Notes: generated by a model not told the origin, from the letters alone. DNA of 64,000 bases from an uncultured Ignavibacteriota bacterium (GCA_903900335.1 CAIUMP010000044.1:1-64000), one strand, 5' to 3'. Numbered from the stretch's first letter, positions 1-64,000 are shown. Made by a program: numbers and translations.

Positions 1-2220
<2,220 letters not shown>

Positions 2221-2253
2221 AAATAAACCTATGATACAGTTAGCAGGCTGCCT

Positions 2254-2467
2254 CGATTCACATCGAGACTTGCTACTTAAGATGCATCACTACAGTGTTT
2301 GATGATCGCTGTGTAGCGGCGAACTTGCGTCCGACACTAACCAACGAACACGACGTACGCTCTTCAGCGCACATCATTGAGACGAACGATTCGCATCGTC
2401 CATCTTTACCAACTGCGAGCAGGCTGTTGAGGCCTGCTCTTTTCTATGGTCCGAACGATTCACATCG
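2254..2467 (-). repeat. Three copies of a 12-bp motif in the 23S leader
   Basis: CGATTCACATCG (plus strand) occurs at 2254-2265 and 2456-2467, and CGATTCGCATCG at 2387-2398. The second and third copies extend to a 16-bp match (15 of 16) at 2383-2398 and 2452-2467, and these two flank the hairpin at 2417-2439. The position just upstream of 23S suggests an rRNA leader signal, for example processing or antitermination, but no function is shown. Confidence 0.6.
2417..2443. other. Strong hairpin in 23S leader, T-run on plus strand
   Basis: GAGCAGGC (2417-2424) pairs perfectly with GCCTGCTC (2432-2439) around a 7-nt loop and is followed by four T on the plus strand. Read on plus it resembles a short intrinsic terminator that would block antisense entry from the rRNA gene. 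Read on minus it would be a stem in the pre-23S leader, preceded by A residues. No plus-strand gene needs it. Confidence 0.5.
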
Positions 2468-2991
2468 CTCGGCCTTAGCTCGATACTTGTGTGTAAAGCT
2501 CGCAACCATTGCTGGTCACGGCCCTACCCATTTCGCATTTTGATCTTTCTTGTGCACTCGTTGAACGTCGTTGGGCTGCGCGAACCGAAGCTCGCTCTCC
2601 GAGAAACTCGGAGGCTCTACTAAGCCATTCATTGAATGTCACCGCTCAGTTGTCATAGAACTTTTTGCCGTTTCCGCCTCGCCTTTCGGCTGGGCAGCAC
2701 GACTAGTAGAATACATCGGAATTGAACCGAATCGCCTCACTTCGCAACCGAAGTTTTCGAGGAGCGCACCAGCGCTTATTCCGTTTTCAAAACCAGTACT
2801 TTCGTCTTGGGAGGCACATAACCGCACTCCGTTTCTCGAAGTTCCGAATTTGATTTTTAATCTCGGATTATTTTAGTGGAGAGGCGTTAGAGCCTGTCCT
2901 GAAGCAGTGAAACCGCTTCCTATGGTCTGAAGAGCGACGACGCACCGTCGATTCAACCGTTAGCGGGAAGCAGCAAACTGACTTCCCTTAA

Positions 2992-3026
2992 CTCAGCACT
3001 GAGCACTTAGCACTCAGGACTTACGA
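2992..3026. repeat. Degenerate heptamer array (CTNAGCA)
   Basis: Five tandem 7-bp units: CTCAGCA, CTGAGCA, CTTAGCA, CTCAGGA and CTTACGA. It resembles the short tandemly repeated heptamers known from cyanobacteria and several other phyla. It is intergenic, between the radical SAM gene and 23S. Confidence 0.75.
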
Positions 3027-3218
3027 GCCTTGCGTGAGAGCCCCGTGAATCACTGATTCCGGGGATAACGACTTGCCGTTTTTTCAAAAAAGCAACCAAC
3101 CAATTACTGATTGCGGGGCCGTAAACCACGGGGAAGGGCGGGGCGTTCCGGGAAAGTGAAACTATTATTGTTAGCGCTACTGTGATGAATATTAGACGAT
3201 ATGGCGCCCCCCCAAACC

Positions 3219-4259
3219 TTAGACCTCTAAAACCTCTTCAGGACGATATTCATGAAGTAGCCATTCTTGCGTTAATACGTCAGCCATTTTTTCAGTATGG
3301 TACTTCTCAATTATCGCTCGAACTTTCTCGTCGCTATAGATGCGAACGCAAGCTTGACACCTATGTGCGTACCAATTCTCCCACAGTATTGAATCATCGT
3401 GACCTGATGCCCATGCAAGGATTTTCTCTGGGCCTTCTACCTTAATCCAATGTTTCAGGAAGTCATCGCTCGCTCTTCTATCTGCCTCGTCTAATGTCAC
3501 TTCTTCAACGTGCCCCAGATGCAACTCAGGAATCATTCTCATGCCGAGGCCACAGCAAGCACCGATGATTCCATTCGCTTGAATAGTAGTTGTCGAAAGA
3601 ATACTATCACAACCCGAACAAGAACTCACGTTCTTATGATTTATGGCAATTCCGAGTGGATAGTCAAAGAGAATACTCGGTTCGAGAGGCATCCACGGAC
3701 TTTCATGTATATTAATTTTGGCTTCGGGAAAATCAGACTGAATCTTAATCCATTCGGGTGATGAGATTACTGTTTCTTTCGTGACCACTCGGTCGAGTAC
3801 AGTCTCCACCATAACTGAAACAGGGAAACAACTTTCTAAAGCAGCTCTAGTCGCGATGTAAATATTCTTTAGCGGCACAAATCTAGCGTGTTGGTCACCC
3901 GTGCTAAAGTTTATTTCATCCAGACCATTCTTCTTGAGTAAAGCAATCACCTGTCGTGCAGCCCCAAGCGAATTAGCCCAATATGCATTAGTAACCACGC
4001 GTGTCATGAGGCCGTGCTCTTTCGCAAAACCGATGGCCTCAGTAAGCGTCTGTTTAGCGAGAAGCGGTTCACCGCCCGTGAACACTACAAGCTTGTAATC
4101 AGATTTTGACGCTTCACGCAGTGAAGAGAAAATTAGATCCTTCGATAACCATGTGTTTTCGCGGGGGCTACTGTACGTTCCACAGTGATCACACTCGGCC
4201 GTACATTGAAACGTAGGCATAATCGAAAGCGTCCTGAGCCTGGGGATCGGGTCGAACAT
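3219..4259 (-). CDS. Radical SAM protein with SPASM/twitch-like C-terminal cysteines (RiPP-maturase-like)
   Basis: 346 residues. The N-terminal radical SAM domain carries C19-x3-C23-x2-C26 to bind the [4Fe-4S] cluster used for S-adenosylmethionine cleavage, and the GGEPL motif at 62-66. The C-terminal part has a SPASM/twitch-like cysteine set: C214-x2-C217, C235-C236 and C301-x2-C304, expected to hold an auxiliary cluster. Such enzymes usually modify peptides. The gene lies 161 nt downstream of an unknown Cys-free 231-residue protein on the same strand, with a nested hairpin between them. Substrate and reaction are unknown: epimerisation or carbon crosslinking would fit a Cys-free partner better than thioether formation. 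The ATG start is preceded by an AT-rich leader without a Shine-Dalgarno sequence. A C7 tract begins 6 bp past the stop. Confidence 0.85.
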   Translation of the reverse strand: MFDPIPRLRTLSIMPTFQCTAECDHCGTYSSPRENTWLSKDLIFSSLREASKSDYKLVVFTGGEPLLAKQTLTEAIGFAKEHGLMTRVVTNAYWANSLGAARQVIALLKKNGLDEINFSTGDQHARFVPLKNIYIATRAALESCFPVSVMVETVLDRVVTKETVISSPEWIKIQSDFPEAKINIHESPWMPLEPSILFDYPLGIAINHKNVSSCSGCDSILSTTTIQANGIIGACCGLGMRMIPELHLGHVEEVTLDEADRRASDDFLKHWIKVEGPEKILAWASGHDDSILWENWYAHRCQACVRIYSDEKVRAIIEKYHTEKMADVLTQEWLLHEYRPEEVLEV

Positions 4260-4336
4260 ATAGACTAAGATAAATGTATGATTACGATGTTATTTTACAG
4301 AACACAGGTACAAGTTGGATGCTTAGTTTTGATGGC

Positions 4337-4389
4337 TGCGGCTTGAACCATAGTTCATGTAGCTTTGAACTTGTGAGTTTCAAGCCGCA
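4337..4389 (-). other. Nested inverted repeat between precursor-like gene and radical SAM gene
   Basis: An 11-bp perfect outer stem (TGCGGCTTGAA at 4337-4347 with its complement at 4379-4389) encloses a 6-bp inner stem (AGTTCA 4352-4357, TGAACT 4366-4371). It sits in the 161-nt gap between the 231-residue ORF stop and the radical SAM start. There is no U-run, so it is not a standard terminator. It may be an mRNA processing or partial attenuation element giving the upstream gene higher expression, as is usual between RiPP precursor and maturase genes. That role is inference. Confidence 0.55.
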
Positions 4390-4420
4390 ACCTCTTTTCG
4401 GCCCTGCCCGCACTGTTAGA

Positions 4421-5116
4421 TTAACCGAACGATAGACCGCCGGCGGCACGTGTGGCAGCCCCAATTTCACGAAGCCGTGATGACACAAGGTTCGAGAGCT
4501 TTGCGAGATCCTCGCGGGTTAACTCCGCACTAACGGGTATCCCAAAAACTGCAACGATGACGACGAAGACAGCCGCTACATCAACTGCGTAGATAAGCGT
4601 CTCGATTTCGACTGCTACATCCTGGTTAATTCCAGTTACAAAAGCGAGTTTAATCTCGCGCAATACATCTGGAATCTTGACGCTTGTTCCAGGACCCGTG
4701 CCCTTTACAAGCAAGATATTCCAAGTTTCACGGTCAATGGTACTCTGCATTCCGTTTATCAGCTCTTCATAAAGTTTTTGCTTGGTTAAGCTGGCGAGGT
4801 ACGACTTTATGGCCTCCGTAGATTGCTCACCTTGTCCTAATTTGGCGATGTCGGATTGGACTTTCTCTTGAAAGTGTTTCGTCCAATCCATAAACTTCTT
4901 GTTACTCAAGAGGGCGTAAAGAAACAAATTAGCCCTATTGATTTGGGAGCTGGGTATTGAGACGGTATCATTCAATACGGTGTGCGCCAGCACCTCAGCG
5001 GGATTATTAAAAAAGACTTCCCTATATGAGTTCGACGCATTCATCTGTCGGAAAAACTTCTGGGCCATTTCGACATATCCGTCGTAGTGCAACGCAAGGA
5101 ATTTCGTTCGTTCCAT
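4421..5116 (-). CDS. Unknown 231-residue Cys-free protein, candidate RiPP precursor/substrate
   Basis: I do not recognise the family. Visible features: an N-terminal segment with YREVFFNNPAEVL (31-43), resembling the 'aspartate/asparagine-Pro-x-x-x-Leu' helix of NHLP/Nif11-type leader peptides; a helical, charged middle (60-130); a very hydrophobic Val/Ile/Ala stretch at about 166-196; and a short tail ending in Arg-Ala-Ala-Gly-Gly-Leu-Ser-Phe-Gly. There is no cysteine. It is followed on the same strand by a radical SAM enzyme with maturase-like architecture. At 231 residues it would be long for a precursor, so it may instead be a carrier or membrane-active protein. The ATG start at 5116 follows a 106-nt gap from the upstream secreted-protein gene. 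Confidence 0.7.
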   Translation of the reverse strand: MERTKFLALHYDGYVEMAQKFFRQMNASNSYREVFFNNPAEVLAHTVLNDTVSIPSSQINRANLFLYALLSNKKFMDWTKHFQEKVQSDIAKLGQGEQSTEAIKSYLASLTKQKLYEELINGMQSTIDRETWNILLVKGTGPGTSVKIPDVLREIKLAFVTGINQDVAVEIETLIYAVDVAAVFVVIVAVFGIPVSAELTREDLAKLSNLVSSRLREIGAATRAAGGLSFG

Positions 5117-5222
5117 TAGTTCTTAAATCAATTGAATCATTTCGCCTACTCTTTCCCGGATTTTCGGCTTCCTCCGCCCCTTCAGCAAAGTGCGAAAGGG
5201 TGAAAAATATTGAAAATGCGCG

Positions 5223-6554
5223 CTATGGTAAGGGATGTGTAATCGTGTTCCGGTCATAGTCGACGCTCTCGCCTGTCCAGTCATAACCCTTCGACGACCC
5301 GTCAGAAAATTTCAGTCGAACAGACCAATTGAAGTGCCATTCATCATGCCCCCTCGGACTCTCGACAAGAACAGCTTGTCCTGGACCAATCAAGTTCTCC
5401 TTTTTAATTCCTTCGCTTACCTCCAAATTGAAAGGACCATGATCGCTATTATTATCCCAGTGCCCGTCTGTGCCTCCCCACTTAGCAATGGTATTCCCTC
5501 CTGCTTTGATGTACACATCAACTCGGGTGTCCGCGTCCTTGTCATTATCCGTCACGTGAAACGAAACGTTGGCACTCGTGAGTACGGGACGAAGGACTGT
5601 AACGTCAGTGAGCCGATGCACACTGCCGCTGGAATTTGACGCAGTCAATCGATAGGTAGTCGTGGCAGTAGGCGTTACCCTGGCGCTGCCGATACCATCG
5701 ACCTGCCCTATACCATTGTCGATCGATAGCTCCGTTGCGTTGCTTACACTCCAATTTAGACTCGCGGTTTCACCTTCCTGTATCTCCTCAGGTGAAGCAC
5801 CAAAATTCGCGATCTGTGGCTTTTGAGGGGGCTCCATGAAGCAGCAGATATCTCCTCTTGACGTGTTGATGACAACAACAAGGGCTTCGCTCGCCTTTCT
5901 ATAAAGTGTGGCAATATTGCCACTTGCGCCACGCAGAAGCTTCGAATTCTTCGGGAACGCCACATGGGATTGCTTGTCCGCGGTTTCACCACCGACAATC
6001 GTGGAACCACGAACGACCGGATCCTTTCCGTTATCACCGGCCATAGGATTCCAGGTAACATGCAGGTTTGCGACTGTGCTGCTGATTTCTTCTATCCATC
6101 CGAACAAACCTACACGCGTGGGGGCGGTCAGTTCTATACAGTGTGTCCAAGATTTAAGAATATCGGGCGATGCGAATTTCGTCAGCGCGGCATACTTCTG
6201 AGCCTTGTTCATAGTTTCGTGCTTGGCGGACTGGTGCGTGCTTCTCCAGGTATCCTTTTGCTGCCTTGAGAATTTCCCGCCTATCTGTAGTGGCACGCCG
6301 TATACTTCGGTTCCTATTGCAATTCCTGCGTCTATTGCCTCCTGATGGGTTGAGAAATTGGCGTCGTAGATGAATTCATCGAACGAAGTAGCCAAATCCA
6401 CACTACTCGAAATTGATGTAGTATTAAAGGGTCCATGCAGTAGAACCTCTTTGCAAGGGTCTTGCGCTCTAACGCGCAGCGGAGCGATAAGCGTACAAAC
6501 CATGAGCAAGAAGGTTGAAGCTGCGGTGTTACCAAGCGAATTGAACTTTCCCAT
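5223..6554 (-). CDS. Secreted protein with bacterial Ig-like domain
   Basis: 443 residues. The N-terminus carries a signal peptide (hydrophobic 11-27, cleavage probably after ARA-Q near 30). Residues about 30-240 form an unrecognised domain with few cysteines. About 245-325 is an Ig-like module with the TATTTYRLTASNSSGS signature seen in many bacterial surface proteins. The C-terminal 110 residues form another beta-rich domain. No T9SS sorting domain and no membrane anchor are visible, so it is predicted to be periplasmic or released. It lies between the LuxR-type gene and the 231-residue gene, in the same direction with gaps of about 107 nt. A possible TAAGTTTG -7 element lies 72 nt upstream. 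Confidence 0.75.
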   Translation of the reverse strand: MGKFNSLGNTAASTFLLMVCTLIAPLRVRAQDPCKEVLLHGPFNTTSISSSVDLATSFDEFIYDANFSTHQEAIDAGIAIGTEVYGVPLQIGGKFSRQQKDTWRSTHQSAKHETMNKAQKYAALTKFASPDILKSWTHCIELTAPTRVGLFGWIEEISSTVANLHVTWNPMAGDNGKDPVVRGSTIVGGETADKQSHVAFPKNSKLLRGASGNIATLYRKASEALVVVINTSRGDICCFMEPPQKPQIANFGASPEEIQEGETASLNWSVSNATELSIDNGIGQVDGIGSARVTPTATTTYRLTASNSSGSVHRLTDVTVLRPVLTSANVSFHVTDNDKDADTRVDVYIKAGGNTIAKWGGTDGHWDNNSDHGPFNLEVSEGIKKENLIGPGQAVLVESPRGHDEWHFNWSVRLKFSDGSSKGYDWTGESVDYDRNTITHPLP

Positions 6555-6592
6555 TACGTTGTGCCGTCTTTTCCCTCAAATACGTTCCTCTT

Positions 6593-6672
6593 CCCCCCCC
6601 ACGCACCCTGCGCGAGAGAACGCTACAAACTTACAACCTCTGCCGAAAAAACCACCCCCCCATTACCCCCCC
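6593..6672 (-). repeat. Three homopolymeric G tracts (7-8 bp) at the regulator 3' end/intergenic region
   Basis: On the plus strand C8 lies at 6593-6600, C7 at 6655-6661 and C7 at 6666-6672. The last is inside the 3' end of the LuxR-type gene and encodes its terminal Met-Gly-Gly, so slippage would extend or alter the C-terminus. The other two lie in the 108-bp gap before the secreted-protein gene. Runs of this length are prone to replication slippage, and the three G runs could also form G-quadruplex structure on the minus strand. Confidence 0.8.
6626..6633 (-). promoter_or_regulatory. Possible -7 element (TAAGTTTG) for the secreted-protein gene
   Basis: The minus strand reads TAAGTTTG, matching the Bacteroidota TAnnTTTG -7 consensus, 72 nt upstream of the ATG at 6554. 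No TTG is found at the usual -33 distance, and the region is dominated by homopolymer tracts, so support is weak. Confidence 0.3.
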
Positions 6673-7004
6673 ATTTGAGGCAGAGCGTCATTTTTTTCTT
6701 CCAACAGCGTGAGAAGTGTTGCGGTGAGCGAGTCACCATCGTGAAGTCCGAGGGCTTTTCGGATGCGGGAGCGTACCTTCTCCACGGCGCGCTCGGTTGA
6801 ACCGAGTATCCGGGCAATCTCGTAGCTTGGCAGCAACTCCGTCGCCAGCGCGGCAACGCGGAGCTGGTTGGGCGTCAGGCTCGGGTAGCGGAGGGCTATC
6901 TTCCTTGCGCGATAGACGAAAATGCCGTTCGTCTCGATCTCAAAACGCTCCCAGCCTTCACATTTTTTCGCGCGCGATCGGCGCGTCTGTGCTTGATTTT
7001 TCAT
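6663..7004 (-). CDS. LuxR/GerE-type helix-turn-helix protein
   Basis: 113 residues. The C-terminal half (about 42-90) is a LuxR-type HTH: LTPNQLRVAALATELLPSYE followed by EIARILGSTERAVEKVRSRI, with the typical 'Leu-Thr-x-x-x-x-x-Val' entry and the Lys-x-x-x-Arg-x-x-Ile recognition helix. The N-terminal 40 residues are basic and contain no receiver or ligand-binding domain, so this is a small stand-alone DNA-binding protein. It is the first gene of the minus-strand accessory locus and may regulate it. A promoter-like TATATTTG lies 146 nt upstream. The gene is bracketed by G/C homopolymer tracts, and its last codons run through one of them. Confidence 0.8.
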   Translation of the reverse strand: MKNQAQTRRSRAKKCEGWERFEIETNGIFVYRARKIALRYPSLTPNQLRVAALATELLPSYEIARILGSTERAVEKVRSRIRKALGLHDGDSLTATLLTLLEEKNDALPQMGG

Positions 7005-7149
7005 TGGGATTCAAGCGTTCGTCTCTGATCGTTTTTACATGCTCAATATCCCTGCACCACAACCTTCGTACAGGTACTGCAAACTCTTGCCCATATTTTT
7101 ATCGGCAATCTGGCAAATTCCCCCGTTCGACAATTGGGAGAGGCTGGGA

Positions 7150-7157
7150 CAAATATA
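7150..7157 (-). promoter_or_regulatory. Likely -7 promoter element for the LuxR-type gene
   Basis: The minus strand reads TATATTTG inside AATGTAGTATATTTGTCC, which matches the much better supported promoter near 20740 at 16 of 18 positions. The -33 position lacks a clear TTG. An 8-bp homopolymer (plus-strand G8, 7184-7191) ends 26 nt upstream of this element, next to where the -33 box should be. Confidence 0.45.
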
Positions 7158-7183
7158 CTACATTTTTCCTTCCGGCCATCGGT

Positions 7184-7191
7184 GGGGGGGG
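7184..7191. repeat. G8 homopolymer upstream of the LuxR-type gene promoter
   Basis: Eight consecutive G on the plus strand, followed by CCCC. It lies between the SDR stop and the predicted LuxR-type promoter. Length changes here could alter promoter strength, as in known phase-variable promoters; this is inference only. Confidence 0.75.
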
Positions 7192-7242
7192 CCCCGGGCG
7201 GTACTCGAGGCGAGCCGGCAAACAATGCCCGGTGAGGGCAGC

Positions 7243-8025
7243 TCAGGCTCTGTGCACAGTGGCCGCAGCAGCCTGTGATGTTGCAAACACAATAATCTCC
7301 GCGATCTGCACATGCGCCGGACGGGTGGCGCACCAGACGATAGTCTCAGCGATATCCTCCGCCTGGAGGGCTTCCAGGCCCTTGTAGACCGTCTTCGCCC
7401 GGTCGGTGTCACCATGGAAGCGTACTTCGGAGAACTCCGTCTCCACCAAACCCGGATCAACCGTCGTCACCCGCAGTGGGGTATCAACCAGATCTAGCCG
7501 AAGTCCCTTCGTGATTGCATCTACAGCGAACTTGGATCCGCAATAGACATTGCCACGTGGGTACACCTCATGACCAGCAATGGATCCAATGTTGATGATA
7601 TGTCCACGTCCCCGCTCGATCATTCCCGGCACGATCTTGCGCGTCATGTAGAGCAAGCCCTTGACATTGGTGTCAAGCATCTCCTCCCAATCCTCGATCA
7701 AGCCATCCTGTAGCTTATCAAGTCCGCGCGAGAGTCCCGCGTTGTTGACGAGTATGTCGACCTGCTTCCACTCTTCCGGGAGGGAGTCAATCGCAGAATC
7801 GACAGCCTTGCGATCACGAACATCAAGTTCGAATACATGCACCTTCAACCCCGGATGTAGAAGCGCAATATTCGCTTGAAGTTCATTCAACCGCTCCAAA
7901 CGCCGAGCGCAGAGCAGCAGCCGCGCCCCCTCCTCGGCAAATGTAAGCGCGGTCGCGCGACCGATACCGCTGGAAGCGCCGGTGATGAGAACGATTTTAT
8001 TGTGGAGAGCCGTGTTCTTACCCAT
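7243..8025 (-). CDS. Short-chain dehydrogenase/reductase (YdfG-like)
   Basis: 260 residues from the ATG at 8025. A classical SDR Rossmann fold: TGASSGIG nucleotide-binding motif near residues 15-22, Arg pair in CARRLERL suggesting NADP preference, NNAG near 95, and the catalytic Ser...Tyr-x-x-x-Lys in the GSIAGHEVYP...YCGSK segment. The family (YdfG/3-hydroxy acid dehydrogenase type) oxidises serine-like or 3-hydroxy acids, or reduces malonic semialdehyde; the substrate here is unknown. I prefer the start at 8025 over the upstream frame because the extra 35 residues would run through a terminator hairpin and resemble no SDR N-terminus. It lies downstream of homogentisate dioxygenase on the same strand. 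Confidence 0.88.
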   Translation of the reverse strand: MGKNTALHNKIVLITGASSGIGRATALTFAEEGARLLLCARRLERLNELQANIALLHPGLKVHVFELDVRDRKAVDSAIDSLPEEWKQVDILVNNAGLSRGLDKLQDGLIEDWEEMLDTNVKGLLYMTRKIVPGMIERGRGHIINIGSIAGHEVYPRGNVYCGSKFAVDAITKGLRLDLVDTPLRVTTVDPGLVETEFSEVRFHGDTDRAKTVYKGLEALQAEDIAETIVWCATRPAHVQIAEIIVFATSQAAAATVHRA

Positions 8026-8030
8026 GATCT

Positions 8031-8065
8031 GAAAAAAGATCGGAGCGAATCGCCGATTCGCTCCG
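8031..8065 (-). terminator. Intrinsic terminator downstream of homogentisate dioxygenase
   Basis: On the minus strand CGGAGCGAAT and ATTCGCTCCG form a perfect 10-bp stem with a 5-nt loop (8041-8065), followed by ATCTTTTTT. It lies between the dioxygenase stop (8091) and the SDR start (8025), with the U-run ending only 6 nt before the SDR ATG. Confidence 0.8.
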
Positions 8066-8090
8066 CGCCATGAAGATGTAAAATTGCCTT

Positions 8091-9215
8091 TTATTTCTTC
8101 TCCTGCCAGCTTGCCCAATACTCCTTCCACTCAGCTGATTCCCCTGCTGGGGCGATCTTGAGCGGATTCTTAGCGTCAAGCATCATAGCATACTCGTTTG
8201 TACGCGTGATGGTTGGGTTCGCCTTCAGCGCCTTTGGGTGCGGGCCGTGGTGGATTCCCTGCGGATGCAGCGTCATCATCGCGGCCTCGATGTTATCGCG
8301 CGAGAAGAAGTCACCATCATGATAGAATAGCACCTCATCGTAGTCGGTGTTGCGATGGTAGAACGGAATGCGAAGCGTGTCGGGATCTTCTTCCAACGGA
8401 CGCGGCAAGAATGAACATATCACAAAATTGTGAGCGAGAAATGTCGTGTGTGCGCTTGGAGGTAGATGCACGCGGTGTGACATGACTGGACGAATGTCCC
8501 GCATGTTGATCTTGAACGCGGTCAGATCGCCCTTCCAGCCCACGATGTCAATTGGATTGAACGGATAGAACATCGACGTGTACTCGCCCAGCCGCCGAAT
8601 GCGAAGCTCGAACTCCTTGCCATTCGAATCCGACTTCTCGTAGGGTATGAACTCCGGGATCGTCACGGCAGACATGTCAAAGATCGCGTGCATACCGATC
8701 ATTCCCTTCTGTTCCGGCGTTGCCGGGAGAACCTCCGAATGTGACTCGACACAGACGATAAAATTATCCTTGACAGAAGGCACGAAGCGATACGTTGTTG
8801 CGCGCGGCATCACAACGTAATCGCCGCGCTCGTAATCCAGCACGCCGAAGTCGGTTTCGATCTTCCCTTCACCACGATGGATGAAGAACAATTCGTCACC
8901 ATCCGCATTGCGTGTGTAAAATGGTGCGGCCTCCGCTCGGCGGCTGATGGAGAGGATGAGATCGTCGTTATAGAGTACAGGCGCTGAGGTACCTCTCGGA
9001 TCGGTCATATCTGAAGGCTCAACCTTATTCAAATAGAACGCATGGGGACGGAGGTTACCTTCAATGCGCGTCCACCCTGTCGGAGGATGCGTGTGGTAGA
9101 GATGGGAAACGCGACCAAAGAATCCCTCGCGCCCGTGCTCTTCTTCGAATGTTCCTTCGGGAAGCCCGACATGGGCCTGACGTGTTGCTTTGCCTTTAAC
9201 AATTGGCCAATTCAT
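8091..9215 (-). CDS. hmgA: Homogentisate 1,2-dioxygenase
   Basis: 374 residues from the ATG at 9215. A cytosolic Fe(II) dioxygenase that opens the aromatic ring of homogentisate to maleylacetoacetate in tyrosine/phenylalanine breakdown. The cupin fold shows the family signatures YTRNADGDELFFIHRGEG, the metal-binding FYHRNTDYDEVLFYHDGD (His and Glu ligands near 287 and 294) and HPQGIHHGPHP (His ligand near 322-323). The length is slightly short for the family (about 380-440), as in many bacterial forms. The 16 residues before MNWPIVKG are not homologous to family N-termini, so I chose the internal ATG. No maleylacetoacetate isomerase or fumarylacetoacetase gene is adjacent. Confidence 0.92.
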   Translation of the reverse strand: MNWPIVKGKATRQAHVGLPEGTFEEEHGREGFFGRVSHLYHTHPPTGWTRIEGNLRPHAFYLNKVEPSDMTDPRGTSAPVLYNDDLILSISRRAEAAPFYTRNADGDELFFIHRGEGKIETDFGVLDYERGDYVVMPRATTYRFVPSVKDNFIVCVESHSEVLPATPEQKGMIGMHAIFDMSAVTIPEFIPYEKSDSNGKEFELRIRRLGEYTSMFYPFNPIDIVGWKGDLTAFKINMRDIRPVMSHRVHLPPSAHTTFLAHNFVICSFLPRPLEEDPDTLRIPFYHRNTDYDEVLFYHDGDFFSRDNIEAAMMTLHPQGIHHGPHPKALKANPTITRTNEYAMMLDAKNPLKIAPAGESAEWKEYWASWQEKK

Positions 9216-9353
9216 TCTTCTATACTCCAAGTTCTCATGATGATTGTCCGATCCATCAACCATTTGTCACGCTTCCGCGAATCGGCACAGTTAGTACCAA
9301 AACGCCATTGCGTCAGGAATTGTTAGCTTCCGACGAACGAATTTCTACCACAA

Positions 9354-9854
9354 ATGACCCCTCCCTTAGCTGAAGATCACTCTCTTTGCAAAGTGTTAGA
9401 TTCCCTCATCGCAACGGATGAGCCCCTCATCACCGCGCTCTCCAACGCCGCGGCACTTCTCTACACCACTCTCGAAAACATCAACTGGTGCGGATTTTAT
9501 ATCTTCGATGGTGAGAAACTCGTCCTCGGGCCATTCGGCGGCAAACCGGCGTGCACCGTGATACCGATGGGCAAGGGTGTCTGTGGTACTGCAGCGCAGA
9601 AACGGGAGATCATCAGCGTTGCAGATGTGGATGAATTTCCGGGTCACATTGCTTGCGATGCTGCGTCTCAATCTGAAATAGTGCTCCCGATCATCCTGAG
9701 TGATGGCAAGCTCTTCGGTGTTCTCGATGTGGATGCACCTGTGAAGAACCGATTCACGGACGAGGACGAAGGCGAACTTGCCGAAGTGGTTTCAGTTCTT
9801 GTCGGTAAGCTCGATGCAATTATTACAAGATCCGGCAACAGCTGGATTTCGTAA
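9354..9854 (+). CDS. msrC: Free methionine-(R)-sulfoxide reductase (GAF domain, fRMsr)
   Basis: 166 residues, a single GAF domain. Family signatures are clear: NWCGFYIFDGEKLVLGPFGG, KPACTVIPMGKGVCG and EFPGHIACDAASQSEIVLPI. The three redox cysteines fall at 67, 77 and 101, with the same 10 and 24 residue spacing as in the characterised enzyme. It reduces free methionine-R-sulfoxide with thioredoxin, protecting against oxidative damage. It is divergent from homogentisate dioxygenase (138-bp gap) and convergent with the OmpA-like gene (10-bp gap). Its TAA stop is part of a TTCGTAA heptamer repeat. Confidence 0.9.
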   Translation: MTPPLAEDHSLCKVLDSLIATDEPLITALSNAAALLYTTLENINWCGFYIFDGEKLVLGPFGGKPACTVIPMGKGVCGTAAQKREIISVADVDEFPGHIACDAASQSEIVLPIILSDGKLFGVLDVDAPVKNRFTDEDEGELAEVVSVLVGKLDAIITRSGNSWIS

Positions 9855-9868
9855 TTCGTAACTCCTAT
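9848..9868. repeat. Heptamer repeat TTCGTAA overlapping the msrC stop codon
   Basis: TTCGTAA at 9848-9854 and 9855-9861, then a degenerate CTCCTAT. The first unit supplies the stop codon of the plus-strand gene. It resembles the TTCATAA array at 51639-51666. Confidence 0.6.
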
Positions 9869-11958
9869 TTTCCTTTGACGACCGCATCAAGTGGCGTCTC
9901 GACCTCGACTCTCACCGTCCTGCAATAATATCGTCCCTCGGGAAGATGATTGTCATAGAGCAGGTTCGACGGCCCGATCCCTTTCGTGCTCGTGATCTTC
10001 GAATTGGATTTCTCTGCAAGGATCACATCGCGCACATTGAATGCGCGATCCTCCGATAGCTTCTCATTGTGCTTGAGTTCGCCTAAGTTATCGGTCGAGC
10101 CGGTGATCGTCGCAGAGGAAACATCGTAAAATGACTTCGACACGAACTGCGAAATCATTCGCTTGTTCTGAGGGCCAATCGCGGATTGATCGAAATCAAA
10201 AACAATCAACGACAGGCGACTTAGTTCAAACGGGTTGATGGTTTTCGTTGCGGGAAGTGCAATCGCTAACTTCGAGTGCGCTCCGTTCGTCGCTGTGGCT
10301 TCAAGTTCAAAAGTGAGAGAGTCGTTCGTGCCCAATGATTTGGCGAGTGATTCGATCTGCCCATCAGTCGGCATCCACTCTATGCTGCTCGGCGGTGCGC
10401 CGTTGCCAGAGGATTCGTAGATGCTCGCCAAGTTCTTTGCAACCCGCACGCGAATTCTCCAATCACGAACTCCAGCTCGGCTGGTTGCCGCAAGTTGCAA
10501 CGGCAATGACTTTGGCGTGGACGACTCTTCCTTGAACCGCTCATGTACTATCGGCTTGAGGATCTGTCCATCATTGGAAGATAGCTCAACTCTTCTATTC
10601 TCTTCGAGACCCTCTGCGTACTCCGTGCTTGATGGATTGTGGGGTGCTTCGCTCGTTGTGACGAACAGACGTTGTGGCTCAATTTTCCAGACCTTCACCA
10701 AATAATCTCGAACAGCCTCTGCTCGCGCCACACCCAGTTGCTCGCCGTATTCTCGGGTACTGACTTCTCGTCCGTCTGTTGTGCCATTGATCGTCAGATG
10801 TGAAGCAGCAGCAGACCTCATGCGGCTTCCAATGACGTTAAGCAAATTATAGTAGGACTCGAGTGACCGATGCGGAAGCTCACTCTCTCGGAATCGATCG
10901 GCCTCTACAGTCGTGATCTGCGCAAAGCGATCCGGAAGTGTCGAACTAGCACTGTCAAAGAAGACATATGGCAGGATGGGGAAGGTCTCCGTCACTGTTG
11001 TTTCGACAATTCGGAATGGCTCACTAGCAAGCGACACTACCGTGAGTTTTGGTGCCATCGCATTCGGATCCTCACGTACCGCCACAGGTGGCGGGGCAGG
11101 CTTCGTTGGAGGAAGCTCTACGTAAGGCGGCGGTCTATTCCAGCGAACTGCAACTCCTCCGCGGAGCGAGCTCACATGCCATTGAAAATCCGATTCGACG
11201 TTCGTCATCGGATAATAATAGGAAATCTCCGGTGAAATCGTGAAAGACGGTCCGAGCGGAAGTTCATCCCCGATCACTCCGCTTACACCAACGCTCGTAT
11301 GAACATTAGGGATGGTACCTGAGCCATCTTCGCGGGTCGTAGTGTGTGTCTCTGGATAGAATACACCTTTGGGTGAGAGTATCTCAGCGGTCTGCGTATA
11401 GTTCGCTGAACTTCCTAATGGTATTCCTGCTTCAAGGTTTGAACCAAGGTAGAGGGCGAGACCCTTGATCGGCCTCACACGAAGCCCCGCTGACAGGTTA
11501 ACAAAACCTAAGCTCGCATGGTACGTGCTCTGCTGGATGAGCGGAACGTACTTGTTTGAATTCGGATCGAGAACGGTAAGATTGTTCGAGACCGCGGCGC
11601 CGAACTCCCCTCCACGATTTACAAGGCCAGCGCCAAACGTCAGGTCCAATCGTCGATAGAAATTGAACGGCACTTCGCCAAAAAACTCAATGGCATAGCC
11701 ACCGCCCTTGCCATCGGAGTACGTGCCACATGTCGGGCAGATCGCGGTGGTATGGTGATAGTTTTCGAGATAACCGGCGCGAAACCCAGCATGAAAAGGT
11801 GAGAGCGTTGCGTCCTGGGTGCTTTGAGCGCATGCTAAAGAAGCTCCGAACAATTCAGTGACAACCAGTATAAAACAGAGACGAAAGGCACGCCATCCGC
11901 GACCCTTCGCTGTTGTCCAATATCGGACTTCGCCCCTCGAACCGTGACTAACGCTCAC
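9865..11958 (-). CDS. Outer-membrane protein with two OmpA-like domains
   Basis: 697 residues. A GTG start inside GTGA overlaps the stop of the upstream 1643-residue gene by 4 nt, indicating translational coupling. The signal peptide has its hydrophobic core at about 27-45, ending ACAQ. Residues about 50-280 have the alternating Tyr/Gly-rich pattern of an outer-membrane beta-barrel. A first OmpA-like region (about 330-470) holds VFFDSASSTLP and the SRE...EENRRVEL block; a second (about 590-690) holds FDFDQSAIGPQNK and STDNLGE...LSEDRA. OmpA domains bind peptidoglycan, so it probably anchors or organises the surface proteins encoded upstream. Two such domains in one chain is less common. It is the last gene of a four-gene operon. 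Confidence 0.85.
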   Translation of the reverse strand: MSVSHGSRGEVRYWTTAKGRGWRAFRLCFILVVTELFGASLACAQSTQDATLSPFHAGFRAGYLENYHHTTAICPTCGTYSDGKGGGYAIEFFGEVPFNFYRRLDLTFGAGLVNRGGEFGAAVSNNLTVLDPNSNKYVPLIQQSTYHASLGFVNLSAGLRVRPIKGLALYLGSNLEAGIPLGSSANYTQTAEILSPKGVFYPETHTTTREDGSGTIPNVHTSVGVSGVIGDELPLGPSFTISPEISYYYPMTNVESDFQWHVSSLRGGVAVRWNRPPPYVELPPTKPAPPPVAVREDPNAMAPKLTVVSLASEPFRIVETTVTETFPILPYVFFDSASSTLPDRFAQITTVEADRFRESELPHRSLESYYNLLNVIGSRMRSAAASHLTINGTTDGREVSTREYGEQLGVARAEAVRDYLVKVWKIEPQRLFVTTSEAPHNPSSTEYAEGLEENRRVELSSNDGQILKPIVHERFKEESSTPKSLPLQLAATSRAGVRDWRIRVRVAKNLASIYESSGNGAPPSSIEWMPTDGQIESLAKSLGTNDSLTFELEATATNGAHSKLAIALPATKTINPFELSRLSLIVFDFDQSAIGPQNKRMISQFVSKSFYDVSSATITGSTDNLGELKHNEKLSEDRAFNVRDVILAEKSNSKITSTKGIGPSNLLYDNHLPEGRYYCRTVRVEVETPLDAVVKGK

Positions 11959-14900
11959 TTAATTACCACCAACCTCTCACCTGCCCGGTAATCTCCGGCC
12001 CGAAAATCTATGTAGTAGGCTCCTGCTGCCAAAAGGCGAGCATCGAATTCCAGATGATAACTTCCACCACCCATCTTAGCGCTACCATCCAAGAGAGTGA
12101 GAACGCTCACCCCTGTGCTGTTGAAAATGTTCAGCATCGGACTCGCATCTTCGATAAATGATACATCTATCGCAACACGCCCCGTCGCCGGATTTGGATG
12201 AGGCGTTGAGATCGAGTTCGAGCCTACCCGGAATTCCAGATGGGTGATATTACACCGCGGCCCAACACTCACAACCCCAGTGTCCCCGACCGGGCGTGGC
12301 TTGATAAACATGATGGAGTCGCTGGTAAACGTCCCTGGCGCCAGTGTCATGATCGAAACGACGCTATCCGGCGCGGTGATCAGGAACTTGGCCCGAGCAA
12401 CCTCTCCGGTGTCAACGTTATTGCAACTCAGAAGTGAGATCGCGAGAGACCCAAGATTGTCCGTCACTATTGCGTTCGAATATTTTGATTTCGCGCTCAG
12501 ATATTCAAGCTGCCGTGGGTTGTAGTTAAGTGTGAATCGAACATCCAAAGGTGTGAGCGGTATCGCACGGTCGAGCCTGATCGGCACTTCTACGGTATCT
12601 GCGATCCGCCCTCCAATCGAATCGAGGGATGAGTAGTCCGGAGTTACCTGCATTTTAAATGGAAACGGCGGTGCGTAGCCGTAGCTTGTGAGACGGCCGC
12701 TATCAATGGCCAGACATGGCTTATTCGAGTAGGCGACAATCGTAGTATCGAAGAGCTGCTCATCACGAGGACAGAAGCGCACCGTCAGCAGAACGGAATC
12801 ACCCGGCAGGATCATCGCAGGCAGCGGTACGTTCGCGCCCGTTACCGTGTGCCACTTCGGCAGTCCCGAGAGTGAATCAAATCGTACCGGCAGCACCCCT
12901 GTGTTATGAATTGTAACGATCTCGTCCTTGCAGCTTTTGACGTTCACGGTGTCATAGGCCGTGAGCTTTGTCATCGCGATCTTCGGTTCGTCGATCTCGA
13001 TGACACCATGGTCGTTGCCAGCGATTATCTTAAAGAAGACAAGCGAATCGCTATCGAAGTTGATATTGTCCAGAGTGATCGGGAATCTGTTCGGGCCACC
13101 AGTCACACGGAATCGTAGCGTATCTATGACTCCCACTTTCACATTGATACCGTTCTTCATTGAGACATTAGCCCCATCGCTGGTATCCTGCATGGATACG
13201 GAATTCGTATAGGCGGACGTACCTCCGATCGGCACAAGCGAGGTGGTATCATAGCCCAGATGATAGAATACATCCATGTACTTCTGCGGAACATCGCGGC
13301 TCGAAAAGATCGGTAACACAAGCGTATCGCAGGTCGTCAACCGAATCGTGTCTCGTCCGATCTTCGAGGTATCGAAGGCCATCTGGAGTCCGAATGCTGG
13401 CGCAAAGCCGGAGCCCATAACGAGCACGCTGGTATCGTAACTATCGCACGGGAAAATGGTGTGGATGAGCATACGCGCCGTGTAGATCTTGGGTGCTCGA
13501 GGGAAGAAATTGACTTTGATCGAGAACTTCTTGTTGCGTTGAATCACCCATGGCAACGGCGCTCCAGTGGAGGCGGAGGCCGTGAAGACTTTCTGATCCG
13601 GTTGGAAAGTGACATCTGTGATGACGATGGAGTCGCCATCGGGGTTGATCGTTACGTCGGGCACAGTGAGCGTTACCGCTCTTGGCTGGGCGGAAGTATC
13701 CACTCTCGTTGCGGGAAATTGCACCTGCGACACGTCTGGCTGGAAATTCATCTCGCGACGGCCACTCAAGTATGTTACAAACGTCGATGTCCAACCCGGC
13801 GAATGTGCCTTGATATGGATCGTGTCATTCTTGACCAGGTTGGCCTTGATCGCCGGAATATTCGGACAGAATGAAATTACCAGTGTGTCAGCAGTCTTTG
13901 GCGCAATGGTAAATGGCAGCGTTTGGTCTCCAGTAGATTGACGCTTCCAGTGAAAGGTGGAAGGCGCAAGCTTTGTCACCCCAGTACCGTCGATCCAGAT
14001 CGAGTCAATTGTGATGGGGACAAGATTGCTAAAATTTGGTAGCGGGATGTTCCTCGACACACAATCACAGGGACGCACCAAACCATAGTTCATAAAGCTC
14101 AGCGGCACTTGCAGCTTCACCGACTGTCCCTGTCCGGTCAGTGCACCAGCGTAGGTATTGACGCATGGTGAATCCACCTGTACCGTGATGTTTGCATTGT
14201 AGGACGAGTCCCCTGTCGGTTGGAACTCCACAATGAGCCACATGGAGTCACGCGGCTGAAGCACCGCAGGCACAGGCGGGTTCACGCTGATCAGCTTATA
14301 GCCGTAAGGAATGGTGATACCGGCGATCTTCTCCGACACCGCACTGGCATTCTCAATGAGAATGCTATCCCGTTTTTGCCAGCCAACTTCGACCAGTCCG
14401 AATGTGGTCAAAGGCGTAACATACACCCTGGGAGCTACACTCGTCCCTCGTAGAAGCAGATGGTACACTTGACCATCCGAGAGGGTCACATCAATGTAGG
14501 CTTCGTCCGCGCGGTCTGTGGAAACATCGTTCGGCGTGTAGGTTATGTTGAAGGTGTAACTTTGATTGTTTGCGAACGGGCCGGGCGGGATCGGATTGGA
14601 GAGTGTGAATTTCCCGGTAGGATCCGAAAGTGTGCTGCCCACAATGGTGACACCCGCTCCAGAAATATTCTGCATCGTGATTATCCCAGAACCAGCTCGG
14701 CATCCAACGATATTTGGCAGGTCCAGATACGGCGGAGTGAAGGAAAATGCCTGAAAGACGCCAGTACCCTCGATCGGAATACACTTTGTCTCATAACAGC
14801 CTTCATCGAAAATGCAAAGCGTATCATAGTAGGTCTGCGGCTGGCGTGGCCGAAACTGCACATTGATCGGAAGCATCTGCTTCGGATTGATCTTCAATAC

Positions 14901-16886
14901 ACGGCCAGCCGTGATCGAGAAAACATCCCCCATACGGAGGTAGGAGTCCATGTTCCGGAAGTCAGCACCGCTATCAATGATGGTTGCGGTTTGTGTTGCG
15001 CTCTTACCGATCGTGACGTTGCCAAACAACACCGCTGGTGTAAGAAAATCAACATCCACAGAGAATCCCCGCCCGGTAAGCGCAACGGTCTTGACAATCT
15101 GACAACCCTTATACGATGCAGAGACTCTCAGCGTCCCGCTGAATGCGCCAGGTTTATCAGGTCGGAACCGCGCGAAGGTCGGCTGCTGCGCCTTCTTCGG
15201 CGGAAGCTTCAGCGGCATCTGAAATCCAAAGCCAAAGAAATTGGGTGGATCGAACATGATCGTATCCACGTACACCGTGTCGCTTCCGAGCGACCGATAC
15301 TGGAAGCTTTGCGCTATGCTGAGCATTCCAGGACAGACCTCGCCGAAGTCCATAGACTTAAGCCGCGTCTTTCCATCGGTGAGCAGCAGTCCGAGAACAT
15401 CCTGCACGCGACCAGAGATCGGAATGAGACCGCTGCCAATGCAGACTTCGTCGCTGGCGATCCGCAATGTGTCAAGAAGAGTTTTAGAAGTATCGAGAAG
15501 ATCCATGCGAACCGTGATGGTCACGCACGAATCCGGTTTCAAGAACTTCGGAAGGCTCAAACCCGGCGACGACCAGGTGAAGTGGTTACTGTCCAGTGTT
15601 ACCTTGTCAATGCGCACAATCCGTGGCCCCGGATTGCAAATCGTCACACTCTTCTCCGAATACGTCGTATTCTGACAGCCTACATAAATGGTATCAAGCG
15701 CGAGCTTTCCCGTTGAGTATTGAAGCTCTGTAACCCGCTGAATATCGAGCGGAATGTTTAGCGGATCACCGCAGGAATTCGTGTTGGCGATCGCGATGCC
15801 AATGGAGAGAGGTCCGATGAGATCCGTGTGAAAATGAGCGCTGAAGGTCGCGGGTGAGCCTTTCGTGAGAATCAGATTGGTTGGAAAGATCGTGACACTC
15901 CCCTTATCCGCTCCATATGCGCTAATGGTCACATTATCACCGCAAAGGGAAGTATCCGTGAGCGTGAACGTGATCGTTGTATCCTGCACGCAGATCAGCT
16001 TCGCGGTAACGGATGCGGGTTGAGCGGAATAATTGAGCGGGATCACTCGGAGACTTGTGTCGCAGAATGCACCGCTGCGCAAAAGCCCAAGATGATTATT
16101 GCCTGTTGCATCACAGAGGAATCCAGCCGAACGATCTTCATTGCAACGGTAGTACAACTCAAGACCAGGCTCATTTCCTGCAAGCGATAGCAGGCGTTGA
16201 CACGAAATCTCCGTACCGGAAAGCGCCCGATGCCACAGCCGCACTTCGTCTATCTGACCTTTGAACGTGCGGCGGTTCACCGTGTCATCATAAAGCGCGT
16301 TGCAGCTACCGATCTCCACGGGAAGCAGACGGTTCTCTGGCGGGTGAAGACGGGTCAGTGGATACATTGGGTTCGCCGCAGTGCCAACCAGCACACCATC
16401 GACGTAAATTCGGGCAGCCGTCGTTTTGGCATCCCATACAGCAGCAATGTGTCGCCAACCATTGACGTATAGATCAGGCACAATGGCACTCGCAATGGTA
16501 TTGTCACTATCCCCCTTGTAAGAATTGTCCTTACTGAGAGCAAAGACGATCTTCGTGTCTTGCGCGTAGAGCACCCACTCATCGTTGTTGTCTTTGTTCG
16601 GTCCCCAGAGACCAGCAATATATTGTATCTTTCCCGGCTGAGGTTGAGGCGCGATCCAAGCTTCAATGGTGATGGCGGTGTCGAATTGGTCTAAGCGGTA
16701 CGACGTATCGACATCCACGTACTGCGCGACTTTGCCGCTCGTTACAGCAATGGTGATCGCATGACCGACGCACTCCTTATCGCCATCACATTTCGCCGGA
16801 AATTGCGCTTGGGCTGGACGTGGCAACATCGCGGCAACGAGTACCGCAAGGAATGCCAGGAAGATCCGAACGCTCCGGTCTGTCAC
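11955..16886 (-). CDS. Giant T9SS-exported LamG/ASH-repeat surface protein
   Basis: 1643 residues. The signal peptide (1-27) ends AQAQ. A LamG/concanavalin-like domain spans about 45-250, with the usual ITIEAWI...GWRHIAAVWD and IDEVRLWHRALS signatures. It is followed by at least eight ASH-type immunoglobulin-fold repeats of roughly 90-110 residues (for example FGEVCPG..., LFGNVTIG..., FGLVEVGW...) up to about 1420, then a cohesin-like module (about 1430-1540, VEVPIRLDRA...YLSAKSKY). The C-terminal T9SS sorting domain (about 1560-1643) starts TPHPNPATGRVAID and ends GERLVVIK. Predicted to be exported across the outer membrane and attached to the surface; probably adhesive or structural. Four nucleotides separate it from the upstream gene stop... 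and it overlaps the OmpA-like gene by 4 nt. Confidence 0.88.
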   Translation of the reverse strand: MTDRSVRIFLAFLAVLVAAMLPRPAQAQFPAKCDGDKECVGHAITIAVTSGKVAQYVDVDTSYRLDQFDTAITIEAWIAPQPQPGKIQYIAGLWGPNKDNNDEWVLYAQDTKIVFALSKDNSYKGDSDNTIASAIVPDLYVNGWRHIAAVWDAKTTAARIYVDGVLVGTAANPMYPLTRLHPPENRLLPVEIGSCNALYDDTVNRRTFKGQIDEVRLWHRALSGTEISCQRLLSLAGNEPGLELYYRCNEDRSAGFLCDATGNNHLGLLRSGAFCDTSLRVIPLNYSAQPASVTAKLICVQDTTITFTLTDTSLCGDNVTISAYGADKGSVTIFPTNLILTKGSPATFSAHFHTDLIGPLSIGIAIANTNSCGDPLNIPLDIQRVTELQYSTGKLALDTIYVGCQNTTYSEKSVTICNPGPRIVRIDKVTLDSNHFTWSSPGLSLPKFLKPDSCVTITVRMDLLDTSKTLLDTLRIASDEVCIGSGLIPISGRVQDVLGLLLTDGKTRLKSMDFGEVCPGMLSIAQSFQYRSLGSDTVYVDTIMFDPPNFFGFGFQMPLKLPPKKAQQPTFARFRPDKPGAFSGTLRVSASYKGCQIVKTVALTGRGFSVDVDFLTPAVLFGNVTIGKSATQTATIIDSGADFRNMDSYLRMGDVFSITAGRVLKINPKQMLPINVQFRPRQPQTYYDTLCIFDEGCYETKCIPIEGTGVFQAFSFTPPYLDLPNIVGCRAGSGIITMQNISGAGVTIVGSTLSDPTGKFTLSNPIPPGPFANNQSYTFNITYTPNDVSTDRADEAYIDVTLSDGQVYHLLLRGTSVAPRVYVTPLTTFGLVEVGWQKRDSILIENASAVSEKIAGITIPYGYKLISVNPPVPAVLQPRDSMWLIVEFQPTGDSSYNANITVQVDSPCVNTYAGALTGQGQSVKLQVPLSFMNYGLVRPCDCVSRNIPLPNFSNLVPITIDSIWIDGTGVTKLAPSTFHWKRQSTGDQTLPFTIAPKTADTLVISFCPNIPAIKANLVKNDTIHIKAHSPGWTSTFVTYLSGRREMNFQPDVSQVQFPATRVDTSAQPRAVTLTVPDVTINPDGDSIVITDVTFQPDQKVFTASASTGAPLPWVIQRNKKFSIKVNFFPRAPKIYTARMLIHTIFPCDSYDTSVLVMGSGFAPAFGLQMAFDTSKIGRDTIRLTTCDTLVLPIFSSRDVPQKYMDVFYHLGYDTTSLVPIGGTSAYTNSVSMQDTSDGANVSMKNGINVKVGVIDTLRFRVTGGPNRFPITLDNINFDSDSLVFFKIIAGNDHGVIEIDEPKIAMTKLTAYDTVNVKSCKDEIVTIHNTGVLPVRFDSLSGLPKWHTVTGANVPLPAMILPGDSVLLTVRFCPRDEQLFDTTIVAYSNKPCLAIDSGRLTSYGYAPPFPFKMQVTPDYSSLDSIGGRIADTVEVPIRLDRAIPLTPLDVRFTLNYNPRQLEYLSAKSKYSNAIVTDNLGSLAISLLSCNNVDTGEVARAKFLITAPDSVVSIMTLAPGTFTSDSIMFIKPRPVGDTGVVSVGPRCNITHLEFRVGSNSISTPHPNPATGRVAIDVSFIEDASPMLNIFNSTGVSVLTLLDGSAKMGGGSYHLEFDARLLAAGAYYIDFRAGDYRAGERLVVIK

Positions 16887-16889
16887 CGA

Positions 16890-18500
16890 TTATCGAGTGA
16901 TTTGTACGAGACGGCTTACCTGTTCCCCATCAGTGCGAAGCGAAAGCAGATATGCCCCGGCAGCAAGATCGGTAGTGAACGGAATGGAATAACTCCCAGC
17001 GGCGAACGATCTCTCCACAATGGTTTGCGTTTGCCTGCCATCCATCGAATTTAACTCCAGCTGAACGACGCCCGCCCGAGGCAATTCAATCGCAGCACTA
17101 GCACGAGAAGCCATCGGATTTGGATATACGCCAAGAGAGAGCCGCTCAATTGGGTTGGCACTCACACCAGCCTGTGCCTTGAGCAATCCAGGAAGCGGAT
17201 TGAGATTCTTATTCGTATCAGCAAGCACTGTCCTGGCATCATCGAGCGTCATTCCAAACCAATCAACAAGAAGAGAGGTATAGACGGAGCGATAATCAAT
17301 CTGCCAGGGCAGGTCGGAATTGGCATCGAGATGGGCGAGGTCAGCAGTTTGTCCGAAGACCCCTCCAGCAACCTGCGTGCCGAATACGAATTGCACAGAG
17401 GCGGCACCGTGATCGGTGCCGTAGCTTCCATTCTCGTGCGGTCGGCGTCCGAACTCGCTCATCGTCAATCCAAGCACGCGGTTGGAGACCTTTTTGCCGG
17501 ATTGATCGAGTTGCAACAAGTCGTATTGAAATTGTGCGATCGCATCCGCGACCTGCCCAAGGAGATTTGCATGAGCACCAGTTCCGGAGTGGTCGTCGCT
17601 GGCCTGATTAACGTGTGTGTCAAAACCACCTACCCCAACCACATACACTCTCGTGTCAAGCCCACCGGCGATCAGCGCAGCAACCGATCCCATCTGCTGT
17701 GCGAATCCATCGCTGGCATAATTACCTTTGAGTTTCGCTTTACCGTTCGTATAGGCATCCTTTACGCGTTGGGCATAGACGTTCGACCGATTCGCAATGT
17801 CGGAGACGAAAGCGTATTCAATTTCATACCGCGTACCGGCGTGTTTGTCGTCGAGGGTATCCGCTCCGGCATCTAGCCCTCCAGCTTGTAGGTTCGGATT
17901 TGCGACTTCGATTCCCATTCTGCCCTTCTCACTCGTAAGCGCGAGCGAGAACCCACCAAAGTTGATCGCTAATGGGTCTTGCGGGAGTGATGCAGGAAAG
18001 CTTGGGTAACGCTGTTCCAGAAATCTTCCGAGCCAACCAGTGTTGAGCACGACATTCAGGTTGTCATCCGGGTTGATACCACTAAGCCAAATATCCGTCG
18101 ATCGGAAGTGGGAAAGATTTGGCTTGTCATAACCGATTCCTTGCAAGACAGCGAGCGACCCGACTTCAAACATCCCCGCGAACCCACGCTTGTCACCACG
18201 GACAAGACCGGGGTTCATGTAGATGCCACCGTAGTTGTAGAGTTGAGACTTGTCGATCGAGATCGTCGGCCGAAGATTCTGGTAGAGTGGGTAATTCACG
18301 TCATCACCGGGTATGACGGTGTTCATCCCGTCATTGCCGCCAAAGAGTTGGACAAGAACCAGAATCTTGTCATTATTTACCGCGTCAAGCTGGGCGAGCA
18401 AGGAAAGCGGCGAGGAGGGGCGTGCATAGACGCGATCCAGCATCACTGGCGCAATGGCTGCTGCGCCAAGAGCTCCCTGAATAAATGTGCGACGTTTCAT
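16890..18500 (-). CDS. DUF1501 family protein with T9SS sorting domain
   Basis: 536 residues from the ATG at 18500. The N-terminus MKRRTFIQGALGAAAIAPVM resembles a twin-arginine-type signal typical of DUF1501 proteins. The core shows the family motifs LVQLFGGNDGMNTVIP near 50-65, GIGYDKPNLSHFRSTDIW, GVGGFDTHVNQ and TMSEFGRRPHENGSYGTDHG, placing it in the alkaline-phosphatase-like/sulfatase-related fold. The C-terminal about 80 residues form a T9SS type A sorting domain (YPNPMASRASAAIELP...). Function unknown. It is translated right after DUF1800, its usual partner; the frame extends upstream to 18542, but the extra 14 residues would displace the signal. Confidence 0.87.
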   Translation of the reverse strand: MKRRTFIQGALGAAAIAPVMLDRVYARPSSPLSLLAQLDAVNNDKILVLVQLFGGNDGMNTVIPGDDVNYPLYQNLRPTISIDKSQLYNYGGIYMNPGLVRGDKRGFAGMFEVGSLAVLQGIGYDKPNLSHFRSTDIWLSGINPDDNLNVVLNTGWLGRFLEQRYPSFPASLPQDPLAINFGGFSLALTSEKGRMGIEVANPNLQAGGLDAGADTLDDKHAGTRYEIEYAFVSDIANRSNVYAQRVKDAYTNGKAKLKGNYASDGFAQQMGSVAALIAGGLDTRVYVVGVGGFDTHVNQASDDHSGTGAHANLLGQVADAIAQFQYDLLQLDQSGKKVSNRVLGLTMSEFGRRPHENGSYGTDHGAASVQFVFGTQVAGGVFGQTADLAHLDANSDLPWQIDYRSVYTSLLVDWFGMTLDDARTVLADTNKNLNPLPGLLKAQAGVSANPIERLSLGVYPNPMASRASAAIELPRAGVVQLELNSMDGRQTQTIVERSFAAGSYSIPFTTDLAAGAYLLSLRTDGEQVSRLVQITR

Positions 18501-18545
18501 AGCAGTAGGGTTTTGGGTGGAGCGAGATGAAGCATACTCCACACT

Positions 18546-20132
18546 TTAACAAAGTTCAAAATCCGGCAAGGACACAATATAGCTTAGCAGGTCTCGCAAA
18601 TTTCGCGCCGCCGTAGCGGGGCTTCCGCTAACAATCCCCGGCCAATCGTACGACATCCCACCCCCCACGAGTTTTGAAACAAAGCTCGCCTGTCGGGATG
18701 CTGACAAGGGTCGAGGGAGCATCAGCTGACCAATCGCGATCGCGAGCGCGTTCGCGTCCGTATAGTTAGGAAACTGCTTGATGAAGGCGGTCGCTGTGAC
18801 ATCATCCATGGATGTGACAGCCGCATCAGCCTCAGTCCCGCGAATTGGATAAGTACTCGTAGTGATCCAGTCATGCCACCCCGGCCAGCCTGAGACATTC
18901 GGCGGCTGGAAAAATTGTTGACCGCTGGCGGTCATGTTTGCGTCTATCGCGTATTTGGGAGCGACCTGGCGGGCCAGTCCGATCACATACTCCGCCGGCG
19001 TCTTGATCTGGCAGCCGATATTCGCGTTGTCATAGAAATGTGCACTCTTTAATAGAGCACTCACGACAGGCTTAATGTCAAAATTATTGTCCGTGAAGAT
19101 CTTCGCCATTGCAGCTATGACGTTGGTGTCCACTGCGGCGGCGTTGCTATAGATGAAGAATCGGTAAAGCTTTTTGCAGATGTACGTGGCGATCGCATTT
19201 CCATTAACGGTGAACAGGACATCGATCAATCGTTGAATCTCATTCTTCCGAACGAGGTACTCCGTATTCGTGGAAGCGTCGATCGCAGGAAATGAGTTGT
19301 TTAGATAGACCTTGCCACCGATGTCATGGTCGGCTGGTATGAAGTAGGGATTGAACATCCCATTCGGCGCTTGCTTGTTGGTGTATTGCGCGATGTGCCA
19401 ACCTGTCAGGATTCGTGCCGCATGTTGAATATCGCCCTCGGAATACCATCCGATGCCACATGTAAAGAGCTCCATCAACTCCCGGGCGAAATTCTCGTTT
19501 GGCGCACTACCGACATTGAGGTCGCCACCAAGGTAGACCAGCATTGCGCCATCCAGCGTTATGCCGTTCACGAGATCCTTGAAGTTGCCGAGAAAATGAT
19601 CGCGAAATAGTTTGTTCTGGCGATAAAGAAGTGGGGCAACAACTACGGTGTTCTCTCCTAAAAAGAACTCCGTAGTAAAGTGGCTACTCCAGAAGAAGAC
19701 CATCTTCTCTTGAAGAGAGGCCGAAGCTGTCAGCTGGAGATTCGCCTGCCACGCGCGAAGTGTGGCAGCGTCGGAACTCCAGACCCCTACTTGTTGACCA
19801 ATGAGCGTTTGGTTGCCACCAAGCGGTTCGAGATTGTCGGTCGCATGATCTGCACAGCTTGGAGGCGCCGGAGTATTCGTCGCATTCAGCAGCAGATCGG
19901 CCGCCTTGCCCGGATCACCAAGCGCGACGAGCGCCTGGATGTCCGCCCAGGTTGGCGACATCATCGTACGACGGAGCAGATGCCCCGCGCGATACGCATC
20001 CCACGGACTATTCGCATCGGGTACAAACGGTTCAAGGCCAGTGCTCAGCGGAGCTGCATTGCTTCGAGTGGTCTGCTTAGCGGTATTCCACGGAGCGAGA
20101 AAGCTCCGGCGATTCATCACTGGATTCGACAT
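18546..20132 (-). CDS. DUF1800 family protein
   Basis: 528 residues. Family motifs: AYRAGHLLRRTMMSPTWADI near 45-65, the WSSHFT block, and the strongly conserved NENFARELMELFTCGIGWYS and ILTGWHI near 230-265. The C-terminal QPPNVSGWPG is also typical. DUF1800 proteins are almost always encoded next to DUF1501 proteins, as here (46 nt to the DUF1501 ATG). No biochemical role is established; a secreted or envelope location is usual, although the first 25 residues form only a weak signal. It is the first gene of the operon running down to 9865. No clear TAnnTTTG promoter is visible in the 320 bp upstream. Confidence 0.87.
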   Translation of the reverse strand: MSNPVMNRRSFLAPWNTAKQTTRSNAAPLSTGLEPFVPDANSPWDAYRAGHLLRRTMMSPTWADIQALVALGDPGKAADLLLNATNTPAPPSCADHATDNLEPLGGNQTLIGQQVGVWSSDAATLRAWQANLQLTASASLQEKMVFFWSSHFTTEFFLGENTVVVAPLLYRQNKLFRDHFLGNFKDLVNGITLDGAMLVYLGGDLNVGSAPNENFARELMELFTCGIGWYSEGDIQHAARILTGWHIAQYTNKQAPNGMFNPYFIPADHDIGGKVYLNNSFPAIDASTNTEYLVRKNEIQRLIDVLFTVNGNAIATYICKKLYRFFIYSNAAAVDTNVIAAMAKIFTDNNFDIKPVVSALLKSAHFYDNANIGCQIKTPAEYVIGLARQVAPKYAIDANMTASGQQFFQPPNVSGWPGWHDWITTSTYPIRGTEADAAVTSMDDVTATAFIKQFPNYTDANALAIAIGQLMLPRPLSASRQASFVSKLVGGGMSYDWPGIVSGSPATAARNLRDLLSYIVSLPDFELC

Positions 20133-20452
20133 GGCGACCTCGTATTAATGGTCTTGGAATGGCAACAGATGACTTCTGACACGAACAGTGTCGACAGAAG
20201 CTGACACCACGATCATTGGAAGGAATTGGGATACATCGGACAAACGATCATCCTCTTTGAAACAAACACCTTCACTAAATTGAACTCCACACTCCTTGAA
20301 TATAATTCCGACAAGGAAAATCAGGGGGCGGCTCAATCCGGGTGAGTCTCTGACCCATTCCTATTAGTGGAACACGTTCAGATAGCGAATGTCACAAGTA
20401 CGTTGAATCGGATGTCATCCTGAAAGATGACCGGCAAACTCGAAGCTGTAAA
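20133..20452. other. Intergenic region upstream of the DUF1800 operon
   Basis: 320 bp between the DUF1800 start and the stop of a small upstream gene. It presumably contains the operon promoter, but I see no good TTG...TAnnTTTG pair on the minus strand. A 63-codon open frame at 20145-20336 (minus) has no coding support. Confidence 0.5.
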
Positions 20453-20644
20453 TTAGTAGGATTCTTCGGCGTGGGGTGCCGAGGTATAGGCCTCGACTTC
20501 GGGGATGTAGCTATCAATCATGCGCACGAGCATGTGGATCTCGTTGAGATCGAGCGAAACATAGACGGGCTCGCGCTCGCTAAGGCGTTCGGCTTCAAGG
20601 AGTCGTTGACTCAGGGCCATCAGGCGGTCGATTGTAGCGATCAT
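20453..20644 (-). CDS. Small hypothetical protein (63 residues)
   Basis: I do not recognise it. The predicted peptide is helical and amphipathic (MIATIDRLMALSQRLLEAER near the start, then VSLDLNEIHMLVRMIDSYIP), with acidic composition and no signal or membrane segment, so it is likely a small cytosolic protein. What supports it as a gene is an upstream promoter matching the Bacteroidota consensus in both elements (20737-20767), giving a leader of about 86 nt, and natural amino-acid usage compared with the frames opposite. It could alternatively be a leader peptide or part of a transcript for a small RNA. Confidence 0.55.
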   Translation of the reverse strand: MIATIDRLMALSQRLLEAERLSEREPVYVSLDLNEIHMLVRMIDSYIPEVEAYTSAPHAEESY

Positions 20645-20736
20645 ACGTTCTCGGCTATCGGCAAAAAATACGAGAATGGAGGGAAGAATCTAGCTGTCCA
20701 CACATTACTAACAGGCTATCCCCCAACTCTGGTGGA

Positions 20737-20767
20737 CAAATATAAGACATTCTAAAGTGAAAAGCAA
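20737..20767 (-). promoter_or_regulatory. Bacteroidota-type promoter (TTG-N20-TATATTTG)
   Basis: On the minus strand TTG (complement of 20765-20767) is followed after exactly 20 nt by TATATTTG (complement of 20737-20744). This matches the Bacteroidota primary sigma factor consensus TTG-N19-21-TAnnTTTG. The predicted transcript starts near 20730 and leads into the 63-residue gene at 20644. Confidence 0.7.
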
Positions 20768-20823
20768 GTGTTTTTCGAAAAATATTGACGAAAATCAAAG
20801 AAAATTCAATTCGGCCCCCATAC

Positions 20824-22044
20824 TCACCCCGGCTTATCCACATTCTCACACCCTTCAGCCGAAAATAGGGTGTGAAATACTGCTTCCCCCCCTATTTTGA
20901 CATCGTGGTTCCTTTCTTCCATACCACTCATCTGTACGAGATCAAACCGTTCGGTTTTCAGGGCATCCGCATTCATAGGAGATTTGTCCCTTTTGTTCAT
21001 TATGAACTCCCGTCTTCCTAACTCATTACAAACGAATAGCCGCACCCTCCCCTTTTCATCAAACCGCTCGCTGACTACCCTGCCGACTTCAACAAAATCT
21101 CGCGAGCTTGACCGGCGATCACTAAGATTCAGATCTTTCTTTAGATAAACGCTATAGGTACTCTTTAGTGACAGCCGCAGTGTGCCCGTGTGATCGTCGA
21201 TCTCCTTGATAAAGTCCGGACGCTGCCAAGGAACCTCCGTGTGGCACCAATTATCCGGAACTGCGAGTGCCGGGCAGCTTCCTGTCTTGCAGCACGGGGC
21301 ATGCACAAAGAATCCGGCCCGCACCATACGATCGCGAAAACGCAACGCTCGACGCGATTCCTCGCGGCTGGCTGGCTCGATCATCACGATCGCACCATCA
21401 TCGGCAAGGCGTATTCGTAGCATAGCAATGATCTCGTCATCAAGTGATTCATCGACTTCATTTAGCACGTTCATCAGCGTAATGACGTCGTGCTGCGTGT
21501 GAAGAGCATTGGCTCTGTCGGATCGAAGCGAGAGGTCAAGTCCGGACACCTTGATGGCTATGCTAAGCGGCTTCAGGTGATTCTGCAATCTTGCACCAAA
21601 GCCCTCTACCGTTTTCAAGTTCTTATTCAGCGAATCAGTTGCCTCGACGACCAGCTTCGTTATACTTGGTTGCTCCTGCATCAAGTAGGTTGCCAATCCC
21701 CATACAGCCGCACCCGTGCCTGTGCCAATATCCAGCTGTCGAAGTTCTGTTCGATTTACGAAGAAGCCGCTCAACGAAAGCTCGCGCAATGGGGGCCAGA
21801 TCTTGAGGAGATTCGTCGTGGTATAATAGCAGAGATATGCCTCGCGAATTTTGGGATCGTTCAGGTATTTGGAGCTTGCAAATCCTGCACGCTCCCGCGT
21901 GAGGCCATGGGACAATTTCATCACAGAGTCGGCGGTGCGACCAATAAATTCTCGACCACGCACGGACCTAAGTCCTTCGTTAGAAAGATCGACGGAAAGA
22001 ACCTCTTGTAGGGCAAGAATGTATTCGGAAGGAATTTGAAGCAT
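20824..22044 (-). CDS. Rsm22-like small-subunit rRNA methyltransferase family protein
   Basis: 406 residues from the ATG at 22044. A class I SAM methyltransferase core with LDIGTGTGAAVWGL near 105-120, and LMNVLNEVDE and GAIVMIEPASREESR further on, followed by the family's cysteine cluster HAPCCKTGSCPAL...WCH near 255-275, which in mitochondrial Rsm22 relatives binds a metal or Fe-S cluster. Rsm22 proteins act on or assemble the small ribosomal subunit; direct methylation is not settled for all members. A TTG five codons upstream is a possible start. The start is only 6 bp from the divergent mtgA ATG. A G7 tract near the 3' end (20886-20892) lies in the coding sequence. Confidence 0.82.
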   Translation of the reverse strand: MLQIPSEYILALQEVLSVDLSNEGLRSVRGREFIGRTADSVMKLSHGLTRERAGFASSKYLNDPKIREAYLCYYTTTNLLKIWPPLRELSLSGFFVNRTELRQLDIGTGTGAAVWGLATYLMQEQPSITKLVVEATDSLNKNLKTVEGFGARLQNHLKPLSIAIKVSGLDLSLRSDRANALHTQHDVITLMNVLNEVDESLDDEIIAMLRIRLADDGAIVMIEPASREESRRALRFRDRMVRAGFFVHAPCCKTGSCPALAVPDNWCHTEVPWQRPDFIKEIDDHTGTLRLSLKSTYSVYLKKDLNLSDRRSSSRDFVEVGRVVSERFDEKGRVRLFVCNELGRREFIMNKRDKSPMNADALKTERFDLVQMSGMEERNHDVKIGGEAVFHTLFSAEGCENVDKPG

Positions 22045-22050
22045 GAATTG

Positions 22051-22848
22051 ATGGAGCAATCGTCTGAGTCCCCAGTGCTAACGGAGAATGTAGAGAAGCA
22101 AGTTGCCTATGGTGGCGAAGTTTTGACTTTGCCGCCCGGAAAGCAGAAGCGCCGCTGGCTCTCGTGGCTCTGGAAGTTGGCTGTGCTTGCCCTTGTTCTG
22201 CCAATCGTTCAGGTGGCGGTTCTCCGCTTCATCAATCCTCCGGTAACGGCAATGATGGTCTTTCGCATGTTCGATCATCTATTCGCTGGAGAGCGGATTA
22301 CATGGTCGCACACAAATCTCGGAAAAAAGGAGATTTCGCCTTCGCTTTACTCAGCTATCGTCGCCGGAGAAGACCAGCGGTTCTTCACCCACCACGGCTT
22401 TGACATGACGGAGATCGAGAACGCCCAACGTGCGCACGCCCGACACCCGAACCGACCCATGCGTGGCGCAAGTACGATCTCGCAGCAGGTCGCGAAAAAC
22501 TTGTTTCTCCCTCCGTGGCACAGCTTCATCCGCAAAGGGGTAGAAGCATACTACACCGTGCTCATCGAGTTCCTCTGGCCGAAGGAGCGGATACTTCAAA
22601 TGTACGCAAACATCGCCGAGTTTGCACCGAATGTCTATGGCGCGGAAGAAGGTGCGCTATTTCATTTCAAGCGACATGCAGGTTCGCTCTCACCACAGCA
22701 AGCTGCGCAGATGGCTTCAGTACTGCCCAATCCTTCCCGGTGGAGTGCGTCACACCCAACGGCGTATATTCAACGACGGGCCGCGAGAATACTTCGTCAG
22801 ATGAGAGGTGCGCCGACGGATGAGGAGGAGGATGGGGAGCCGGACTGA
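22051..22848 (+). CDS. mtgA: Monofunctional peptidoglycan glycosyltransferase
   Basis: 265 residues from the ATG at 22051. It polymerises lipid II into glycan strands at the inner membrane. One transmembrane helix (about 37-57) precedes a GT51 domain with its motifs: AGEDQRFFTHHGFD with the catalytic Glu, RGASTISQQVAKNLFL, and KERILQMYANIAEFAPNVYG. There is no transpeptidase domain, which is normal for MtgA. The Glu/Asp-rich tail is unremarkable. It starts 6 bp from the divergent Rsm22-like gene and converges with murA with a 3-bp gap, so cell-wall genes are clustered here without sharing a strand. Confidence 0.93.
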   Translation: MEQSSESPVLTENVEKQVAYGGEVLTLPPGKQKRRWLSWLWKLAVLALVLPIVQVAVLRFINPPVTAMMVFRMFDHLFAGERITWSHTNLGKKEISPSLYSAIVAGEDQRFFTHHGFDMTEIENAQRAHARHPNRPMRGASTISQQVAKNLFLPPWHSFIRKGVEAYYTVLIEFLWPKERILQMYANIAEFAPNVYGAEEGALFHFKRHAGSLSPQQAAQMASVLPNPSRWSASHPTAYIQRRAARILRQMRGAPTDEEEDGEPD

Positions 22849-22851
22849 GCA

Positions 22852-24171
22852 CTACTCCTCCACCTGAATTCGCTCTATCTCTACCCCCAGCCCTTGCAGC
22901 TTCTGCTGAATATGCTCATACCCACGCTCGACGTGGTGAATGCCCGTGATGATCGACTCCCCCTCCGCAAGCGACGCGGCGATGAGATAAACAAAACCAG
23001 CACGGAGATCAGGGATGACAATCTTGCTGCCCTTCAATTTCGTAGGGCCGAGGATCACCGCTGAGTGTGGATGAACGAGTGATTTGAAGCGACACGGATT
23101 TCCACCAAGACACGATTTATAAAGTTGAATCTGTGCACCCATTTTCCTTAGCTCTTGGGTATATCCGAAGCGGTTTTCGTACACCGTTTCGTGCACCACT
23201 GACATGCCATGCGCCTGGGTCATGAGAAGTACCCATGGTTGCTGCCAGTCCGTCATAAAGCCTGGATGCACATCCGTCTCAATGGCGAGGGGTTTGAGGG
23301 TATCCTTATAGAAGAAGCGAATGCCATTGCTAGTCACATCGAAGTCAGCACCGAGACGCCGAATGTTATTCAGAAATGTCATCATGGTCGATTGCATCGC
23401 GCCTTCGATGAAAATGTCTCCCTTTGTGGCGATGGCGGCGCACGCGAATGACGCGGCCTCAATACGGTCTGGCATCACTCGCTGCTGCGTGCCCTTAAGT
23501 CGATCTACACCATCAATAATAATGCGTCGATTAGTTTCAAGATTGATGATCGCGCCCATCTTCTGTAGGTAGCGCATTAGCTCGAAGATCTCTGGCTCGA
23601 CAGCAGCATTATCGAGAATTGTTGTGCCGCGTGCGAGCACCGCGCTCATGATAATATTCTCCGTCGCACCAACCGATGGAAACGGCAAGGTGATCGTCGT
23701 CCCCGTGAGCTTATCCGCAGTGCAATGGAAGTAATTATCAACGAACTCCACCTTCGCGCCCATCTGCTCCAGCGCGGTGATGTGATAATTTACAGGGCGT
23801 ACACCGATCTTGTCACCACCCGGCATGGGTACGGATGCCGTCCCGGTGCGGTGCAACAGTGGCCCGACCATGAGTATAGGGATGCGATTGAGCCCCGCGA
23901 AACGCTGAGGAACCACCGTTGTGGTAAACTCAGGAGTGTTCATGGTGAGCGAACCACCGGACTCCGGTGTCATTGTGATCTCTGTACCCAGGGAACGGGC
24001 GATGTCGGCCGTGATGTCCACTTCACCGAGTCGGATCGGCGCGTTCGTGAACGTACTCGCGCTGTCGCTCAAAAGTGAGGCGACCATGAGCTTTGATACC
24101 AAGTTCTTCGTACCGCTCACGCGGACTGTTCCTGCCAATGGCTTACCGCCCGTTACGCGAAATGCGTCCAT
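22852..24171 (-). CDS. murA: UDP-N-acetylglucosamine 1-carboxyvinyltransferase (MurA, Cys-to-Asp type)
   Basis: 439 residues. It transfers enolpyruvate from PEP to UDP-GlcNAc, the first committed step of peptidoglycan synthesis in the cytosol. Two inverse alpha/beta domains are recognisable: the K22-N23 pair in VSGTKN, FAGLNRIPILMVGPLL, and the active-site loop MPGGDKIGVRPVNYH. In that loop the usual Cys (115 in E. coli) is replaced by Asp 120. This variant occurs naturally in Mycobacterium and Chlamydia and cannot be alkylated by fosfomycin. The SVGATENIIMSAVLA and AGFVYLIAASLAEGES motifs confirm the family. The gene is convergent with mtgA. Confidence 0.95.
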   Translation of the reverse strand: MDAFRVTGGKPLAGTVRVSGTKNLVSKLMVASLLSDSASTFTNAPIRLGEVDITADIARSLGTEITMTPESGGSLTMNTPEFTTTVVPQRFAGLNRIPILMVGPLLHRTGTASVPMPGGDKIGVRPVNYHITALEQMGAKVEFVDNYFHCTADKLTGTTITLPFPSVGATENIIMSAVLARGTTILDNAAVEPEIFELMRYLQKMGAIINLETNRRIIIDGVDRLKGTQQRVMPDRIEAASFACAAIATKGDIFIEGAMQSTMMTFLNNIRRLGADFDVTSNGIRFFYKDTLKPLAIETDVHPGFMTDWQQPWVLLMTQAHGMSVVHETVYENRFGYTQELRKMGAQIQLYKSCLGGNPCRFKSLVHPHSAVILGPTKLKGSKIVIPDLRAGFVYLIAASLAEGESIITGIHHVERGYEHIQQKLQGLGVEIERIQVEE

Positions 24172-24201
24172 AGGATTAGAGATTGATGTGGTGTAGAAAG
24201 G

Positions 24202-25290
24202 TCACTTCGAGGCAATGGTCACGAGTTTGGTACTCGCTTTTTTGGAGATATCGTACAAATACAGATCCTTGCCATCGGCGGCGGGCAAACTATATACGAG
24301 CATGGATTCTCTCTGAGCGATGGCCATCGGCTGTGCGCCATCGGGCAAATCCAACGAGGCGCCCGAGGCGATCTCTTTCACAGACCACTTCTTTGTCTGC
24401 TCTGTAACAAGGTACTTTCCATTCGGGGAGTAATCAAGCCAGGAAACACCGGTCGCAACATGAGTAACGACGTTCGTTCCGATCGTCATTTGGTACTGCT
24501 CTGTTCCCTCGAACATGGTTAGCTGCTGGCCGGATGGATCCAGCAAGGCCGCGGTAAATCCTGCGTCACCCTTGGGACTGACGAGCGGGGTACGTTCCGT
24601 TGATTCAATGTCATAGCTCACCAGATACCCACCAGGATTCGGATTTACGATTAGGAGTTTCTTCTGATCACGAGTCCATGCCAGAACTTGCCAATCCTTG
24701 TCGTTCGGGAAGACGAGATCAGTGATGAACTGGTTGCAATCGTACCGGTACGTATCCAGCTTGTCGCGATTGACCTTGTTCTCCGTGTAGTACACATAGC
24801 GGCCGTTGTAGGATGCACCGATGATCTCTGAGGTCACTCCGTCCGCTCCGGGAGTGAGATCCTGTGGGCTGCCTGAACCGTCATCTTTCATTCGATAGAT
24901 GTGGTAGTCCTTGCCATTGTCCGCGAGCCTCCTGAACAGCACCTCACCTGCACCTAACAAGTGGATGAAGCGAACAACACTGCGATCCGTAAACTTTGTG
25001 ACCTGAACGGGTGCGTTCGTCGGCCCAGCGATGATGCGGCCATACTTGTCAGCGATCGTGATACACCAGATATTCGCGACACCTCCCTGCGTATTCAAAT
25101 AGAATAATTTCTTCTCATCGTTGGAGAACGAAACTCCCATCTCACCATTGGGGCGAAAAGCAGGCATTCGATGCCAAAATTGGGCGTGTGACGATGTCAC
25201 AGCAAAGCAAAGAACAGATAGCAGAAAGAGTGTTGCAGGTGCACTCTGAATGAAGGTATTTCGGCACCGTAGATGCGAGGGGTGGCTCAT
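24202..25290 (-). CDS. Secreted TolB-like beta-propeller protein
   Basis: 362 residues. The signal peptide has its hydrophobic core at about 16-33, ending SHAQ. The rest consists of WD40/PD40-like repeats with the pattern 'FSNDEKKLFYL', 'YNGRYVYYTEN', 'WTRDQKKLLIVN' and 'YSPNGKYLVTE', typical of TolB-type six-bladed propellers. No TolB N-terminal domain, no peptidase domain and no T9SS tail are present, so it is probably a periplasmic scaffold or binding protein. It sits 30 nt upstream of murA on the same strand, but a functional link is not evident. No clear promoter was found in the 100 bp upstream. Confidence 0.75.
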   Translation of the reverse strand: MSHPSHLRCRNTFIQSAPATLFLLSVLCFAVTSSHAQFWHRMPAFRPNGEMGVSFSNDEKKLFYLNTQGGVANIWCITIADKYGRIIAGPTNAPVQVTKFTDRSVVRFIHLLGAGEVLFRRLADNGKDYHIYRMKDDGSGSPQDLTPGADGVTSEIIGASYNGRYVYYTENKVNRDKLDTYRYDCNQFITDLVFPNDKDWQVLAWTRDQKKLLIVNPNPGGYLVSYDIESTERTPLVSPKGDAGFTAALLDPSGQQLTMFEGTEQYQMTIGTNVVTHVATGVSWLDYSPNGKYLVTEQTKKWSVKEIASGASLDLPDGAQPMAIAQRESMLVYSLPAADGKDLYLYDISKKASTKLVTIASK

Positions 25291-25392
25291 GCTTTTTTGG
25301 GGAATAATGTTGTGCGGTCTCTAAACGAGGAACATGGCTGGATTTGTTGCGACCATGTTTTGGAGAGTCCCGGACGAGGGAAGCAGAAGCTA

Positions 25393-26640
25393 CTAACGAG
25401 CAATGACTACGTGCGCGCTGCTCCAGCCTTCTGATCCGTGAACTCTTAGAAGGAATGTCCCAGATGGAAGGGTGGAAAGATCGACGCTCTCACGTGCGGA
25501 GGATTCATATTCCCAATGAGGCCGGACTTGCCTCCCCAGAGGATCGATAAGCACTAGCTCATCAACATTTGCGCAATGGAGTGTGATACGATCGTGCGCC
25601 GGGTTCGGCGAAAAAGGCAACGATCGCAACTCCTCTCTCGGGAGAACCAAAGCAGTGCCTACAACCTGGAAGGTCCGAACGAATGAAGGAGAAAGCTCAC
25701 CGTTGTGGTACCACTTTACGCTCCAGGCACCAGAGGGCATTGCCGATTGCCGAGCGGGGCCATCGATGTAACTCCACCAATACCAGTAACGGATATTAGT
25801 ATCGTTCACGCTAGAATACTCATACCACACGGAGCCATCCGGTGCCAGCCAGTCGACACGGGCGGAATCCCCCCGCTTCAATGTCAGACCATGTACCCAC
25901 ATCCCAATGGTGGAGTCCTTGGTCGGCGTAAAAACCATTTGCTCAGCGGGATGCTCACGGAGAGAGTCAAGAGTTGGGACTGTGCTCAGAAGTCCGCCGG
26001 AGATCATAAAGAAGGAGCTGTCGTAGGTTGGAGGAGCATCAAAGAGTGTCGTTGCGCCTGTTCCCCGACATGCGTCTCCGAAGGGGTCAACCAGCGCGCC
26101 ACGTTTATAGACTTCCAGGTGCAGATGAGGGTCAGACGAACGCCCACTCGAGCCTACGAACGCTAGTACCTGTCCTCGCTGTACGCTGTCCCCAACCTTT
26201 ACATGTGCGCTGTGTTTACGAATATGGGCGTAGTCGACCGAGAAGCCGTCGCCGTGGTCTATCCTTACATAATTACCAAAGCCGCCAGTATCCCCTTGCT
26301 TGCTGCGGTCAAATAGGGTGTCGAGGACAAAGGTAACGATGCCCTTTGCTGTGGCAATTACAGCAACTCCGGAGTCCATTTGCCGAAAATCTCGGAGGAC
26401 AAAATCCGAACCTTTGTGAGCATGGTACGACTGCCAGGAGCAGTGAAGATCGGACGGTGATCCCGACGTATCATGGTCGAGATAATTGACCATGAACCAA
26501 TCTAGATTTTGGGACCCAGCAAGAGGCGAACCAAGCTGGGCACGAGAATCTCGATGAGCGAACAAAGAGAGGATCAGAAGCAACAGCAGTGCCGAAGTGT
26601 GCTTCACGCCTCGACTAAGCCTTAATGCGGCAGTACGCAC
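25393..26640 (-). CDS. M23 family metallopeptidase with T9SS sorting domain
   Basis: 415 residues. The N-terminus is a signal peptide (LLLLLILSLFAHRDSRAQ). The M23 (LytM-type) domain at about 70-190 carries the zinc ligands H75-x-G-x-D79 and H172-x-H174, with H139 in DYAHI. M23 enzymes cut peptide crosslinks in peptidoglycan or Gly-rich peptides. A beta-rich linker (200-335) is followed by a T9SS sorting domain (about 338-415, beginning FSPNPAHDRITL), predicting export to the surface or medium. The chosen GTG start overlaps the upstream gene by 19 nt; an internal GTG at 26607 would avoid the overlap and keep the signal peptide. Third gene of a three-gene secreted group. Confidence 0.87.
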   Translation of the reverse strand: MRTAALRLSRGVKHTSALLLLLILSLFAHRDSRAQLGSPLAGSQNLDWFMVNYLDHDTSGSPSDLHCSWQSYHAHKGSDFVLRDFRQMDSGVAVIATAKGIVTFVLDTLFDRSKQGDTGGFGNYVRIDHGDGFSVDYAHIRKHSAHVKVGDSVQRGQVLAFVGSSGRSSDPHLHLEVYKRGALVDPFGDACRGTGATTLFDAPPTYDSSFFMISGGLLSTVPTLDSLREHPAEQMVFTPTKDSTIGMWVHGLTLKRGDSARVDWLAPDGSVWYEYSSVNDTNIRYWYWWSYIDGPARQSAMPSGAWSVKWYHNGELSPSFVRTFQVVGTALVLPREELRSLPFSPNPAHDRITLHCANVDELVLIDPLGRQVRPHWEYESSARESVDLSTLPSGTFLLRVHGSEGWSSAHVVIAR

Positions 26641-27107
26641 GCTTCGAGCGCAGTCTGATCTTCGAATTCAAGGAGGCGAAGTGTGCCCTTGCCATATCCA
26701 AGAAGATAGTGGACCTCATCGTTATCCCAGATCCAATAGATCCAATCGTCGTTGCGGGCTCGGGAAGCCGCGCCAAGACCGACGCACAGATCTTTGGCAA
26801 TCCCTTCGACCCGTGGACGTTCGACAGGGAGATAGGTGGACCAATCCAATTTGGTGAGTTTCTTCTCAGCGGTATCAATGTGGAAGCTAAGGTGTCCCTC
26901 CAACTGCCAGAAGGTCGCACCCATGCAGAGCGAGTCTCCTGGGTCTATTGCCGATGGCACGACTGGCCACTGCGCCAGGCAAGAATCAACGGTGTGTACC
27001 CTCGCACCGACGGTCAGCGGTTGGGCCTGACTTGTCTGCGAGAAGATGCTCAATGTGAGCAAAAACGACAGAAAAAGGGAAACCCTAAATGGGGTAGCGA
27101 ACATCAT
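26622..27107 (-). CDS. Hypothetical secreted protein
   Basis: 161 residues with a clear signal peptide (FRVSLFLSFLLTLSIFSQTSQAQ). Unknown family. The mature part has three to four cysteines and a Trp-rich C-terminal half. Its ATG overlaps the stop of the upstream metalloprotease gene by 4 nt, and its end overlaps the M23 gene, so the three are probably co-transcribed. It could be an inhibitor, chaperone or accessory protein for one of the two proteases, but only the gene order suggests this. Confidence 0.7.
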   Translation of the reverse strand: MMFATPFRVSLFLSFLLTLSIFSQTSQAQPLTVGARVHTVDSCLAQWPVVPSAIDPGDSLCMGATFWQLEGHLSFHIDTAEKKLTKLDWSTYLPVERPRVEGIAKDLCVGLGAASRARNDDWIYWIWDNDEVHYLLGYGKGTLRLLEFEDQTALEACVLPH

Positions 27108-29065
27108 TGGTAATGTGTGAACGAAATTACTCTCTCTACAGGTGACGCAATGTGAAGGAAATAGGTTCCTGCTGGGAGCGTGCTCAAACCAACAGAAAAG
27201 CCAGACGACGCATTCGCATTTCCGCTCATGGATTGGAGAACAACGCCTCGCTCGTCAAGAATCTCTGATTTCAAATTCACGATGGTTTCCGACGGCACAA
27301 TTCGAAGCATGTCCCCAGCGGGATCTGGCACAAGTGAAAAGGAGATTATCGAGGTGCTGGCTCCCGAGATCGTTGCGGCGACGTCCGCAGTCTTGGTGAC
27401 TGTGAAGAACAACAAACTTGTGTCGGCAACAGTGTCGCGTGCAACATCAAAGACCTTAACCAGCATCTTCTGAGAGGCGACATTCGGGACCTTCCATTGG
27501 ATCGATCCCCAGGAGGCCGGTATTGCGCTGGTGATCGGGCTCCAGGTTCCGCCACCGTCCGTAGAATAGCCAAGGGCGACAGTGTCAACGCCAGCGTACC
27601 GCCATGTGACAGCGACCGTGGTGTCACCGCGATACGTTGCGCTCCCCCGCGGGTTCGTGAGAATGACCACGGGGTTCGTGGGTGGTGTGATGCACGGAGC
27701 GAGGGCAGCAAATTTTCGAATAGAATCGCCACCTCGTTTGGAGAACGTCATGTCGATGGTGTACTTGCTAAAATCCGCGTTCGCCAAAATGTAGTTTGCG
27801 TTCGGGCAGTAGCTCATGATAGTCCCGGCACTAGGCCGCGGGGTAATCGGCAAACTGCAGCAGGCATCGCCGTAGACCAGTTGGCCAAGCTTGTTGCCAG
27901 AACCGTCACGCCTCGTGATGGTGTCATCCTTCGTCCAACATGTGTCCAGCGGCGGGTCCCACCAGCAATCATGCCCATGGCGCAGGCTGAAGTTATGTCC
28001 GATCTCATGCGAGACAATATACGCATCGTACGTAAAGGCGAAGGTAGGGTATGCGTGCCCGGTCTGAGGCGAGCTGTAACTGTAGGAGAGTGTCGTGTCG
28101 CACAAGGAAAACCAACCATAGCCGCCACCACCGTATCCGATCGAAGTAAGAATATGCGCAAGATCACGAGGTACGCTCTGATAATGCGATCTCCAATACG
28201 GACGTACCACGGCGTCCATGTTGTATGCATTACCCTTGACATTGTATGGGTCGGTGTCTTTCCAGAGCCTGACGTTCGTCAGATGGAATGTCACGTTTGC
28301 CTCGTCTTCATAGATGGCACTGCACATGGCGAAAAGTGATGCGATGTATCCCGCAACTAGCGGTGTGTTGTTACCTGCAGCACGGTAGAAGCACGTGTCC
28401 GCTTCGACAGCGATGTCCGCCTGCAAGAGCGAATTGCCAGGGGCGGCTTGAATGGATTCGGCCGTGGCAATTCCGTTGCTCGGAGCCAACTCCGAGACCG
28501 CCTGCGTCATGTCATCCGTCAAGCATTTGAAGGGCTGAAATGTCGTTGTGGAGAGAAGTTTGCTCTCTCGCATAAATACATGCGCAGAAGTTGAGGGGCT
28601 ATTTTTCGCAGGACCAAAGACGTACTGCTCTCCCGACTCCCGCACGATCGAGCAAAGCAGTTGACCGCTAAAGACCGTCAGTGTCACACGTGAATGCGGC
28701 TCGCCAGAGACCACACCTTGATACACTACGAAGCTGGGAGCTTCCAAAAAGTGATCTCCGCTGAGCGATCCCTCCACGAACTGAGTAGTAGCATCAATCG
28801 GGGAATGGGCCGGCTTGAGATCGAGAGAAATTATCTCGGAGCCGCCACCAGGAAATCCCGTAAGTTCAAGATGACCATTCGCAGTGAATACTTTCGCGAG
28901 CATCGCACTATCAATGGTAAAATAGGAAATGCCGTCGGCGACCGCTCCGTGTGAAATAAACTCACTCGCGGAGACAGTTCGTCCCTGCGCGAGCACAACC
29001 CGCGGGAGACAGTTGGCAACAATAATTACCAAAGACGTGAATGCACAAAGGAGAATGCGTGTCAT
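27104..29065 (-). CDS. Reprolysin/M12-like zinc metalloprotease with T9SS sorting domain
   Basis: 653 residues. The signal peptide ends near VVLAQ (27). A propeptide-like region (30-200) precedes the metzincin catalytic domain (about 215-450), with zinc site H353-E354-x2-H357-x5-H363 (HEIGHNFSLRH) and numerous cysteines that may form disulfides. An Ig/BNR-like domain (about 455-550, containing YSTDGGGTW) and a C-terminal T9SS sorting domain (about 575-653, FSLVPDPAGDMLRI... to the end) follow. Predicted extracellular protease delivered by T9SS. It heads a three-gene group (protease, small secreted protein, M23 peptidase) with overlapping junctions, suggesting joint use in degrading proteins or bacterial cell walls. 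Confidence 0.88.
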   Translation of the reverse strand: MTRILLCAFTSLVIIVANCLPRVVLAQGRTVSASEFISHGAVADGISYFTIDSAMLAKVFTANGHLELTGFPGGGSEIISLDLKPAHSPIDATTQFVEGSLSGDHFLEAPSFVVYQGVVSGEPHSRVTLTVFSGQLLCSIVRESGEQYVFGPAKNSPSTSAHVFMRESKLLSTTTFQPFKCLTDDMTQAVSELAPSNGIATAESIQAAPGNSLLQADIAVEADTCFYRAAGNNTPLVAGYIASLFAMCSAIYEDEANVTFHLTNVRLWKDTDPYNVKGNAYNMDAVVRPYWRSHYQSVPRDLAHILTSIGYGGGGYGWFSLCDTTLSYSYSSPQTGHAYPTFAFTYDAYIVSHEIGHNFSLRHGHDCWWDPPLDTCWTKDDTITRRDGSGNKLGQLVYGDACCSLPITPRPSAGTIMSYCPNANYILANADFSKYTIDMTFSKRGGDSIRKFAALAPCITPPTNPVVILTNPRGSATYRGDTTVAVTWRYAGVDTVALGYSTDGGGTWSPITSAIPASWGSIQWKVPNVASQKMLVKVFDVARDTVADTSLLFFTVTKTADVAATISGASTSIISFSLVPDPAGDMLRIVPSETIVNLKSEILDERGVVLQSMSGNANASSGFSVGLSTLPAGTYFLHIASPVERVISFTHYQ

Positions 29066-29247
29066 ATTCTCAGAATGGTGATGCCATAACCAGGCGACGG
29101 ACTATCCCTCTCCGGAGATTTCTAACGCAGGGAAGCGTGATTGGATTCGAGTTGCTAAGCGAAGATCCGTAACTTGCCATTCACTACCTAATTGATCACG
29201 GTGGGAATACTCCCGACAACCTATCTTGGACAACTGACTTTCCGAGG

Positions 29248-31047
29248 TTATTGACTCACGCCCTGGCGTTTCTCCTGCTCGATCATCTCCTTCATTTCCT
29301 CAACCAGGGCAGCATGTTCTTCCGCATATGGGGTACCACTAAAATCGAGCGACTGAAACAGGGCGATTAGGCGATTGCCACCTTCGACAGCCCTTCTGGC
29401 CAGTCCGATGGCGATATCGGCCCGTCCCAAAAGCAAGTACGTCCCTGCCGCCTTTTGTAGCACCCCGGAATCAATGCGCTCTCGCGCAGTGATCGCTTCT
29501 AAGTGGGCTAAGGCTTCCTCCGGCTTATCGGCATAATAGAGAATATCAGCCAAGTTAACCAATCCATTAATATCCTCAGGGTTCTTGCGAAGATGCCTCT
29601 CGAAAACCGGCACCGCGCGCAGTGCAGCAGCTTTTGTGCGCACGGGGTCTTGACAAACAATAAGCATCTGCACCACATTCGAATGGGAGAGTGCGCGATC
29701 GGGTTCGAGTTCGACACAGTGCTCCAATATCACGACAGCTTCCTCATAGCTACCCGACTCGCCAAGCACAGCTCCATAGGTGTTCCAGATCGAAAAATCG
29801 TTCGGAGCCCGTTCTGCGGCAAGACGAAGAAGTTCGATCGCTTCCTTGGTCAGGCGATCGTCACCTTCGGATTGTCCGCGAAGGTGAGCGACAAATCCTA
29901 ACTGACGCAATACCAATGGCGTCCTGCCTTCGATCGCTTCTGCGCGGGCAATATAATTTCCTGCCCGTTCGAGCCAGACAGGATCACGAGAGAATTGACG
30001 GAAGAATAGCGAAGCCGTGTTTGCCATCCGAAGCCACGCATCCGCAAACTGCGGATCGATCGCAACAGCCTGACCATAAAAGCCGAGAGCACTCTGGTAT
30101 CCTTCGCGAGTGACGAGATTACCAGATTGCATCCCTCGCATCCATAACTCATACGCCTCTGCGCTCTGGGTATGGTGTTCAATCAGTTTCTTGGAGTCCT
30201 CTGGCGTGAGACGGAGCTTCAAACCTTCCGCGATTTCGCGTGCAACATGCTCCTGCAACTCGAAGATGTCTTCCATCGCGCCGTTGTACTTGTCATTCCA
30301 CAAGGTCTCTCCGGTAACGGTGTCGATCAGTTCACACTGGATGCGTAATCGCTCTCCTGCCTTGAGCACAGCACCATGCACAACATACCGAACATCCAAT
30401 TCTCGCGCGATCGCCTTTGGTTTGAGCGTGGATGTCTTGAAATCCCGAATCGTCAGCTTATCAACGACGAAGAGTTCGGTCAGTTTATTGAGCGTATCGA
30501 TCAGTTCGTAGGTGAGCCCATCCGAGAACCAATCGTGATCTTTTGCCGGACTGAGATCCTCGAACGGCAACACCGCAAGCCGGACACGGCTTGGCTTGGG
30601 TGTTGGTTGTGGTACACCAACCCTTGCCTCAGGAACCTCCAGTTCGAGTCCTCTAGTCGCGGACCTAGCGACACCAAGCTTTAGAAGGGATCGCTCAATG
30701 CCATCAAAATCGGAAAAGTGAGCTCGCTGAAGGCCGGCAAGTTGGTAGCGAAACGCATTCGGCAATGTGACCGACTCAACCTCGATCGGAATGATGCTCC
30801 GCTCAGACTCACTGGCGATGTTCAGCTCTTGGATCACATTCTTCGACACAATCGAGTGCTCGGAGAGAAGCAAAAGAAATACTCTGCATCCTTCTATCGC
30901 CTCGACGATTTCCTTCGACCACTGCGTCGCCGCCTCGATCCCATGCTGGTCGATCCAAATGTCCATTCCAGACAAGCGCAAACGCTCTGCAAGCTCTAAG
31001 GCTTGCGGGGAGTCTTTGCGGGAATAGGAGATGAAGATGTCGGGCAT
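29248..31047 (-). CDS. TIR domain-TolB/FlgO-like-TPR protein (paralog 1)
   Basis: 599 residues, cytosolic. The TIR domain (about 1-125) starts IFISYSRKD and includes WIDQHGIE and the WSKEIVEAI helix, whose E46 aligns with the catalytic Glu of NAD-cleaving TIR enzymes. A middle domain (about 158-265, AVLPFEDLSPAKDHDWFSDG) is the TolB N-terminal/FlgO-like module that in adenylate-cyclase-type and CadC-type regulators precedes TPRs. The C-terminal 310 residues are tetratricopeptide repeats. Last of four genes on this strand, 53 nt after its paralog. Possible roles: NAD-dependent signalling, defence or a protein scaffold. No experimental function is known to me for this architecture. Confidence 0.82.
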   Translation of the reverse strand: MPDIFISYSRKDSPQALELAERLRLSGMDIWIDQHGIEAATQWSKEIVEAIEGCRVFLLLLSEHSIVSKNVIQELNIASESERSIIPIEVESVTLPNAFRYQLAGLQRAHFSDFDGIERSLLKLGVARSATRGLELEVPEARVGVPQPTPKPSRVRLAVLPFEDLSPAKDHDWFSDGLTYELIDTLNKLTELFVVDKLTIRDFKTSTLKPKAIARELDVRYVVHGAVLKAGERLRIQCELIDTVTGETLWNDKYNGAMEDIFELQEHVAREIAEGLKLRLTPEDSKKLIEHHTQSAEAYELWMRGMQSGNLVTREGYQSALGFYGQAVAIDPQFADAWLRMANTASLFFRQFSRDPVWLERAGNYIARAEAIEGRTPLVLRQLGFVAHLRGQSEGDDRLTKEAIELLRLAAERAPNDFSIWNTYGAVLGESGSYEEAVVILEHCVELEPDRALSHSNVVQMLIVCQDPVRTKAAALRAVPVFERHLRKNPEDINGLVNLADILYYADKPEEALAHLEAITARERIDSGVLQKAAGTYLLLGRADIAIGLARRAVEGGNRLIALFQSLDFSGTPYAEEHAALVEEMKEMIEQEKRQGVSQ

Positions 31048-31100
31048 GTTGGCCTACAAACTCAAGATCGGATGTTTGAATTCGCGGACTGGTGAAGGAA

Positions 31101-32894
31101 TCAGTTCGGCGATGTACTTGTGGATCGTAAGTTTTCGAATAATCTTTGGGCCTCCGCGTACTGCACAGTATTCCTATACGGCGCAAGCCCCTCCTCTTCG
31201 AACCAACTCTTGAGCGAATTGAGATTCCGGTATCCAGCTTCGATCGAACGGTGGAAGGTTTGGAAGGCCGTGTCTATCTCGCCGAGTTCGACGGCGAGGC
31301 AGGCCACATTGAAGAGTGATGTACCGTCCTTGATATTGGTCAACCGTTTCGCCGCATCGCGTGCATCGTCATCGCGGCCCGCATCATGGAGGAAGTAGGC
31401 GAGTGAAACTTTCATACTCTCGTCGTCCGGGTGCAAGCGCAGATGGCGCTCGAAGTATGGAATAGCCCGCCCCGCGTAATAGATCTTTTTGTCATTCTCA
31501 CCCGCCGCGGCGCAGGCAGAGACCAGATTCCACATGCCCACGCGGTAACCTGGCTCCAGCCGTACAACTTCTTCGTAGGGCGGCACCGCCTTTGCCCACT
31601 GACCTGTACCGAAATAGAAAAAGCCAAGGGAAAAGTAGCTCATGAAGTCTTCCGGTGCTTTTTCGATGTATAACTTCGCCGTCATCTCCGCTTCTTCTAA
31701 TCGGCCCTGAAGCTGCAGGATGTGGGAAAGCGGATGGTAGGCGCCCCATAGATCCGGCTTCAATTGCAGTGCCGTTTTGACGAGCTTCTCACCCTCGGCA
31801 AGCAGTTCGGGGTTGCGGTCATAGGTGCGGTACATGCTCGCAAGGTAATTCGCTTTGGAGCGATAGGCGTTTGCGAACCCGGGATCAAGACGGATGGACT
31901 CGCTAAGCAATTGAATCGCGTGGTTCCAGCTCTCCCGCGTTTGGCGGTTGAAATAGTCCTGGCCCTTTATGTAGAGTTCGTAGGCCTCGGCGTTCTCCGT
32001 GCCGCGATCGACGATCTTTTTCGTTTCGTCCTGCGTCAGGTGCAGTTTCAGACCGTCAACCACCTTTTGGGTGACTGACTCTTGAATGTCGAAAATATCT
32101 GCGAAGACTCCCCTGTGTGAGTCTTGCCAGAGATACTCGCCCTCTTTGGAATCGAGCAGCGAAACGGAGATCTTGATCTGATCTCCGAACTTCCGAACCG
32201 AGCCTTCAACAAAATAGCGAATGTTGTATTCTCGGGCAATGTCTCGGGTCTTACCGCGAAAGCCTTTGAAGTCCATCGAGGTCTTGCGATCCGTTAAGCG
32301 CAGAGATTTGATGTGACTAAGTGCGTCGATGAGTTCGCTAGTGAGTCCATCGGCAAACCAGGCATTGTCGCTGCCGGGGGAGAGATCTTCGAACGGAAGC
32401 ACGATGAGGGTCTTTCGAGCATCTTTTAGCTCTTTGGCAGTTTGTGTCGTAGAAATTCTCTCTGTGCTCCCCGTCGAAGGCGCAGCTTCTGGCGAACCAA
32501 CCAATGCCTTTGATGGAAGGCCAAGTCTGTTCAGAGCACGAACGATAGAGTCATACTCCGAATACGCTACCCGTTGGATACCCGCAAGGGGGTACCGTAA
32601 GACCGGGGGCAAAGGGACCATCTCAATATCGACAGGGAGAATCGTCCGCTGCGACTCGAAGGCAAGCGATGTCTCACGTGCAACATTTTTCGATATGACG
32701 GAGTGTTGTGAGACGAGAAGGAGGAACGCACCACATACGTCAATTTCCTCGACAATCTCCTGAGACCAGCTCGTTGCTCCCTCGATCCCGTGTTGATCGA
32801 TCCAGACCGTCATCCCAGAATTCCGCAGCCGCTCCGTTAAGGCGAGCGCCTTATCGGAGTCCTTACGGGAATAGGAGATGAAGATGTCTGACAT
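31101..32894 (-). CDS. TIR domain-TolB/FlgO-like-TPR protein (paralog 2)
   Basis: 597 residues, with the same architecture as the downstream gene: TIR (1-125) with IFISYSRKD, WIDQHGIE and E46 in the WSQEIVEEI helix; the TolB-like module (about 165-270, IVLPFEDLSPGSDNAWFADG); then TPRs to the end (for example DLWGAYHPLSHILQLQGRLE). The TIR domains are roughly half identical by eye, so the pair arose by an old tandem duplication. The conserved candidate catalytic Glu in both copies argues that both may be active. It lies 48 nt after the TPR gene and 53 nt before its paralog. Confidence 0.82.
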   Translation of the reverse strand: MSDIFISYSRKDSDKALALTERLRNSGMTVWIDQHGIEGATSWSQEIVEEIDVCGAFLLLVSQHSVISKNVARETSLAFESQRTILPVDIEMVPLPPVLRYPLAGIQRVAYSEYDSIVRALNRLGLPSKALVGSPEAAPSTGSTERISTTQTAKELKDARKTLIVLPFEDLSPGSDNAWFADGLTSELIDALSHIKSLRLTDRKTSMDFKGFRGKTRDIAREYNIRYFVEGSVRKFGDQIKISVSLLDSKEGEYLWQDSHRGVFADIFDIQESVTQKVVDGLKLHLTQDETKKIVDRGTENAEAYELYIKGQDYFNRQTRESWNHAIQLLSESIRLDPGFANAYRSKANYLASMYRTYDRNPELLAEGEKLVKTALQLKPDLWGAYHPLSHILQLQGRLEEAEMTAKLYIEKAPEDFMSYFSLGFFYFGTGQWAKAVPPYEEVVRLEPGYRVGMWNLVSACAAAGENDKKIYYAGRAIPYFERHLRLHPDDESMKVSLAYFLHDAGRDDDARDAAKRLTNIKDGTSLFNVACLAVELGEIDTAFQTFHRSIEAGYRNLNSLKSWFEEEGLAPYRNTVQYAEAQRLFENLRSTSTSPN

Positions 32895-32942
32895 TCCGGC
32901 AAAAATACGAATATTCCTTGCTGAGGAACCGACATTGGCACG

Positions 32943-34373
32943 TCAAGCTTCCGCGAGCTTTGCTTTTATGCGTAGGAGATGCTCTTCGTACCGGATCAAG
33001 TGATCCGTCTGGGTCTCGACGCCAATCTCGACACACTCTTGGAGATGCCGAAACGCCCTCAGAAGCCAATCTCGGCGTGCTTCGCCGGTGAGTGTCTCAG
33101 CATGCATCTCTTCCACCTCTCCGAGTGCGTGAAGCGCATCGCCCTTCAGATGATGCTCGCGTATCTCAACGGTAATCGTCATTGCGCTTTCGAGTAAGTC
33201 GATCCCCTCATTGATCCTTCCGGATTGAGCTATGAGTACGCCGATATCGATCATGCAGGAGGACACACCGGATTGGTCGCCAATTGTCTCAAAGATTTCA
33301 AGAGAGCGGCGCATGTAATCGAGCGCCAACTCTCCGTTCCCTAATGACTTGTAGCTGTTTCCAATCAGTTGAAGAGAATCCGCCATTCCCTTCTTGTCAC
33401 CAATCGCCTCCTTCATTGTGAGGCTCTGCAATGACAACGCTAAGGCCTCCTCCCAGCTACCGCGTGATTCAAGCACCTTGCCGAGAAAGGTTAGTGAAAT
33501 GGCAATTGCTTGCTTATCTCCCATCCCCTCCGCCGTGTAGAGGCTCCTTCGAATACAATCCTCAGCACTTTGGTCATCCCCGAGGAAGAAATGAACATTA
33601 GCCAAATTGATATACACCTGGCACATCCACGATCTCTCACCGATGGATTCCATGATCGCTTTCGCCGTCTGAAGGTGATCCATTGCTTCTGCGTATTGCC
33701 CCAGTCGAATATGGATCATAGAATAGTTGACGTGTTGCCCAGAAAGGCTTCTCCTATCACCGAGTGATTCATAGATTGGAAAGCCTTGCTCATAGAATGG
33801 CTTCGCCAGAACGTAGTTGCCTTGGGCAGTGTGTATGTTCCCAATAACGCGAAGGGCATTTGCCTCACCGTAAAGATAGGATATACTACGTGCTGCTTCG
33901 AGCGCTCGCATGGCACAGCGAAGACCTTCATTGTACTCACTACTTCGAAACCGACAATGGGCTATTCCAATTGAAGTATCCGCAACACGTTTAGCATTGC
34001 CGATTGATGCGAATCCCATTTCGGCGTGAGTATAGTGAGTAATCGCACCACGCAACCTGTTTTGTTTCTCCAAAAGTCCTGCGACTCGAACTTGGGCTTC
34101 GCTTCGTTTTAGCGTATCAGCATTGTGCCACCGTGCGAGTCCGCTGGCGTAGGCAACTTCGATGTCGCGCCCATCTTCATCGAGCACTTTCCAATACTGA
34201 AGCACCTCGTAGGTCGTCTCGCCTTCATAAAGCGTCATGAGTACCGGGATCGCCGTGAGTGCCGTCTCCAAACGATCCCACTCCCTGCATGCGCCAAGCT
34301 GATGAGTCAGTTCCACCGCCGCACGGTGGAGTGCGGTATTATCCCGCGGGGTGGTTGCGGTCTGCGTTGGCAC
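32943..34373 (-). CDS. Tetratricopeptide repeat protein
   Basis: 476 residues from a GTG start. It is built almost entirely of about ten TPR units of 36-40 residues with the LGN/Rapsyn-like pattern (GNYVLAKPFYEQGFPIYESL, GQYAEAMDHLQTAKAIMESI, GSWEEALALSLQSLTMKEAI, GNGELALDYMRRSLEIFETI). No enzymatic domain or signal peptide, so it is a cytosolic protein-protein interaction scaffold. It starts 11 nt after the AAA ATPase gene and ends 48 nt before the first TIR gene, linking the two in one probable operon. Proteins of this type often carry a C-terminal cyclase, kinase or HTH domain; here there is none. Confidence 0.82.
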   Translation of the reverse strand: MPTQTATTPRDNTALHRAAVELTHQLGACREWDRLETALTAIPVLMTLYEGETTYEVLQYWKVLDEDGRDIEVAYASGLARWHNADTLKRSEAQVRVAGLLEKQNRLRGAITHYTHAEMGFASIGNAKRVADTSIGIAHCRFRSSEYNEGLRCAMRALEAARSISYLYGEANALRVIGNIHTAQGNYVLAKPFYEQGFPIYESLGDRRSLSGQHVNYSMIHIRLGQYAEAMDHLQTAKAIMESIGERSWMCQVYINLANVHFFLGDDQSAEDCIRRSLYTAEGMGDKQAIAISLTFLGKVLESRGSWEEALALSLQSLTMKEAIGDKKGMADSLQLIGNSYKSLGNGELALDYMRRSLEIFETIGDQSGVSSCMIDIGVLIAQSGRINEGIDLLESAMTITVEIREHHLKGDALHALGEVEEMHAETLTGEARRDWLLRAFRHLQECVEIGVETQTDHLIRYEEHLLRIKAKLAEA

Positions 34374-34384
34374 GGTGCGTGATA

Positions 34385-35947
34385 TTATGCGAGCATCTCT
34401 TCGTCATCTTCCGAAACCAGCGGCCGCGTGAAGATCGACCCGATCATATCCCGATACGTCACATCCGGTCTTCCAAATTCCTCCTCCTTCGCGAGCTTCG
34501 AGTTTTGATGGAGCCCATCGAGAACGAACTCCATTGCGCTGGCGAGCGAGAACCGGTCGGCTTCCTGGATCTTCATGTGGCGAACGGTTAGCTCGCGCAA
34601 ACGCGGCACACGCGAGAGCTCCTTCGCATAATCCTCGAACTTCATCGTGTCCGTAAGCGAGATCATGTTGCCTTGCGAGAACCAGTTGAGTACTGCATCG
34701 TACTCGCCTTCCTTCTGCGGCTGCTGTGGTTGGCCTGTTTTGGCGTATCGATCCTGGTATCGCTCCGATCCAGATTTGACGCGTTCGCGAGCGAGTGGGT
34801 CGGGGAAATATTTCTTGAAAATCTCGCGCACCGCCTTGCCGATGAGCGCGCGCGCAACTTTCGCCATGCCCTCTTGCTCACCTTCGAAGACGAGTTCTAC
34901 TTTGCCCGTAACGCCCGTTGTTACAAACGCGAGATCGGTTACACGGGGAAGAATGATGTCGTCGCCATTCATGATGGAGCGACGTTCCGCGTTCGAAATG
35001 AGCGCTTCCATCGCACTGATGGTGAGCCGTGCTGAAACGCCTGACTTCTGATCGATGAACTCCGACTTCCTCGCCTCGAATGCGATCTGTTCGATGATCT
35101 CCTTGAAATATCGCGGCACGGCGAGACCCTCTTCGCCTAGGCGTGCGGTCCATGCTTCCTGCTCGGTGATGGAGATCGCGGTTTCCATCGAGAGCGGATA
35201 GTGCGTAAGGATTTGCGATGCGATGCGGTCCTTGAGCGGCGTGATAATGTTACCGCGATTGGTGTAATCCTCCGGGTTTGCAGTGAAGACCATCATCACA
35301 TCGAGAGGAATACGAATGTTGAATCCGCGAATCTGGATGTCGCGCTCTTCGAGAAGATTGAACAAACCAACCTGAATGCGAGGCTGCAAGTCCGGCAATT
35401 CATTGATCGTAAAAATACCGCGATTCGTGCGAGGGATAATGCCGAAGTGAATCGCACCCTCGTGCGAGTAATGCAATCGCTGGTGCGCCGCCTTCAGCGG
35501 ATCGATGTCGCCGATAATATCTGCAATAGTCACATCGGGCGTTGCGAGCTTCTCGCCATAGCGTTCGGAGCGGTGAATCCATTCGATGGGCGTCGCGTCC
35601 CCAAGCTCTCGGACGAGCTGAACCGCATGGAAAGAGATTGGGTGAGTGGGGTCATCGTTGATCTCGCTGCCCTTTACTATAGGCGTCCATTCATCAAGAA
35701 GCTCGATCAGCAATCGGGCGATACGCGTCTTCGCCTGACCGCGAAGACCCAGCAGAATCACATCATGCTTCGCGAGAATGGCGTTTACAAGCTGCGGCGT
35801 GACGGTGTCTTCATATCCGAGAATTCCAGGAAAGAGCGGCTCCCGGTTGCGCAATTTAGCGATCAGATTCTTCCGCATTTCCTCTTTGACGGAGAGCGAC
35901 TGATAACCGGAGGCGAGAAGTTCGGCGAGCGTCGTGGGTTTGTTCAT
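34385..35947 (-). CDS. MoxR/magnesium-chelatase-like AAA+ ATPase
   Basis: 520 residues. The AAA+ core lies at about 40-300: Walker A region LLGLRGQAKTR (Ala in place of the last Gly), Walker B region GIFTINELPD (Asn-Glu instead of Asp-Glu), then FTANPEDYTNRG and TPLKDRI for sensor and Arg finger. These substitutions occur, as I recall, throughout this ChlI-like subfamily, so they are not defects. The C-terminal 200 residues are mostly helical. Family members remodel protein complexes, usually with a VWA-domain partner; no VWA gene is adjacent here, the downstream genes being TPR and TIR-TPR proteins. Its ATG is preceded after 3 nt by GTTAGCAACCC, identical to the sequence before ruvB. Confidence 0.85.
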   Translation of the reverse strand: MNKPTTLAELLASGYQSLSVKEEMRKNLIAKLRNREPLFPGILGYEDTVTPQLVNAILAKHDVILLGLRGQAKTRIARLLIELLDEWTPIVKGSEINDDPTHPISFHAVQLVRELGDATPIEWIHRSERYGEKLATPDVTIADIIGDIDPLKAAHQRLHYSHEGAIHFGIIPRTNRGIFTINELPDLQPRIQVGLFNLLEERDIQIRGFNIRIPLDVMMVFTANPEDYTNRGNIITPLKDRIASQILTHYPLSMETAISITEQEAWTARLGEEGLAVPRYFKEIIEQIAFEARKSEFIDQKSGVSARLTISAMEALISNAERRSIMNGDDIILPRVTDLAFVTTGVTGKVELVFEGEQEGMAKVARALIGKAVREIFKKYFPDPLARERVKSGSERYQDRYAKTGQPQQPQKEGEYDAVLNWFSQGNMISLTDTMKFEDYAKELSRVPRLRELTVRHMKIQEADRFSLASAMEFVLDGLHQNSKLAKEEEFGRPDVTYRDMIGSIFTRPLVSEDDEEMLA

Positions 35948-36002
35948 AGTGGGTTGCTAACGAGGAATGCGTCGGAATTTACTCCCACCGTTTGAACGAC
36001 TA

Positions 36003-36023
36003 GTTACTCGTTACTCGTTACCC
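36003..36023. repeat. Heptamer repeat GTTACTC
   Basis: Three tandem 7-bp units: GTTACTC, GTTACTC, GTTACCC. It lies immediately before the GTG start of the glycosyltransferase and belongs to the set of short heptamer arrays in this window. Confidence 0.65.
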
Positions 36024-36029
36024 ATCACC

Positions 36030-37022
36030 GTGACACCCAAAATCCTCATTCTCCGACTTAGCTCGCTGGGCGATATTGTCCTGACAACGCCGCTTCTTGT
36101 GGCGCTGCGAGAGAAATATCCAGAGAGCAGGATCGACTTGGTGATCGCATCGGAGTATGAGACGCTGGCGCAGGTGCTGCCTGCTGTTTCGAGAGTGCAT
36201 GTCTTCAATAAGCGGAGCGGATTCAGCGGACTTCTTGCGTTACGCAATCAGCTTCGGGAAGAGAAGTACGATTATGTTCTTGATGTTCACGATGTCCTTC
36301 GCACCAAGATTCTTCGGCAAGGATTAGGCAAGCACGTCTCGGTCATCGACAAGCGAACATTCAAGCGCTGGCTTTTGGTGAAGTTTAAGTATGATTTACT
36401 GAAGGGCGAGCCGGATGTCATTGGAAGATACTTCGAGGCCGCAAAGAAACTCGGAATTACCGATGACGGACGAGCTCCAACGTTGAAGGCCACCCACGTC
36501 CGCGATCCCAAACGCATTGCCATTGCTCCCAGCGCGCGACATTGGAATAAGAGGTGGCCGGTTGAACACTTTCAACGGCTTGGGAATACGTTGCTTGAGA
36601 AAGGATATGAGTTAACTTTCTACGGTTCGAGGGCGGAGATCGCACTTATCGAAGAAATCCGAAAGGGGCTCCACAACGGGAAGCATCGCTCGTTAGCTGG
36701 CGAGCTTGATCTAACCGACGCCGCCCATTCCCTTGCAAAGTGCTCAGCCGCAATTACAAATGACAGCGGTTTGCTTCATGTCGCGGAAGCGGTTGGAACG
36801 CCAGTCGTAGCGTTGTTCGGGCCAACGGTGAAGCAGTTTGGCTTTGCGCCGCGCGCGGCGAGTGCGGTTGTGCTGGAGGTCGAGGGATTGTATTGTCGGC
36901 CTTGTACGGCGATTGGGTCAAGTGAATGTCCGGAGAAGCACTTCAGATGTATGCGGGAGGTTGGGCCGGAGCAGGTGGTTGTTGCCCTTCATACTGTCAT
37001 TCCCGCGAAAGCGGGAATCTAA
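36030..37022 (+). CDS. Glycosyltransferase family 9 (heptosyltransferase-like)
   Basis: 330 residues from the GTG at 36030. GT9 enzymes add heptose or related sugars to lipopolysaccharide core at the cytosolic face of the inner membrane. Motifs: LSSLGDIVLTTPLL at the N-terminus, NKRWPVEHFQRL, and the family signature TNDSGLLHVAEAVGTPVVALFGPT near 250-275 (ADP-heptose site). I chose GTG because the 21 residues upstream (from ATG 35967) come from intergenic heptamer repeats. The last residues, TVIPAKAGI, and the stop codon are supplied by an inserted inverted repeat (36995-37062), so the natural C-terminus was replaced or lengthened. Confidence 0.88.
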   Translation: MTPKILILRLSSLGDIVLTTPLLVALREKYPESRIDLVIASEYETLAQVLPAVSRVHVFNKRSGFSGLLALRNQLREEKYDYVLDVHDVLRTKILRQGLGKHVSVIDKRTFKRWLLVKFKYDLLKGEPDVIGRYFEAAKKLGITDDGRAPTLKATHVRDPKRIAIAPSARHWNKRWPVEHFQRLGNTLLEKGYELTFYGSRAEIALIEEIRKGLHNGKHRSLAGELDLTDAAHSLAKCSAAITNDSGLLHVAEAVGTPVVALFGPTVKQFGFAPRAASAVVLEVEGLYCRPCTAIGSSECPEKHFRCMREVGPEQVVVALHTVIPAKAGI

Positions 37023-37062
37023 GCTCCATAGGACCTGGATTCCCGCTTTCGCGGGAATGACA
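36995..37062. repeat. Inverted repeat pair (25-bp arms, TGTCATTCCCGCGAAAGCGG type)
   Basis: Two 25-bp arms at 36995-37019 and 37038-37062 are exact reverse complements with an 18-nt spacer. Each arm itself holds the small hairpin CCCGCGAAAGCGGG. This is the dispersed 'ATTCCCGCGAAAGCGGGAAT' palindrome found in many unrelated bacterial genomes. The first arm overlaps the 3' end of the glycosyltransferase. Lying between convergent genes, the large stem could act as a two-way terminator or mRNA 3' protector. Confidence 0.92.
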
Positions 37063-37074
37063 AACATCCTCAGC

Positions 37075-37785
37075 TTACGGCTTCAAATGCGTCGCCAAAA
37101 ACGACAGCGTAAGCGCCCAGGCCTGTCGCGCGGCGTTGGCGTTGTATGCCGGGCGTGCATCGCAGAAGAACGCATGATCGGCGTCCGAAAACACTGCGGC
37201 GATGTGCGGCTTGTTGGCTTCGGTCATCGCGGAGGTCACGGCGTTGCGTTGTTCGGCGGTCAGATGCTTATCCAGTCCACCCCAGCAGAAGAGGATGGGC
37301 GCGTGCTGCTCTTCCGCGAGCGGTAGTAGATTTGGAGCGATGCCGCCACCATAATAGGACACCGCCGCCCTTAGCGGCAGCTTTGCGTTTGCGATGTAAG
37401 ACGCACGTCCACCCATGCAAAAGCCGATTGCGCCAACATGCCCCGGATCAACTTGTCGATCACCGAGCAACCAATCATAGACGGCGAGCATGTCCTCTGT
37501 TATTGCATCCGTCGTGACGGCGAAGAAGTGTTCGCCAAGTTTCGCGAAGTCACCATAGCCTGCGGTGAAACCTTGAGGCGCAGTCCGGTGAAACAACTCC
37601 GGCGCGACCGCGACGTAGCCTTGCTGCGCAAAACGGCGACACACATCCTTGATGTGATCGTTCACGCCGAATGCTTCTTGCAACACGATGAGCGCCGGCG
37701 CTCTCCCGCTCTCGGGACGCGCCACATATGCGCCCATGTCGCTGCCTGCAACGGGGATGGTGATGGTGTCAGTGGTGATGGTCAT
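37075..37785 (-). CDS. Dienelactone hydrolase family protein
   Basis: 236 residues, alpha/beta hydrolase, cytosolic. The family marks are EAFGVNDHIKDVCRRFAQQGYVAVAPELFHR, the nucleophile elbow GFCMGG with Cys as nucleophile (near 125), an Asp in the WGGLDKHL segment and His in SDADHAFF. Classical members hydrolyse carboxymethylenebutenolide in chloroaromatic degradation, but most genomic homologues have unknown ester or lactone substrates. It is convergent with the glycosyltransferase and follows mpl on the minus strand with a double-hairpin repeat in between. Confidence 0.87.
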   Translation of the reverse strand: MTITTDTITIPVAGSDMGAYVARPESGRAPALIVLQEAFGVNDHIKDVCRRFAQQGYVAVAPELFHRTAPQGFTAGYGDFAKLGEHFFAVTTDAITEDMLAVYDWLLGDRQVDPGHVGAIGFCMGGRASYIANAKLPLRAAVSYYGGGIAPNLLPLAEEQHAPILFCWGGLDKHLTAEQRNAVTSAMTEANKPHIAAVFSDADHAFFCDARPAYNANAARQAWALTLSFLATHLKP

Positions 37786-37812
37786 GGAAAGTTACTAATT
37801 TTAGTACTATAC

Positions 37813-37922
37813 GTCATTGCGAGGAAGTCCCGTAGGGACGACGAAGCAATCCGTTGTTGAGTACTGGGTCGCTCCACAACAACGGATTGCTTCGTCACCG
37901 CTTCGCGGTTCCTCGCAATGAC
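37813..37922. repeat. 110-bp double-hairpin element (GTCATTGCGAGGAA...GCAATCCGTTG)
   Basis: The left arm 37813-37859 and right arm 37877-37922 are reverse complementary over GTCATTGCGAGGAA and GACGAAGCAATCCGTTGTTG. Each arm carries its own internal hairpin (GTCCCGTAGGGAC; ACCGCTTCGCGGT), which differ from each other. The result is a cruciform-like MITE/REP element. It lies between mpl and the dienelactone hydrolase gene. A decayed copy is at 54511-54627 and a fragment at 46832-46847. Confidence 0.92.
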
Positions 37923-37942
37923 CATGTTTGGGGCGTGGATGC

Positions 37943-39340
37943 TTATCGGCTGAGCCTCTCCTTCAGCATCTCATGTATCCCGCCAAAGCTGCCGTTGCTC
38001 ATGACGATAACAACATCCCCCGGCTTCGCAATTTCACCAACTTGTTCCGCGATGGCAGCGGCATCGGGAAGGTAGTATGCTTCTTTACCCTTGTCGCGCA
38101 AATCCTGCATAACGCGATCGGGGTCGAGACGCTCCTCAGGAGAGAGGAGATTTAGCCGCGCGATTTGAGAGATGAAAACAACATCGGCATCGGTAAAGCA
38201 CTCGGCAAGTTCGCGTTGGAAGATGTTGCGGCGTGTGGTATTGGAGCGCGGTTCGAAGATGGCGATGACGCGATTCTGCGGAAAACGCTGACGCAATGCT
38301 TGCAGCGTTTCGCGAATCGCGGTTGGATGATGCGCGAAATCATCATACACGATCACTCCGCCGAATTCCCCCTTCTTCTCCATTCGCCGCTTGATACTTT
38401 TGAACGTGGAGAACGCTTGCTGAATTTCATCGAACGTGAGCCCATGATGCAGTGCCGCCGCCGTCACAGCGAGAGCATTGCGAACATTGAACTCGCCGAG
38501 CATCGGTATCTCCAATCGCGTCACGGCCCGCCCGGGTGAATGCACGTCGAATACCGAGGAGTGATCGGTAAATTCGATATTTGCGGCGCGGAAGTCGCAA
38601 TGGTCCGATAAGCCAAATGTGGCAAGCGGTGCGAAGGCTCCGCGCACAATGTCTCGGACATTGGGATCATCTCCATTCGCAATGACGATGCCATTGCGCG
38701 GTACGAGATTCGTAACACGTTTGAAGGCGAGCTTTATGTCATCAATCGAGTCAAAAATATCCGCGTGATCGAACTCGATATTGTTGATGATTAGCGTCGT
38801 CGGAAGGTAATGGAAGAACTTCGAACGCTTATCGAAGAAGGCCGTGTCATATTCATCGCCTTCGAGAACTACGAACTCACTCTCGGGTCGCGCCTGATAC
38901 CCTTGATGGAAATTCTCCGGTACACCGCCAATCAAGAAATTCGGTTTTCGTCCTGCGGATTCCAACGTCCATGCCATGAGCGATGATGTTGTCGATTTAC
39001 CATGCGTGCCCGTGACCACGATGGAGTTCTTCCCTTGAATCACCTCCCGCTTCAATATCTCCGGCAGCGATGTGAACGGGATGCGCCGATCCAGCACTGT
39101 CTCCACCTCCTCATTCCCGCGCGACATGGCATTGCCGATGATTACGACATCGGGATTTGCAGTATCAATATTGGAAGCACGGTAGCCCGGTAGAATGTTG
39201 ATGCCCTGCTCGGCGAGCAGAAGAGACATCGGCGGGTAGATATTATCGTCGGAGCCGGAGACTTCGTGGCCGAGAGCGCGGAGCAGCAGCGCGCCATTGC
39301 CCATTGCGGTGCCGCAGATACCGATGAAGTAGAGGTGCAT
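37943..39340 (-). CDS. mpl: UDP-N-acetylmuramate:L-alanyl-gamma-D-glutamyl-meso-diaminopimelate ligase
   Basis: 465 residues. A Mur-ligase-family enzyme of peptidoglycan recycling: it joins the recovered tripeptide to UDP-MurNAc in the cytosol using ATP. Motifs: N-terminal IGICGTAMGNGALLLRALGHEVSG (UDP-binding, distinct from MurC), the ATP loop VVTGTHGKSTTSSLMAW near 108-124, EGDEYDTAFFDKRSKF (typical of Mpl), and DDFAHHPTAI near 330. Its presence indicates meso-diaminopimelate-type peptidoglycan and muropeptide reuse. The ATG is preceded within 6 nt by a repeat arm (39346 on). It is downstream of tRNA-Met on the same strand. Confidence 0.92.
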   Translation of the reverse strand: MHLYFIGICGTAMGNGALLLRALGHEVSGSDDNIYPPMSLLLAEQGINILPGYRASNIDTANPDVVIIGNAMSRGNEEVETVLDRRIPFTSLPEILKREVIQGKNSIVVTGTHGKSTTSSLMAWTLESAGRKPNFLIGGVPENFHQGYQARPESEFVVLEGDEYDTAFFDKRSKFFHYLPTTLIINNIEFDHADIFDSIDDIKLAFKRVTNLVPRNGIVIANGDDPNVRDIVRGAFAPLATFGLSDHCDFRAANIEFTDHSSVFDVHSPGRAVTRLEIPMLGEFNVRNALAVTAAALHHGLTFDEIQQAFSTFKSIKRRMEKKGEFGGVIVYDDFAHHPTAIRETLQALRQRFPQNRVIAIFEPRSNTTRRNIFQRELAECFTDADVVFISQIARLNLLSPEERLDPDRVMQDLRDKGKEAYYLPDAAAIAEQVGEIAKPGDVVIVMSNGSFGGIHEMLKERLSR

Positions 39341-39345
39341 TCGTC

Positions 39346-39443
39346 TGAACCGGGATTGATGGGATTATTTCGGATTAGTGGGATTGGGAACACCTACACT
39401 AACTTACTAATCTCAAAAATCAACTCAATCTCATAAAATCATG
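39346..39443. repeat. GGATTnnTGGGATT repeat, imperfect inverted arrangement
   Basis: 39346-39390 contains GAACCGGGATT, TGGGATT, CGGATT and TGGGATT at roughly 12-bp intervals. 39410-39443 holds the same pattern reversed (AATCTCAAAAATC...AATCTCATAAAATC). The left part abuts the mpl start codon. A second copy (GAACCGGGATTTTTGGGATT) at 56588-56626 abuts the yebC start codon. Confidence 0.7.
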
Positions 39444-39456
39444 GTACTGACTCTTG

Positions 39457-39530
39457 TAGCGGGGGAGGGATTTGAACCCACGACCTACGGATTATGATTC
39501 CGACGCTCTAACCAACTGAGCTACCCCGCC
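39457..39530 (-). tRNA. tRNA with CAU anticodon, probably tRNA-Met (elongator)
   Basis: 74 nt on the minus strand. Acceptor GGCGGGG pairs with CCCCGCT (G1-U72 wobble) and the discriminator is A. The D arm is GCTC-AGTTGGTTA-GAGC, the anticodon loop ATCATAA gives anticodon CAU (39494-39496), and the T loop is TTCAAAT. CCA is not encoded. The sequence resembles Bacteroidota elongator tRNA-Met; the initiator is excluded by the paired 1-72 and the lack of three G-C pairs in the anticodon stem. A lysidine-modified tRNA-Ile2, which also has CAU, cannot be fully excluded. Confidence 0.93.
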
Positions 39531-39541
39531 AGGGGAAAGGA

Positions 39542-39569
39542 GAAATTAGGAATGATGAATTATGAAAGA
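39542..39569. repeat. Heptamer repeat (TGAATTA type)
   Basis: Four tandem units: GAAATTA, GGAATGA, TGAATTA, TGAAAGA. It lies just upstream of tRNA-Met and has the same consensus as the reverse complement of the array at 51639-51666. Confidence 0.65.
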
Positions 39570-39675
39570 ATTCTCTCATAGCCCAGCATCTAACGAATGT
39601 GGTCCCACAATTGTTAGCGCGGCCCGAACGTAAATCGGAACGGGCGTAGTTCCAAATTTCCACGAATCTGTTATT

Positions 39676-40332
39676 GTGAACCACCAAGACCTGCCTTTTC
39701 TTGAGCGATCCCCTCGCGACCCGTCGCTTTCTCAGCCTCCCCTGCTCGTGCTTTTGCATGGTCGGGCCGCAGAAGCGAAAACTATATTTTCCATCGAGGG
39801 GCTGCTCGATCCGAGGCTACATGTACTTGCCATTCGTGCACCGTACGAGTCGGAATTGGGCGGATATGAGTGGTTTCATCCCGGCACAGATGAGACGCGG
39901 GAGGAAATCAAGGATGCCAAGCGATTCAATGAATCGGAGGCGATCCTGTTGGAGAACATTCAGTCCCACATCACCCGGTTAGGAATGGAATCCAACGATC
40001 TATTCTTGTGGGGATTTAGTCAGGGCGCGGCGATGTGCCAAATTCTGGGGCTTCGCGGAAAACTGAAACCGATGGGGGTTGTTCCAATGTCTGGCTTCTT
40101 GCCGACACCCGTGCGGCGTTGGCACGAATGGTCCCGGCACTCGAAATTCCTCATCGCCCACGGCACGAACGACGAGGTACTTTCGCAGGATTCATCGCTC
40201 GCCGCAAAATCATTCTTGGAATCGAAAGGCGTCGATGTGGAATATCATGAATACAAAGGCCGCCACAAAATGACGCTCGCCTCCGTCGCATTCGTGAACG
40301 ACTGGATCAAGAAAACCGCCAAACTTCCGTAG
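39676..40332 (+). CDS. Carboxylesterase/phospholipase-type alpha/beta hydrolase
   Basis: 218 residues from a GTG start. Typical of the small carboxylesterase/lysophospholipase family: LLVLLHGRAAEA oxyanion region, GFSQGAAMC nucleophile elbow with catalytic Ser near 117, Asp in HGTNDEV near 165 and His in KGRHKM near 200. It has no signal peptide and is therefore cytosolic. Likely substrates are short-chain esters or lysolipids. It starts a plus-strand pair with the methyltransferase gene 4 nt downstream. Confidence 0.85.
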   Translation: MNHQDLPFLERSPRDPSLSQPPLLVLLHGRAAEAKTIFSIEGLLDPRLHVLAIRAPYESELGGYEWFHPGTDETREEIKDAKRFNESEAILLENIQSHITRLGMESNDLFLWGFSQGAAMCQILGLRGKLKPMGVVPMSGFLPTPVRRWHEWSRHSKFLIAHGTNDEVLSQDSSLAAKSFLESKGVDVEYHEYKGRHKMTLASVAFVNDWIKKTAKLP

Positions 40333-40336
40333 CGGC

Positions 40337-41002
40337 GTGCTGCGCACACCCACAATCCCTTTGACCGAAAAACTCCCCTACGACTTCGACCTCCGACTGA
40401 ACCACCCCGTGTCCACACACGCGGTGCAGTTTCAGCTCATCCCTGTGGGGTCGCGGGTGCTGGATGTCGGTTGCCACACGGGAATTCTGGGCGCGGCGCT
40501 GAAGGAGAAGAAGCAGTGCGAGGTGATCGGCATTGACAACGATGAGCGCGCGATAGCTGTGGCGGGAGATCGGTTGGATTCGGTACGACTCGTCAATCTC
40601 GAAGTGGACAGTTGGAGTGACCTCATGCTAACTCTCGGCCTGGCAAACTTCGACATCATCCTCTTCGGGGATGTCATTGAGCATACGCGGGAGCCGCAAC
40701 AAATTCTTTCTGAGGCGAGGAAGCTATTGAAGCCGGGCGGTAAGGTGATCGTGAGTTTGCCGAATGTGGCGAACCTTCGCGTTCGTCTCGGTCTTCTCTT
40801 CGGGAATTTCGATTATGGGGACTCAGGGATATTGGATAAGTCTCACCTGCGATTCTTCACCCAAAAGTCGGCGAGAGAGTTGGTCGGAGAAGCGGGCTAC
40901 AAGATCGTCGCAGAGCGATATTCGGGGTACTCACTCCCGAAGTGGTTGATTGACGCAATGCCAACGCTGTTTGCGGTCAATATTATTTTGGTGGGCGAGT
41001 AA
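40337..41002 (+). CDS. Class I SAM-dependent methyltransferase
   Basis: 221 residues, GTG start 4 nt after the esterase stop. Motif I is VLDVGCHTGILGAAL near 35-50, motif II contains ...VIGIDNDERA, and motif post-I/II FDIILFGDVIEHTREPQQIL with KPGGKVIVSLPNVANLRVRLGLLFGNFDYGDSGILDKSHLRFFT resembles methyltransferases linked to surface polysaccharide or lipid synthesis (MetW/UbiG-like fold). The substrate is unknown. Ends before a CCCAGGG...CCCTGGG hairpin. Confidence 0.83.
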   Translation: MLRTPTIPLTEKLPYDFDLRLNHPVSTHAVQFQLIPVGSRVLDVGCHTGILGAALKEKKQCEVIGIDNDERAIAVAGDRLDSVRLVNLEVDSWSDLMLTLGLANFDIILFGDVIEHTREPQQILSEARKLLKPGGKVIVSLPNVANLRVRLGLLFGNFDYGDSGILDKSHLRFFTQKSARELVGEAGYKIVAERYSGYSLPKWLIDAMPTLFAVNIILVGE

Positions 41003-41027
41003 GCCAAAATCTTCCCCCAACTCCGTC

Positions 41028-41056
41028 CCAGGGTTCCGCTACGCTGCTCCCTGGGC
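41028..41056. repeat. CCCAGGG...CCCTGGG palindrome between convergent genes
   Basis: CCCAGGG (41028-41034) and CCCTGGG (41050-41056) enclose TTCCGCTACGCTGCT. This hairpin, continued by GCTATCTACCA, belongs to a dispersed palindrome type seen in many genomes. It sits between convergent genes and may terminate both, though there is no T-run. Confidence 0.7.
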
Positions 41057-41072
41057 TATCTACCAAGGGTTC

Positions 41073-41882
41073 TTAAGGTGCTAGGCGAGCGACGATTTCT
41101 ACGTATTGCGGGATGAGTCCATTACCCGTCGAAGTTGCCGCGGGAGCGTCCCCCTTCTTCTTCTTGCCCTTCTTCGCTGAAGCGTCGGCTGGCGGAGCAG
41201 GGACACTAACACCAGGAATTGTGAAGCGACCGACGGGTACTGTCGCGCTGGTTACAACACTGAACCGATTCGCCTGAATGGACTTGCCAAGGAAGAACGA
41301 CCGGATAGCAGTTGCCCTGCCATCCACCAACGTCTGCTGCGATGCGTCCTTCTTGCCCTTGATCTCCCAATCCGGATAGACGGTGATATTCAGCGAAAGC
41401 TTCACATTGCGACGAATGAGATCAACGATCTCGTTTAGGCGCGCAGTTGAACCTTCGGTGACTGTGGAAGACTTCGGCAGAAACACCGCATCGTTAATAG
41501 GGAAAATGTCTCCATCGTGTAAGCGCGTGAGGAAGATTCGGAGACTGTACTCCGTGTACTTATCGAGCGCAGGCACCATGATCGTATCCTCGTGATACGC
41601 ATACTTCGTATCGTTGACGACGAAGCGGTACATGCCATTCGGCTGAAGGATGTTCGTGAACTTGCCATCGGGCTTTGTGGTCGTGGTGGTCACGCGCTCT
41701 GTTCCGCGAAGGATCGTTACCTTAACCCCTCCCAACGGCGAGCCGTCATCACCGACGACATCACCTTTGATCATCCCGACTGCGCGAGACAAATTTCCGA
41801 GTTGGGCGTAAGCGGAAGAATTTAGGGCAAACAGCGCGGCGCAGATCGCTACGAATTGTGCGTAGTTGTAACGTTGATTCAT
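41073..41882 (-). CDS. Periplasmic carboxypeptidase-regulatory-like/OmpA-like protein
   Basis: 269 residues. Signal peptide ends SSAYAQ (about 27). Residues about 37-115 form a CarboxypepD_reg-like beta-sandwich (GMIKGDVVGDDGSPLGGVKVTI...DGKF). About 128-265 resembles an OmpA C-terminal fold (FPINDAVFLPKSSTVTEGSTARLNEIVDLI...DGRATAIRSFFL), split by a Lys/Ala-rich low-complexity insert near 233-250. OmpA folds bind peptidoglycan, so an envelope-anchoring role is likely. No operon partner. Confidence 0.75.
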   Translation of the reverse strand: MNQRYNYAQFVAICAALFALNSSAYAQLGNLSRAVGMIKGDVVGDDGSPLGGVKVTILRGTERVTTTTTKPDGKFTNILQPNGMYRFVVNDTKYAYHEDTIMVPALDKYTEYSLRIFLTRLHDGDIFPINDAVFLPKSSTVTEGSTARLNEIVDLIRRNVKLSLNITVYPDWEIKGKKDASQQTLVDGRATAIRSFFLGKSIQANRFSVVTSATVPVGRFTIPGVSVPAPPADASAKKGKKKKGDAPAATSTGNGLIPQYVEIVARLAP

Positions 41883-42005
41883 CGTCCGATAACCTAGAGA
41901 TGTGGTACGTAAATAGAGCGAGACCAGAGGGCAACGACTCGCCCTCGGCGGCCTAAGAACACGTCTTAATAACGAAAGTTACACGCAAATCCTGACAAAT
42001 CGGGT

Positions 42006-42665
42006 TCATTTTTGGACGACGCCAATAACCATGCCATCGCCGATCGGTGCCAAAATGCTGAACAAAGATGGCTCCGCGGTGATGGCGCGGTTGAACTCTT
42101 GAAGGGCTGTTACTGAGACGAAATCGGAGTCGTCCGGCTCAACCTCCGTTGCGATCTTCCCCAAGGCAAGCGCATTGTCGCCCGCAATGACGCCGCCCGG
42201 ACGAACGAGCCTCAGTGACTCGCGAAGGTAATTGACATAGTTCACCTTATCGGCATCGATGAGGACGAAGTCGAATATGTTATCCTTCATGGATTTCATC
42301 GCATCCAGCGCAGGTCCGGTGATGACTTTCACATTTCCAATTCCCGCTTCGGCAAGATTCTCCTTCGCAACCTCCGCGTGCTCGGGATTGAATTCAAGGC
42401 TCACAACCTCGCCATCCGCCCCAATTGCTTGCGACATAATCGCCGCGCTATATCCGAACAACGTTCCTACATCAAGCACGCGTTTCGCTTTTATCGCACG
42501 CAAGAACACCTTAACGAATTTCGCTTGTTCTTCCGCGATCATAATCATCGGAATTCCCGCCGCCTGCGCGCGGGCACTCATTCTTTGCAAGAGCACGCGT
42601 TCGTCGCTCGCGAAATTGGAGACGATGTATTCGCAGGTGTGGTCGGTGAGCGGAGTACCCTTCAT
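42006..42665 (-). CDS. O-methyltransferase (class I SAM, catechol-OMT-like)
   Basis: 219 residues. Family signatures: VLDVGTLFGYSAAIMSQAI near 68-86, VVSLEFNPEHAEVAKENL, DFVLIDADKVNYVNYLRESLRLVRPGGVIAGDNAL near 130-165. This matches the cation-dependent O-methyltransferase family (COMT/CCoAOMT type), which usually binds a divalent cation via Asp residues in DADK and GDNAL. The acceptor is unknown; catechol-like phenolics are typical. It sits downstream of ruvB on the minus strand. Confidence 0.86.
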   Translation of the reverse strand: MKGTPLTDHTCEYIVSNFASDERVLLQRMSARAQAAGIPMIMIAEEQAKFVKVFLRAIKAKRVLDVGTLFGYSAAIMSQAIGADGEVVSLEFNPEHAEVAKENLAEAGIGNVKVITGPALDAMKSMKDNIFDFVLIDADKVNYVNYLRESLRLVRPGGVIAGDNALALGKIATEVEPDDSDFVSVTALQEFNRAITAEPSLFSILAPIGDGMVIGVVQK

Positions 42666-42715
42666 ATCAAATTCTTAATTATTGAACTCGTCTTTGGTGA
42701 TGATTCAAAAGGACG

Positions 42716-43747
42716 TTATACGTCATTTGCAAAGAGTGTTGCATCCGACTTTCGAAACGGAATACCAAAATGTTTGTATGCAAGTTTCGTCGCTTCCCTA
42801 CCTCGCGGCGTGCGGGCGATAAAGCCTTCCTGAATCAAGAATGGCTCGTACACTTCTTCTATCGTCCCGCCTTCTTCTCCCACAGCAACAGCAATGGTAT
42901 TCAATCCCACGGGTCCGCCATTGAATTTTTCGATGATCGTCAGGAGAATACGTTTGTCCATCTCATCGAGGCCGTGCTCATCGACTTCGAGGGCCTTCAG
43001 AGCCATGAGCGCAATCTCCTTCGTGATTCGTCCATCGCCTTTGACTTGCGCGAAATCACGGGTACGATGCAACAGACGATTTGCTATTCGCGGAGTGCCA
43101 CGCGAACGACGAGCCAGTTCGAGCGCGCCATCTTCATCCACTTCAAGCGAGAGCAATCGCGCGCTTCGTTCGATAATTGTCTTAAGTGTTGGCGCTGTGT
43201 AGTAGTCGAGGCGATTGGTAATCCCGAAGCGCGAACGGAGCGGTGCGGAGAGTAATCCCGCGCGAGTTGTTGCACCAATAAGCGTGAATGGCTTCAGCTC
43301 GATCTGAATTGAACGGGCGCTTGGACCGGAGTCGATCATGATATCGAGCTTGTAGTCTTCCATCGCGGAGTACAGATATTCTTCGACGACGGCGGAGAGG
43401 CGATGGATTTCATCAATGAACAGCACGTCACCTTCTTCAAGCGTTGTCAGCAATCCTGCGAGATCGCCAGCGCGTTCAAGAACTGGCCCTGAGGTCGTCT
43501 TGATGTTCGCGTGCATTTCGTTCGCGATGATATGCGCGAGGGTCGTCTTGCCAAGACCGGGCGGGCCAGTAAACAACACATGATCGAGCGCCTCACCGCG
43601 AGCGCGCGCCGCCTGGATGAAGATGCGGAGATTCTCGATGATGCTCGTCTGCCCCGTGAACTCGCCGAACTCGCGCGGACGCAGCGAACGCTCGTATTCG
43701 GCTTCGATCTTTTCGGGGGCGACTGCTTCGTTGCGTTTGGTGGCCAT
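42716..43747 (-). CDS. ruvB: Holliday junction branch migration ATPase RuvB
   Basis: 343 residues, the full usual length. With RuvA, RuvB drives branch migration of Holliday junctions in recombination repair. Motifs: Walker [19 protein letters not shown] near 61-78, Walker [10 protein letters not shown] near 110-118, sensor 1 [18 protein letters not shown] with Arg finger, and the C-terminal winged helix (ending [16 protein letters not shown]). RuvA and RuvC are not in the window. The ATG is preceded after 3 nt by GTTAGCAACCC, identical in sequence and spacing to that before the AAA gene at 35947. Confidence 0.97.
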
Positions 43748-43783
43748 GTCGGGTTGCTAACAGCCCAGGACGGAAAAGGAGTC

Positions 43784-44296
43784 TTAGGACGCCCCCTCGA
43801 CATTCAAAATAAAATTAAGCATATCAATATTCCCCGGATTGTGTCCGGCACGACGAATCGCGGCGAAAACTTGCGCGCGTGTGTGCGTGCCATGGTTCGC
43901 CGTGTGCATCAGCAGCTTCCAAACAGGGTGCGACTCCTGCTTGCCATTCGAGCGCACGAAGCTGCGAATTTCCTTCACGCTTTCTTCCGTCAATCCATTG
44001 ATGTAGGTGTTCGTCTGCTCATTCACTGCCACCCAGCGCTGGCGAGCTTTCTGGAGGGTATCCAGATCCTTCGGCAACATTAGCCTTATCGCCTCCTTCA
44101 TTTCTTTCGTCTCATCGTACCAACAGAACCAGCCCCACTGGACGTTAATGAGATGATCGAGTGTCTCCCACGTCGAGCCATTGCCGCTGCAGCCGGGGGC
44201 GGTCCATTCTTCAGGCGTGAGCTGCTCGCAGGCGTTCAGAAGCTGCTCTGTGGCCCAGGCGTTGTATCGGTAGTACGTTTGGATGAGTTCGAGCAT
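43784..44296 (-). CDS. DinB family protein
   Basis: 170 residues. A four-helix-bundle DinB/YfiT-like fold with metal-ligand histidines in TLDHLINVQWGW (His near 48) and HTANHGTHTRAQV (His pair near 133-137). N-terminal YYRYNAWATEQLL is typical. Members are metal-dependent hydrolases or thiol transferases (bacillithiol and mycothiol related); the specific substrate is unknown. It lies 36 nt upstream of ruvB on the same strand. Confidence 0.82.
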   Translation of the reverse strand: MLELIQTYYRYNAWATEQLLNACEQLTPEEWTAPGCSGNGSTWETLDHLINVQWGWFCWYDETKEMKEAIRLMLPKDLDTLQKARQRWVAVNEQTNTYINGLTEESVKEIRSFVRSNGKQESHPVWKLLMHTANHGTHTRAQVFAAIRRAGHNPGNIDMLNFILNVEGAS

Positions 44297-44509
44297 TTAA
44301 AAATCGGATTAGTGTCGTCCAGAACAGCACCGCGTTCAAAGACTATTCCCGGCATGACAATAAACTAACGCAACATCCGTCTTCAACAGGCGTTTTACGC
44401 GTAGCCAGCAACAACTTTCTCTTTTCCGCATGGCTTGACTGTTACTTTCCGACGCAGCCGAATGTGGATGTATGCAACCGGGTTAAGGCAACTAACCCTC
44501 ACCGCTTGA

Positions 44510-46789
44510 ATGAAATTACCACTCTTTCTTCTTCTTCTCCTCGGATTCACCCTCCTTACCCACCAGGATTCCGCAGCCTTCACAAGGGCCTCACTGCCGG
44601 ACTCAAGTACCGGTGTCATTTCGGGCTTTATCAAAGATTCGACGAACGGTGAGTCGATCATCGGCGCGACGGTACGGGTTCGGGATCTGAAGATCGGTGC
44701 AATCTCGAACAAAAGCGGTTTCTTCTCGCTGCATGTGCCAAGTCGGGTGCAAGTGCTTGTTGAGATCACATCGCTGGGATATCGGTCTGTGAAGGAGAAG
44801 TTTATTCTAAAGGATGGCGAGGATCGCTCCAGAACATACCTGCTTGCACCCGCCAGCGTTTCGGGAGCTGATATAACCGTTGAAGCCGACCACGAAAGGG
44901 AACGGCAGGAGCCACAGGTTTCCCGTGTCACCATTCAGCCCCAGCAAGTGGCGGATCTCCCGAAGGCGGGAGAATCTGACATCTTCCGCATCCTGCAATT
45001 ACTGCCCGGCGTCCAAACCTCCAGCGAGATTTCGAGTGGGCTGTACGTACGCGGGGGCTCGCCCGACCAAAACTTGATCTTGCTCGATGGGAGTGTGCTT
45101 TACAATCCGTCTCACTTTTTCGGCTTCTTCTCAACATTTAATCCGGATGCGATAAAGGACGTCGAATTCATCAAAGGCGGGTTCCCCGCAGAATACGGGG
45201 GAAGGCTCTCCTCCGTTCTAAGCGTAACCGACATTGACGGTGACCGCAACCAAACGAAAGGCAAGTTTACGCTCGGGCTGATTTCCAGCCGAGCCACGAT
45301 CGAGACACCACTTGGCACCGGAGCGTTGGTGCTCTCAGGCAGAAGGACCTACCTTGACGTGCTCCTGAATGCGACCGGATTGGCTACCTCACTCAATTTG
45401 CCTGGATATTATTTTTATGATCTCAACCTGAAGATCACTCAGAACCCGTCCCCTAACGACAAAGTCACCGTGAGTGGCTACATGGGATCCGATAATTTAA
45501 ATTTTGCAGCCGCGAACGCCGCGAACGATATCACGATGCAATGGGGCAATAAGGCGGCCTCCGGAGTGTGGACGCATGTCTTCGGCAGCGAGTTATTCTC
45601 GAAGCTGGACCTTAGCGCCAGTAACTACTCCTCGACGTTCACCGTCGGTTCCAACGCGCAGCCGTTCAATTGGATCAACGGGATTGATGATTACACGGCA
45701 CTTGGGAGCATGGAATATTTTCCGAATCAGCAGAACACGATAAAGACGGGTATTCAGGCAACCGCTTACCATACCTCATTGAAGATTCAAAGCGGTACCA
45801 ATCCGCCGAATGCCGACATTGACCGAACACCTTACTATGCGGCAGCATATGCACAGGACGAGTGGAAACCGACGCTTGGTGCGACCGACCCGCTCGCAAT
45901 CACCGCTGGGCTCCGAGTCGATGGCATAAGCTCGAATCCGCAGATAGGGATCGATCCGCGAATTAGCGCCAGATATGTCCTTACTCCTGCCGTCACACTT
46001 AAAGCCAGCTTTGGAGTGTATCACCAGTATCTCAAGCTCGCGACGAATACCCTCATTCCCGTCTTCGATGTATGGCAAGCGACCGATACTTCGCAACCTC
46101 CCGAGCGGGCATTGCAATATGTGCTTGGCGTTTCGACTACTCCCTTCGAAGATGTCAATTTCGACGTTGAGGCCTACTATAAGGATATGACCAATCTGGT
46201 CGAGATGCGGCCAAATGTCACCTCGGGAAGTACGCTTAACGACGTCTTCTTTGTTGGTAACGGGAAGGCGTATGGTATCGAGTTCTTTCTGCAAAAGCAG
46301 GAAGGACGCTTTACTGGCTGGCTCGGGTACACACTCGCATGGACAACCAGAACATTCCCAGACATCAATAACGGCAAGGAGTTTCCTCCGACCTACGACC
46401 GGCGAAACAACTTCGATCTCGTGTTTACCTACCATGCCAACGACCGCTGGACCTTCGGCGCGAACTATACCTACGGCACTGGACAGGCGTACACGCAGAT
46501 CACAGCGCTTGCGCCAAACGCGGAGGATGGCGGACGCAATATACCGATCGGCGGAGACAAGAACGCACTGCGTCTGCCGCCGTATAATAGATTGGATTTA
46601 TCCGCAACGTATAAATTCAGTTTCTTCTCGGAGCAGCGCAATGCGGAGTTCAATTTCGACGTGTTCAATGCGTACAACTATCGGAATGTCTGGATCTCGC
46701 AAGTAGATGAGACGACGAATCCGGCGACGATCAACTTGGTACGCCTTTTACCGATATTGCCGACGTTCGGCGTTTCTGTTAACTTTTAG
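44510..46789 (+). CDS. TonB-dependent receptor with N-terminal carboxypeptidase-regulatory-like domain
   Basis: 759 residues. Signal peptide (LPLFLLLLLGFTLLTHQDSA); CarboxypepD_reg-like domain (about 36-120, GVISGFIKDSTNGESIIGATV); plug domain (about 140-255, AGESDIFRILQLLPGVQTSSEISSGLYVRGGSPDQNLILLDG); then the 22-strand barrel to the terminal aromatic residue (GVSVNF, ending in Phe as outer-membrane barrels do). It imports an unknown substrate with TonB energy. The DUF4249 lipoprotein follows 19 nt downstream, a standard Bacteroidota pairing that suggests a surface binding lipoprotein for this receptor. Confidence 0.92.
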   Translation: MKLPLFLLLLLGFTLLTHQDSAAFTRASLPDSSTGVISGFIKDSTNGESIIGATVRVRDLKIGAISNKSGFFSLHVPSRVQVLVEITSLGYRSVKEKFILKDGEDRSRTYLLAPASVSGADITVEADHERERQEPQVSRVTIQPQQVADLPKAGESDIFRILQLLPGVQTSSEISSGLYVRGGSPDQNLILLDGSVLYNPSHFFGFFSTFNPDAIKDVEFIKGGFPAEYGGRLSSVLSVTDIDGDRNQTKGKFTLGLISSRATIETPLGTGALVLSGRRTYLDVLLNATGLATSLNLPGYYFYDLNLKITQNPSPNDKVTVSGYMGSDNLNFAAANAANDITMQWGNKAASGVWTHVFGSELFSKLDLSASNYSSTFTVGSNAQPFNWINGIDDYTALGSMEYFPNQQNTIKTGIQATAYHTSLKIQSGTNPPNADIDRTPYYAAAYAQDEWKPTLGATDPLAITAGLRVDGISSNPQIGIDPRISARYVLTPAVTLKASFGVYHQYLKLATNTLIPVFDVWQATDTSQPPERALQYVLGVSTTPFEDVNFDVEAYYKDMTNLVEMRPNVTSGSTLNDVFFVGNGKAYGIEFFLQKQEGRFTGWLGYTLAWTTRTFPDINNGKEFPPTYDRRNNFDLVFTYHANDRWTFGANYTYGTGQAYTQITALAPNAEDGGRNIPIGGDKNALRLPPYNRLDLSATYKFSFFSEQRNAEFNFDVFNAYNYRNVWISQVDETTNPATINLVRLLPILPTFGVSVNF

Positions 46790-46808
46790 GTCTATTGCTT
46801 TGAAAGAA

Positions 46809-47702
46809 ATGCCCACCCTACTTCTTCTGGTACAACGGATTGCTTCGCCGAACAGACTGTGGCTAGCTCTATCGGTATCTATTATCATCAGCGCGATGAG
46901 CATGGCGTTCGTCAGTTGTGACTCCCCTATCGACACTGCGTATCACGAGCAAATCGTCGTAGCAGCATTCCTGATCGAAGGGCAGCCAATCGACTCCATC
47001 GTTTTGCATCGCACTACGCCGTTCGGCTCGTATTACGATGATCTGGATTACGCTGTCGATAGCGCCCATGTAACGATCACCGTTGACGGTGTTCCGCATA
47101 CACTGTTGCCGGCCAAACTCAAAGGGCGGTACTACTTGCCAGCCTCCGAACTCATCCTTCAGGGAGGAAAGGAGTATGACCTTACCATCGTCGCACCCAA
47201 TTGGCAGACCGGTGGCACGCAGACACTTTCGGCGAATACGATCGTGCCGATGCCCATCCACTATAGTCCGCTTGCGGATTCCGTGCGTGGCAAGACGCTC
47301 ATTCTGGACACGAACAATCTCAGCACGTTCGCATTTGTCGTGACAGCGGGTCCGGTTGACAGACCTGATCGCCGCTATATCATGACAGCAACCGCACGCG
47401 ACACATCCTACGGGCGCATTCGCCAGCGGCGCCAAGGGCCGGATTCCTTGCAGGTCACACGGTACTCACTGGTTCAGACCGGCCCCGCCATCGCAGTGAC
47501 TTCACGATTATTCAATTGGTATGGGCCGAACACCATCTCCTTCTACGCCATCGATACCAACTGGAATGATTATCAACGGCAACTTCAGAACGTCGGCAAC
47601 ACATCTTACCAACCGACACTCAATCATGTACAAGGTGGCATGGGTGTCTTCGCCAGTGGCGCAAGGGACACCGTTACGGTGATGATTTTGCCGAAGCAGT
47701 AG
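46809..47702 (+). CDS. DUF4249-type lipoprotein
   Basis: 297 residues from the ATG at 46809. Hydrophobic signal (LWLALSVSIIISAMSMAFVSC) with a lipobox-like FVSC, so lipid anchoring at Cys near 37 is likely. The body shows the DUF4249 pattern: EQIVVAAFLIEGQPIDSIVLHRTTPF, SAHVTITVDGVPHTLLP, GGKEYDLTIVAP and a C-terminal GMGVFASGARDTVTV. It is thought to act with the upstream TonB receptor. The codons for Gln-Arg-Ile-Ala-Ser (46832-46847) match 16 of 16 bases of the dispersed repeat at 37879-37894, so part of the N-terminus is probably repeat-derived and the true start could be later. Confidence 0.83.
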   Translation: MPTLLLLVQRIASPNRLWLALSVSIIISAMSMAFVSCDSPIDTAYHEQIVVAAFLIEGQPIDSIVLHRTTPFGSYYDDLDYAVDSAHVTITVDGVPHTLLPAKLKGRYYLPASELILQGGKEYDLTIVAPNWQTGGTQTLSANTIVPMPIHYSPLADSVRGKTLILDTNNLSTFAFVVTAGPVDRPDRRYIMTATARDTSYGRIRQRRQGPDSLQVTRYSLVQTGPAIAVTSRLFNWYGPNTISFYAIDTNWNDYQRQLQNVGNTSYQPTLNHVQGGMGVFASGARDTVTVMILPKQ

Positions 47703-47762
47703 CCACTTTAGCGGGGTCTGTGCCTTCTCGCTTCGTATATTGCAGTCCGATAGAGATTGCAT

Positions 47763-47769
47763 GAAGGAG
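47763..47769 (+). promoter_or_regulatory. Shine-Dalgarno sequence of the RavA-like gene
   Basis: AAGGAGG lies about 10 nt before the ATG at 47780. A near-perfect Shine-Dalgarno is unusual in this window, where most starts have none, and it fixes the start codon. Confidence 0.75.
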
Positions 47770-47779
47770 GGTTAACGGC

Positions 47780-49141
47780 ATGACCGAGGTAAAATCGAGA
47801 GAAATATCAGCGGCGAATGGTGTGGCAGCGGGGCACGTAAACCGTGCGCCGATGCGTGATACGGCTGCGATTATTGAGGACTTAAAAGAGGCGCTCGAAT
47901 TCGTCGAGGAGCGCATGGTGAACCGCTCCGAGGTGATCTCGCAGGCGTTTCTTGCGCTGCTTATCGGCGAGCACCTGCTCATCGAAAGCCGCACGGGCGT
48001 CGGAAAGACGCTGCTGGCCGAGCAGGTATTCCGAATGTTCGAGGGAGCGCGTACCTTCAAAGTGCAGGCCAGCAAAGAGCAGCAGCCTGACACCTATTTC
48101 GGCGGACTCCTCCTCGAAGAACTCAAGCAGGGCCGCATTATTCACAACACCACCGGCTCCCTTGTCGAAAGCGAATTTGGCTTCATTGACGAAATCTTCG
48201 ACGCCAACGACTACACTCTACGTGCCCTTCTGTCGCTCCTCAACGAGCGCCAACTCGTGCGCGGAATGCAGCGAATGCCGTCGAGCATTCACACGGTCGT
48301 CGCCGCAACCAACTATCTCCGGATTTCCGAGATCACCGAGGCGCTGATGGATCGGTTCATGTTCAAGGCGCTGATTCATCCTGATAAGGATGCCTATCAT
48401 CAGTTCAAGATCTCTCAGCAGTATCTGAAGAATCTTGGCAACACGATCGAGCCGATAAAGAAGATCCAATACGCAGACCTGGCGTACGCATCGCACATCG
48501 TTCGCGGGGAAGTGCCAGAGTATCAGATTTCGGTAACGCCCGACATTGTCTACTTCATGAATCTCGTCATTCGTCATTACGAGATCCAGCGCAATCGGTT
48601 GCTCCATGACCGTCCGCATGAAACGCACTTGCGAACGAAGGATTATTATATTTCGCCGCGCACGCAGGCGAAGTCCCTCGATGTCGTCCGTGCCATCGCC
48701 TTCCTTCATGGCCGAACAAGTGTTATTAAGGAGGACATCCCGCGCTTGCACCTGCTGCTGTGCACTTCCGGTGTCGCAGAGGAGCGTGCGCTCTTTCAGC
48801 GTTCGTATGACACACTTATTCAGCTCTATCAGGTATCAGGTGCCTTCGAACAGCTCTCCGCTCTCCTAACCCTCGATGAGGTCTTGACAAAGCTGAAGCA
48901 TGATCCCTCCCTCATGTCCAAACCGCTTGACGAGTTGGAGGCCGCACCGACGAAACGCTCGCTTGTAACATGGGCCAAAGAAACGCTCGGCGTTGCCGAC
49001 GCATCGGCTGGACACAAGCGACGATTGGTGGAAGGCTACTTGCAAAGTATCCACCCCGCAACTGAGGATCTGAAAGCGCTAAAGGTTCACATGGAAAAGG
49101 AGATCAAGGTCGTGTTCTCAGAAGCAGCCGAGCATTTCTAA
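47780..49141 (+). CDS. RavA-like MoxR-family AAA+ ATPase
   Basis: 453 residues. The AAA+ domain (about 30-290) has Walker A SRTGVGKTLLAEQ (G73-T77), the substrate loop YFGGLLLEELKQGRI, Walker B FGFIDEIFDAND (D137-E138), sensor VVAATNYLR and Arg finger near ALMDRF. The C-terminal part is helical, as in RavA. RavA works with the VWA protein ViaA, in E. coli affecting respiratory complexes and aminoglycoside uptake. A ViaA-like VWA gene lies 2.6 kb downstream on the same strand (51706). The start is supported by the strong Shine-Dalgarno. Confidence 0.85.
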   Translation: MTEVKSREISAANGVAAGHVNRAPMRDTAAIIEDLKEALEFVEERMVNRSEVISQAFLALLIGEHLLIESRTGVGKTLLAEQVFRMFEGARTFKVQASKEQQPDTYFGGLLLEELKQGRIIHNTTGSLVESEFGFIDEIFDANDYTLRALLSLLNERQLVRGMQRMPSSIHTVVAATNYLRISEITEALMDRFMFKALIHPDKDAYHQFKISQQYLKNLGNTIEPIKKIQYADLAYASHIVRGEVPEYQISVTPDIVYFMNLVIRHYEIQRNRLLHDRPHETHLRTKDYYISPRTQAKSLDVVRAIAFLHGRTSVIKEDIPRLHLLLCTSGVAEERALFQRSYDTLIQLYQVSGAFEQLSALLTLDEVLTKLKHDPSLMSKPLDELEAAPTKRSLVTWAKETLGVADASAGHKRRLVEGYLQSIHPATEDLKALKVHMEKEIKVVFSEAAEHF

Positions 49142-49350
49142 TCCGCGAAGCCTAAATCAGGAAATAATTGACCGGCCCATCCGTCTTAAGAACATTGGGT
49201 GGAGTACGCTTTGGAAGGAGATTCTGTTCGCTCCATGCACACAGGTCGCTCACCGCGATTCATTTGCGCCACCGATACTCTGGGTACCTCGCGACCTCTT
49301 ATTCGTTGTAGCTATTCACCCGCTGTTCTGCTCTCCTACTCTTTCGGTAC

Positions 49351-50544
49351 ATGAATCCAACAATTGAATCTCGCGAACGCGTGCGCTCTCGGCACCGCTC
49401 GTTTGCCATCTTCTTCTCGATCGTTCTCACCGTTTATTCGGCGGTGCATTTCTACATTTTCACACGGCTCAATCAGGCGATACCGGATGGCTCGTGGTTC
49501 CGCACGCTCTTCATCCCGCTCTTCATATTTATCGCGGCGAGCTACATCGTCGGTCAGATACTTGAGCGGAGGAAATCGTCATTTGTCAGTGACGGGTTGA
49601 CGTGGACCGGCGCGTTGTGGCTGGGTGCATTGGCCTGGTTCTTTCCGGCGATAGTGATGGTAGATGTAATTCGGCTGGCCGATTATGCCTTCCACTTTCT
49701 TCCCCCGGAGTGGTATGTCAATGGCACCGAAACGAAGGAGACCATTGGGAGCATCGGAAGCGCGGTCGTACTTATCGGTATGACCTATGGATTCTGGAAC
49801 GCCCGGAATCTTCGTGTCCGACCGCTTGCGATCACCATTGATAAAAAGAGGAATGGCGCACCACTGCGCATTGCACTCATAAGTGACATGCACATGGGGA
49901 CGATCATTGCGAAGAAGCGGGTTGCGCGAATGGTGGAGAAGATCAATTCCATCAAGCCCGATCTGGTGCTGATGGCTGGCGATCAGATAGACGGCAATCC
50001 GCATCCGGTAATGGAATTGGATCTTGGTAAGGTCTTGGAGAAGATCGAGAGTAAATACGGTGTATATGCAATCACGGGTAACCATGAGTACATTGGCGAT
50101 GCAGAAATTGCGTGTGCCTATTTGCAATCGCACGGTGTGAAGATGATCCGCGATAGCGCGGTGGAGGTTGCGGGCGTCTATCTTGTCGGCCGAGAAGACG
50201 GCGCGGCAAAGCAATTCGCGCACTTGGACCGCAAAGAACTGTCCGAACTGATGGCGCCTCTTGATAGGTCAAAACCGATCATCCTAATGGACCACACCCC
50301 GTTCCACCTGGAACAGGCTGAGCAGAACGGCGTTGATCTCCAGGTTTCCGGCCACACACATCACGCACAGATATGGCCATTCAGCTATATCACAAAGAAG
50401 ATCTACGAAGTAAGCTGGGGATACAAGAAGAAGGGCAACACGCACATCTACGTCTCCTGCGGCGCGGGAACGTGGGGGCCACCAATTCGCATTGGGAATA
50501 GACCGGAGGTGGTGGAAATAACAATCACCTTCCGCGGCACCTAA
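49351..50544 (+). CDS. Membrane-bound calcineurin-like metallophosphoesterase
   Basis: 397 residues. Four N-terminal transmembrane helices (about 14-37, 48-70, 80-105, 130-148) precede a cytosol- or periplasm-facing phosphoesterase domain with all metal motifs: LISDMHMG, MAGDQIDG, GNHEY, DHTP and GHTHHAQ. It resembles the YkuE/YaeI-type family, whose members act on UDP-sugars, lipid A precursors or cyclic nucleotides; the substrate here is unknown. Preceded by a 209-bp gap and followed after 6 nt by the YD-repeat-like gene, so it is probably co-transcribed with the genes downstream. Confidence 0.87.
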   Translation: MNPTIESRERVRSRHRSFAIFFSIVLTVYSAVHFYIFTRLNQAIPDGSWFRTLFIPLFIFIAASYIVGQILERRKSSFVSDGLTWTGALWLGALAWFFPAIVMVDVIRLADYAFHFLPPEWYVNGTETKETIGSIGSAVVLIGMTYGFWNARNLRVRPLAITIDKKRNGAPLRIALISDMHMGTIIAKKRVARMVEKINSIKPDLVLMAGDQIDGNPHPVMELDLGKVLEKIESKYGVYAITGNHEYIGDAEIACAYLQSHGVKMIRDSAVEVAGVYLVGREDGAAKQFAHLDRKELSELMAPLDRSKPIILMDHTPFHLEQAEQNGVDLQVSGHTHHAQIWPFSYITKKIYEVSWGYKKKGNTHIYVSCGAGTWGPPIRIGNRPEVVEITITFRGT

Positions 50545-50550
50545 CGATGT

Positions 50551-51645
50551 ATGATTGACGACCTCGAAGACTACCGCGCCCCCATCCCGAATGTTCGGAT
50601 GATCCGGCAGATCACCGTGCCACGCTGGGCGGTGGAAGATCCTGAGCCGGGGGATCAGTACGTCGCGCCAGAAATGCCGGACTTGGGGGATGCGAATAAC
50701 GTGTTCTTCCGCTCGAAGCTCAACCTGGAGCCGGAACAACTGTATCTTGGTAGGCTGCTAAGTGCGCGCCATGTCTCTGGTGAGGATAGAATGATAGAAC
50801 TTAGTCATGTCGAATCCTACTACAATGAAGTCGGGCTTCTAATCGAGCGCAGAGAATTCAACGAGGGCACACTTCAACAGCGTCAGCGTTTTTTGTTCGA
50901 TGCCGAAGGTCGACTTACCCGCAAGGTGCTCGAAGACCACCACGATGAGCAGTTGGAAAGAACGGAGTTACAATACGGCGACGATAGAAAGCTGCTATCG
51001 GAAACCGTGACATACTCGGATGGCAGTAAACAGGTCACTGCACATCGATGGGCCGGTCCAACAGACGATGCAATTACTTCGAATGATGAGGGTGTTGTTG
51101 GGCAGGTGCGAACAACATACGATGAGAAGGGTCGCGTTGTCGAGCGCTCGGACATAGATCCATCAACGGGCACGAAATCTGGAGTGTTCTGGGAATTTGA
51201 TGCTGCGGATAAGCTAATCAGTGTCGGCACGATTGACAAGGATGGGACGAGGTGGATTTCCGAGACATTCGAGTATGACGAATCGGGCCACGAAACGGCG
51301 TGGGCGGAGTTCGACCGGCAAGGTACTACACTCCAGCAGCGACTTTCATCCTATGAGGGTGATGATTGCACGGAATTCCGCTTGATCGACTCCAACGGTG
51401 AAACTGTTACTTCCCAGATCTTCAACGAAGAGCATAAGATATTACAGTCACTGAGTTCTGGCCCAGATGGCAATTCTGAAGCCATTTATCTCTACGAAGA
51501 GACAGGTCTCCTGAACGTAACCGCTACCCGAACTGAGACAAAACTCGTGGGTGGCCCAGGATACGGTTACTACGGTGGCGGCACCCCACGTGCCTACGTC
51601 GAAGCCAGCACCACTTGGTGGCAATACGAGTTCTCCCCTTCATAA
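50551..51645 (+). CDS. YD-repeat-like protein of unknown function
   Basis: 364 residues, with no signal peptide or membrane segment. From about 85 to 330 it has repeating units of the type 'YNEVGLLIERREF', 'FDAEGRLTRKVLED', 'YDEKGRVVERSD', 'FDAADKLISVGTID', 'YDESGHETAWAEFD', resembling RHS/YD repeats that form beta-hairpin spirals, though here without the secretion or toxin domains of RHS proteins. The C-terminus ends with a Gly/Tyr-rich segment (GGPGYGYYGGG). It is sandwiched between the phosphoesterase (6 nt) and the VWA gene. Its TAA stop is part of a heptamer repeat. Confidence 0.7.
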   Translation: MIDDLEDYRAPIPNVRMIRQITVPRWAVEDPEPGDQYVAPEMPDLGDANNVFFRSKLNLEPEQLYLGRLLSARHVSGEDRMIELSHVESYYNEVGLLIERREFNEGTLQQRQRFLFDAEGRLTRKVLEDHHDEQLERTELQYGDDRKLLSETVTYSDGSKQVTAHRWAGPTDDAITSNDEGVVGQVRTTYDEKGRVVERSDIDPSTGTKSGVFWEFDAADKLISVGTIDKDGTRWISETFEYDESGHETAWAEFDRQGTTLQQRLSSYEGDDCTEFRLIDSNGETVTSQIFNEEHKILQSLSSGPDGNSEAIYLYEETGLLNVTATRTETKLVGGPGYGYYGGGTPRAYVEASTTWWQYEFSPS

Positions 51646-51666
51646 TTCATCAATCCTAATTCATAC
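51639..51666. repeat. Heptamer repeat (TTCATAA type) overlapping a stop codon
   Basis: Four units: TTCATAA, TTCATCA, ATCCTAA, TTCATAC. The first unit provides the stop codon of the YD-repeat-like gene, as TTCGTAA does at 9848-9854. Confidence 0.7.
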
Positions 51667-51705
51667 TTTCCCGCCTTGTCCACCGAGCGCGCGTTTTTAC
51701 CCACC

Positions 51706-53208
51706 ATGGAGGAGTTCGGCTTTTTCTCGCACATTTACGAGAAGCTGCCACCGGACTTCACCGCCGTGTTCGAAATCGCCCGAGTCCTTGAGGATGAGAC
51801 ATCGCTGCTGTCCCAATCTTTACAGCAGATCGTTAAGCTCCCGGCTCCGGCTGCTTCCCAACGACGCGAAAAAGCGGAGGATTATCACCGCTACACCCCG
51901 AGTGGTGAGCGCTATGCCGCCGATCTCATCACAAGCTACCACGATGTAGCGCGCGTCTATCCGAATCAATTTCTGCTTCCCGAAGAGATATTTCTGCAAC
52001 GGTTAGCGCTACGTGAGCTCTGGATGCCTGTGGCAAAAAGCGGTGTGATCCTACCGGTTGATGATAGTGAGGAGGGTTTCGCATTCGACAGCCGAAAGCA
52101 GAAAGTGTATGTGCTCTTTGATACGTCGCGCTCCATGCAGACGCATCACCGCATTCACCTGGCGAAGGCGATTCTCTATTACTTTCTAAAGCGCAACAAG
52201 ATCGATCTCGGGCATGTCAGCCTTCGAACGTTCGATGACCATGTAGGTGATATTCATACAGCCGTCGACCAGAAGAGCTACGAGGCGCTGATGCGATACG
52301 TGCTGCGCATCTCCCATCTTGGCGAAGGCACAGTACTTCAGAAAGCCATCCTTCAGGCCCTTGATGATATTCACGAGATGGGGCACCTCGCTGGCGCGGA
52401 AATTCTCATCATCACCGACGGTGCTGTCCAATTGGATGAAGATCTGATTCGTTCGAAGATGGATGAAACGATCCGAATTCACACCGTCAAGATCGGCCAT
52501 GTCGAGATCTTTGCGAGTGAAACCCAGATCCATGACATGATCGCGCGCGGCATCATTAAGGACCGCGCACTGATCGATCTGCACAAGCAACAGAGTGAGA
52601 TCCAGCATCAACTTCGGACCGTCGAGGGCGCTAGCCGGCGGCATGTGCTGGAACAGATGCTTGGCAGCGTCCGCGCACAAATTGGGAGCCGGAAGATACC
52701 GTTCGGCAATGAGTTGCAGCAACTTTCGAGCGTCTATCTCAACATTGATGATTTTAACGAGACCGAGCGCTTCCGCGCAGACCCTGAGACCATTGGGGAT
52801 CTGGAAGATCTGCTGCGTGCGCTGGAGGCAGAAGCCGCGGAATTTCTTACCAGCGAATTAACGAAGAAACTGGCCGTCCTCCACGACCACGTTCAGTTTC
52901 TGCAACGCTACGAAACGGACGATGCCCTGAAAGCCCGACTGCAGGCGATCGATGATCATCTCCGAAAACTGCTTTCCCAGTTCCTCGGACAACAGATCAG
53001 CAAATCGGCCGAGGGAGAGGGTGAGGCAGACGCAAAGCAGAACAGCCAGATTGCAATGTCCGATGAGGACGCGCGCGATCTCCGGTTTCTGCTCGAAGCG
53101 GACATGTCCATGAGCAAAAGCTGGGGGCTGCTGATCCGCTGGTTGGTCCAATGGTTGCGAAGTCGGATCCTTCATCGACGTCCGCGGACATTGAAGATCG
53201 AAGATTAG
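51706..53208 (+). CDS. ViaA-like VWA domain protein
   Basis: 500 residues from the ATG at 51706 (a TTG at 51676 in the same frame is possible but lies next to the heptamer repeat). The VWA domain (about 130-300) has the metal-binding MIDAS pattern D-x-S-x-S in LFDTSRSMQTHH (Asp 139) and later ...ILIITDGAVQ. The N-terminal helical region and the C-terminal helical region with a basic tail resemble ViaA/CoxE-type partners of MoxR ATPases. It presumably pairs with the RavA-like ATPase at 47780. Two other genes lie between, whereas ravA and viaA are adjacent in E. coli. Confidence 0.83.
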   Translation: MEEFGFFSHIYEKLPPDFTAVFEIARVLEDETSLLSQSLQQIVKLPAPAASQRREKAEDYHRYTPSGERYAADLITSYHDVARVYPNQFLLPEEIFLQRLALRELWMPVAKSGVILPVDDSEEGFAFDSRKQKVYVLFDTSRSMQTHHRIHLAKAILYYFLKRNKIDLGHVSLRTFDDHVGDIHTAVDQKSYEALMRYVLRISHLGEGTVLQKAILQALDDIHEMGHLAGAEILIITDGAVQLDEDLIRSKMDETIRIHTVKIGHVEIFASETQIHDMIARGIIKDRALIDLHKQQSEIQHQLRTVEGASRRHVLEQMLGSVRAQIGSRKIPFGNELQQLSSVYLNIDDFNETERFRADPETIGDLEDLLRALEAEAAEFLTSELTKKLAVLHDHVQFLQRYETDDALKARLQAIDDHLRKLLSQFLGQQISKSAEGEGEADAKQNSQIAMSDEDARDLRFLLEADMSMSKSWGLLIRWLVQWLRSRILHRRPRTLKIED

Positions 53209-53379
53209 ACTACATGGTGGGGTTTTCTCCGAGCGGGCTACCCTGTTTACATTTTGGAAAATGTTAATAAGAATCGCACGGGCGCGGGCGTAAGATTCCG
53301 TATTTTTGAGTTATAGAGTTCGCTCACGGCTTGGTGTCAGAGCCGACCCATTCCATAAACGCTGTTCTTAAGACCACGC

Positions 53380-54495
53380 ATGAAATTCATCGCACAAATC
53401 AAACCGCTTCAAGAGACACTTGCAAAAGTCATCGCCGTCATTCCGTCCAAATCGACGCTGCCGCAGCTTGAAACTGTTCTGGTTGAGCTCAATGGGGATG
53501 CACTGAAGTTCACAGGCACGGATCTGGAAATCACTGTCCAGGCATCGCTCGAAGTAAGCGGGGTTGCTGATGGGACAGCGAACATCCCTGCGAAGCTGTT
53601 TTACGAGATCGTTCGTGCTCTACCCGATGGCGAGATCACCTTCACGCTTGACAAGGCGACACGACGCGCTGAACTCCAGACGCAGCAGGGCCGCTATCAG
53701 CTTTCCGTCGATGAGACGGCACAGCTTCCGAACGCTGTCGCAGATTTCAGGCCCGAAGGTGCCATAACCGTGGACGCTTCGACACTTAAGCGTCTGATCT
53801 CCAAAACACTCTTTGCCGTTAGCACGGACGAGTTGCGCCCAAGCATGATGGGTGTGCTCTTCCAGTTCTCGCCGGACGGCACTCGCGCCGTCGCCACCGA
53901 CGGACATCGTCTTGTTCGACTCTTCAACACAACGCTCAAGACCGATTCGGAGCTTGACATCATTGTACCTGCGAAGGCGCTAAATCTTGTTTCCAAATCC
54001 TTCGATGACAAGGACAGCATTGCCCTCAGCTTCAGCCCGTCGCATGTGCAATTCCAGTCAGGATCGACCAACATTCTCTCTAGACTTATCGACGAGCGGT
54101 ACCCTAATTATGAGGCAGTGATCCCGCGTGAGAACGACAAACAAATGATGATCTCCAAGGACGCAATGCTTCGCTCGGTCAAGCGAGTCTCTATTTTCGC
54201 AAATTCGAATACCCGGCAACTTAAATTTCAACTTGCGAAAGACAAGATGTCGATCCTCGCTGAGAATTTCGATGCAGGCAATGAAGCACGCGAGAACGTC
54301 GTCTGCGACTACTCGAATGATGATTTGACCATCGGCTTCAACGGCCGCTTCATCGAGGATGCGCTTTCGCACATGGATACCGATGAGATCTCGCTCAAGT
54401 TCTCGACACCGACCCGCGCGACGATCATCGAGCCCTCTTCGCAGGACAATGAGGATCTCTTGATGCTGGTGATGCCGGTACGTTTAAACGGATAA
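53380..54495 (+). CDS. dnaN: DNA polymerase III beta subunit (sliding clamp)
   Basis: 371 residues, the usual length. A dimeric ring clamp that tethers DNA polymerase III and binds repair proteins. Three topologically similar domains are seen, with typical stretches LPQLETVLVELNGDALKFTGTDLEI, IPAKLFYEIVRALPD, GVLFQFSPDGTRAVATDGHRLV and the C-terminal MLVMPVRLNG, which ends with the conserved (V/M)xPxR region at the client-binding pocket. Upstream 171 bp are gene-free; downstream recF is separated by a repeat element. dnaA is not adjacent, so this is not clearly the replication origin. Confidence 0.96.
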   Translation: MKFIAQIKPLQETLAKVIAVIPSKSTLPQLETVLVELNGDALKFTGTDLEITVQASLEVSGVADGTANIPAKLFYEIVRALPDGEITFTLDKATRRAELQTQQGRYQLSVDETAQLPNAVADFRPEGAITVDASTLKRLISKTLFAVSTDELRPSMMGVLFQFSPDGTRAVATDGHRLVRLFNTTLKTDSELDIIVPAKALNLVSKSFDDKDSIALSFSPSHVQFQSGSTNILSRLIDERYPNYEAVIPRENDKQMMISKDAMLRSVKRVSIFANSNTRQLKFQLAKDKMSILAENFDAGNEARENVVCDYSNDDLTIGFNGRFIEDALSHMDTDEISLKFSTPTRATIIEPSSQDNEDLLMLVMPVRLNG

Positions 54496-54510
54496 CACTC
54501 CTACACAACT

Positions 54511-54627
54511 GTCATTGCGAGGAGGCCGAAAGCCGACGAAGCAATCCGTTGTTGTGGTGCTACTTCGCAAGGGATTGCTTCCCTCGATACCTCGGGACCA
54601 CCCCTCCGGGTTTTCCTCGCGATTACA
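54511..54627. repeat. Decayed copy of the GTCATTGCGAGG double-hairpin element
   Basis: The left arm GTCATTGCGAGGAG...GACGAAGCAATCCGTTGTTG (54511-54554) matches the element at 37813 except in its internal hairpin (GGCCGAAAGCC). The right arm (about 54571-54627) is diverged (GGATTGCTTCC...TTTTCCTCGCGATTAC). It is inserted between dnaN and recF. Confidence 0.88.
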
Positions 54628-54661
54628 GGATAAGAATTGATGGGAAAAGAGTAGGCTCGCA

Positions 54662-55834
54662 ATGAAGGCGGTATCGATCAGGCTTCAGAACTTTCGGAAT
54701 CATGTCGATACCAGTGTCGAAGGGCTTTCGGGACAGATCAATGTTATTGTCGGCCATAATGGAGCGGGGAAGACTTCGATACTGGAAGCACTCGCGCTGA
54801 CCACATTATCCAAGAGCTTCTCCACGCATTCGGATTCGGTGTTGATTCGCGATGGTGCGAAGGAGTTGAATGTCGAGTCCAATTCCACGAGTGATCTGGG
54901 TGTGCCGCATCGTGTTGTGGTGAAGGTGGAGTCGGGGCCTCCAGTGCGAAAGACAATGTTCGCAAATAGTGAGCGGCTCCGCTCCTCTGCTGACTTGGTA
55001 GGACGCGCTCCGGTTGTGGTGTTGACGCCCGATGAGAAGATCATTACGAGTGGCCCTCCGACGGAACGCAGAAGATTCTTGAGCATGGTCTTGTCCCAAG
55101 CAAGCCATAGTTATTTAGAGGATGAGTTGGAGTATCGCCGAGCACTCAAGCAGCGGAATGCGATGCTTTCCGATGCGAGGCAGAAGGGCAGATCGCTGAG
55201 TTTATTAGCGCCGATGCTTGATCCTTGGACGACATTGCTGAAGAAGCATGGTGCACGAATCATGGCGAGACGAGCTGCATTCTGCGCGGAGTTTCGACCG
55301 AGATTGATGGAGTGGTATCAGCTCCTTTCTGATAGCAGAGAAACGCCGTCGATCGAGTATCAGCCGATGACGCGGGAGCTCGCGAGCCTTTTGATAGAGG
55401 CGAAGGAGATGTTGTCATACTTTGAGACGATGTTAGAATCGGAAGCAGCGAAATGCGCGATAGATGAGATACGACGCGGGAGTACACTGTTTGGTCCACA
55501 CCGTGATGAAGTTGCACTGAATATCAATCCAGGACAAGAAGCGAAGCAGTACGCCTCGCAAGGACAACACAAGACTTTGTTGGTTGCCATGAAATTAGCG
55601 GAGTTCGAATATCTTCGCGATGCCTCCCACGAAACGCCGATGCTATTATTGGATGATGTCTTCAGCGAACTCGATGAGGAGCGAGCGCATCAGTTACTGG
55701 ATCTGGCGGAGTCCGGGAAATTGGGACAGACGTTTATTACCTCTACGGAGAAGTCGCGATTTGAGAAGAAGTTAGATTTTGGAGAGGGCGGAAACAGGAT
55801 GTACCAGATTCGGGACGGGGAAGTCGCAGCATAG
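54662..55834 (+). CDS. recF: DNA replication and repair protein RecF
   Basis: 390 residues. An SMC-like ATPase that loads RecA at gaps with RecO and RecR. Walker A GHNGAGKTSILEAL near 31-44, the ABC-type signature region in SQGQHKTLLVAMKLAEFEYL near 300, and Walker B LLLDDVFSELDEERAHQLL near 325-345. The length is normal (about 360-380). It follows dnaN, as is common, but 166 bp away because of a repeat element. It is convergent with yebC with a 4-bp gap. Confidence 0.95.
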   Translation: MKAVSIRLQNFRNHVDTSVEGLSGQINVIVGHNGAGKTSILEALALTTLSKSFSTHSDSVLIRDGAKELNVESNSTSDLGVPHRVVVKVESGPPVRKTMFANSERLRSSADLVGRAPVVVLTPDEKIITSGPPTERRRFLSMVLSQASHSYLEDELEYRRALKQRNAMLSDARQKGRSLSLLAPMLDPWTTLLKKHGARIMARRAAFCAEFRPRLMEWYQLLSDSRETPSIEYQPMTRELASLLIEAKEMLSYFETMLESEAAKCAIDEIRRGSTLFGPHRDEVALNINPGQEAKQYASQGQHKTLLVAMKLAEFEYLRDASHETPMLLLDDVFSELDEERAHQLLDLAESGKLGQTFITSTEKSRFEKKLDFGEGGNRMYQIRDGEVAA

Positions 55835-55838
55835 ACGG

Positions 55839-56582
55839 TTATGCTTCGACGAGCGAGGCTTCGTCGATGTCGGCATTGGAATAGACGTTCTGAACGTCAT
55901 CGACAGCTTCGATGGCATCGAGCAGGGTCATGAGCTTCGTGGCGTCGTCGCCGCTGACCGCAATGGTGTTAGCTGGTATCATGGCAAGTTTGGCTTCTTC
56001 GATAGGGATGTTGAGCTTGACCAGTTGATCGCGAACTGAAGCAAAGCTATCGAAGGAGGTGCGAATTTCGTAGAAGTCGGGGTCGTCAGTGAGGAGATCA
56101 TCGGCACCAGCGTCGAGTATGATCTCGAAGAGCTTGTCCTCTGCAATACCAACGCGAGGTATGTTGATCGTGCCAAGCTTTGCGAACATCCAGCTTACCG
56201 AACCGGACTCGCCAAGATTGCCGCCATACTTACTGACACTGTGTCGGATATCGTTGATAGTCCTATTCTTATTATCGGTTGCCGTTTCTACGATGATCGC
56301 AACTCCGCCGGGACCATACACCTCATACGAACCCTCGACAAGCGCGGCCGAACCATCGGCACCCGAACCGCGAGCGATTGCGCGCTTGATGTTGTCGGTT
56401 GGCATGGATGCCTTTCGCGCTTGCTCGACAGCGAAGCGCAGGCGAGGATTGCCTTCGGGGTCAGCACCGTCTCGCGCGGAAATCTGGATCTCGCGGATGA
56501 GGCGCGTGAAGAGCTGCCCACGCCGTCCGTCCGTGACGGCTTTCTTGCGCTTGATTTGAGACCATTTATTGTGACCGCTCAT
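55839..56582 (-). CDS. yebC: YebC/PmpR family protein
   Basis: 247 residues. The start is fixed by the invariant MSGHNKWSQIKRKKAVTDG; the rest follows the family (FTRLIREIQISARDG, GNPRLRFAVEQARKASMPTDNIKRAIARG, YEVYGPGGVAIIVE). YebC proteins were described as DNA-binding transcriptional regulators; more recent work links the family to relieving ribosome stalling at proline stretches. Both roles are family knowledge, not visible here. A GAACCGGGATT repeat lies 6 nt upstream of the ATG. Confidence 0.94.
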   Translation of the reverse strand: MSGHNKWSQIKRKKAVTDGRRGQLFTRLIREIQISARDGADPEGNPRLRFAVEQARKASMPTDNIKRAIARGSGADGSAALVEGSYEVYGPGGVAIIVETATDNKNRTINDIRHSVSKYGGNLGESGSVSWMFAKLGTINIPRVGIAEDKLFEIILDAGADDLLTDDPDFYEIRTSFDSFASVRDQLVKLNIPIEEAKLAMIPANTIAVSGDDATKLMTLLDAIEAVDDVQNVYSNADIDEASLVEA

Positions 56583-56587
56583 AAATT

Positions 56588-56626
56588 CAGAACCGGGATT
56601 TTTGGGATTGAATGGATTTATGGGAT
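56588..56626. repeat. GGATTnnTGGGATT repeat, second copy
   Basis: Starts GAACCGGGATTTTTGGGATT, then GGATTTATGGGAT, with about 12-bp periodicity. It shares the GAACCGGGATT start with the copy at 39346. Both copies sit directly upstream of the ATG of a minus-strand gene (mpl, yebC). Confidence 0.65.
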
Positions 56627-56700
56627 AGGGAGAGAATTCAAAAATCCAGTAGAAGTCAAAACGTCAGCGCACTTGAATCGAATTCAACGCACGATTAAGA

Positions 56701-56895
56701 TTAGCAAGATGCATACTCTAAAACCGCCTGGATGTCTCCGCTCTCAAGATACGGATACATATCGAGAATGTCCTGCGCTGAGTGACCGGAGGCAAGAAGC
56801 CCAAGCACCGTTCCCGCCGTTATGCGAAGCCCGCGGATGCAGGGCTTGCCGCCCATCACCTCGGGGTCAAATGTGATTCGAGAAATTCCAGTCAT
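56701..56895 (-). CDS. DUF433 family antitoxin-like protein
   Basis: 64 residues. Matches the DUF433 pattern ITFDPEVMGGKPCIRGLRITAGTVLGLLASG...ILDMYPYLESGDIQAVLEYA, a small winged-helix protein usually encoded just before a PIN-like DUF5615 toxin. No such toxin is present: the next gene downstream is yebC, and the 118 bp between contain only the repeat at 56588-56626. It may therefore be an orphan antitoxin or solitary regulator. The Cys at the C-terminus is followed at once by the stop. Confidence 0.8.
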   Translation of the reverse strand: MTGISRITFDPEVMGGKPCIRGLRITAGTVLGLLASGHSAQDILDMYPYLESGDIQAVLEYASC

Positions 56896-56938
56896 ACTGG
56901 TTAAACCAGAGATACTTCGAATTCAGTTCAGTAAGCGA

Positions 56939-58750
56939 CTACCGAAAATCCCGCACCACCAATTGCGGTGTTACCCTTCCATTGTACTCGTTCTCTTCTA
57001 GGTAGAAGATCATCTCGATGTCCTTGCGTGGCTTACCATCCGGGCCGATAAGCTCTTTGATACGCTCGCCAAGTCCAAATCCAATGGCTTCGATGACACC
57101 TCCACCCAGTGTGTAGGGAATGAGATTGGGGGTGCCCGCCGAGCCGTTCATCGACTTCAGCAGATTCGCCGAGCGCACTTGAAATTTCAGGTGCGGCGTG
57201 GTCTTGCCAACGATGCGCGGATGTCCAGCGATCTCGACACCGGTCGCATACAGTGCGGGTCTCATGCTGTCGGGGCCATAGGGTTGAAATTGTCGGATGA
57301 TTGCGAAGTACTTTGGCGTAAGTTCGTTGAGATCAATTGTTGCATCGACGCGAATTTCCGGCTCCAGCATCGACTCAGTTATCATTTCTGTCGCGACAGC
57401 ATTGATAGCCAAACGAAATTCAGGGACGCGTTCAATTTGAATGGAAACACCGGCAGCATACTTGTGGCCGCCAAAGGTGACGACCTTATCCTCACATCGC
57501 TTGATTGCGGAGTGAATATCGAACCCAGAGATGGAACGTGCACTACCCTTGGCAACTCCGTCTATCGTAGTTAGAAGAACTACTGGCAAGTGAAATCTCT
57601 CGACAAGGCGTGACGCTACAATGCCGATCACGCCAGCGTGCCACGCGGGATTGTGTAGAACGATGATCTTATCTCGCGTGCGGTTGAGCATCGCATCGAC
57701 CATCCCCGCTGCCTCGAAGAACGCTTCTTCATCAATGCGGCGGCGATTGCTGTTTTCGAATTCCAATTCGGCAGCGTGATGATGCGCTTCATCGTCAGTC
57801 TTCGCCATGAGGAGTTCAACCGCACGACCGCCATCACCCAAACGGCCAGCAGCATTGATACGCGGTGCGAGTCCGAAGACTATCTGGCTGGTGCCAACCT
57901 TACCTGGTTTGATTTGAGCTGCGTTGATGAGCGCTCGGACTCCGGGTCGCGGATTCTCGTTAATGAGCTTGAGTCCATGCGCCGTAAGTACGCGGTTCTC
58001 TCCCTTCAGCGACACAATATCCGCCGAGCTTGCCATCGCTACGAAGTCGAGATAATCGTAAGGACGGTCGCCAAGATCCATGTCCTTTGCAAGTCCCTGA
58101 ATGAGCTTAAAGCCCACTCCGCATCCGCAGAGATGCTTGTATGGATAATTGCAGGTGCCTTTAATGGGATTGAGGATCGCGGTGGCGTCCGGCATGGAGC
58201 CAGCGGGTTCGTGGTGATCGCAGATAATCACATCCGCACCGCGAGAGCGGGCATAAGCTATTGCCTCGATTGCGGTGATACCGCAGTCGATGGTCACGAT
58301 GAGTCCGGGAGGACCATCGGGCGACGCAAAACAGCGGTCGATACCCGCGACCGAAACGCCGTAGCCTTCGGTAAAGCGGTCGGGAATATGGTAGGACGCA
58401 CGAACGCCAATCGATTGAAAGAACAGCATCAGCATGGCAGTGCTCGTCGTGCCATCTACGTCGTAATCACCATAGATGGTGACACGTTCGCCGGTGTCAA
58501 TAGCCTGCCGGATGCGCGAAACAGCACGCGCCATGTCGTCCATCAGGAATGGATCGAACAGACGGTCGAGCGTCGGGCGGAAGTATTCCTTCGCCTCATC
58601 GAACGTCTTGATTCCTCGTGCTACGAGAATGGCTGCAATGCTTTCCGGTACATTAATCGATCGAGTAAGTTCGCGCGCTGCCTCTAAGTCTTCTGCGGAA
58701 AGAGCGGGAGTTGTCACCCCTCCGTCCGGCAGGTGCCAGCGGTAACGCAC
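56939..58750 (-). CDS. recJ: Single-stranded-DNA-specific exonuclease RecJ
   Basis: 603 residues from a GTG start. A 5'-3' single-strand exonuclease acting in RecF-pathway recombination and mismatch repair. DHH-family motifs: VTIYGDYDVDGTTSTAML near 95-112, IVTIDCGITA near 160, ICDHHEP near 180 (the DHH motif), and the DHHA1 part with HKYAAGVSIQ near 415. An OB-fold C-terminal region follows. Starts MRYRWHLPDGG, as is typical. It lies near recF and dnaN but on the opposite strand. Confidence 0.95.
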   Translation of the reverse strand: MRYRWHLPDGGVTTPALSAEDLEAARELTRSINVPESIAAILVARGIKTFDEAKEYFRPTLDRLFDPFLMDDMARAVSRIRQAIDTGERVTIYGDYDVDGTTSTAMLMLFFQSIGVRASYHIPDRFTEGYGVSVAGIDRCFASPDGPPGLIVTIDCGITAIEAIAYARSRGADVIICDHHEPAGSMPDATAILNPIKGTCNYPYKHLCGCGVGFKLIQGLAKDMDLGDRPYDYLDFVAMASSADIVSLKGENRVLTAHGLKLINENPRPGVRALINAAQIKPGKVGTSQIVFGLAPRINAAGRLGDGGRAVELLMAKTDDEAHHHAAELEFENSNRRRIDEEAFFEAAGMVDAMLNRTRDKIIVLHNPAWHAGVIGIVASRLVERFHLPVVLLTTIDGVAKGSARSISGFDIHSAIKRCEDKVVTFGGHKYAAGVSIQIERVPEFRLAINAVATEMITESMLEPEIRVDATIDLNELTPKYFAIIRQFQPYGPDSMRPALYATGVEIAGHPRIVGKTTPHLKFQVRSANLLKSMNGSAGTPNLIPYTLGGGVIEAIGFGLGERIKELIGPDGKPRKDIEMIFYLEENEYNGRVTPQLVVRDFR

Positions 58751-58989
58751 AATGTAAACCTTTCACAAGAGAGACAACCAGCGTCGTCCCCCCGATTTGT
58801 GGATTAAAGCGACCGAATCCGCCAAGGCGGACTTGGGTCCCACGTTTTTAACTGAACCATACAACGCACACAGAGAAAGATAATGCCCTGAAATGTGAAA
58901 GTCCCCCCAGGCGATGGACTCCGCTCCAAATTTTGCGAGCAATCCGTCCCTACGGTTGTTCTGAATTCAACATATCTTCGGAATTGCCT

Positions 58990-59706
58990 ATGTTCTTCGA
59001 TCAACAAGACTACCGGATCCGCTGCGAATGGGGACTGAACGGCATTGAGGCGCTGAAGCCGCACTCCGAAGTAATTGTCATCGTCGATGTACTTTCCTTC
59101 TCAACATGCGTCGAAATCGCAACGCATGCCGGAGCGGAGATCCTGCCCTACCGATTCCGGGATGATAGTGTAATTGATTTCGGCGCCAGCAAGAATGCAC
59201 TTGTTGCTCAAAGAAATAGAAGCCGCGACACATACAGCCTCTCGCCGCAATCGCTAACCAAAATACCACGTGGGACTCGTCTCGTGCTCCCCTCTCCGAA
59301 TGGATCGACGCTTACACTTGCCGCTGCCGGTAAAGTTGTGATGGCGGGCTGTTTGAGAAATGCGAAAGCGGTTGCGGACTATGCAAGTCAATTTGAATCG
59401 ATCGCTGTAATTCCGTGCGGCGAACGGTGGGAGGATGGGAGTATTCGCTTTGCGCTCGAAGATTTGCTTGGTGCGGGAGCGATCATCCGCGAGCTGGCGG
59501 GTACTAAATCGCCAGAGGCGCTTGCGGCCGAGGCTACGTTCAATAATTTCCAGGATGATCTCGAACGGACGATACTTGATTGCGCCTCGGGACGTGAACT
59601 GGTGGAGAGAGGGTATGAGAAGGATGTATGGATCGCGTGTGCGTTGAATGTGAGTGGGACGGTGCCGGTGCTTGAGGGAGATGCGTATCGTGGCGTCGCA
59701 CAGTGA
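58990..59706 (+). CDS. 2-phosphosulfolactate phosphatase family protein (ComB)
   Basis: 238 residues from the ATG at 58990. Family signatures VIVIVDVLSFSTCVEIATHAGAEILPYRF, LPSPNGSTLTLAAAG, AGCLRNAKAVADYA, VIPCGERWEDGSIRFALEDLLGAGAI. ComB removes phosphate from 2-phosphosulfolactate in coenzyme M synthesis in archaea; in bacteria the homologues are widespread and probably serve sulfolactate or other metabolism. Upstream frame residues (58933 on) are non-homologous, so the internal ATG is preferred. Divergent from recJ with about 240 bp between. Confidence 0.87.
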   Translation: MFFDQQDYRIRCEWGLNGIEALKPHSEVIVIVDVLSFSTCVEIATHAGAEILPYRFRDDSVIDFGASKNALVAQRNRSRDTYSLSPQSLTKIPRGTRLVLPSPNGSTLTLAAAGKVVMAGCLRNAKAVADYASQFESIAVIPCGERWEDGSIRFALEDLLGAGAIIRELAGTKSPEALAAEATFNNFQDDLERTILDCASGRELVERGYEKDVWIACALNVSGTVPVLEGDAYRGVAQ

Positions 59707-59717
59707 ACAACGGGAGA

Positions 59718-61331
59718 CTATCTGCTCAACTTGATAAAATTCATCTGACCCATTCCCTTCCCATCAGTCGCACGCACAAGTAGATGGTATGCCCCGTCAT
59801 CCAACGACGAGAGATCGACTCGATTCTGTTCGGCTATTTCCACCAGACCAGTTCGCAGCACTTCCCTCCCCATCACATCCATCACCCGAATCTCACTCGG
59901 CACAACTCCGCCCTTGCATGAGATTGTCAACCAATCCCCACACGGATTCGGCGATAGAACGAATTCATCGTAGCGCATGGCGCTTCCTACCCCAGCCTGC
60001 TGCGACTCCACCGCTCCAATCGAGCGCGACGAGGACGAATACTGCTTATCCAGATAATCCGTTACTGGCTCCGACATCGCAACGCCCGCGCCGATAGCAG
60101 GGCTTCCTGCGCGGAGTGAGAAATCACGATTCGCGGTATCGGTAAACATCGGATCGCCGATGATCGAACCGGAGACGTTCACTCCCGGCAACTCCGACCA
60201 GTTGATCGTCGTGGGGTCGGGGTTGCGATAATCGTGGAAGAGGTTGTTCTTGAAATACTCCGTGTTGTAAGTAAAGTTGTTCGAGGCGTTAAGATAAATG
60301 TGGTTCGGGGTGTACGTCGTGAAGATGTTGTTGTAGATGTAATTATTGTCGAGGTAGATCGAATTCGAACTTGCATTCAACGAGCGAAACGCAAAGCTTG
60401 TAGTCTTAAAGCAGGTATTGTTATAGATAAACGAGTTGTGACACGAACTGAGCTTTATCCCCGTCGTGCCACCGATGAAGACATTCGCAAAGACCTTGAT
60501 GCTATCGGCCTCCCATGTCGCGCCGAGCGGACAAAAGAAGGTGGGACCGGTATCGCCGCCAACGTCGAGCCCGCCAGCGGCGCAATTGATAAAGAGATTC
60601 TTCTCGTAGGTGATATTCTTCGTCCCGCCCTTGCAATGCGAGCCATCGCCTGACATATTCTCGAACGTGCAATGACGAATAACACCATGCCGATTGCCAT
60701 TCAGGCTTATGCCATCGGTAATGTTCGTCCCATTGCGAAAGATGCAATTCTGAACCAGGAAGTTGTCGGTACCAGTGAACTTGAGACACGCACCAGTGCT
60801 GCCCTTGCCGGTGTTGTTCAGCTCGGTAAAGGTGCAGTTCTCCACGATGATGTCGTGGTTCGCGGTGAAGCAGGCGTACTCGTAATCGAAGAAGAGCTGA
60901 TGGAAGACACGCGAACGTTGGGTTGAATCATCACCATAGAAATGTAGCCCGGAAATGCGAACATACTGCGCCGTTTGGAAGGTGTACTGTTCGTTTATCG
61001 AAACAGAGTCTTTCCCAAACGACATGATCGTGATCCGCTTATCCGGCGTTCCGATGAGGCTGTCGATCCAATAGAGTTCGTTGGCGTAAGTTCCAGCGTG
61101 AATGAATACCGTATCACCGGCGTGGATCGCGCGAAGGTGTGCGGCGGTGCCGAGATCGGGGTACTTTTGGCCGGGGCCGACGTGGATTTGCGACCTTCCT
61201 ACAACGGGATAGAGCAGTGCTAACGTGAGGACGAAGACTAAGCGGATTGGTGCGATACTGAGGCAATCGAATTTGGTTGGACAAAGCATCTCAGTTTCCA
61301 TCAAGCTATCAACATTGAAATGTTTACGCAT
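59718..61331 (-). CDS. Right-handed beta-helix protein with T9SS sorting domain
   Basis: 537 residues. A signal-anchor-like hydrophobic segment at about 29-46 (LVFVLTLALLYPVVGRSQ) with a long N-terminus; an internal ATG at residue 11 or 15 may be the real start. Residues about 50-440 are a parallel beta-helix (HVGPGQKYPDLGTAAHLRAIHAGDTVFIHAGTY, then many NNIIVENCTF-like turns rich in Asn, as in pectate-lyase-type and NosD-like folds), for carbohydrate binding or cleavage. The C-terminal T9SS sorting domain begins VLSPNPCGDWLTI. The 5' end overlaps the Fic gene stop by 8 nt. Confidence 0.85.
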   Translation of the reverse strand: MRKHFNVDSLMETEMLCPTKFDCLSIAPIRLVFVLTLALLYPVVGRSQIHVGPGQKYPDLGTAAHLRAIHAGDTVFIHAGTYANELYWIDSLIGTPDKRITIMSFGKDSVSINEQYTFQTAQYVRISGLHFYGDDSTQRSRVFHQLFFDYEYACFTANHDIIVENCTFTELNNTGKGSTGACLKFTGTDNFLVQNCIFRNGTNITDGISLNGNRHGVIRHCTFENMSGDGSHCKGGTKNITYEKNLFINCAAGGLDVGGDTGPTFFCPLGATWEADSIKVFANVFIGGTTGIKLSSCHNSFIYNNTCFKTTSFAFRSLNASSNSIYLDNNYIYNNIFTTYTPNHIYLNASNNFTYNTEYFKNNLFHDYRNPDPTTINWSELPGVNVSGSIIGDPMFTDTANRDFSLRAGSPAIGAGVAMSEPVTDYLDKQYSSSSRSIGAVESQQAGVGSAMRYDEFVLSPNPCGDWLTISCKGGVVPSEIRVMDVMGREVLRTGLVEIAEQNRVDLSSLDDGAYHLLVRATDGKGMGQMNFIKLSR

Positions 61332-62607
61332 TCGCCGGAAACAACGAGGGAAAGATGTACGGCACCGCCTTCATCGGAAAATTCAGCCGCAATGGACCGA
61401 GCTTCGTTTCCGAACTAAGCAGCTCTTCGGCGACTAACGCTTGCGTGATTCGCCTCGCACTTCGCTCCGGCTTTCCCGTGATTCGCGAGATCTCGCTTCG
61501 CGGCAGTTCGCCTCGTAAGAGCACATCACCGAGCACATGTTTTGCAGCCGCATCCAACGTCCCGCGCACCGCAAGAAGATCGACATATTGTGAGATACGT
61601 TCTAGCAATCCGTCGATCTCTAACAATCGAGACATATATCCGACCTGATCGATCTCTACATCGAGAATGAAATCGACAAAGCTGGTCAATCCGCGTTCCG
61701 AGAGATTTCCTCGACCGTCGTAATCGTTGTAGCGGTGCTCGTCTGCGGCTTCGAGCGCGCTGTAATAATCTTCCCTGCGTCGTGCGAGGCCGCGAGACAG
61801 CGCCCAAAGTCCGTTGCTATCTAAGTCGGCCCGAATTAGATAGAGATGTGTGAACAGTCGAACGACTCGTCCATTGCCATCTAAGAATGGATGTATCCAC
61901 GCAAGCCGATGATGTGCCGTAGCCGCTGCGATGATCTTCTTCACCCCACCTAAATGATCGGGAGCATACACCGTTTCAAAGCGTCGTAAGAAACTGGGGA
62001 GGCTCGTGTACGATGGTGGAATATGCATCCCCACTTCGACATCTGTTGTCCGCACTTCGCCCGGAACAATGATTAAGGTTTTACCGCTTGTCGAGCGGAC
62101 GGTTCTAAAATCCTCTGGCAACTTCTCGTAAAACGATTTGTGTATGCGTGAAAGGAAATCGATTGAGCAGATATTGATGTCCGGTGCATTACGGACAATC
62201 GCCTCGAATTCTTCCTGCACCTCGATATGCGCTCTGCCTTCGCGCTGTAACGAATGCTTTCTCGGTTCGGCGGAATAATCGTTCTTTTGCGCGCGTTCGA
62301 GATCGAGGGGATGCGTGATATTCCCTTCGATGAGATTCGAATAGTAGCTGTTCATTACGCGCAAGAGCATCGCAATGCGGCGCTGCGAAATGGGATGAAG
62401 TTTCCCGGAAAGCTCGTTTGAGAGCTTCAGGAGCTCGATTGCTTTCTCTTCAACCTTGACCATGGTGGGCCACATCGGCTCCATTTGGGTGATGTTGCTG
62501 TAAGGCACAACAAATGTGTTAGGAGGCGGCAGTGTGCCTGTCGTCTTCCCATTTGGCCGGCTATTTGGCCGAGTTTTTGGCCGAGTTATGGAGGATGCTT
62601 TTTTCAC
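61324..62607 (-). CDS. Fic family protein (class with N-terminal inhibitory helix)
   Basis: 427 residues. The Fic core at about 150-300 contains the catalytic motif HPFLDGNGRVVR (H239 to R250), matching HxFx(D/E)GNGRxxR; such enzymes usually transfer AMP to a hydroxyl of a target protein. An N-terminal helix carries S90-x-x-x-E94-G95, the (S/T)xxxE(G/N) inhibitory motif that blocks ATP alignment, so activity is probably self-restrained. The C-terminal winged-helix-like region (RGELPRSEISRITGKPERSARRITQAL) suggests DNA binding or autoregulation. The first 25 residues are an Arg-Pro-rich repeat tract. No antitoxin neighbour is seen. Confidence 0.9.
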   Translation of the reverse strand: MKKASSITRPKTRPNSRPNGKTTGTLPPPNTFVVPYSNITQMEPMWPTMVKVEEKAIELLKLSNELSGKLHPISQRRIAMLLRVMNSYYSNLIEGNITHPLDLERAQKNDYSAEPRKHSLQREGRAHIEVQEEFEAIVRNAPDINICSIDFLSRIHKSFYEKLPEDFRTVRSTSGKTLIIVPGEVRTTDVEVGMHIPPSYTSLPSFLRRFETVYAPDHLGGVKKIIAAATAHHRLAWIHPFLDGNGRVVRLFTHLYLIRADLDSNGLWALSRGLARRREDYYSALEAADEHRYNDYDGRGNLSERGLTSFVDFILDVEIDQVGYMSRLLEIDGLLERISQYVDLLAVRGTLDAAAKHVLGDVLLRGELPRSEISRITGKPERSARRITQALVAEELLSSETKLGPLRLNFPMKAVPYIFPSLFPANA

Positions 62608-62698
62608 TAATGCTGGCTTTCTTGGTCAGAACTAACGAGCGGCGAAGGAGGAGAATTCCAAGGAGTTGGCCGACTTTTTGGGTGGGACGAGCAGGGCC

Positions 62699-62736
62699 AG
62701 AATCTGTCATAGGGAAAAGAATCTGGCATAGGGAAA
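62699..62736. repeat. Two tandem 19-bp repeats at the methyltransferase stop codon
   Basis: AGAATCTGTCATAGGGAAA (62699-62717) and AGAATCTGGCATAGGGAAA (62718-62736) differ at one base. The second unit ends exactly where the stop codon of the ICMT-like gene begins (62737). Confidence 0.85.
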
Positions 62737-63303
62737 TCATACCATTGGAACGACAGTCAATAATCCCCACCACGAGCCAAGCGCGAGCGGCACGCCGATA
62801 AGCATGACAAACGCACCACTGTACATCGGATGACGGACGATGGCATACGGGCCCGTTGAAATTACTGTTTGATCGGATGCAACTTCGATCGTACCGGACG
62901 TGAACGTATTTTCTTTGAAGACGAGGAAGACGGCGAAGAGTCCGAGTGCAACGAGAGCATCGCCTGCGATGACTAAGCCAGTTGGCACGAAAGACCAGCC
63001 AAGCCGAAAATCCACTGCGGGGAATGCAATGACCATGACGAACGCAAATGATGCGAGCGATTGGATAACCTTCTGATTCGTCTCTTTCTCCGACACCGGT
63101 CCTGCTTGAACTCGGCGCTCGAGTAATTGTGGATCATTCTTCATGAGATAAAGAGTGATCGCCAGTGTTGACGTGAAGAACACAGCCAGGAACAACCACG
63201 CCTGCCAATAGTTGAAAGTCCAGGCGGGAAGGAAGAGCATCAACGCCATCGCAACGAGGAGTTGGAGGAGTCCGGCGAGCGCCTTTGTGTGAAGAGATGT
63301 CAT
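62737..63303 (-). CDS. Isoprenylcysteine carboxyl methyltransferase-like membrane protein, C-terminally truncated
   Basis: 188 residues from the ATG at 63303. Four or five transmembrane helices, and the family signature VISTGPYAIVRHPMYSGAFVMLIGVPLALGSWWGLL near 150-185, which binds S-adenosylmethionine. ICMT/PEMT-type bacterial proteins normally continue about 30 residues with an Arg...Glu-Glu and a GYxxY segment; here the frame stops after VVPMV, directly at a tandem 19-bp repeat. The gene therefore looks truncated and may be a pseudogene or a shortened functional form. It is divergent from the MacB-type permease gene. The 48 residues upstream in frame (to 63447) are not family-like. Confidence 0.75.
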   Translation of the reverse strand: MTSLHTKALAGLLQLLVAMALMLFLPAWTFNYWQAWLFLAVFFTSTLAITLYLMKNDPQLLERRVQAGPVSEKETNQKVIQSLASFAFVMVIAFPAVDFRLGWSFVPTGLVIAGDALVALGLFAVFLVFKENTFTSGTIEVASDQTVISTGPYAIVRHPMYSGAFVMLIGVPLALGSWWGLLTVVPMV

Positions 63304-63435
63304 TGCGAATGGTGAACAAGCGGTGGTACGGTAATAATCTCGTTGCGGTGGGATGACTGTAGAATAATCGGCAAGTGAGAAGGATTCGCACGAATCATTG
63401 TTCAGACCGATGTCAAGAACCAAGGCAACTCCAGC

Positions 63436-64000
63436 ATGCTTACCCAACTCGTCAGCAGCATTTCGATGGCATTCCAGTCGCTCGCAAATAATAAAATGCG
63501 CGCGCTGCTGACCATGCTTGGGATTATCATCGGCGTTGGGTCGGTCATCACGATGACGGCGATTGGGCAGGGTGCGTCGCAGGTCATCGCCGCGCAGATC
63601 AATTCGATGGGCTCGAACATGCTGCAGATCGATCCCGGACCGACGAACTTTGGCGGCGTTTCGTCTGGAGCCGGTGGCAGTATTCGCCTCTCAGACAAGG
63701 ACGCAGAAGCGCTAAAGGATTCTCCTTATCTAAGTGCTATCGCCACATCCGTAGATACCCGCGCACAAGTCATTTCCAGCAACGCCAACTGGCTGACCCG
63801 TATCACTGGCACGACTCCGGCAATTCTGCCAATCCGCAATTACACGGTGGATCGCGGAAGTATGTTCACGGATGCTGACGCGAGAACAGGTCGAAAGGTG
63901 TGCTTATTGGGCAAGACCGTTTGGGTCAATCTCTTCGGAGAGAATGGTGATCCAGTTGGGCAAACGATTCGAATCAAGCACGTGCCATTCACCGTCATAG
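63436..64000 (+). CDS. MacB/FtsX-type ABC transporter permease, partial
   Basis: Open to the window end; 188 codons visible from the ATG at 63436. The first transmembrane helix includes KMRALLTMLGIIIGVGSVITMTAIGQGAS, the hallmark of MacB-family permeases, followed by the periplasmic MacB_PCD domain (QVIAAQINSMGSNMLQIDPG...). Such permeases work with an ATPase and a membrane-fusion protein to export peptides, lipids or toxins. The ATPase is not upstream in this window (the neighbour is the divergent ICMT-like gene), so it is either downstream or elsewhere. Confidence 0.85.
   Translation, partial: MLTQLVSSISMAFQSLANNKMRALLTMLGIIIGVGSVITMTAIGQGASQVIAAQINSMGSNMLQIDPGPTNFGGVSSGAGGSIRLSDKDAEALKDSPYLSAIATSVDTRAQVISSNANWLTRITGTTPAILPIRNYTVDRGSMFTDADARTGRKVCLLGKTVWVNLFGENGDPVGQTIRIKHVPFTVI

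What the first reader, a model, noticed from the sequence alone, without database searches (positions are those of the whole stretch)
3219..7004. Candidate RiPP-like locus: LuxR regulator, Ig-like secreted protein, Cys-free 231-residue protein, maturase-type radical SAM enzyme
Seen: the radical SAM enzyme has CX3CX2C plus a SPASM/twitch-like cysteine set (214/217, 235/236, 301/304). Directly upstream on the same strand is a protein without cysteines, with a leader-like YREVFFNNPAEVL helix and a Val/Ile-rich hydrophobic stretch (166-196). Known: auxiliary-cluster radical SAM enzymes usually modify peptides, and NHLP/Nif11 leaders have a similar motif. Inferred: the 231-residue protein is the substrate. 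The lack of Cys excludes sactipeptide-type thioethers, leaving epimerisation, C-C/C-O crosslinks or excision. The precursor would be unusually long. I know of no described system with this composition.
Basis: partly seen in the sequence, partly recalled or inferred. Interest (0 to 1): 0.72.

Follow-up and report, generated by a model that had tools for sequence, protein, structure and literature searches.

The report
Predicted D-amino-acid membrane-toxin gene pair
Two neighbouring genes appear to make a protein-encoded peptide and the enzyme that flips some of its amino acids to their mirror-image form; relatives of this pair occur across many bacterial phyla and in one archaeon, and look like an undescribed family of membrane-active peptide toxins.

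Summary
The radical SAM protein (3219-4259, -) belongs to a divergent branch of the EpeE/YydG peptide-epimerase family. EpeE is its best PDB match by sequence and by predicted fold, and the eight cysteines shared with EpeE (clusters and H-donor) are invariant in 35 homologues. The 231-residue protein (4421-5116, -) is almost certainly its substrate: the pair sits adjacent, in the same order, in a Streptomyces plasmid and in other phyla. Across 46 loci, genes with a Val/Ala/Asn-rich core lie next to this enzyme (Fisher p about 1e-31; 0 of 24 control radical SAM loci). Asn in these cores recurs almost only at even spacings, with a peak at i+6 (z 15.7), the polytheonamide-like pattern of an alternating D/L beta-helix. 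SdpI or bacterial-PH membrane proteins, methyltransferases and transporters recur nearby, suggesting membrane-active peptides with immunity genes. The core is internal, between an NHLP-like leader and a C-terminal tail, and many precursors carry Tat-type signals. The window's own core lacks Asn and its locus lacks a recognisable immunity gene, so full alternation and toxicity there are inferred. The Ig-like gene is not shown to belong.

The parts
3219..4259 (-). Radical SAM peptide epimerase, EpeE/YydG-like, 346 aa: 4Fe-4S/SAM cysteines C19/C23/C26, auxiliary-cluster set C217/C235/C301/C304, predicted H-atom donor C236
4421..5116 (-). Predicted precursor, 231 aa, Cys-free: helical NHLP-like leader (about 1-140), internal core, C-terminal tail
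4532..4621 (-). Predicted core, precursor residues 166-195 (DVAVEIETLIYAVDVAAVFVVIVAVFGIPV); exact ends unknown
   Evidence: aligned with L032 and L022 cores
4421..4531 (-). C-terminal tail (follower) of the precursor, predicted helix 201-224, conserved in the window clade
5143..5177 (-). DUF805b cis-regulatory RNA (RF02914), 26 nt upstream of the precursor start; likely 5' leader of the precursor/enzyme transcript
6663..7004 (-). LuxR/GerE-like HTH regulator, 113 aa; homologues adjoin other DUF805b copies in the genus; probable regulator (inferred)
5223..6554 (-). 443-aa secreted Ig-like protein of unknown role; not shown to belong to the pair

Best explanation
The two genes form a RiPP system. 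The EpeE-like enzyme uses SAM-derived radicals to abstract C-alpha hydrogens from Val/Ile/Ala residues in the internal core (residues about 166-195) of the 231-aa precursor, and quenches them from the opposite face through Cys236, giving D-residues. The leader and tail are then removed. The product is a hydrophobic peptide with several, perhaps alternating, D-residues that inserts in membranes, probably as a gramicidin/polytheonamide-like beta-helix, to antagonise other cells. Shown by computation: gene pairing, enzyme family and cysteine set, core periodicity across the family, recurrent membrane-protein partners. Inferred: the epimerisation itself, its number of sites here, processing, export and toxicity.
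For: Enzyme: YydG/EpeE is the top family for this protein (E 5e-19) and matches all 35 homologues. The family profile covers EpeE nearly end to end (E 1e-32), aligning C217, C235/C236 and C301/C304 with EpeE's CPGY, CC (C222/C223) and CGVC. The model (pLDDT 92) has EpeE as its nine best PDB matches (TM about 0.7, E 1e-17; next family E 1e-9, TM 0.52). Cys223 is EpeE's proposed H-atom donor (PMC8326336). Pairing: the S. canus plasmid carries both genes adjacent (26.5% and 54% identity); near-identical core in L032; a profile of window-clade precursors finds adjacent genes in other clades (L076 1e-22, L035 2e-18, Thermus 5e-9). Core-like ORFs adjoin the enzyme in 25 of 46 loci by a strict score versus 0 of 24 control radical SAM loci, Fisher p 1e-31. 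Periodicity: Asn pairs at odd lags 0-2 versus 18-26 expected, lag 6 77 versus 22 (z 15.7); cores with few Asn also peak at lag 6 (10 versus 1.1); V/I lag-2 excess in the window clade (z 5.3), none in controls. Partners: among 100 neighbouring proteins bPH_5 12, SdpI 6, DUF1648 2, MTS methyltransferase 9; a B12-radical SAM enzyme, 2OG-oxygenase and C39-peptidase ABC transporter in single loci.
Against: No biochemical evidence. The window's core has no Asn inside it, so the i+6 signature cannot be tested there; alone its V/I alternation is weak (lag-2 z 1.9). EpeE's Asp210 is not conserved (Thr223 in the alignment), and the match is far below the YydG equivalog cut-off (68.8 versus 300 bits). 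EpeE itself makes only two D-residues, so few epimerisations are possible. No immunity, protease or transporter gene is recognisable beside the window pair; the single SdpI gene in the genome is on another contig.
Confidence: 0.62

Rival explanations
1. The enzyme is an epimerase, but makes only one or a few D-residues (as EpeE does in EpeX), and the product is an otherwise alpha-helical hydrophobic, SDP-like membrane peptide rather than a D/L beta-helix.
For: EpeE, the closest characterised enzyme, modifies Val36 and Ile44 only (PMC8326336). Four precursors of the family match the SdpC toxin model weakly (best 8e-6) and SdpI-type proteins recur. The window core has no Asn ladder.
Against: Strict even-spacing parity and i+6 Asn peak in many other cores; V/I lag-2 excess in the window clade.
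Confidence: 0.25
2. The radical SAM enzyme installs another modification (C-C or C-O crosslink, backbone excision, oxidation) on the precursor.
For: Auxiliary-cluster radical SAM maturases as a group do such chemistry; the match to YydG is below the equivalog cut-off and Asp210 is not conserved.
Against: EpeE is the only close solved fold; the CC pair holding the H-donor Cys is invariant in 35 enzymes; cores are Val/Ala-rich and mostly poor in Cys, Trp, Tyr or Lys partners.
Confidence: 0.08
3. The locus is a degenerate or orphaned cassette in a variable site beside the 23S rRNA gene, no longer producing a peptide.
For: No immunity or export gene nearby; the pair is absent from 6 same-genus and 93 other related genomes; the same interval carries a different cassette in a relative.
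Against: Both ORFs are intact, key residues are kept, and a DUF805b element stands just upstream of the precursor.
Confidence: 0.1

Closest known systems
Epipeptide system epeXEPAB (yydFGHIJ) of Bacillus subtilis
   Same: Radical SAM enzyme fold, cysteine set and H-donor Cys; Val/Ile epimerisation targets; membrane-active product
   Different: Precursor of 231 aa with long leader and C-terminal tail versus a short peptide; Asp210 not conserved; no epeP/epeAB partners seen; possibly more epimerisations
Polytheonamide/aeronamide/pythonamide proteusins (PoyA/PoyD type)
   Same: NHLP-like leader; in many relatives an Asn i+6 (NX5N) and alternating core; radical SAM epimerase; some loci with B12-radical SAM or oxygenase genes
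   Different: Enzyme is EpeE-like; core is internal with a tail, not C-terminal; many precursors carry Tat or Sec signals; SdpI/bPH partners; window core lacks NX5N. PoyD itself was not compared
SDP cannibalism toxin SdpC with immunity SdpI
   Same: Long precursor with an internal hydrophobic core; SdpI-family proteins in several loci; weak SdpC-model matches in 4 precursors
   Different: SDP has no radical SAM enzyme (own knowledge); the window precursor does not match the SdpC model and has no SdpI gene nearby

Membership tests
EpeE/YydG radical SAM peptide epimerase | CX3CX2C SAM-cluster motif | tested here: met
   C19/C23/C26, invariant in 35
EpeE/YydG radical SAM peptide epimerase | Auxiliary-cluster Cys and H-donor Cys (EpeE C223) | tested here: met
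   C217, C235, C236, C301, C304 align with EpeE Cys and are invariant; Cys223 role from PMC8326336
EpeE/YydG radical SAM peptide epimerase | Active-site Asp210 | tested here: not met
   Aligns with Thr223, beside a two-residue insertion
EpeE/YydG radical SAM peptide epimerase | Score above the YydG equivalog cut-off | tested here: not met
   68.8 bits versus 300; so a related branch, not YydG itself
EpeE/YydG radical SAM peptide epimerase | L-to-D epimerisation of its precursor | not testable with these tools
   Needs co-expression and chiral analysis
Proteusin RiPPs | NHLP-type leader | tested here: inconclusive
   Conserved FxxNPxGVL motif; NHLP-clan models match a few relatives (E to 3e-4) but not the window protein
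Proteusin RiPPs | Core at the C-terminus of the precursor | tested here: not met
   Core 166-195 followed by a conserved tail to 231
Proteusin RiPPs | NX5N core motif of polytheonamides | tested here: not met
   Absent in the window core; present in many relatives, lag-6 z 15.7. Pythonamide also lacks it (PMC9259500)
SDP (SdpC/SdpI) toxins | Match to the SdpC toxin model | tested here: not met
   No match for the window precursor; 4 of 44 relatives weakly
SDP (SdpC/SdpI) toxins | SdpI immunity gene in the locus | tested here: not met
   The only SdpI gene of the genome is on contig C4; 6 neighbours of relatives are SdpI

The most novel reading that the evidence does not exclude
A previously undescribed, pan-prokaryotic class of RiPPs: EpeE-type epimerases act on long, often Tat-exported precursors with an internal core that becomes an alternating D/L beta-helical pore, guarded by SdpI or bacterial-PH membrane immunity proteins and moved between phyla on plasmids, prophage-like elements and variable chromosomal sites.
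Probability: 0.45. Interest if true: 0.87.

Novelty: new variant of a known kind. Interest (0 to 1): 0.74.

Why it matters
Polytheonamide-type D/L beta-helical peptides are known from few organisms. If this family does the same with one EpeE-type enzyme, such channel peptides would be widespread (about ten phyla including a haloarchaeon), with ready-made candidate immunity proteins and culturable hosts. It also offers a sequence test (Asn parity and i+6) for predicting stereochemistry from a gene, and Tat export of a RiPP precursor would be unusual.

Tried and rejected
A single-protein genome-contig scan with the precursor found nothing: it diverges too fast; an enzyme alignment was used instead. 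The eight-sequence enzyme alignment was too divergent for the scan. Viral contigs with the window enzyme alone gave nothing. No phage-record match for the precursor or for the prophage-borne enzyme. The precursor structure is of low confidence (pLDDT 53) and its PDB matches are meaningless; such predictors also assume L-residues. The Ig-like protein matches no Pfam, NCBIfam or PDB entry. Sactipeptide or ranthipeptide rejected: no Cys in the precursor. Asn periodicity as mere tandem repeat: possible for the NAN-rich cores, less so for the low-Asn cores that also peak at lag 6. Ten literature searches found no description of this pairing, but most subscription papers and preprints are not in the library.

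Full report
OBSERVATION. The four ORFs are present as described. The enzyme and the 231-aa protein are intact, on the minus strand, 161 nt apart. The enzyme matches Radical_SAM (E 6e-12) with a sub-threshold SPASM match. The window is the start of contig C44 of a 4.0 Mb genome in 62 contigs; its first 2220 bases are 23S rRNA on the minus strand.

ENZYME. The best NCBIfam match is the YydG peptide epimerase (E 5e-19, 68.8 bits against a cut-off of 300), and the best PDB match by sequence is YydG/EpeE. A profile from eight homologues matches EpeE over almost its whole length (E 1e-32). In that alignment C217 meets the Cys of EpeE's CPGY, C235/C236 meet the CC pair, and C301/C304 meet CGVC; entry 8ai6, titled as the D210A mutant, fixes the numbering, so the second Cys of the pair is Cys223. 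A review reports that Cys223 was proposed as the H-atom donor from mutagenesis (PMC8326336). These eight cysteines are invariant in 35 enzymes. AlphaFold gives pLDDT 92 and Foldseek puts EpeE entries in the first nine ranks (TM about 0.7), well ahead of BlsE. All 35 enzymes match the YydG model. Asp210 is not conserved. I therefore call it an EpeE-like epimerase, a sister branch and not YydG itself.

SUBSTRATE. tblastn on plasmids found a Streptomyces canus plasmid with both genes adjacent in the same order (precursor 26.5% identity, E 9e-14; enzyme 54%). Other plasmid relatives of the enzyme (Thermus, Lactococcus, Eleftheria, Enterococcus, Halocatena, Klebsiella, Collinsella) each have a neighbouring long protein with a Val/Ala- or Asn/Ala-rich stretch. 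A scan of genome contigs gave about 48 clear enzyme homologues from many phyla. In the nearest (L032, 57%) the gene just upstream reads DVAVEVETLIYAVAVAAVAVVVTVV, close to the window's DVAVEIETLIYAVDVAAVFVVIVAV. A simple core score picks 25 ORFs adjacent to the enzyme in 46 loci against 10 among 3160 ORFs elsewhere (Fisher p 1e-31), and none adjacent in 24 loci of other radical SAM enzymes. The score is composition-based and was designed after seeing examples, so the p-value is indicative only. Independently, a profile of six window-clade precursors finds adjacent genes in other clades, mainly through the leader.

PRECURSOR ANATOMY. The leader is predicted helical (moderate confidence) with the motif FxxNPxGVL; NHLP-clan models match a few relatives. 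The core is internal and followed by a conserved tail. Fourteen of 44 family precursors have a twin-arginine motif near the N-terminus, with a hydrophobic run after it in most, and about seven others have a Sec or lipoprotein-like start (simple pattern, no signal-peptide predictor). The window precursor has neither.

PERIODICITY. In 43 cores, Asn-Asn pairs occur at odd spacings 0-2 times where about 18-26 are expected, and at even spacings in excess, with the maximum at six (77 against 22, z 15.7) and again at twelve (z 9.6). Cores with fewer than five Asn still peak at six (10 against 1.1). Val/Ile show a lag-2 excess (z 5.6; window clade z 5.3). Sixty-five control hydrophobic segments show no lag-2 excess of V/I and no strict Asn parity. 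Some of the signal in NAN-rich cores may come from tandem repeats, and related sequences are not independent. Published work describes NX5N as the core motif of polytheonamides (PMC9259500), N-methyl-Asn at 16, 22 and 28 forming a hydrogen-bonded chain along the beta-helix (PMC11285071), and a membrane-spanning beta-helix from alternating L and D residues (PMC8183687). Pythonamide lacks NX5N and is epimerised at V10, A12, A14, V16, V18, which shows that a Val/Ala core can be a radical SAM epimerase substrate.

PARTNERS. Among 100 neighbouring proteins, 12 match the bacterial PH domain bPH_5 (in membrane proteins), 6 SdpI, 2 DUF1648, 9 MTS-type methyltransferases, 5 ABC exporter membrane domains. 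Single loci add a B12-dependent radical SAM enzyme, 2OG-oxygenases and a C39-peptidase exporter with HlyD. SdpI is the known immunity protein of the SDP toxin (own knowledge), so SdpI and bPH are plausible immunity proteins. The window pair has none of these nearby; the genome has one unlinked SdpI gene.

SPREAD. The enzyme tree puts the window with a Streptomyces plasmid and two Pseudomonadota with strong support (100/97). The precursor is absent from six same-genus and 93 other relatives, and the enzyme has there only short, weak matches to other radical SAM proteins. Prophage-like contigs carry a three-gene set of enzyme, Tat-type precursor and PH-type protein beside a tail gene that I read as P2 gpD-like. 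All this points to horizontal transfer.

LOCAL CONTEXT. A DUF805b RNA lies 26 nt upstream of the precursor. Same-genus genomes hold 0-3 copies, several directly after a homologue of the window's HTH gene. In relative G004 the interval between the 23S rRNA gene and the SDR gene holds another HTH/DUF805b cassette. So this looks like a variable site in which HTH plus DUF805b mark exchangeable gene sets; the HTH gene probably regulates the pair. The Ig-like gene has only a weak C-terminal match in such a cassette (28%).

VERDICT. Confident: an EpeE-like epimerase and its long precursor, members of a widespread family for which no description was found. Likely: multiple D-residues and membrane activity. 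Open: number of sites, processing, export and self-protection in this organism.

Noticed in passing
window 5143-5177 and 6663-7004; L110, L112, L114/L134, L116: DUF805b RNA copies in this genus often lie just downstream of a homologue of the 113-aa HTH gene, followed by varying secreted or biosynthetic genes; possibly one regulon of exchangeable cassettes.
   Followed up: partly
L108:1571-1900: A DUF805b copy in a same-family genome stands directly before a 109-aa NHLP-leader-like RiPP precursor with a Cys/Thr-rich end, followed by a LanM-like gene (recognised by eye).
   Followed up: no
window 1-3219: 23S rRNA runs off the contig start with no 16S gene found anywhere in the window; the same arrangement in G004 suggests unlinked rRNA genes with a variable site beside them.
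   Followed up: partly
L139, L142 (5000-7600): Prophage-like contigs carry an EpeE-like enzyme, a Tat-type precursor and a PH-type membrane protein next to a P2 gpD-like gene: a cargo cassette in a phage tail region.
   Followed up: partly
L039, L078 (about 2000-12800): Mesorhizobium loci hold two EpeE-like enzymes, several precursor-like genes and a B12-dependent radical SAM enzyme; a candidate heavily modified peptide cluster.
   Followed up: partly
L031:3243-3968: Pfam DUF5969 is the C-terminal tail of one branch of these precursors, which gives that unknown family a likely meaning.
   Followed up: partly
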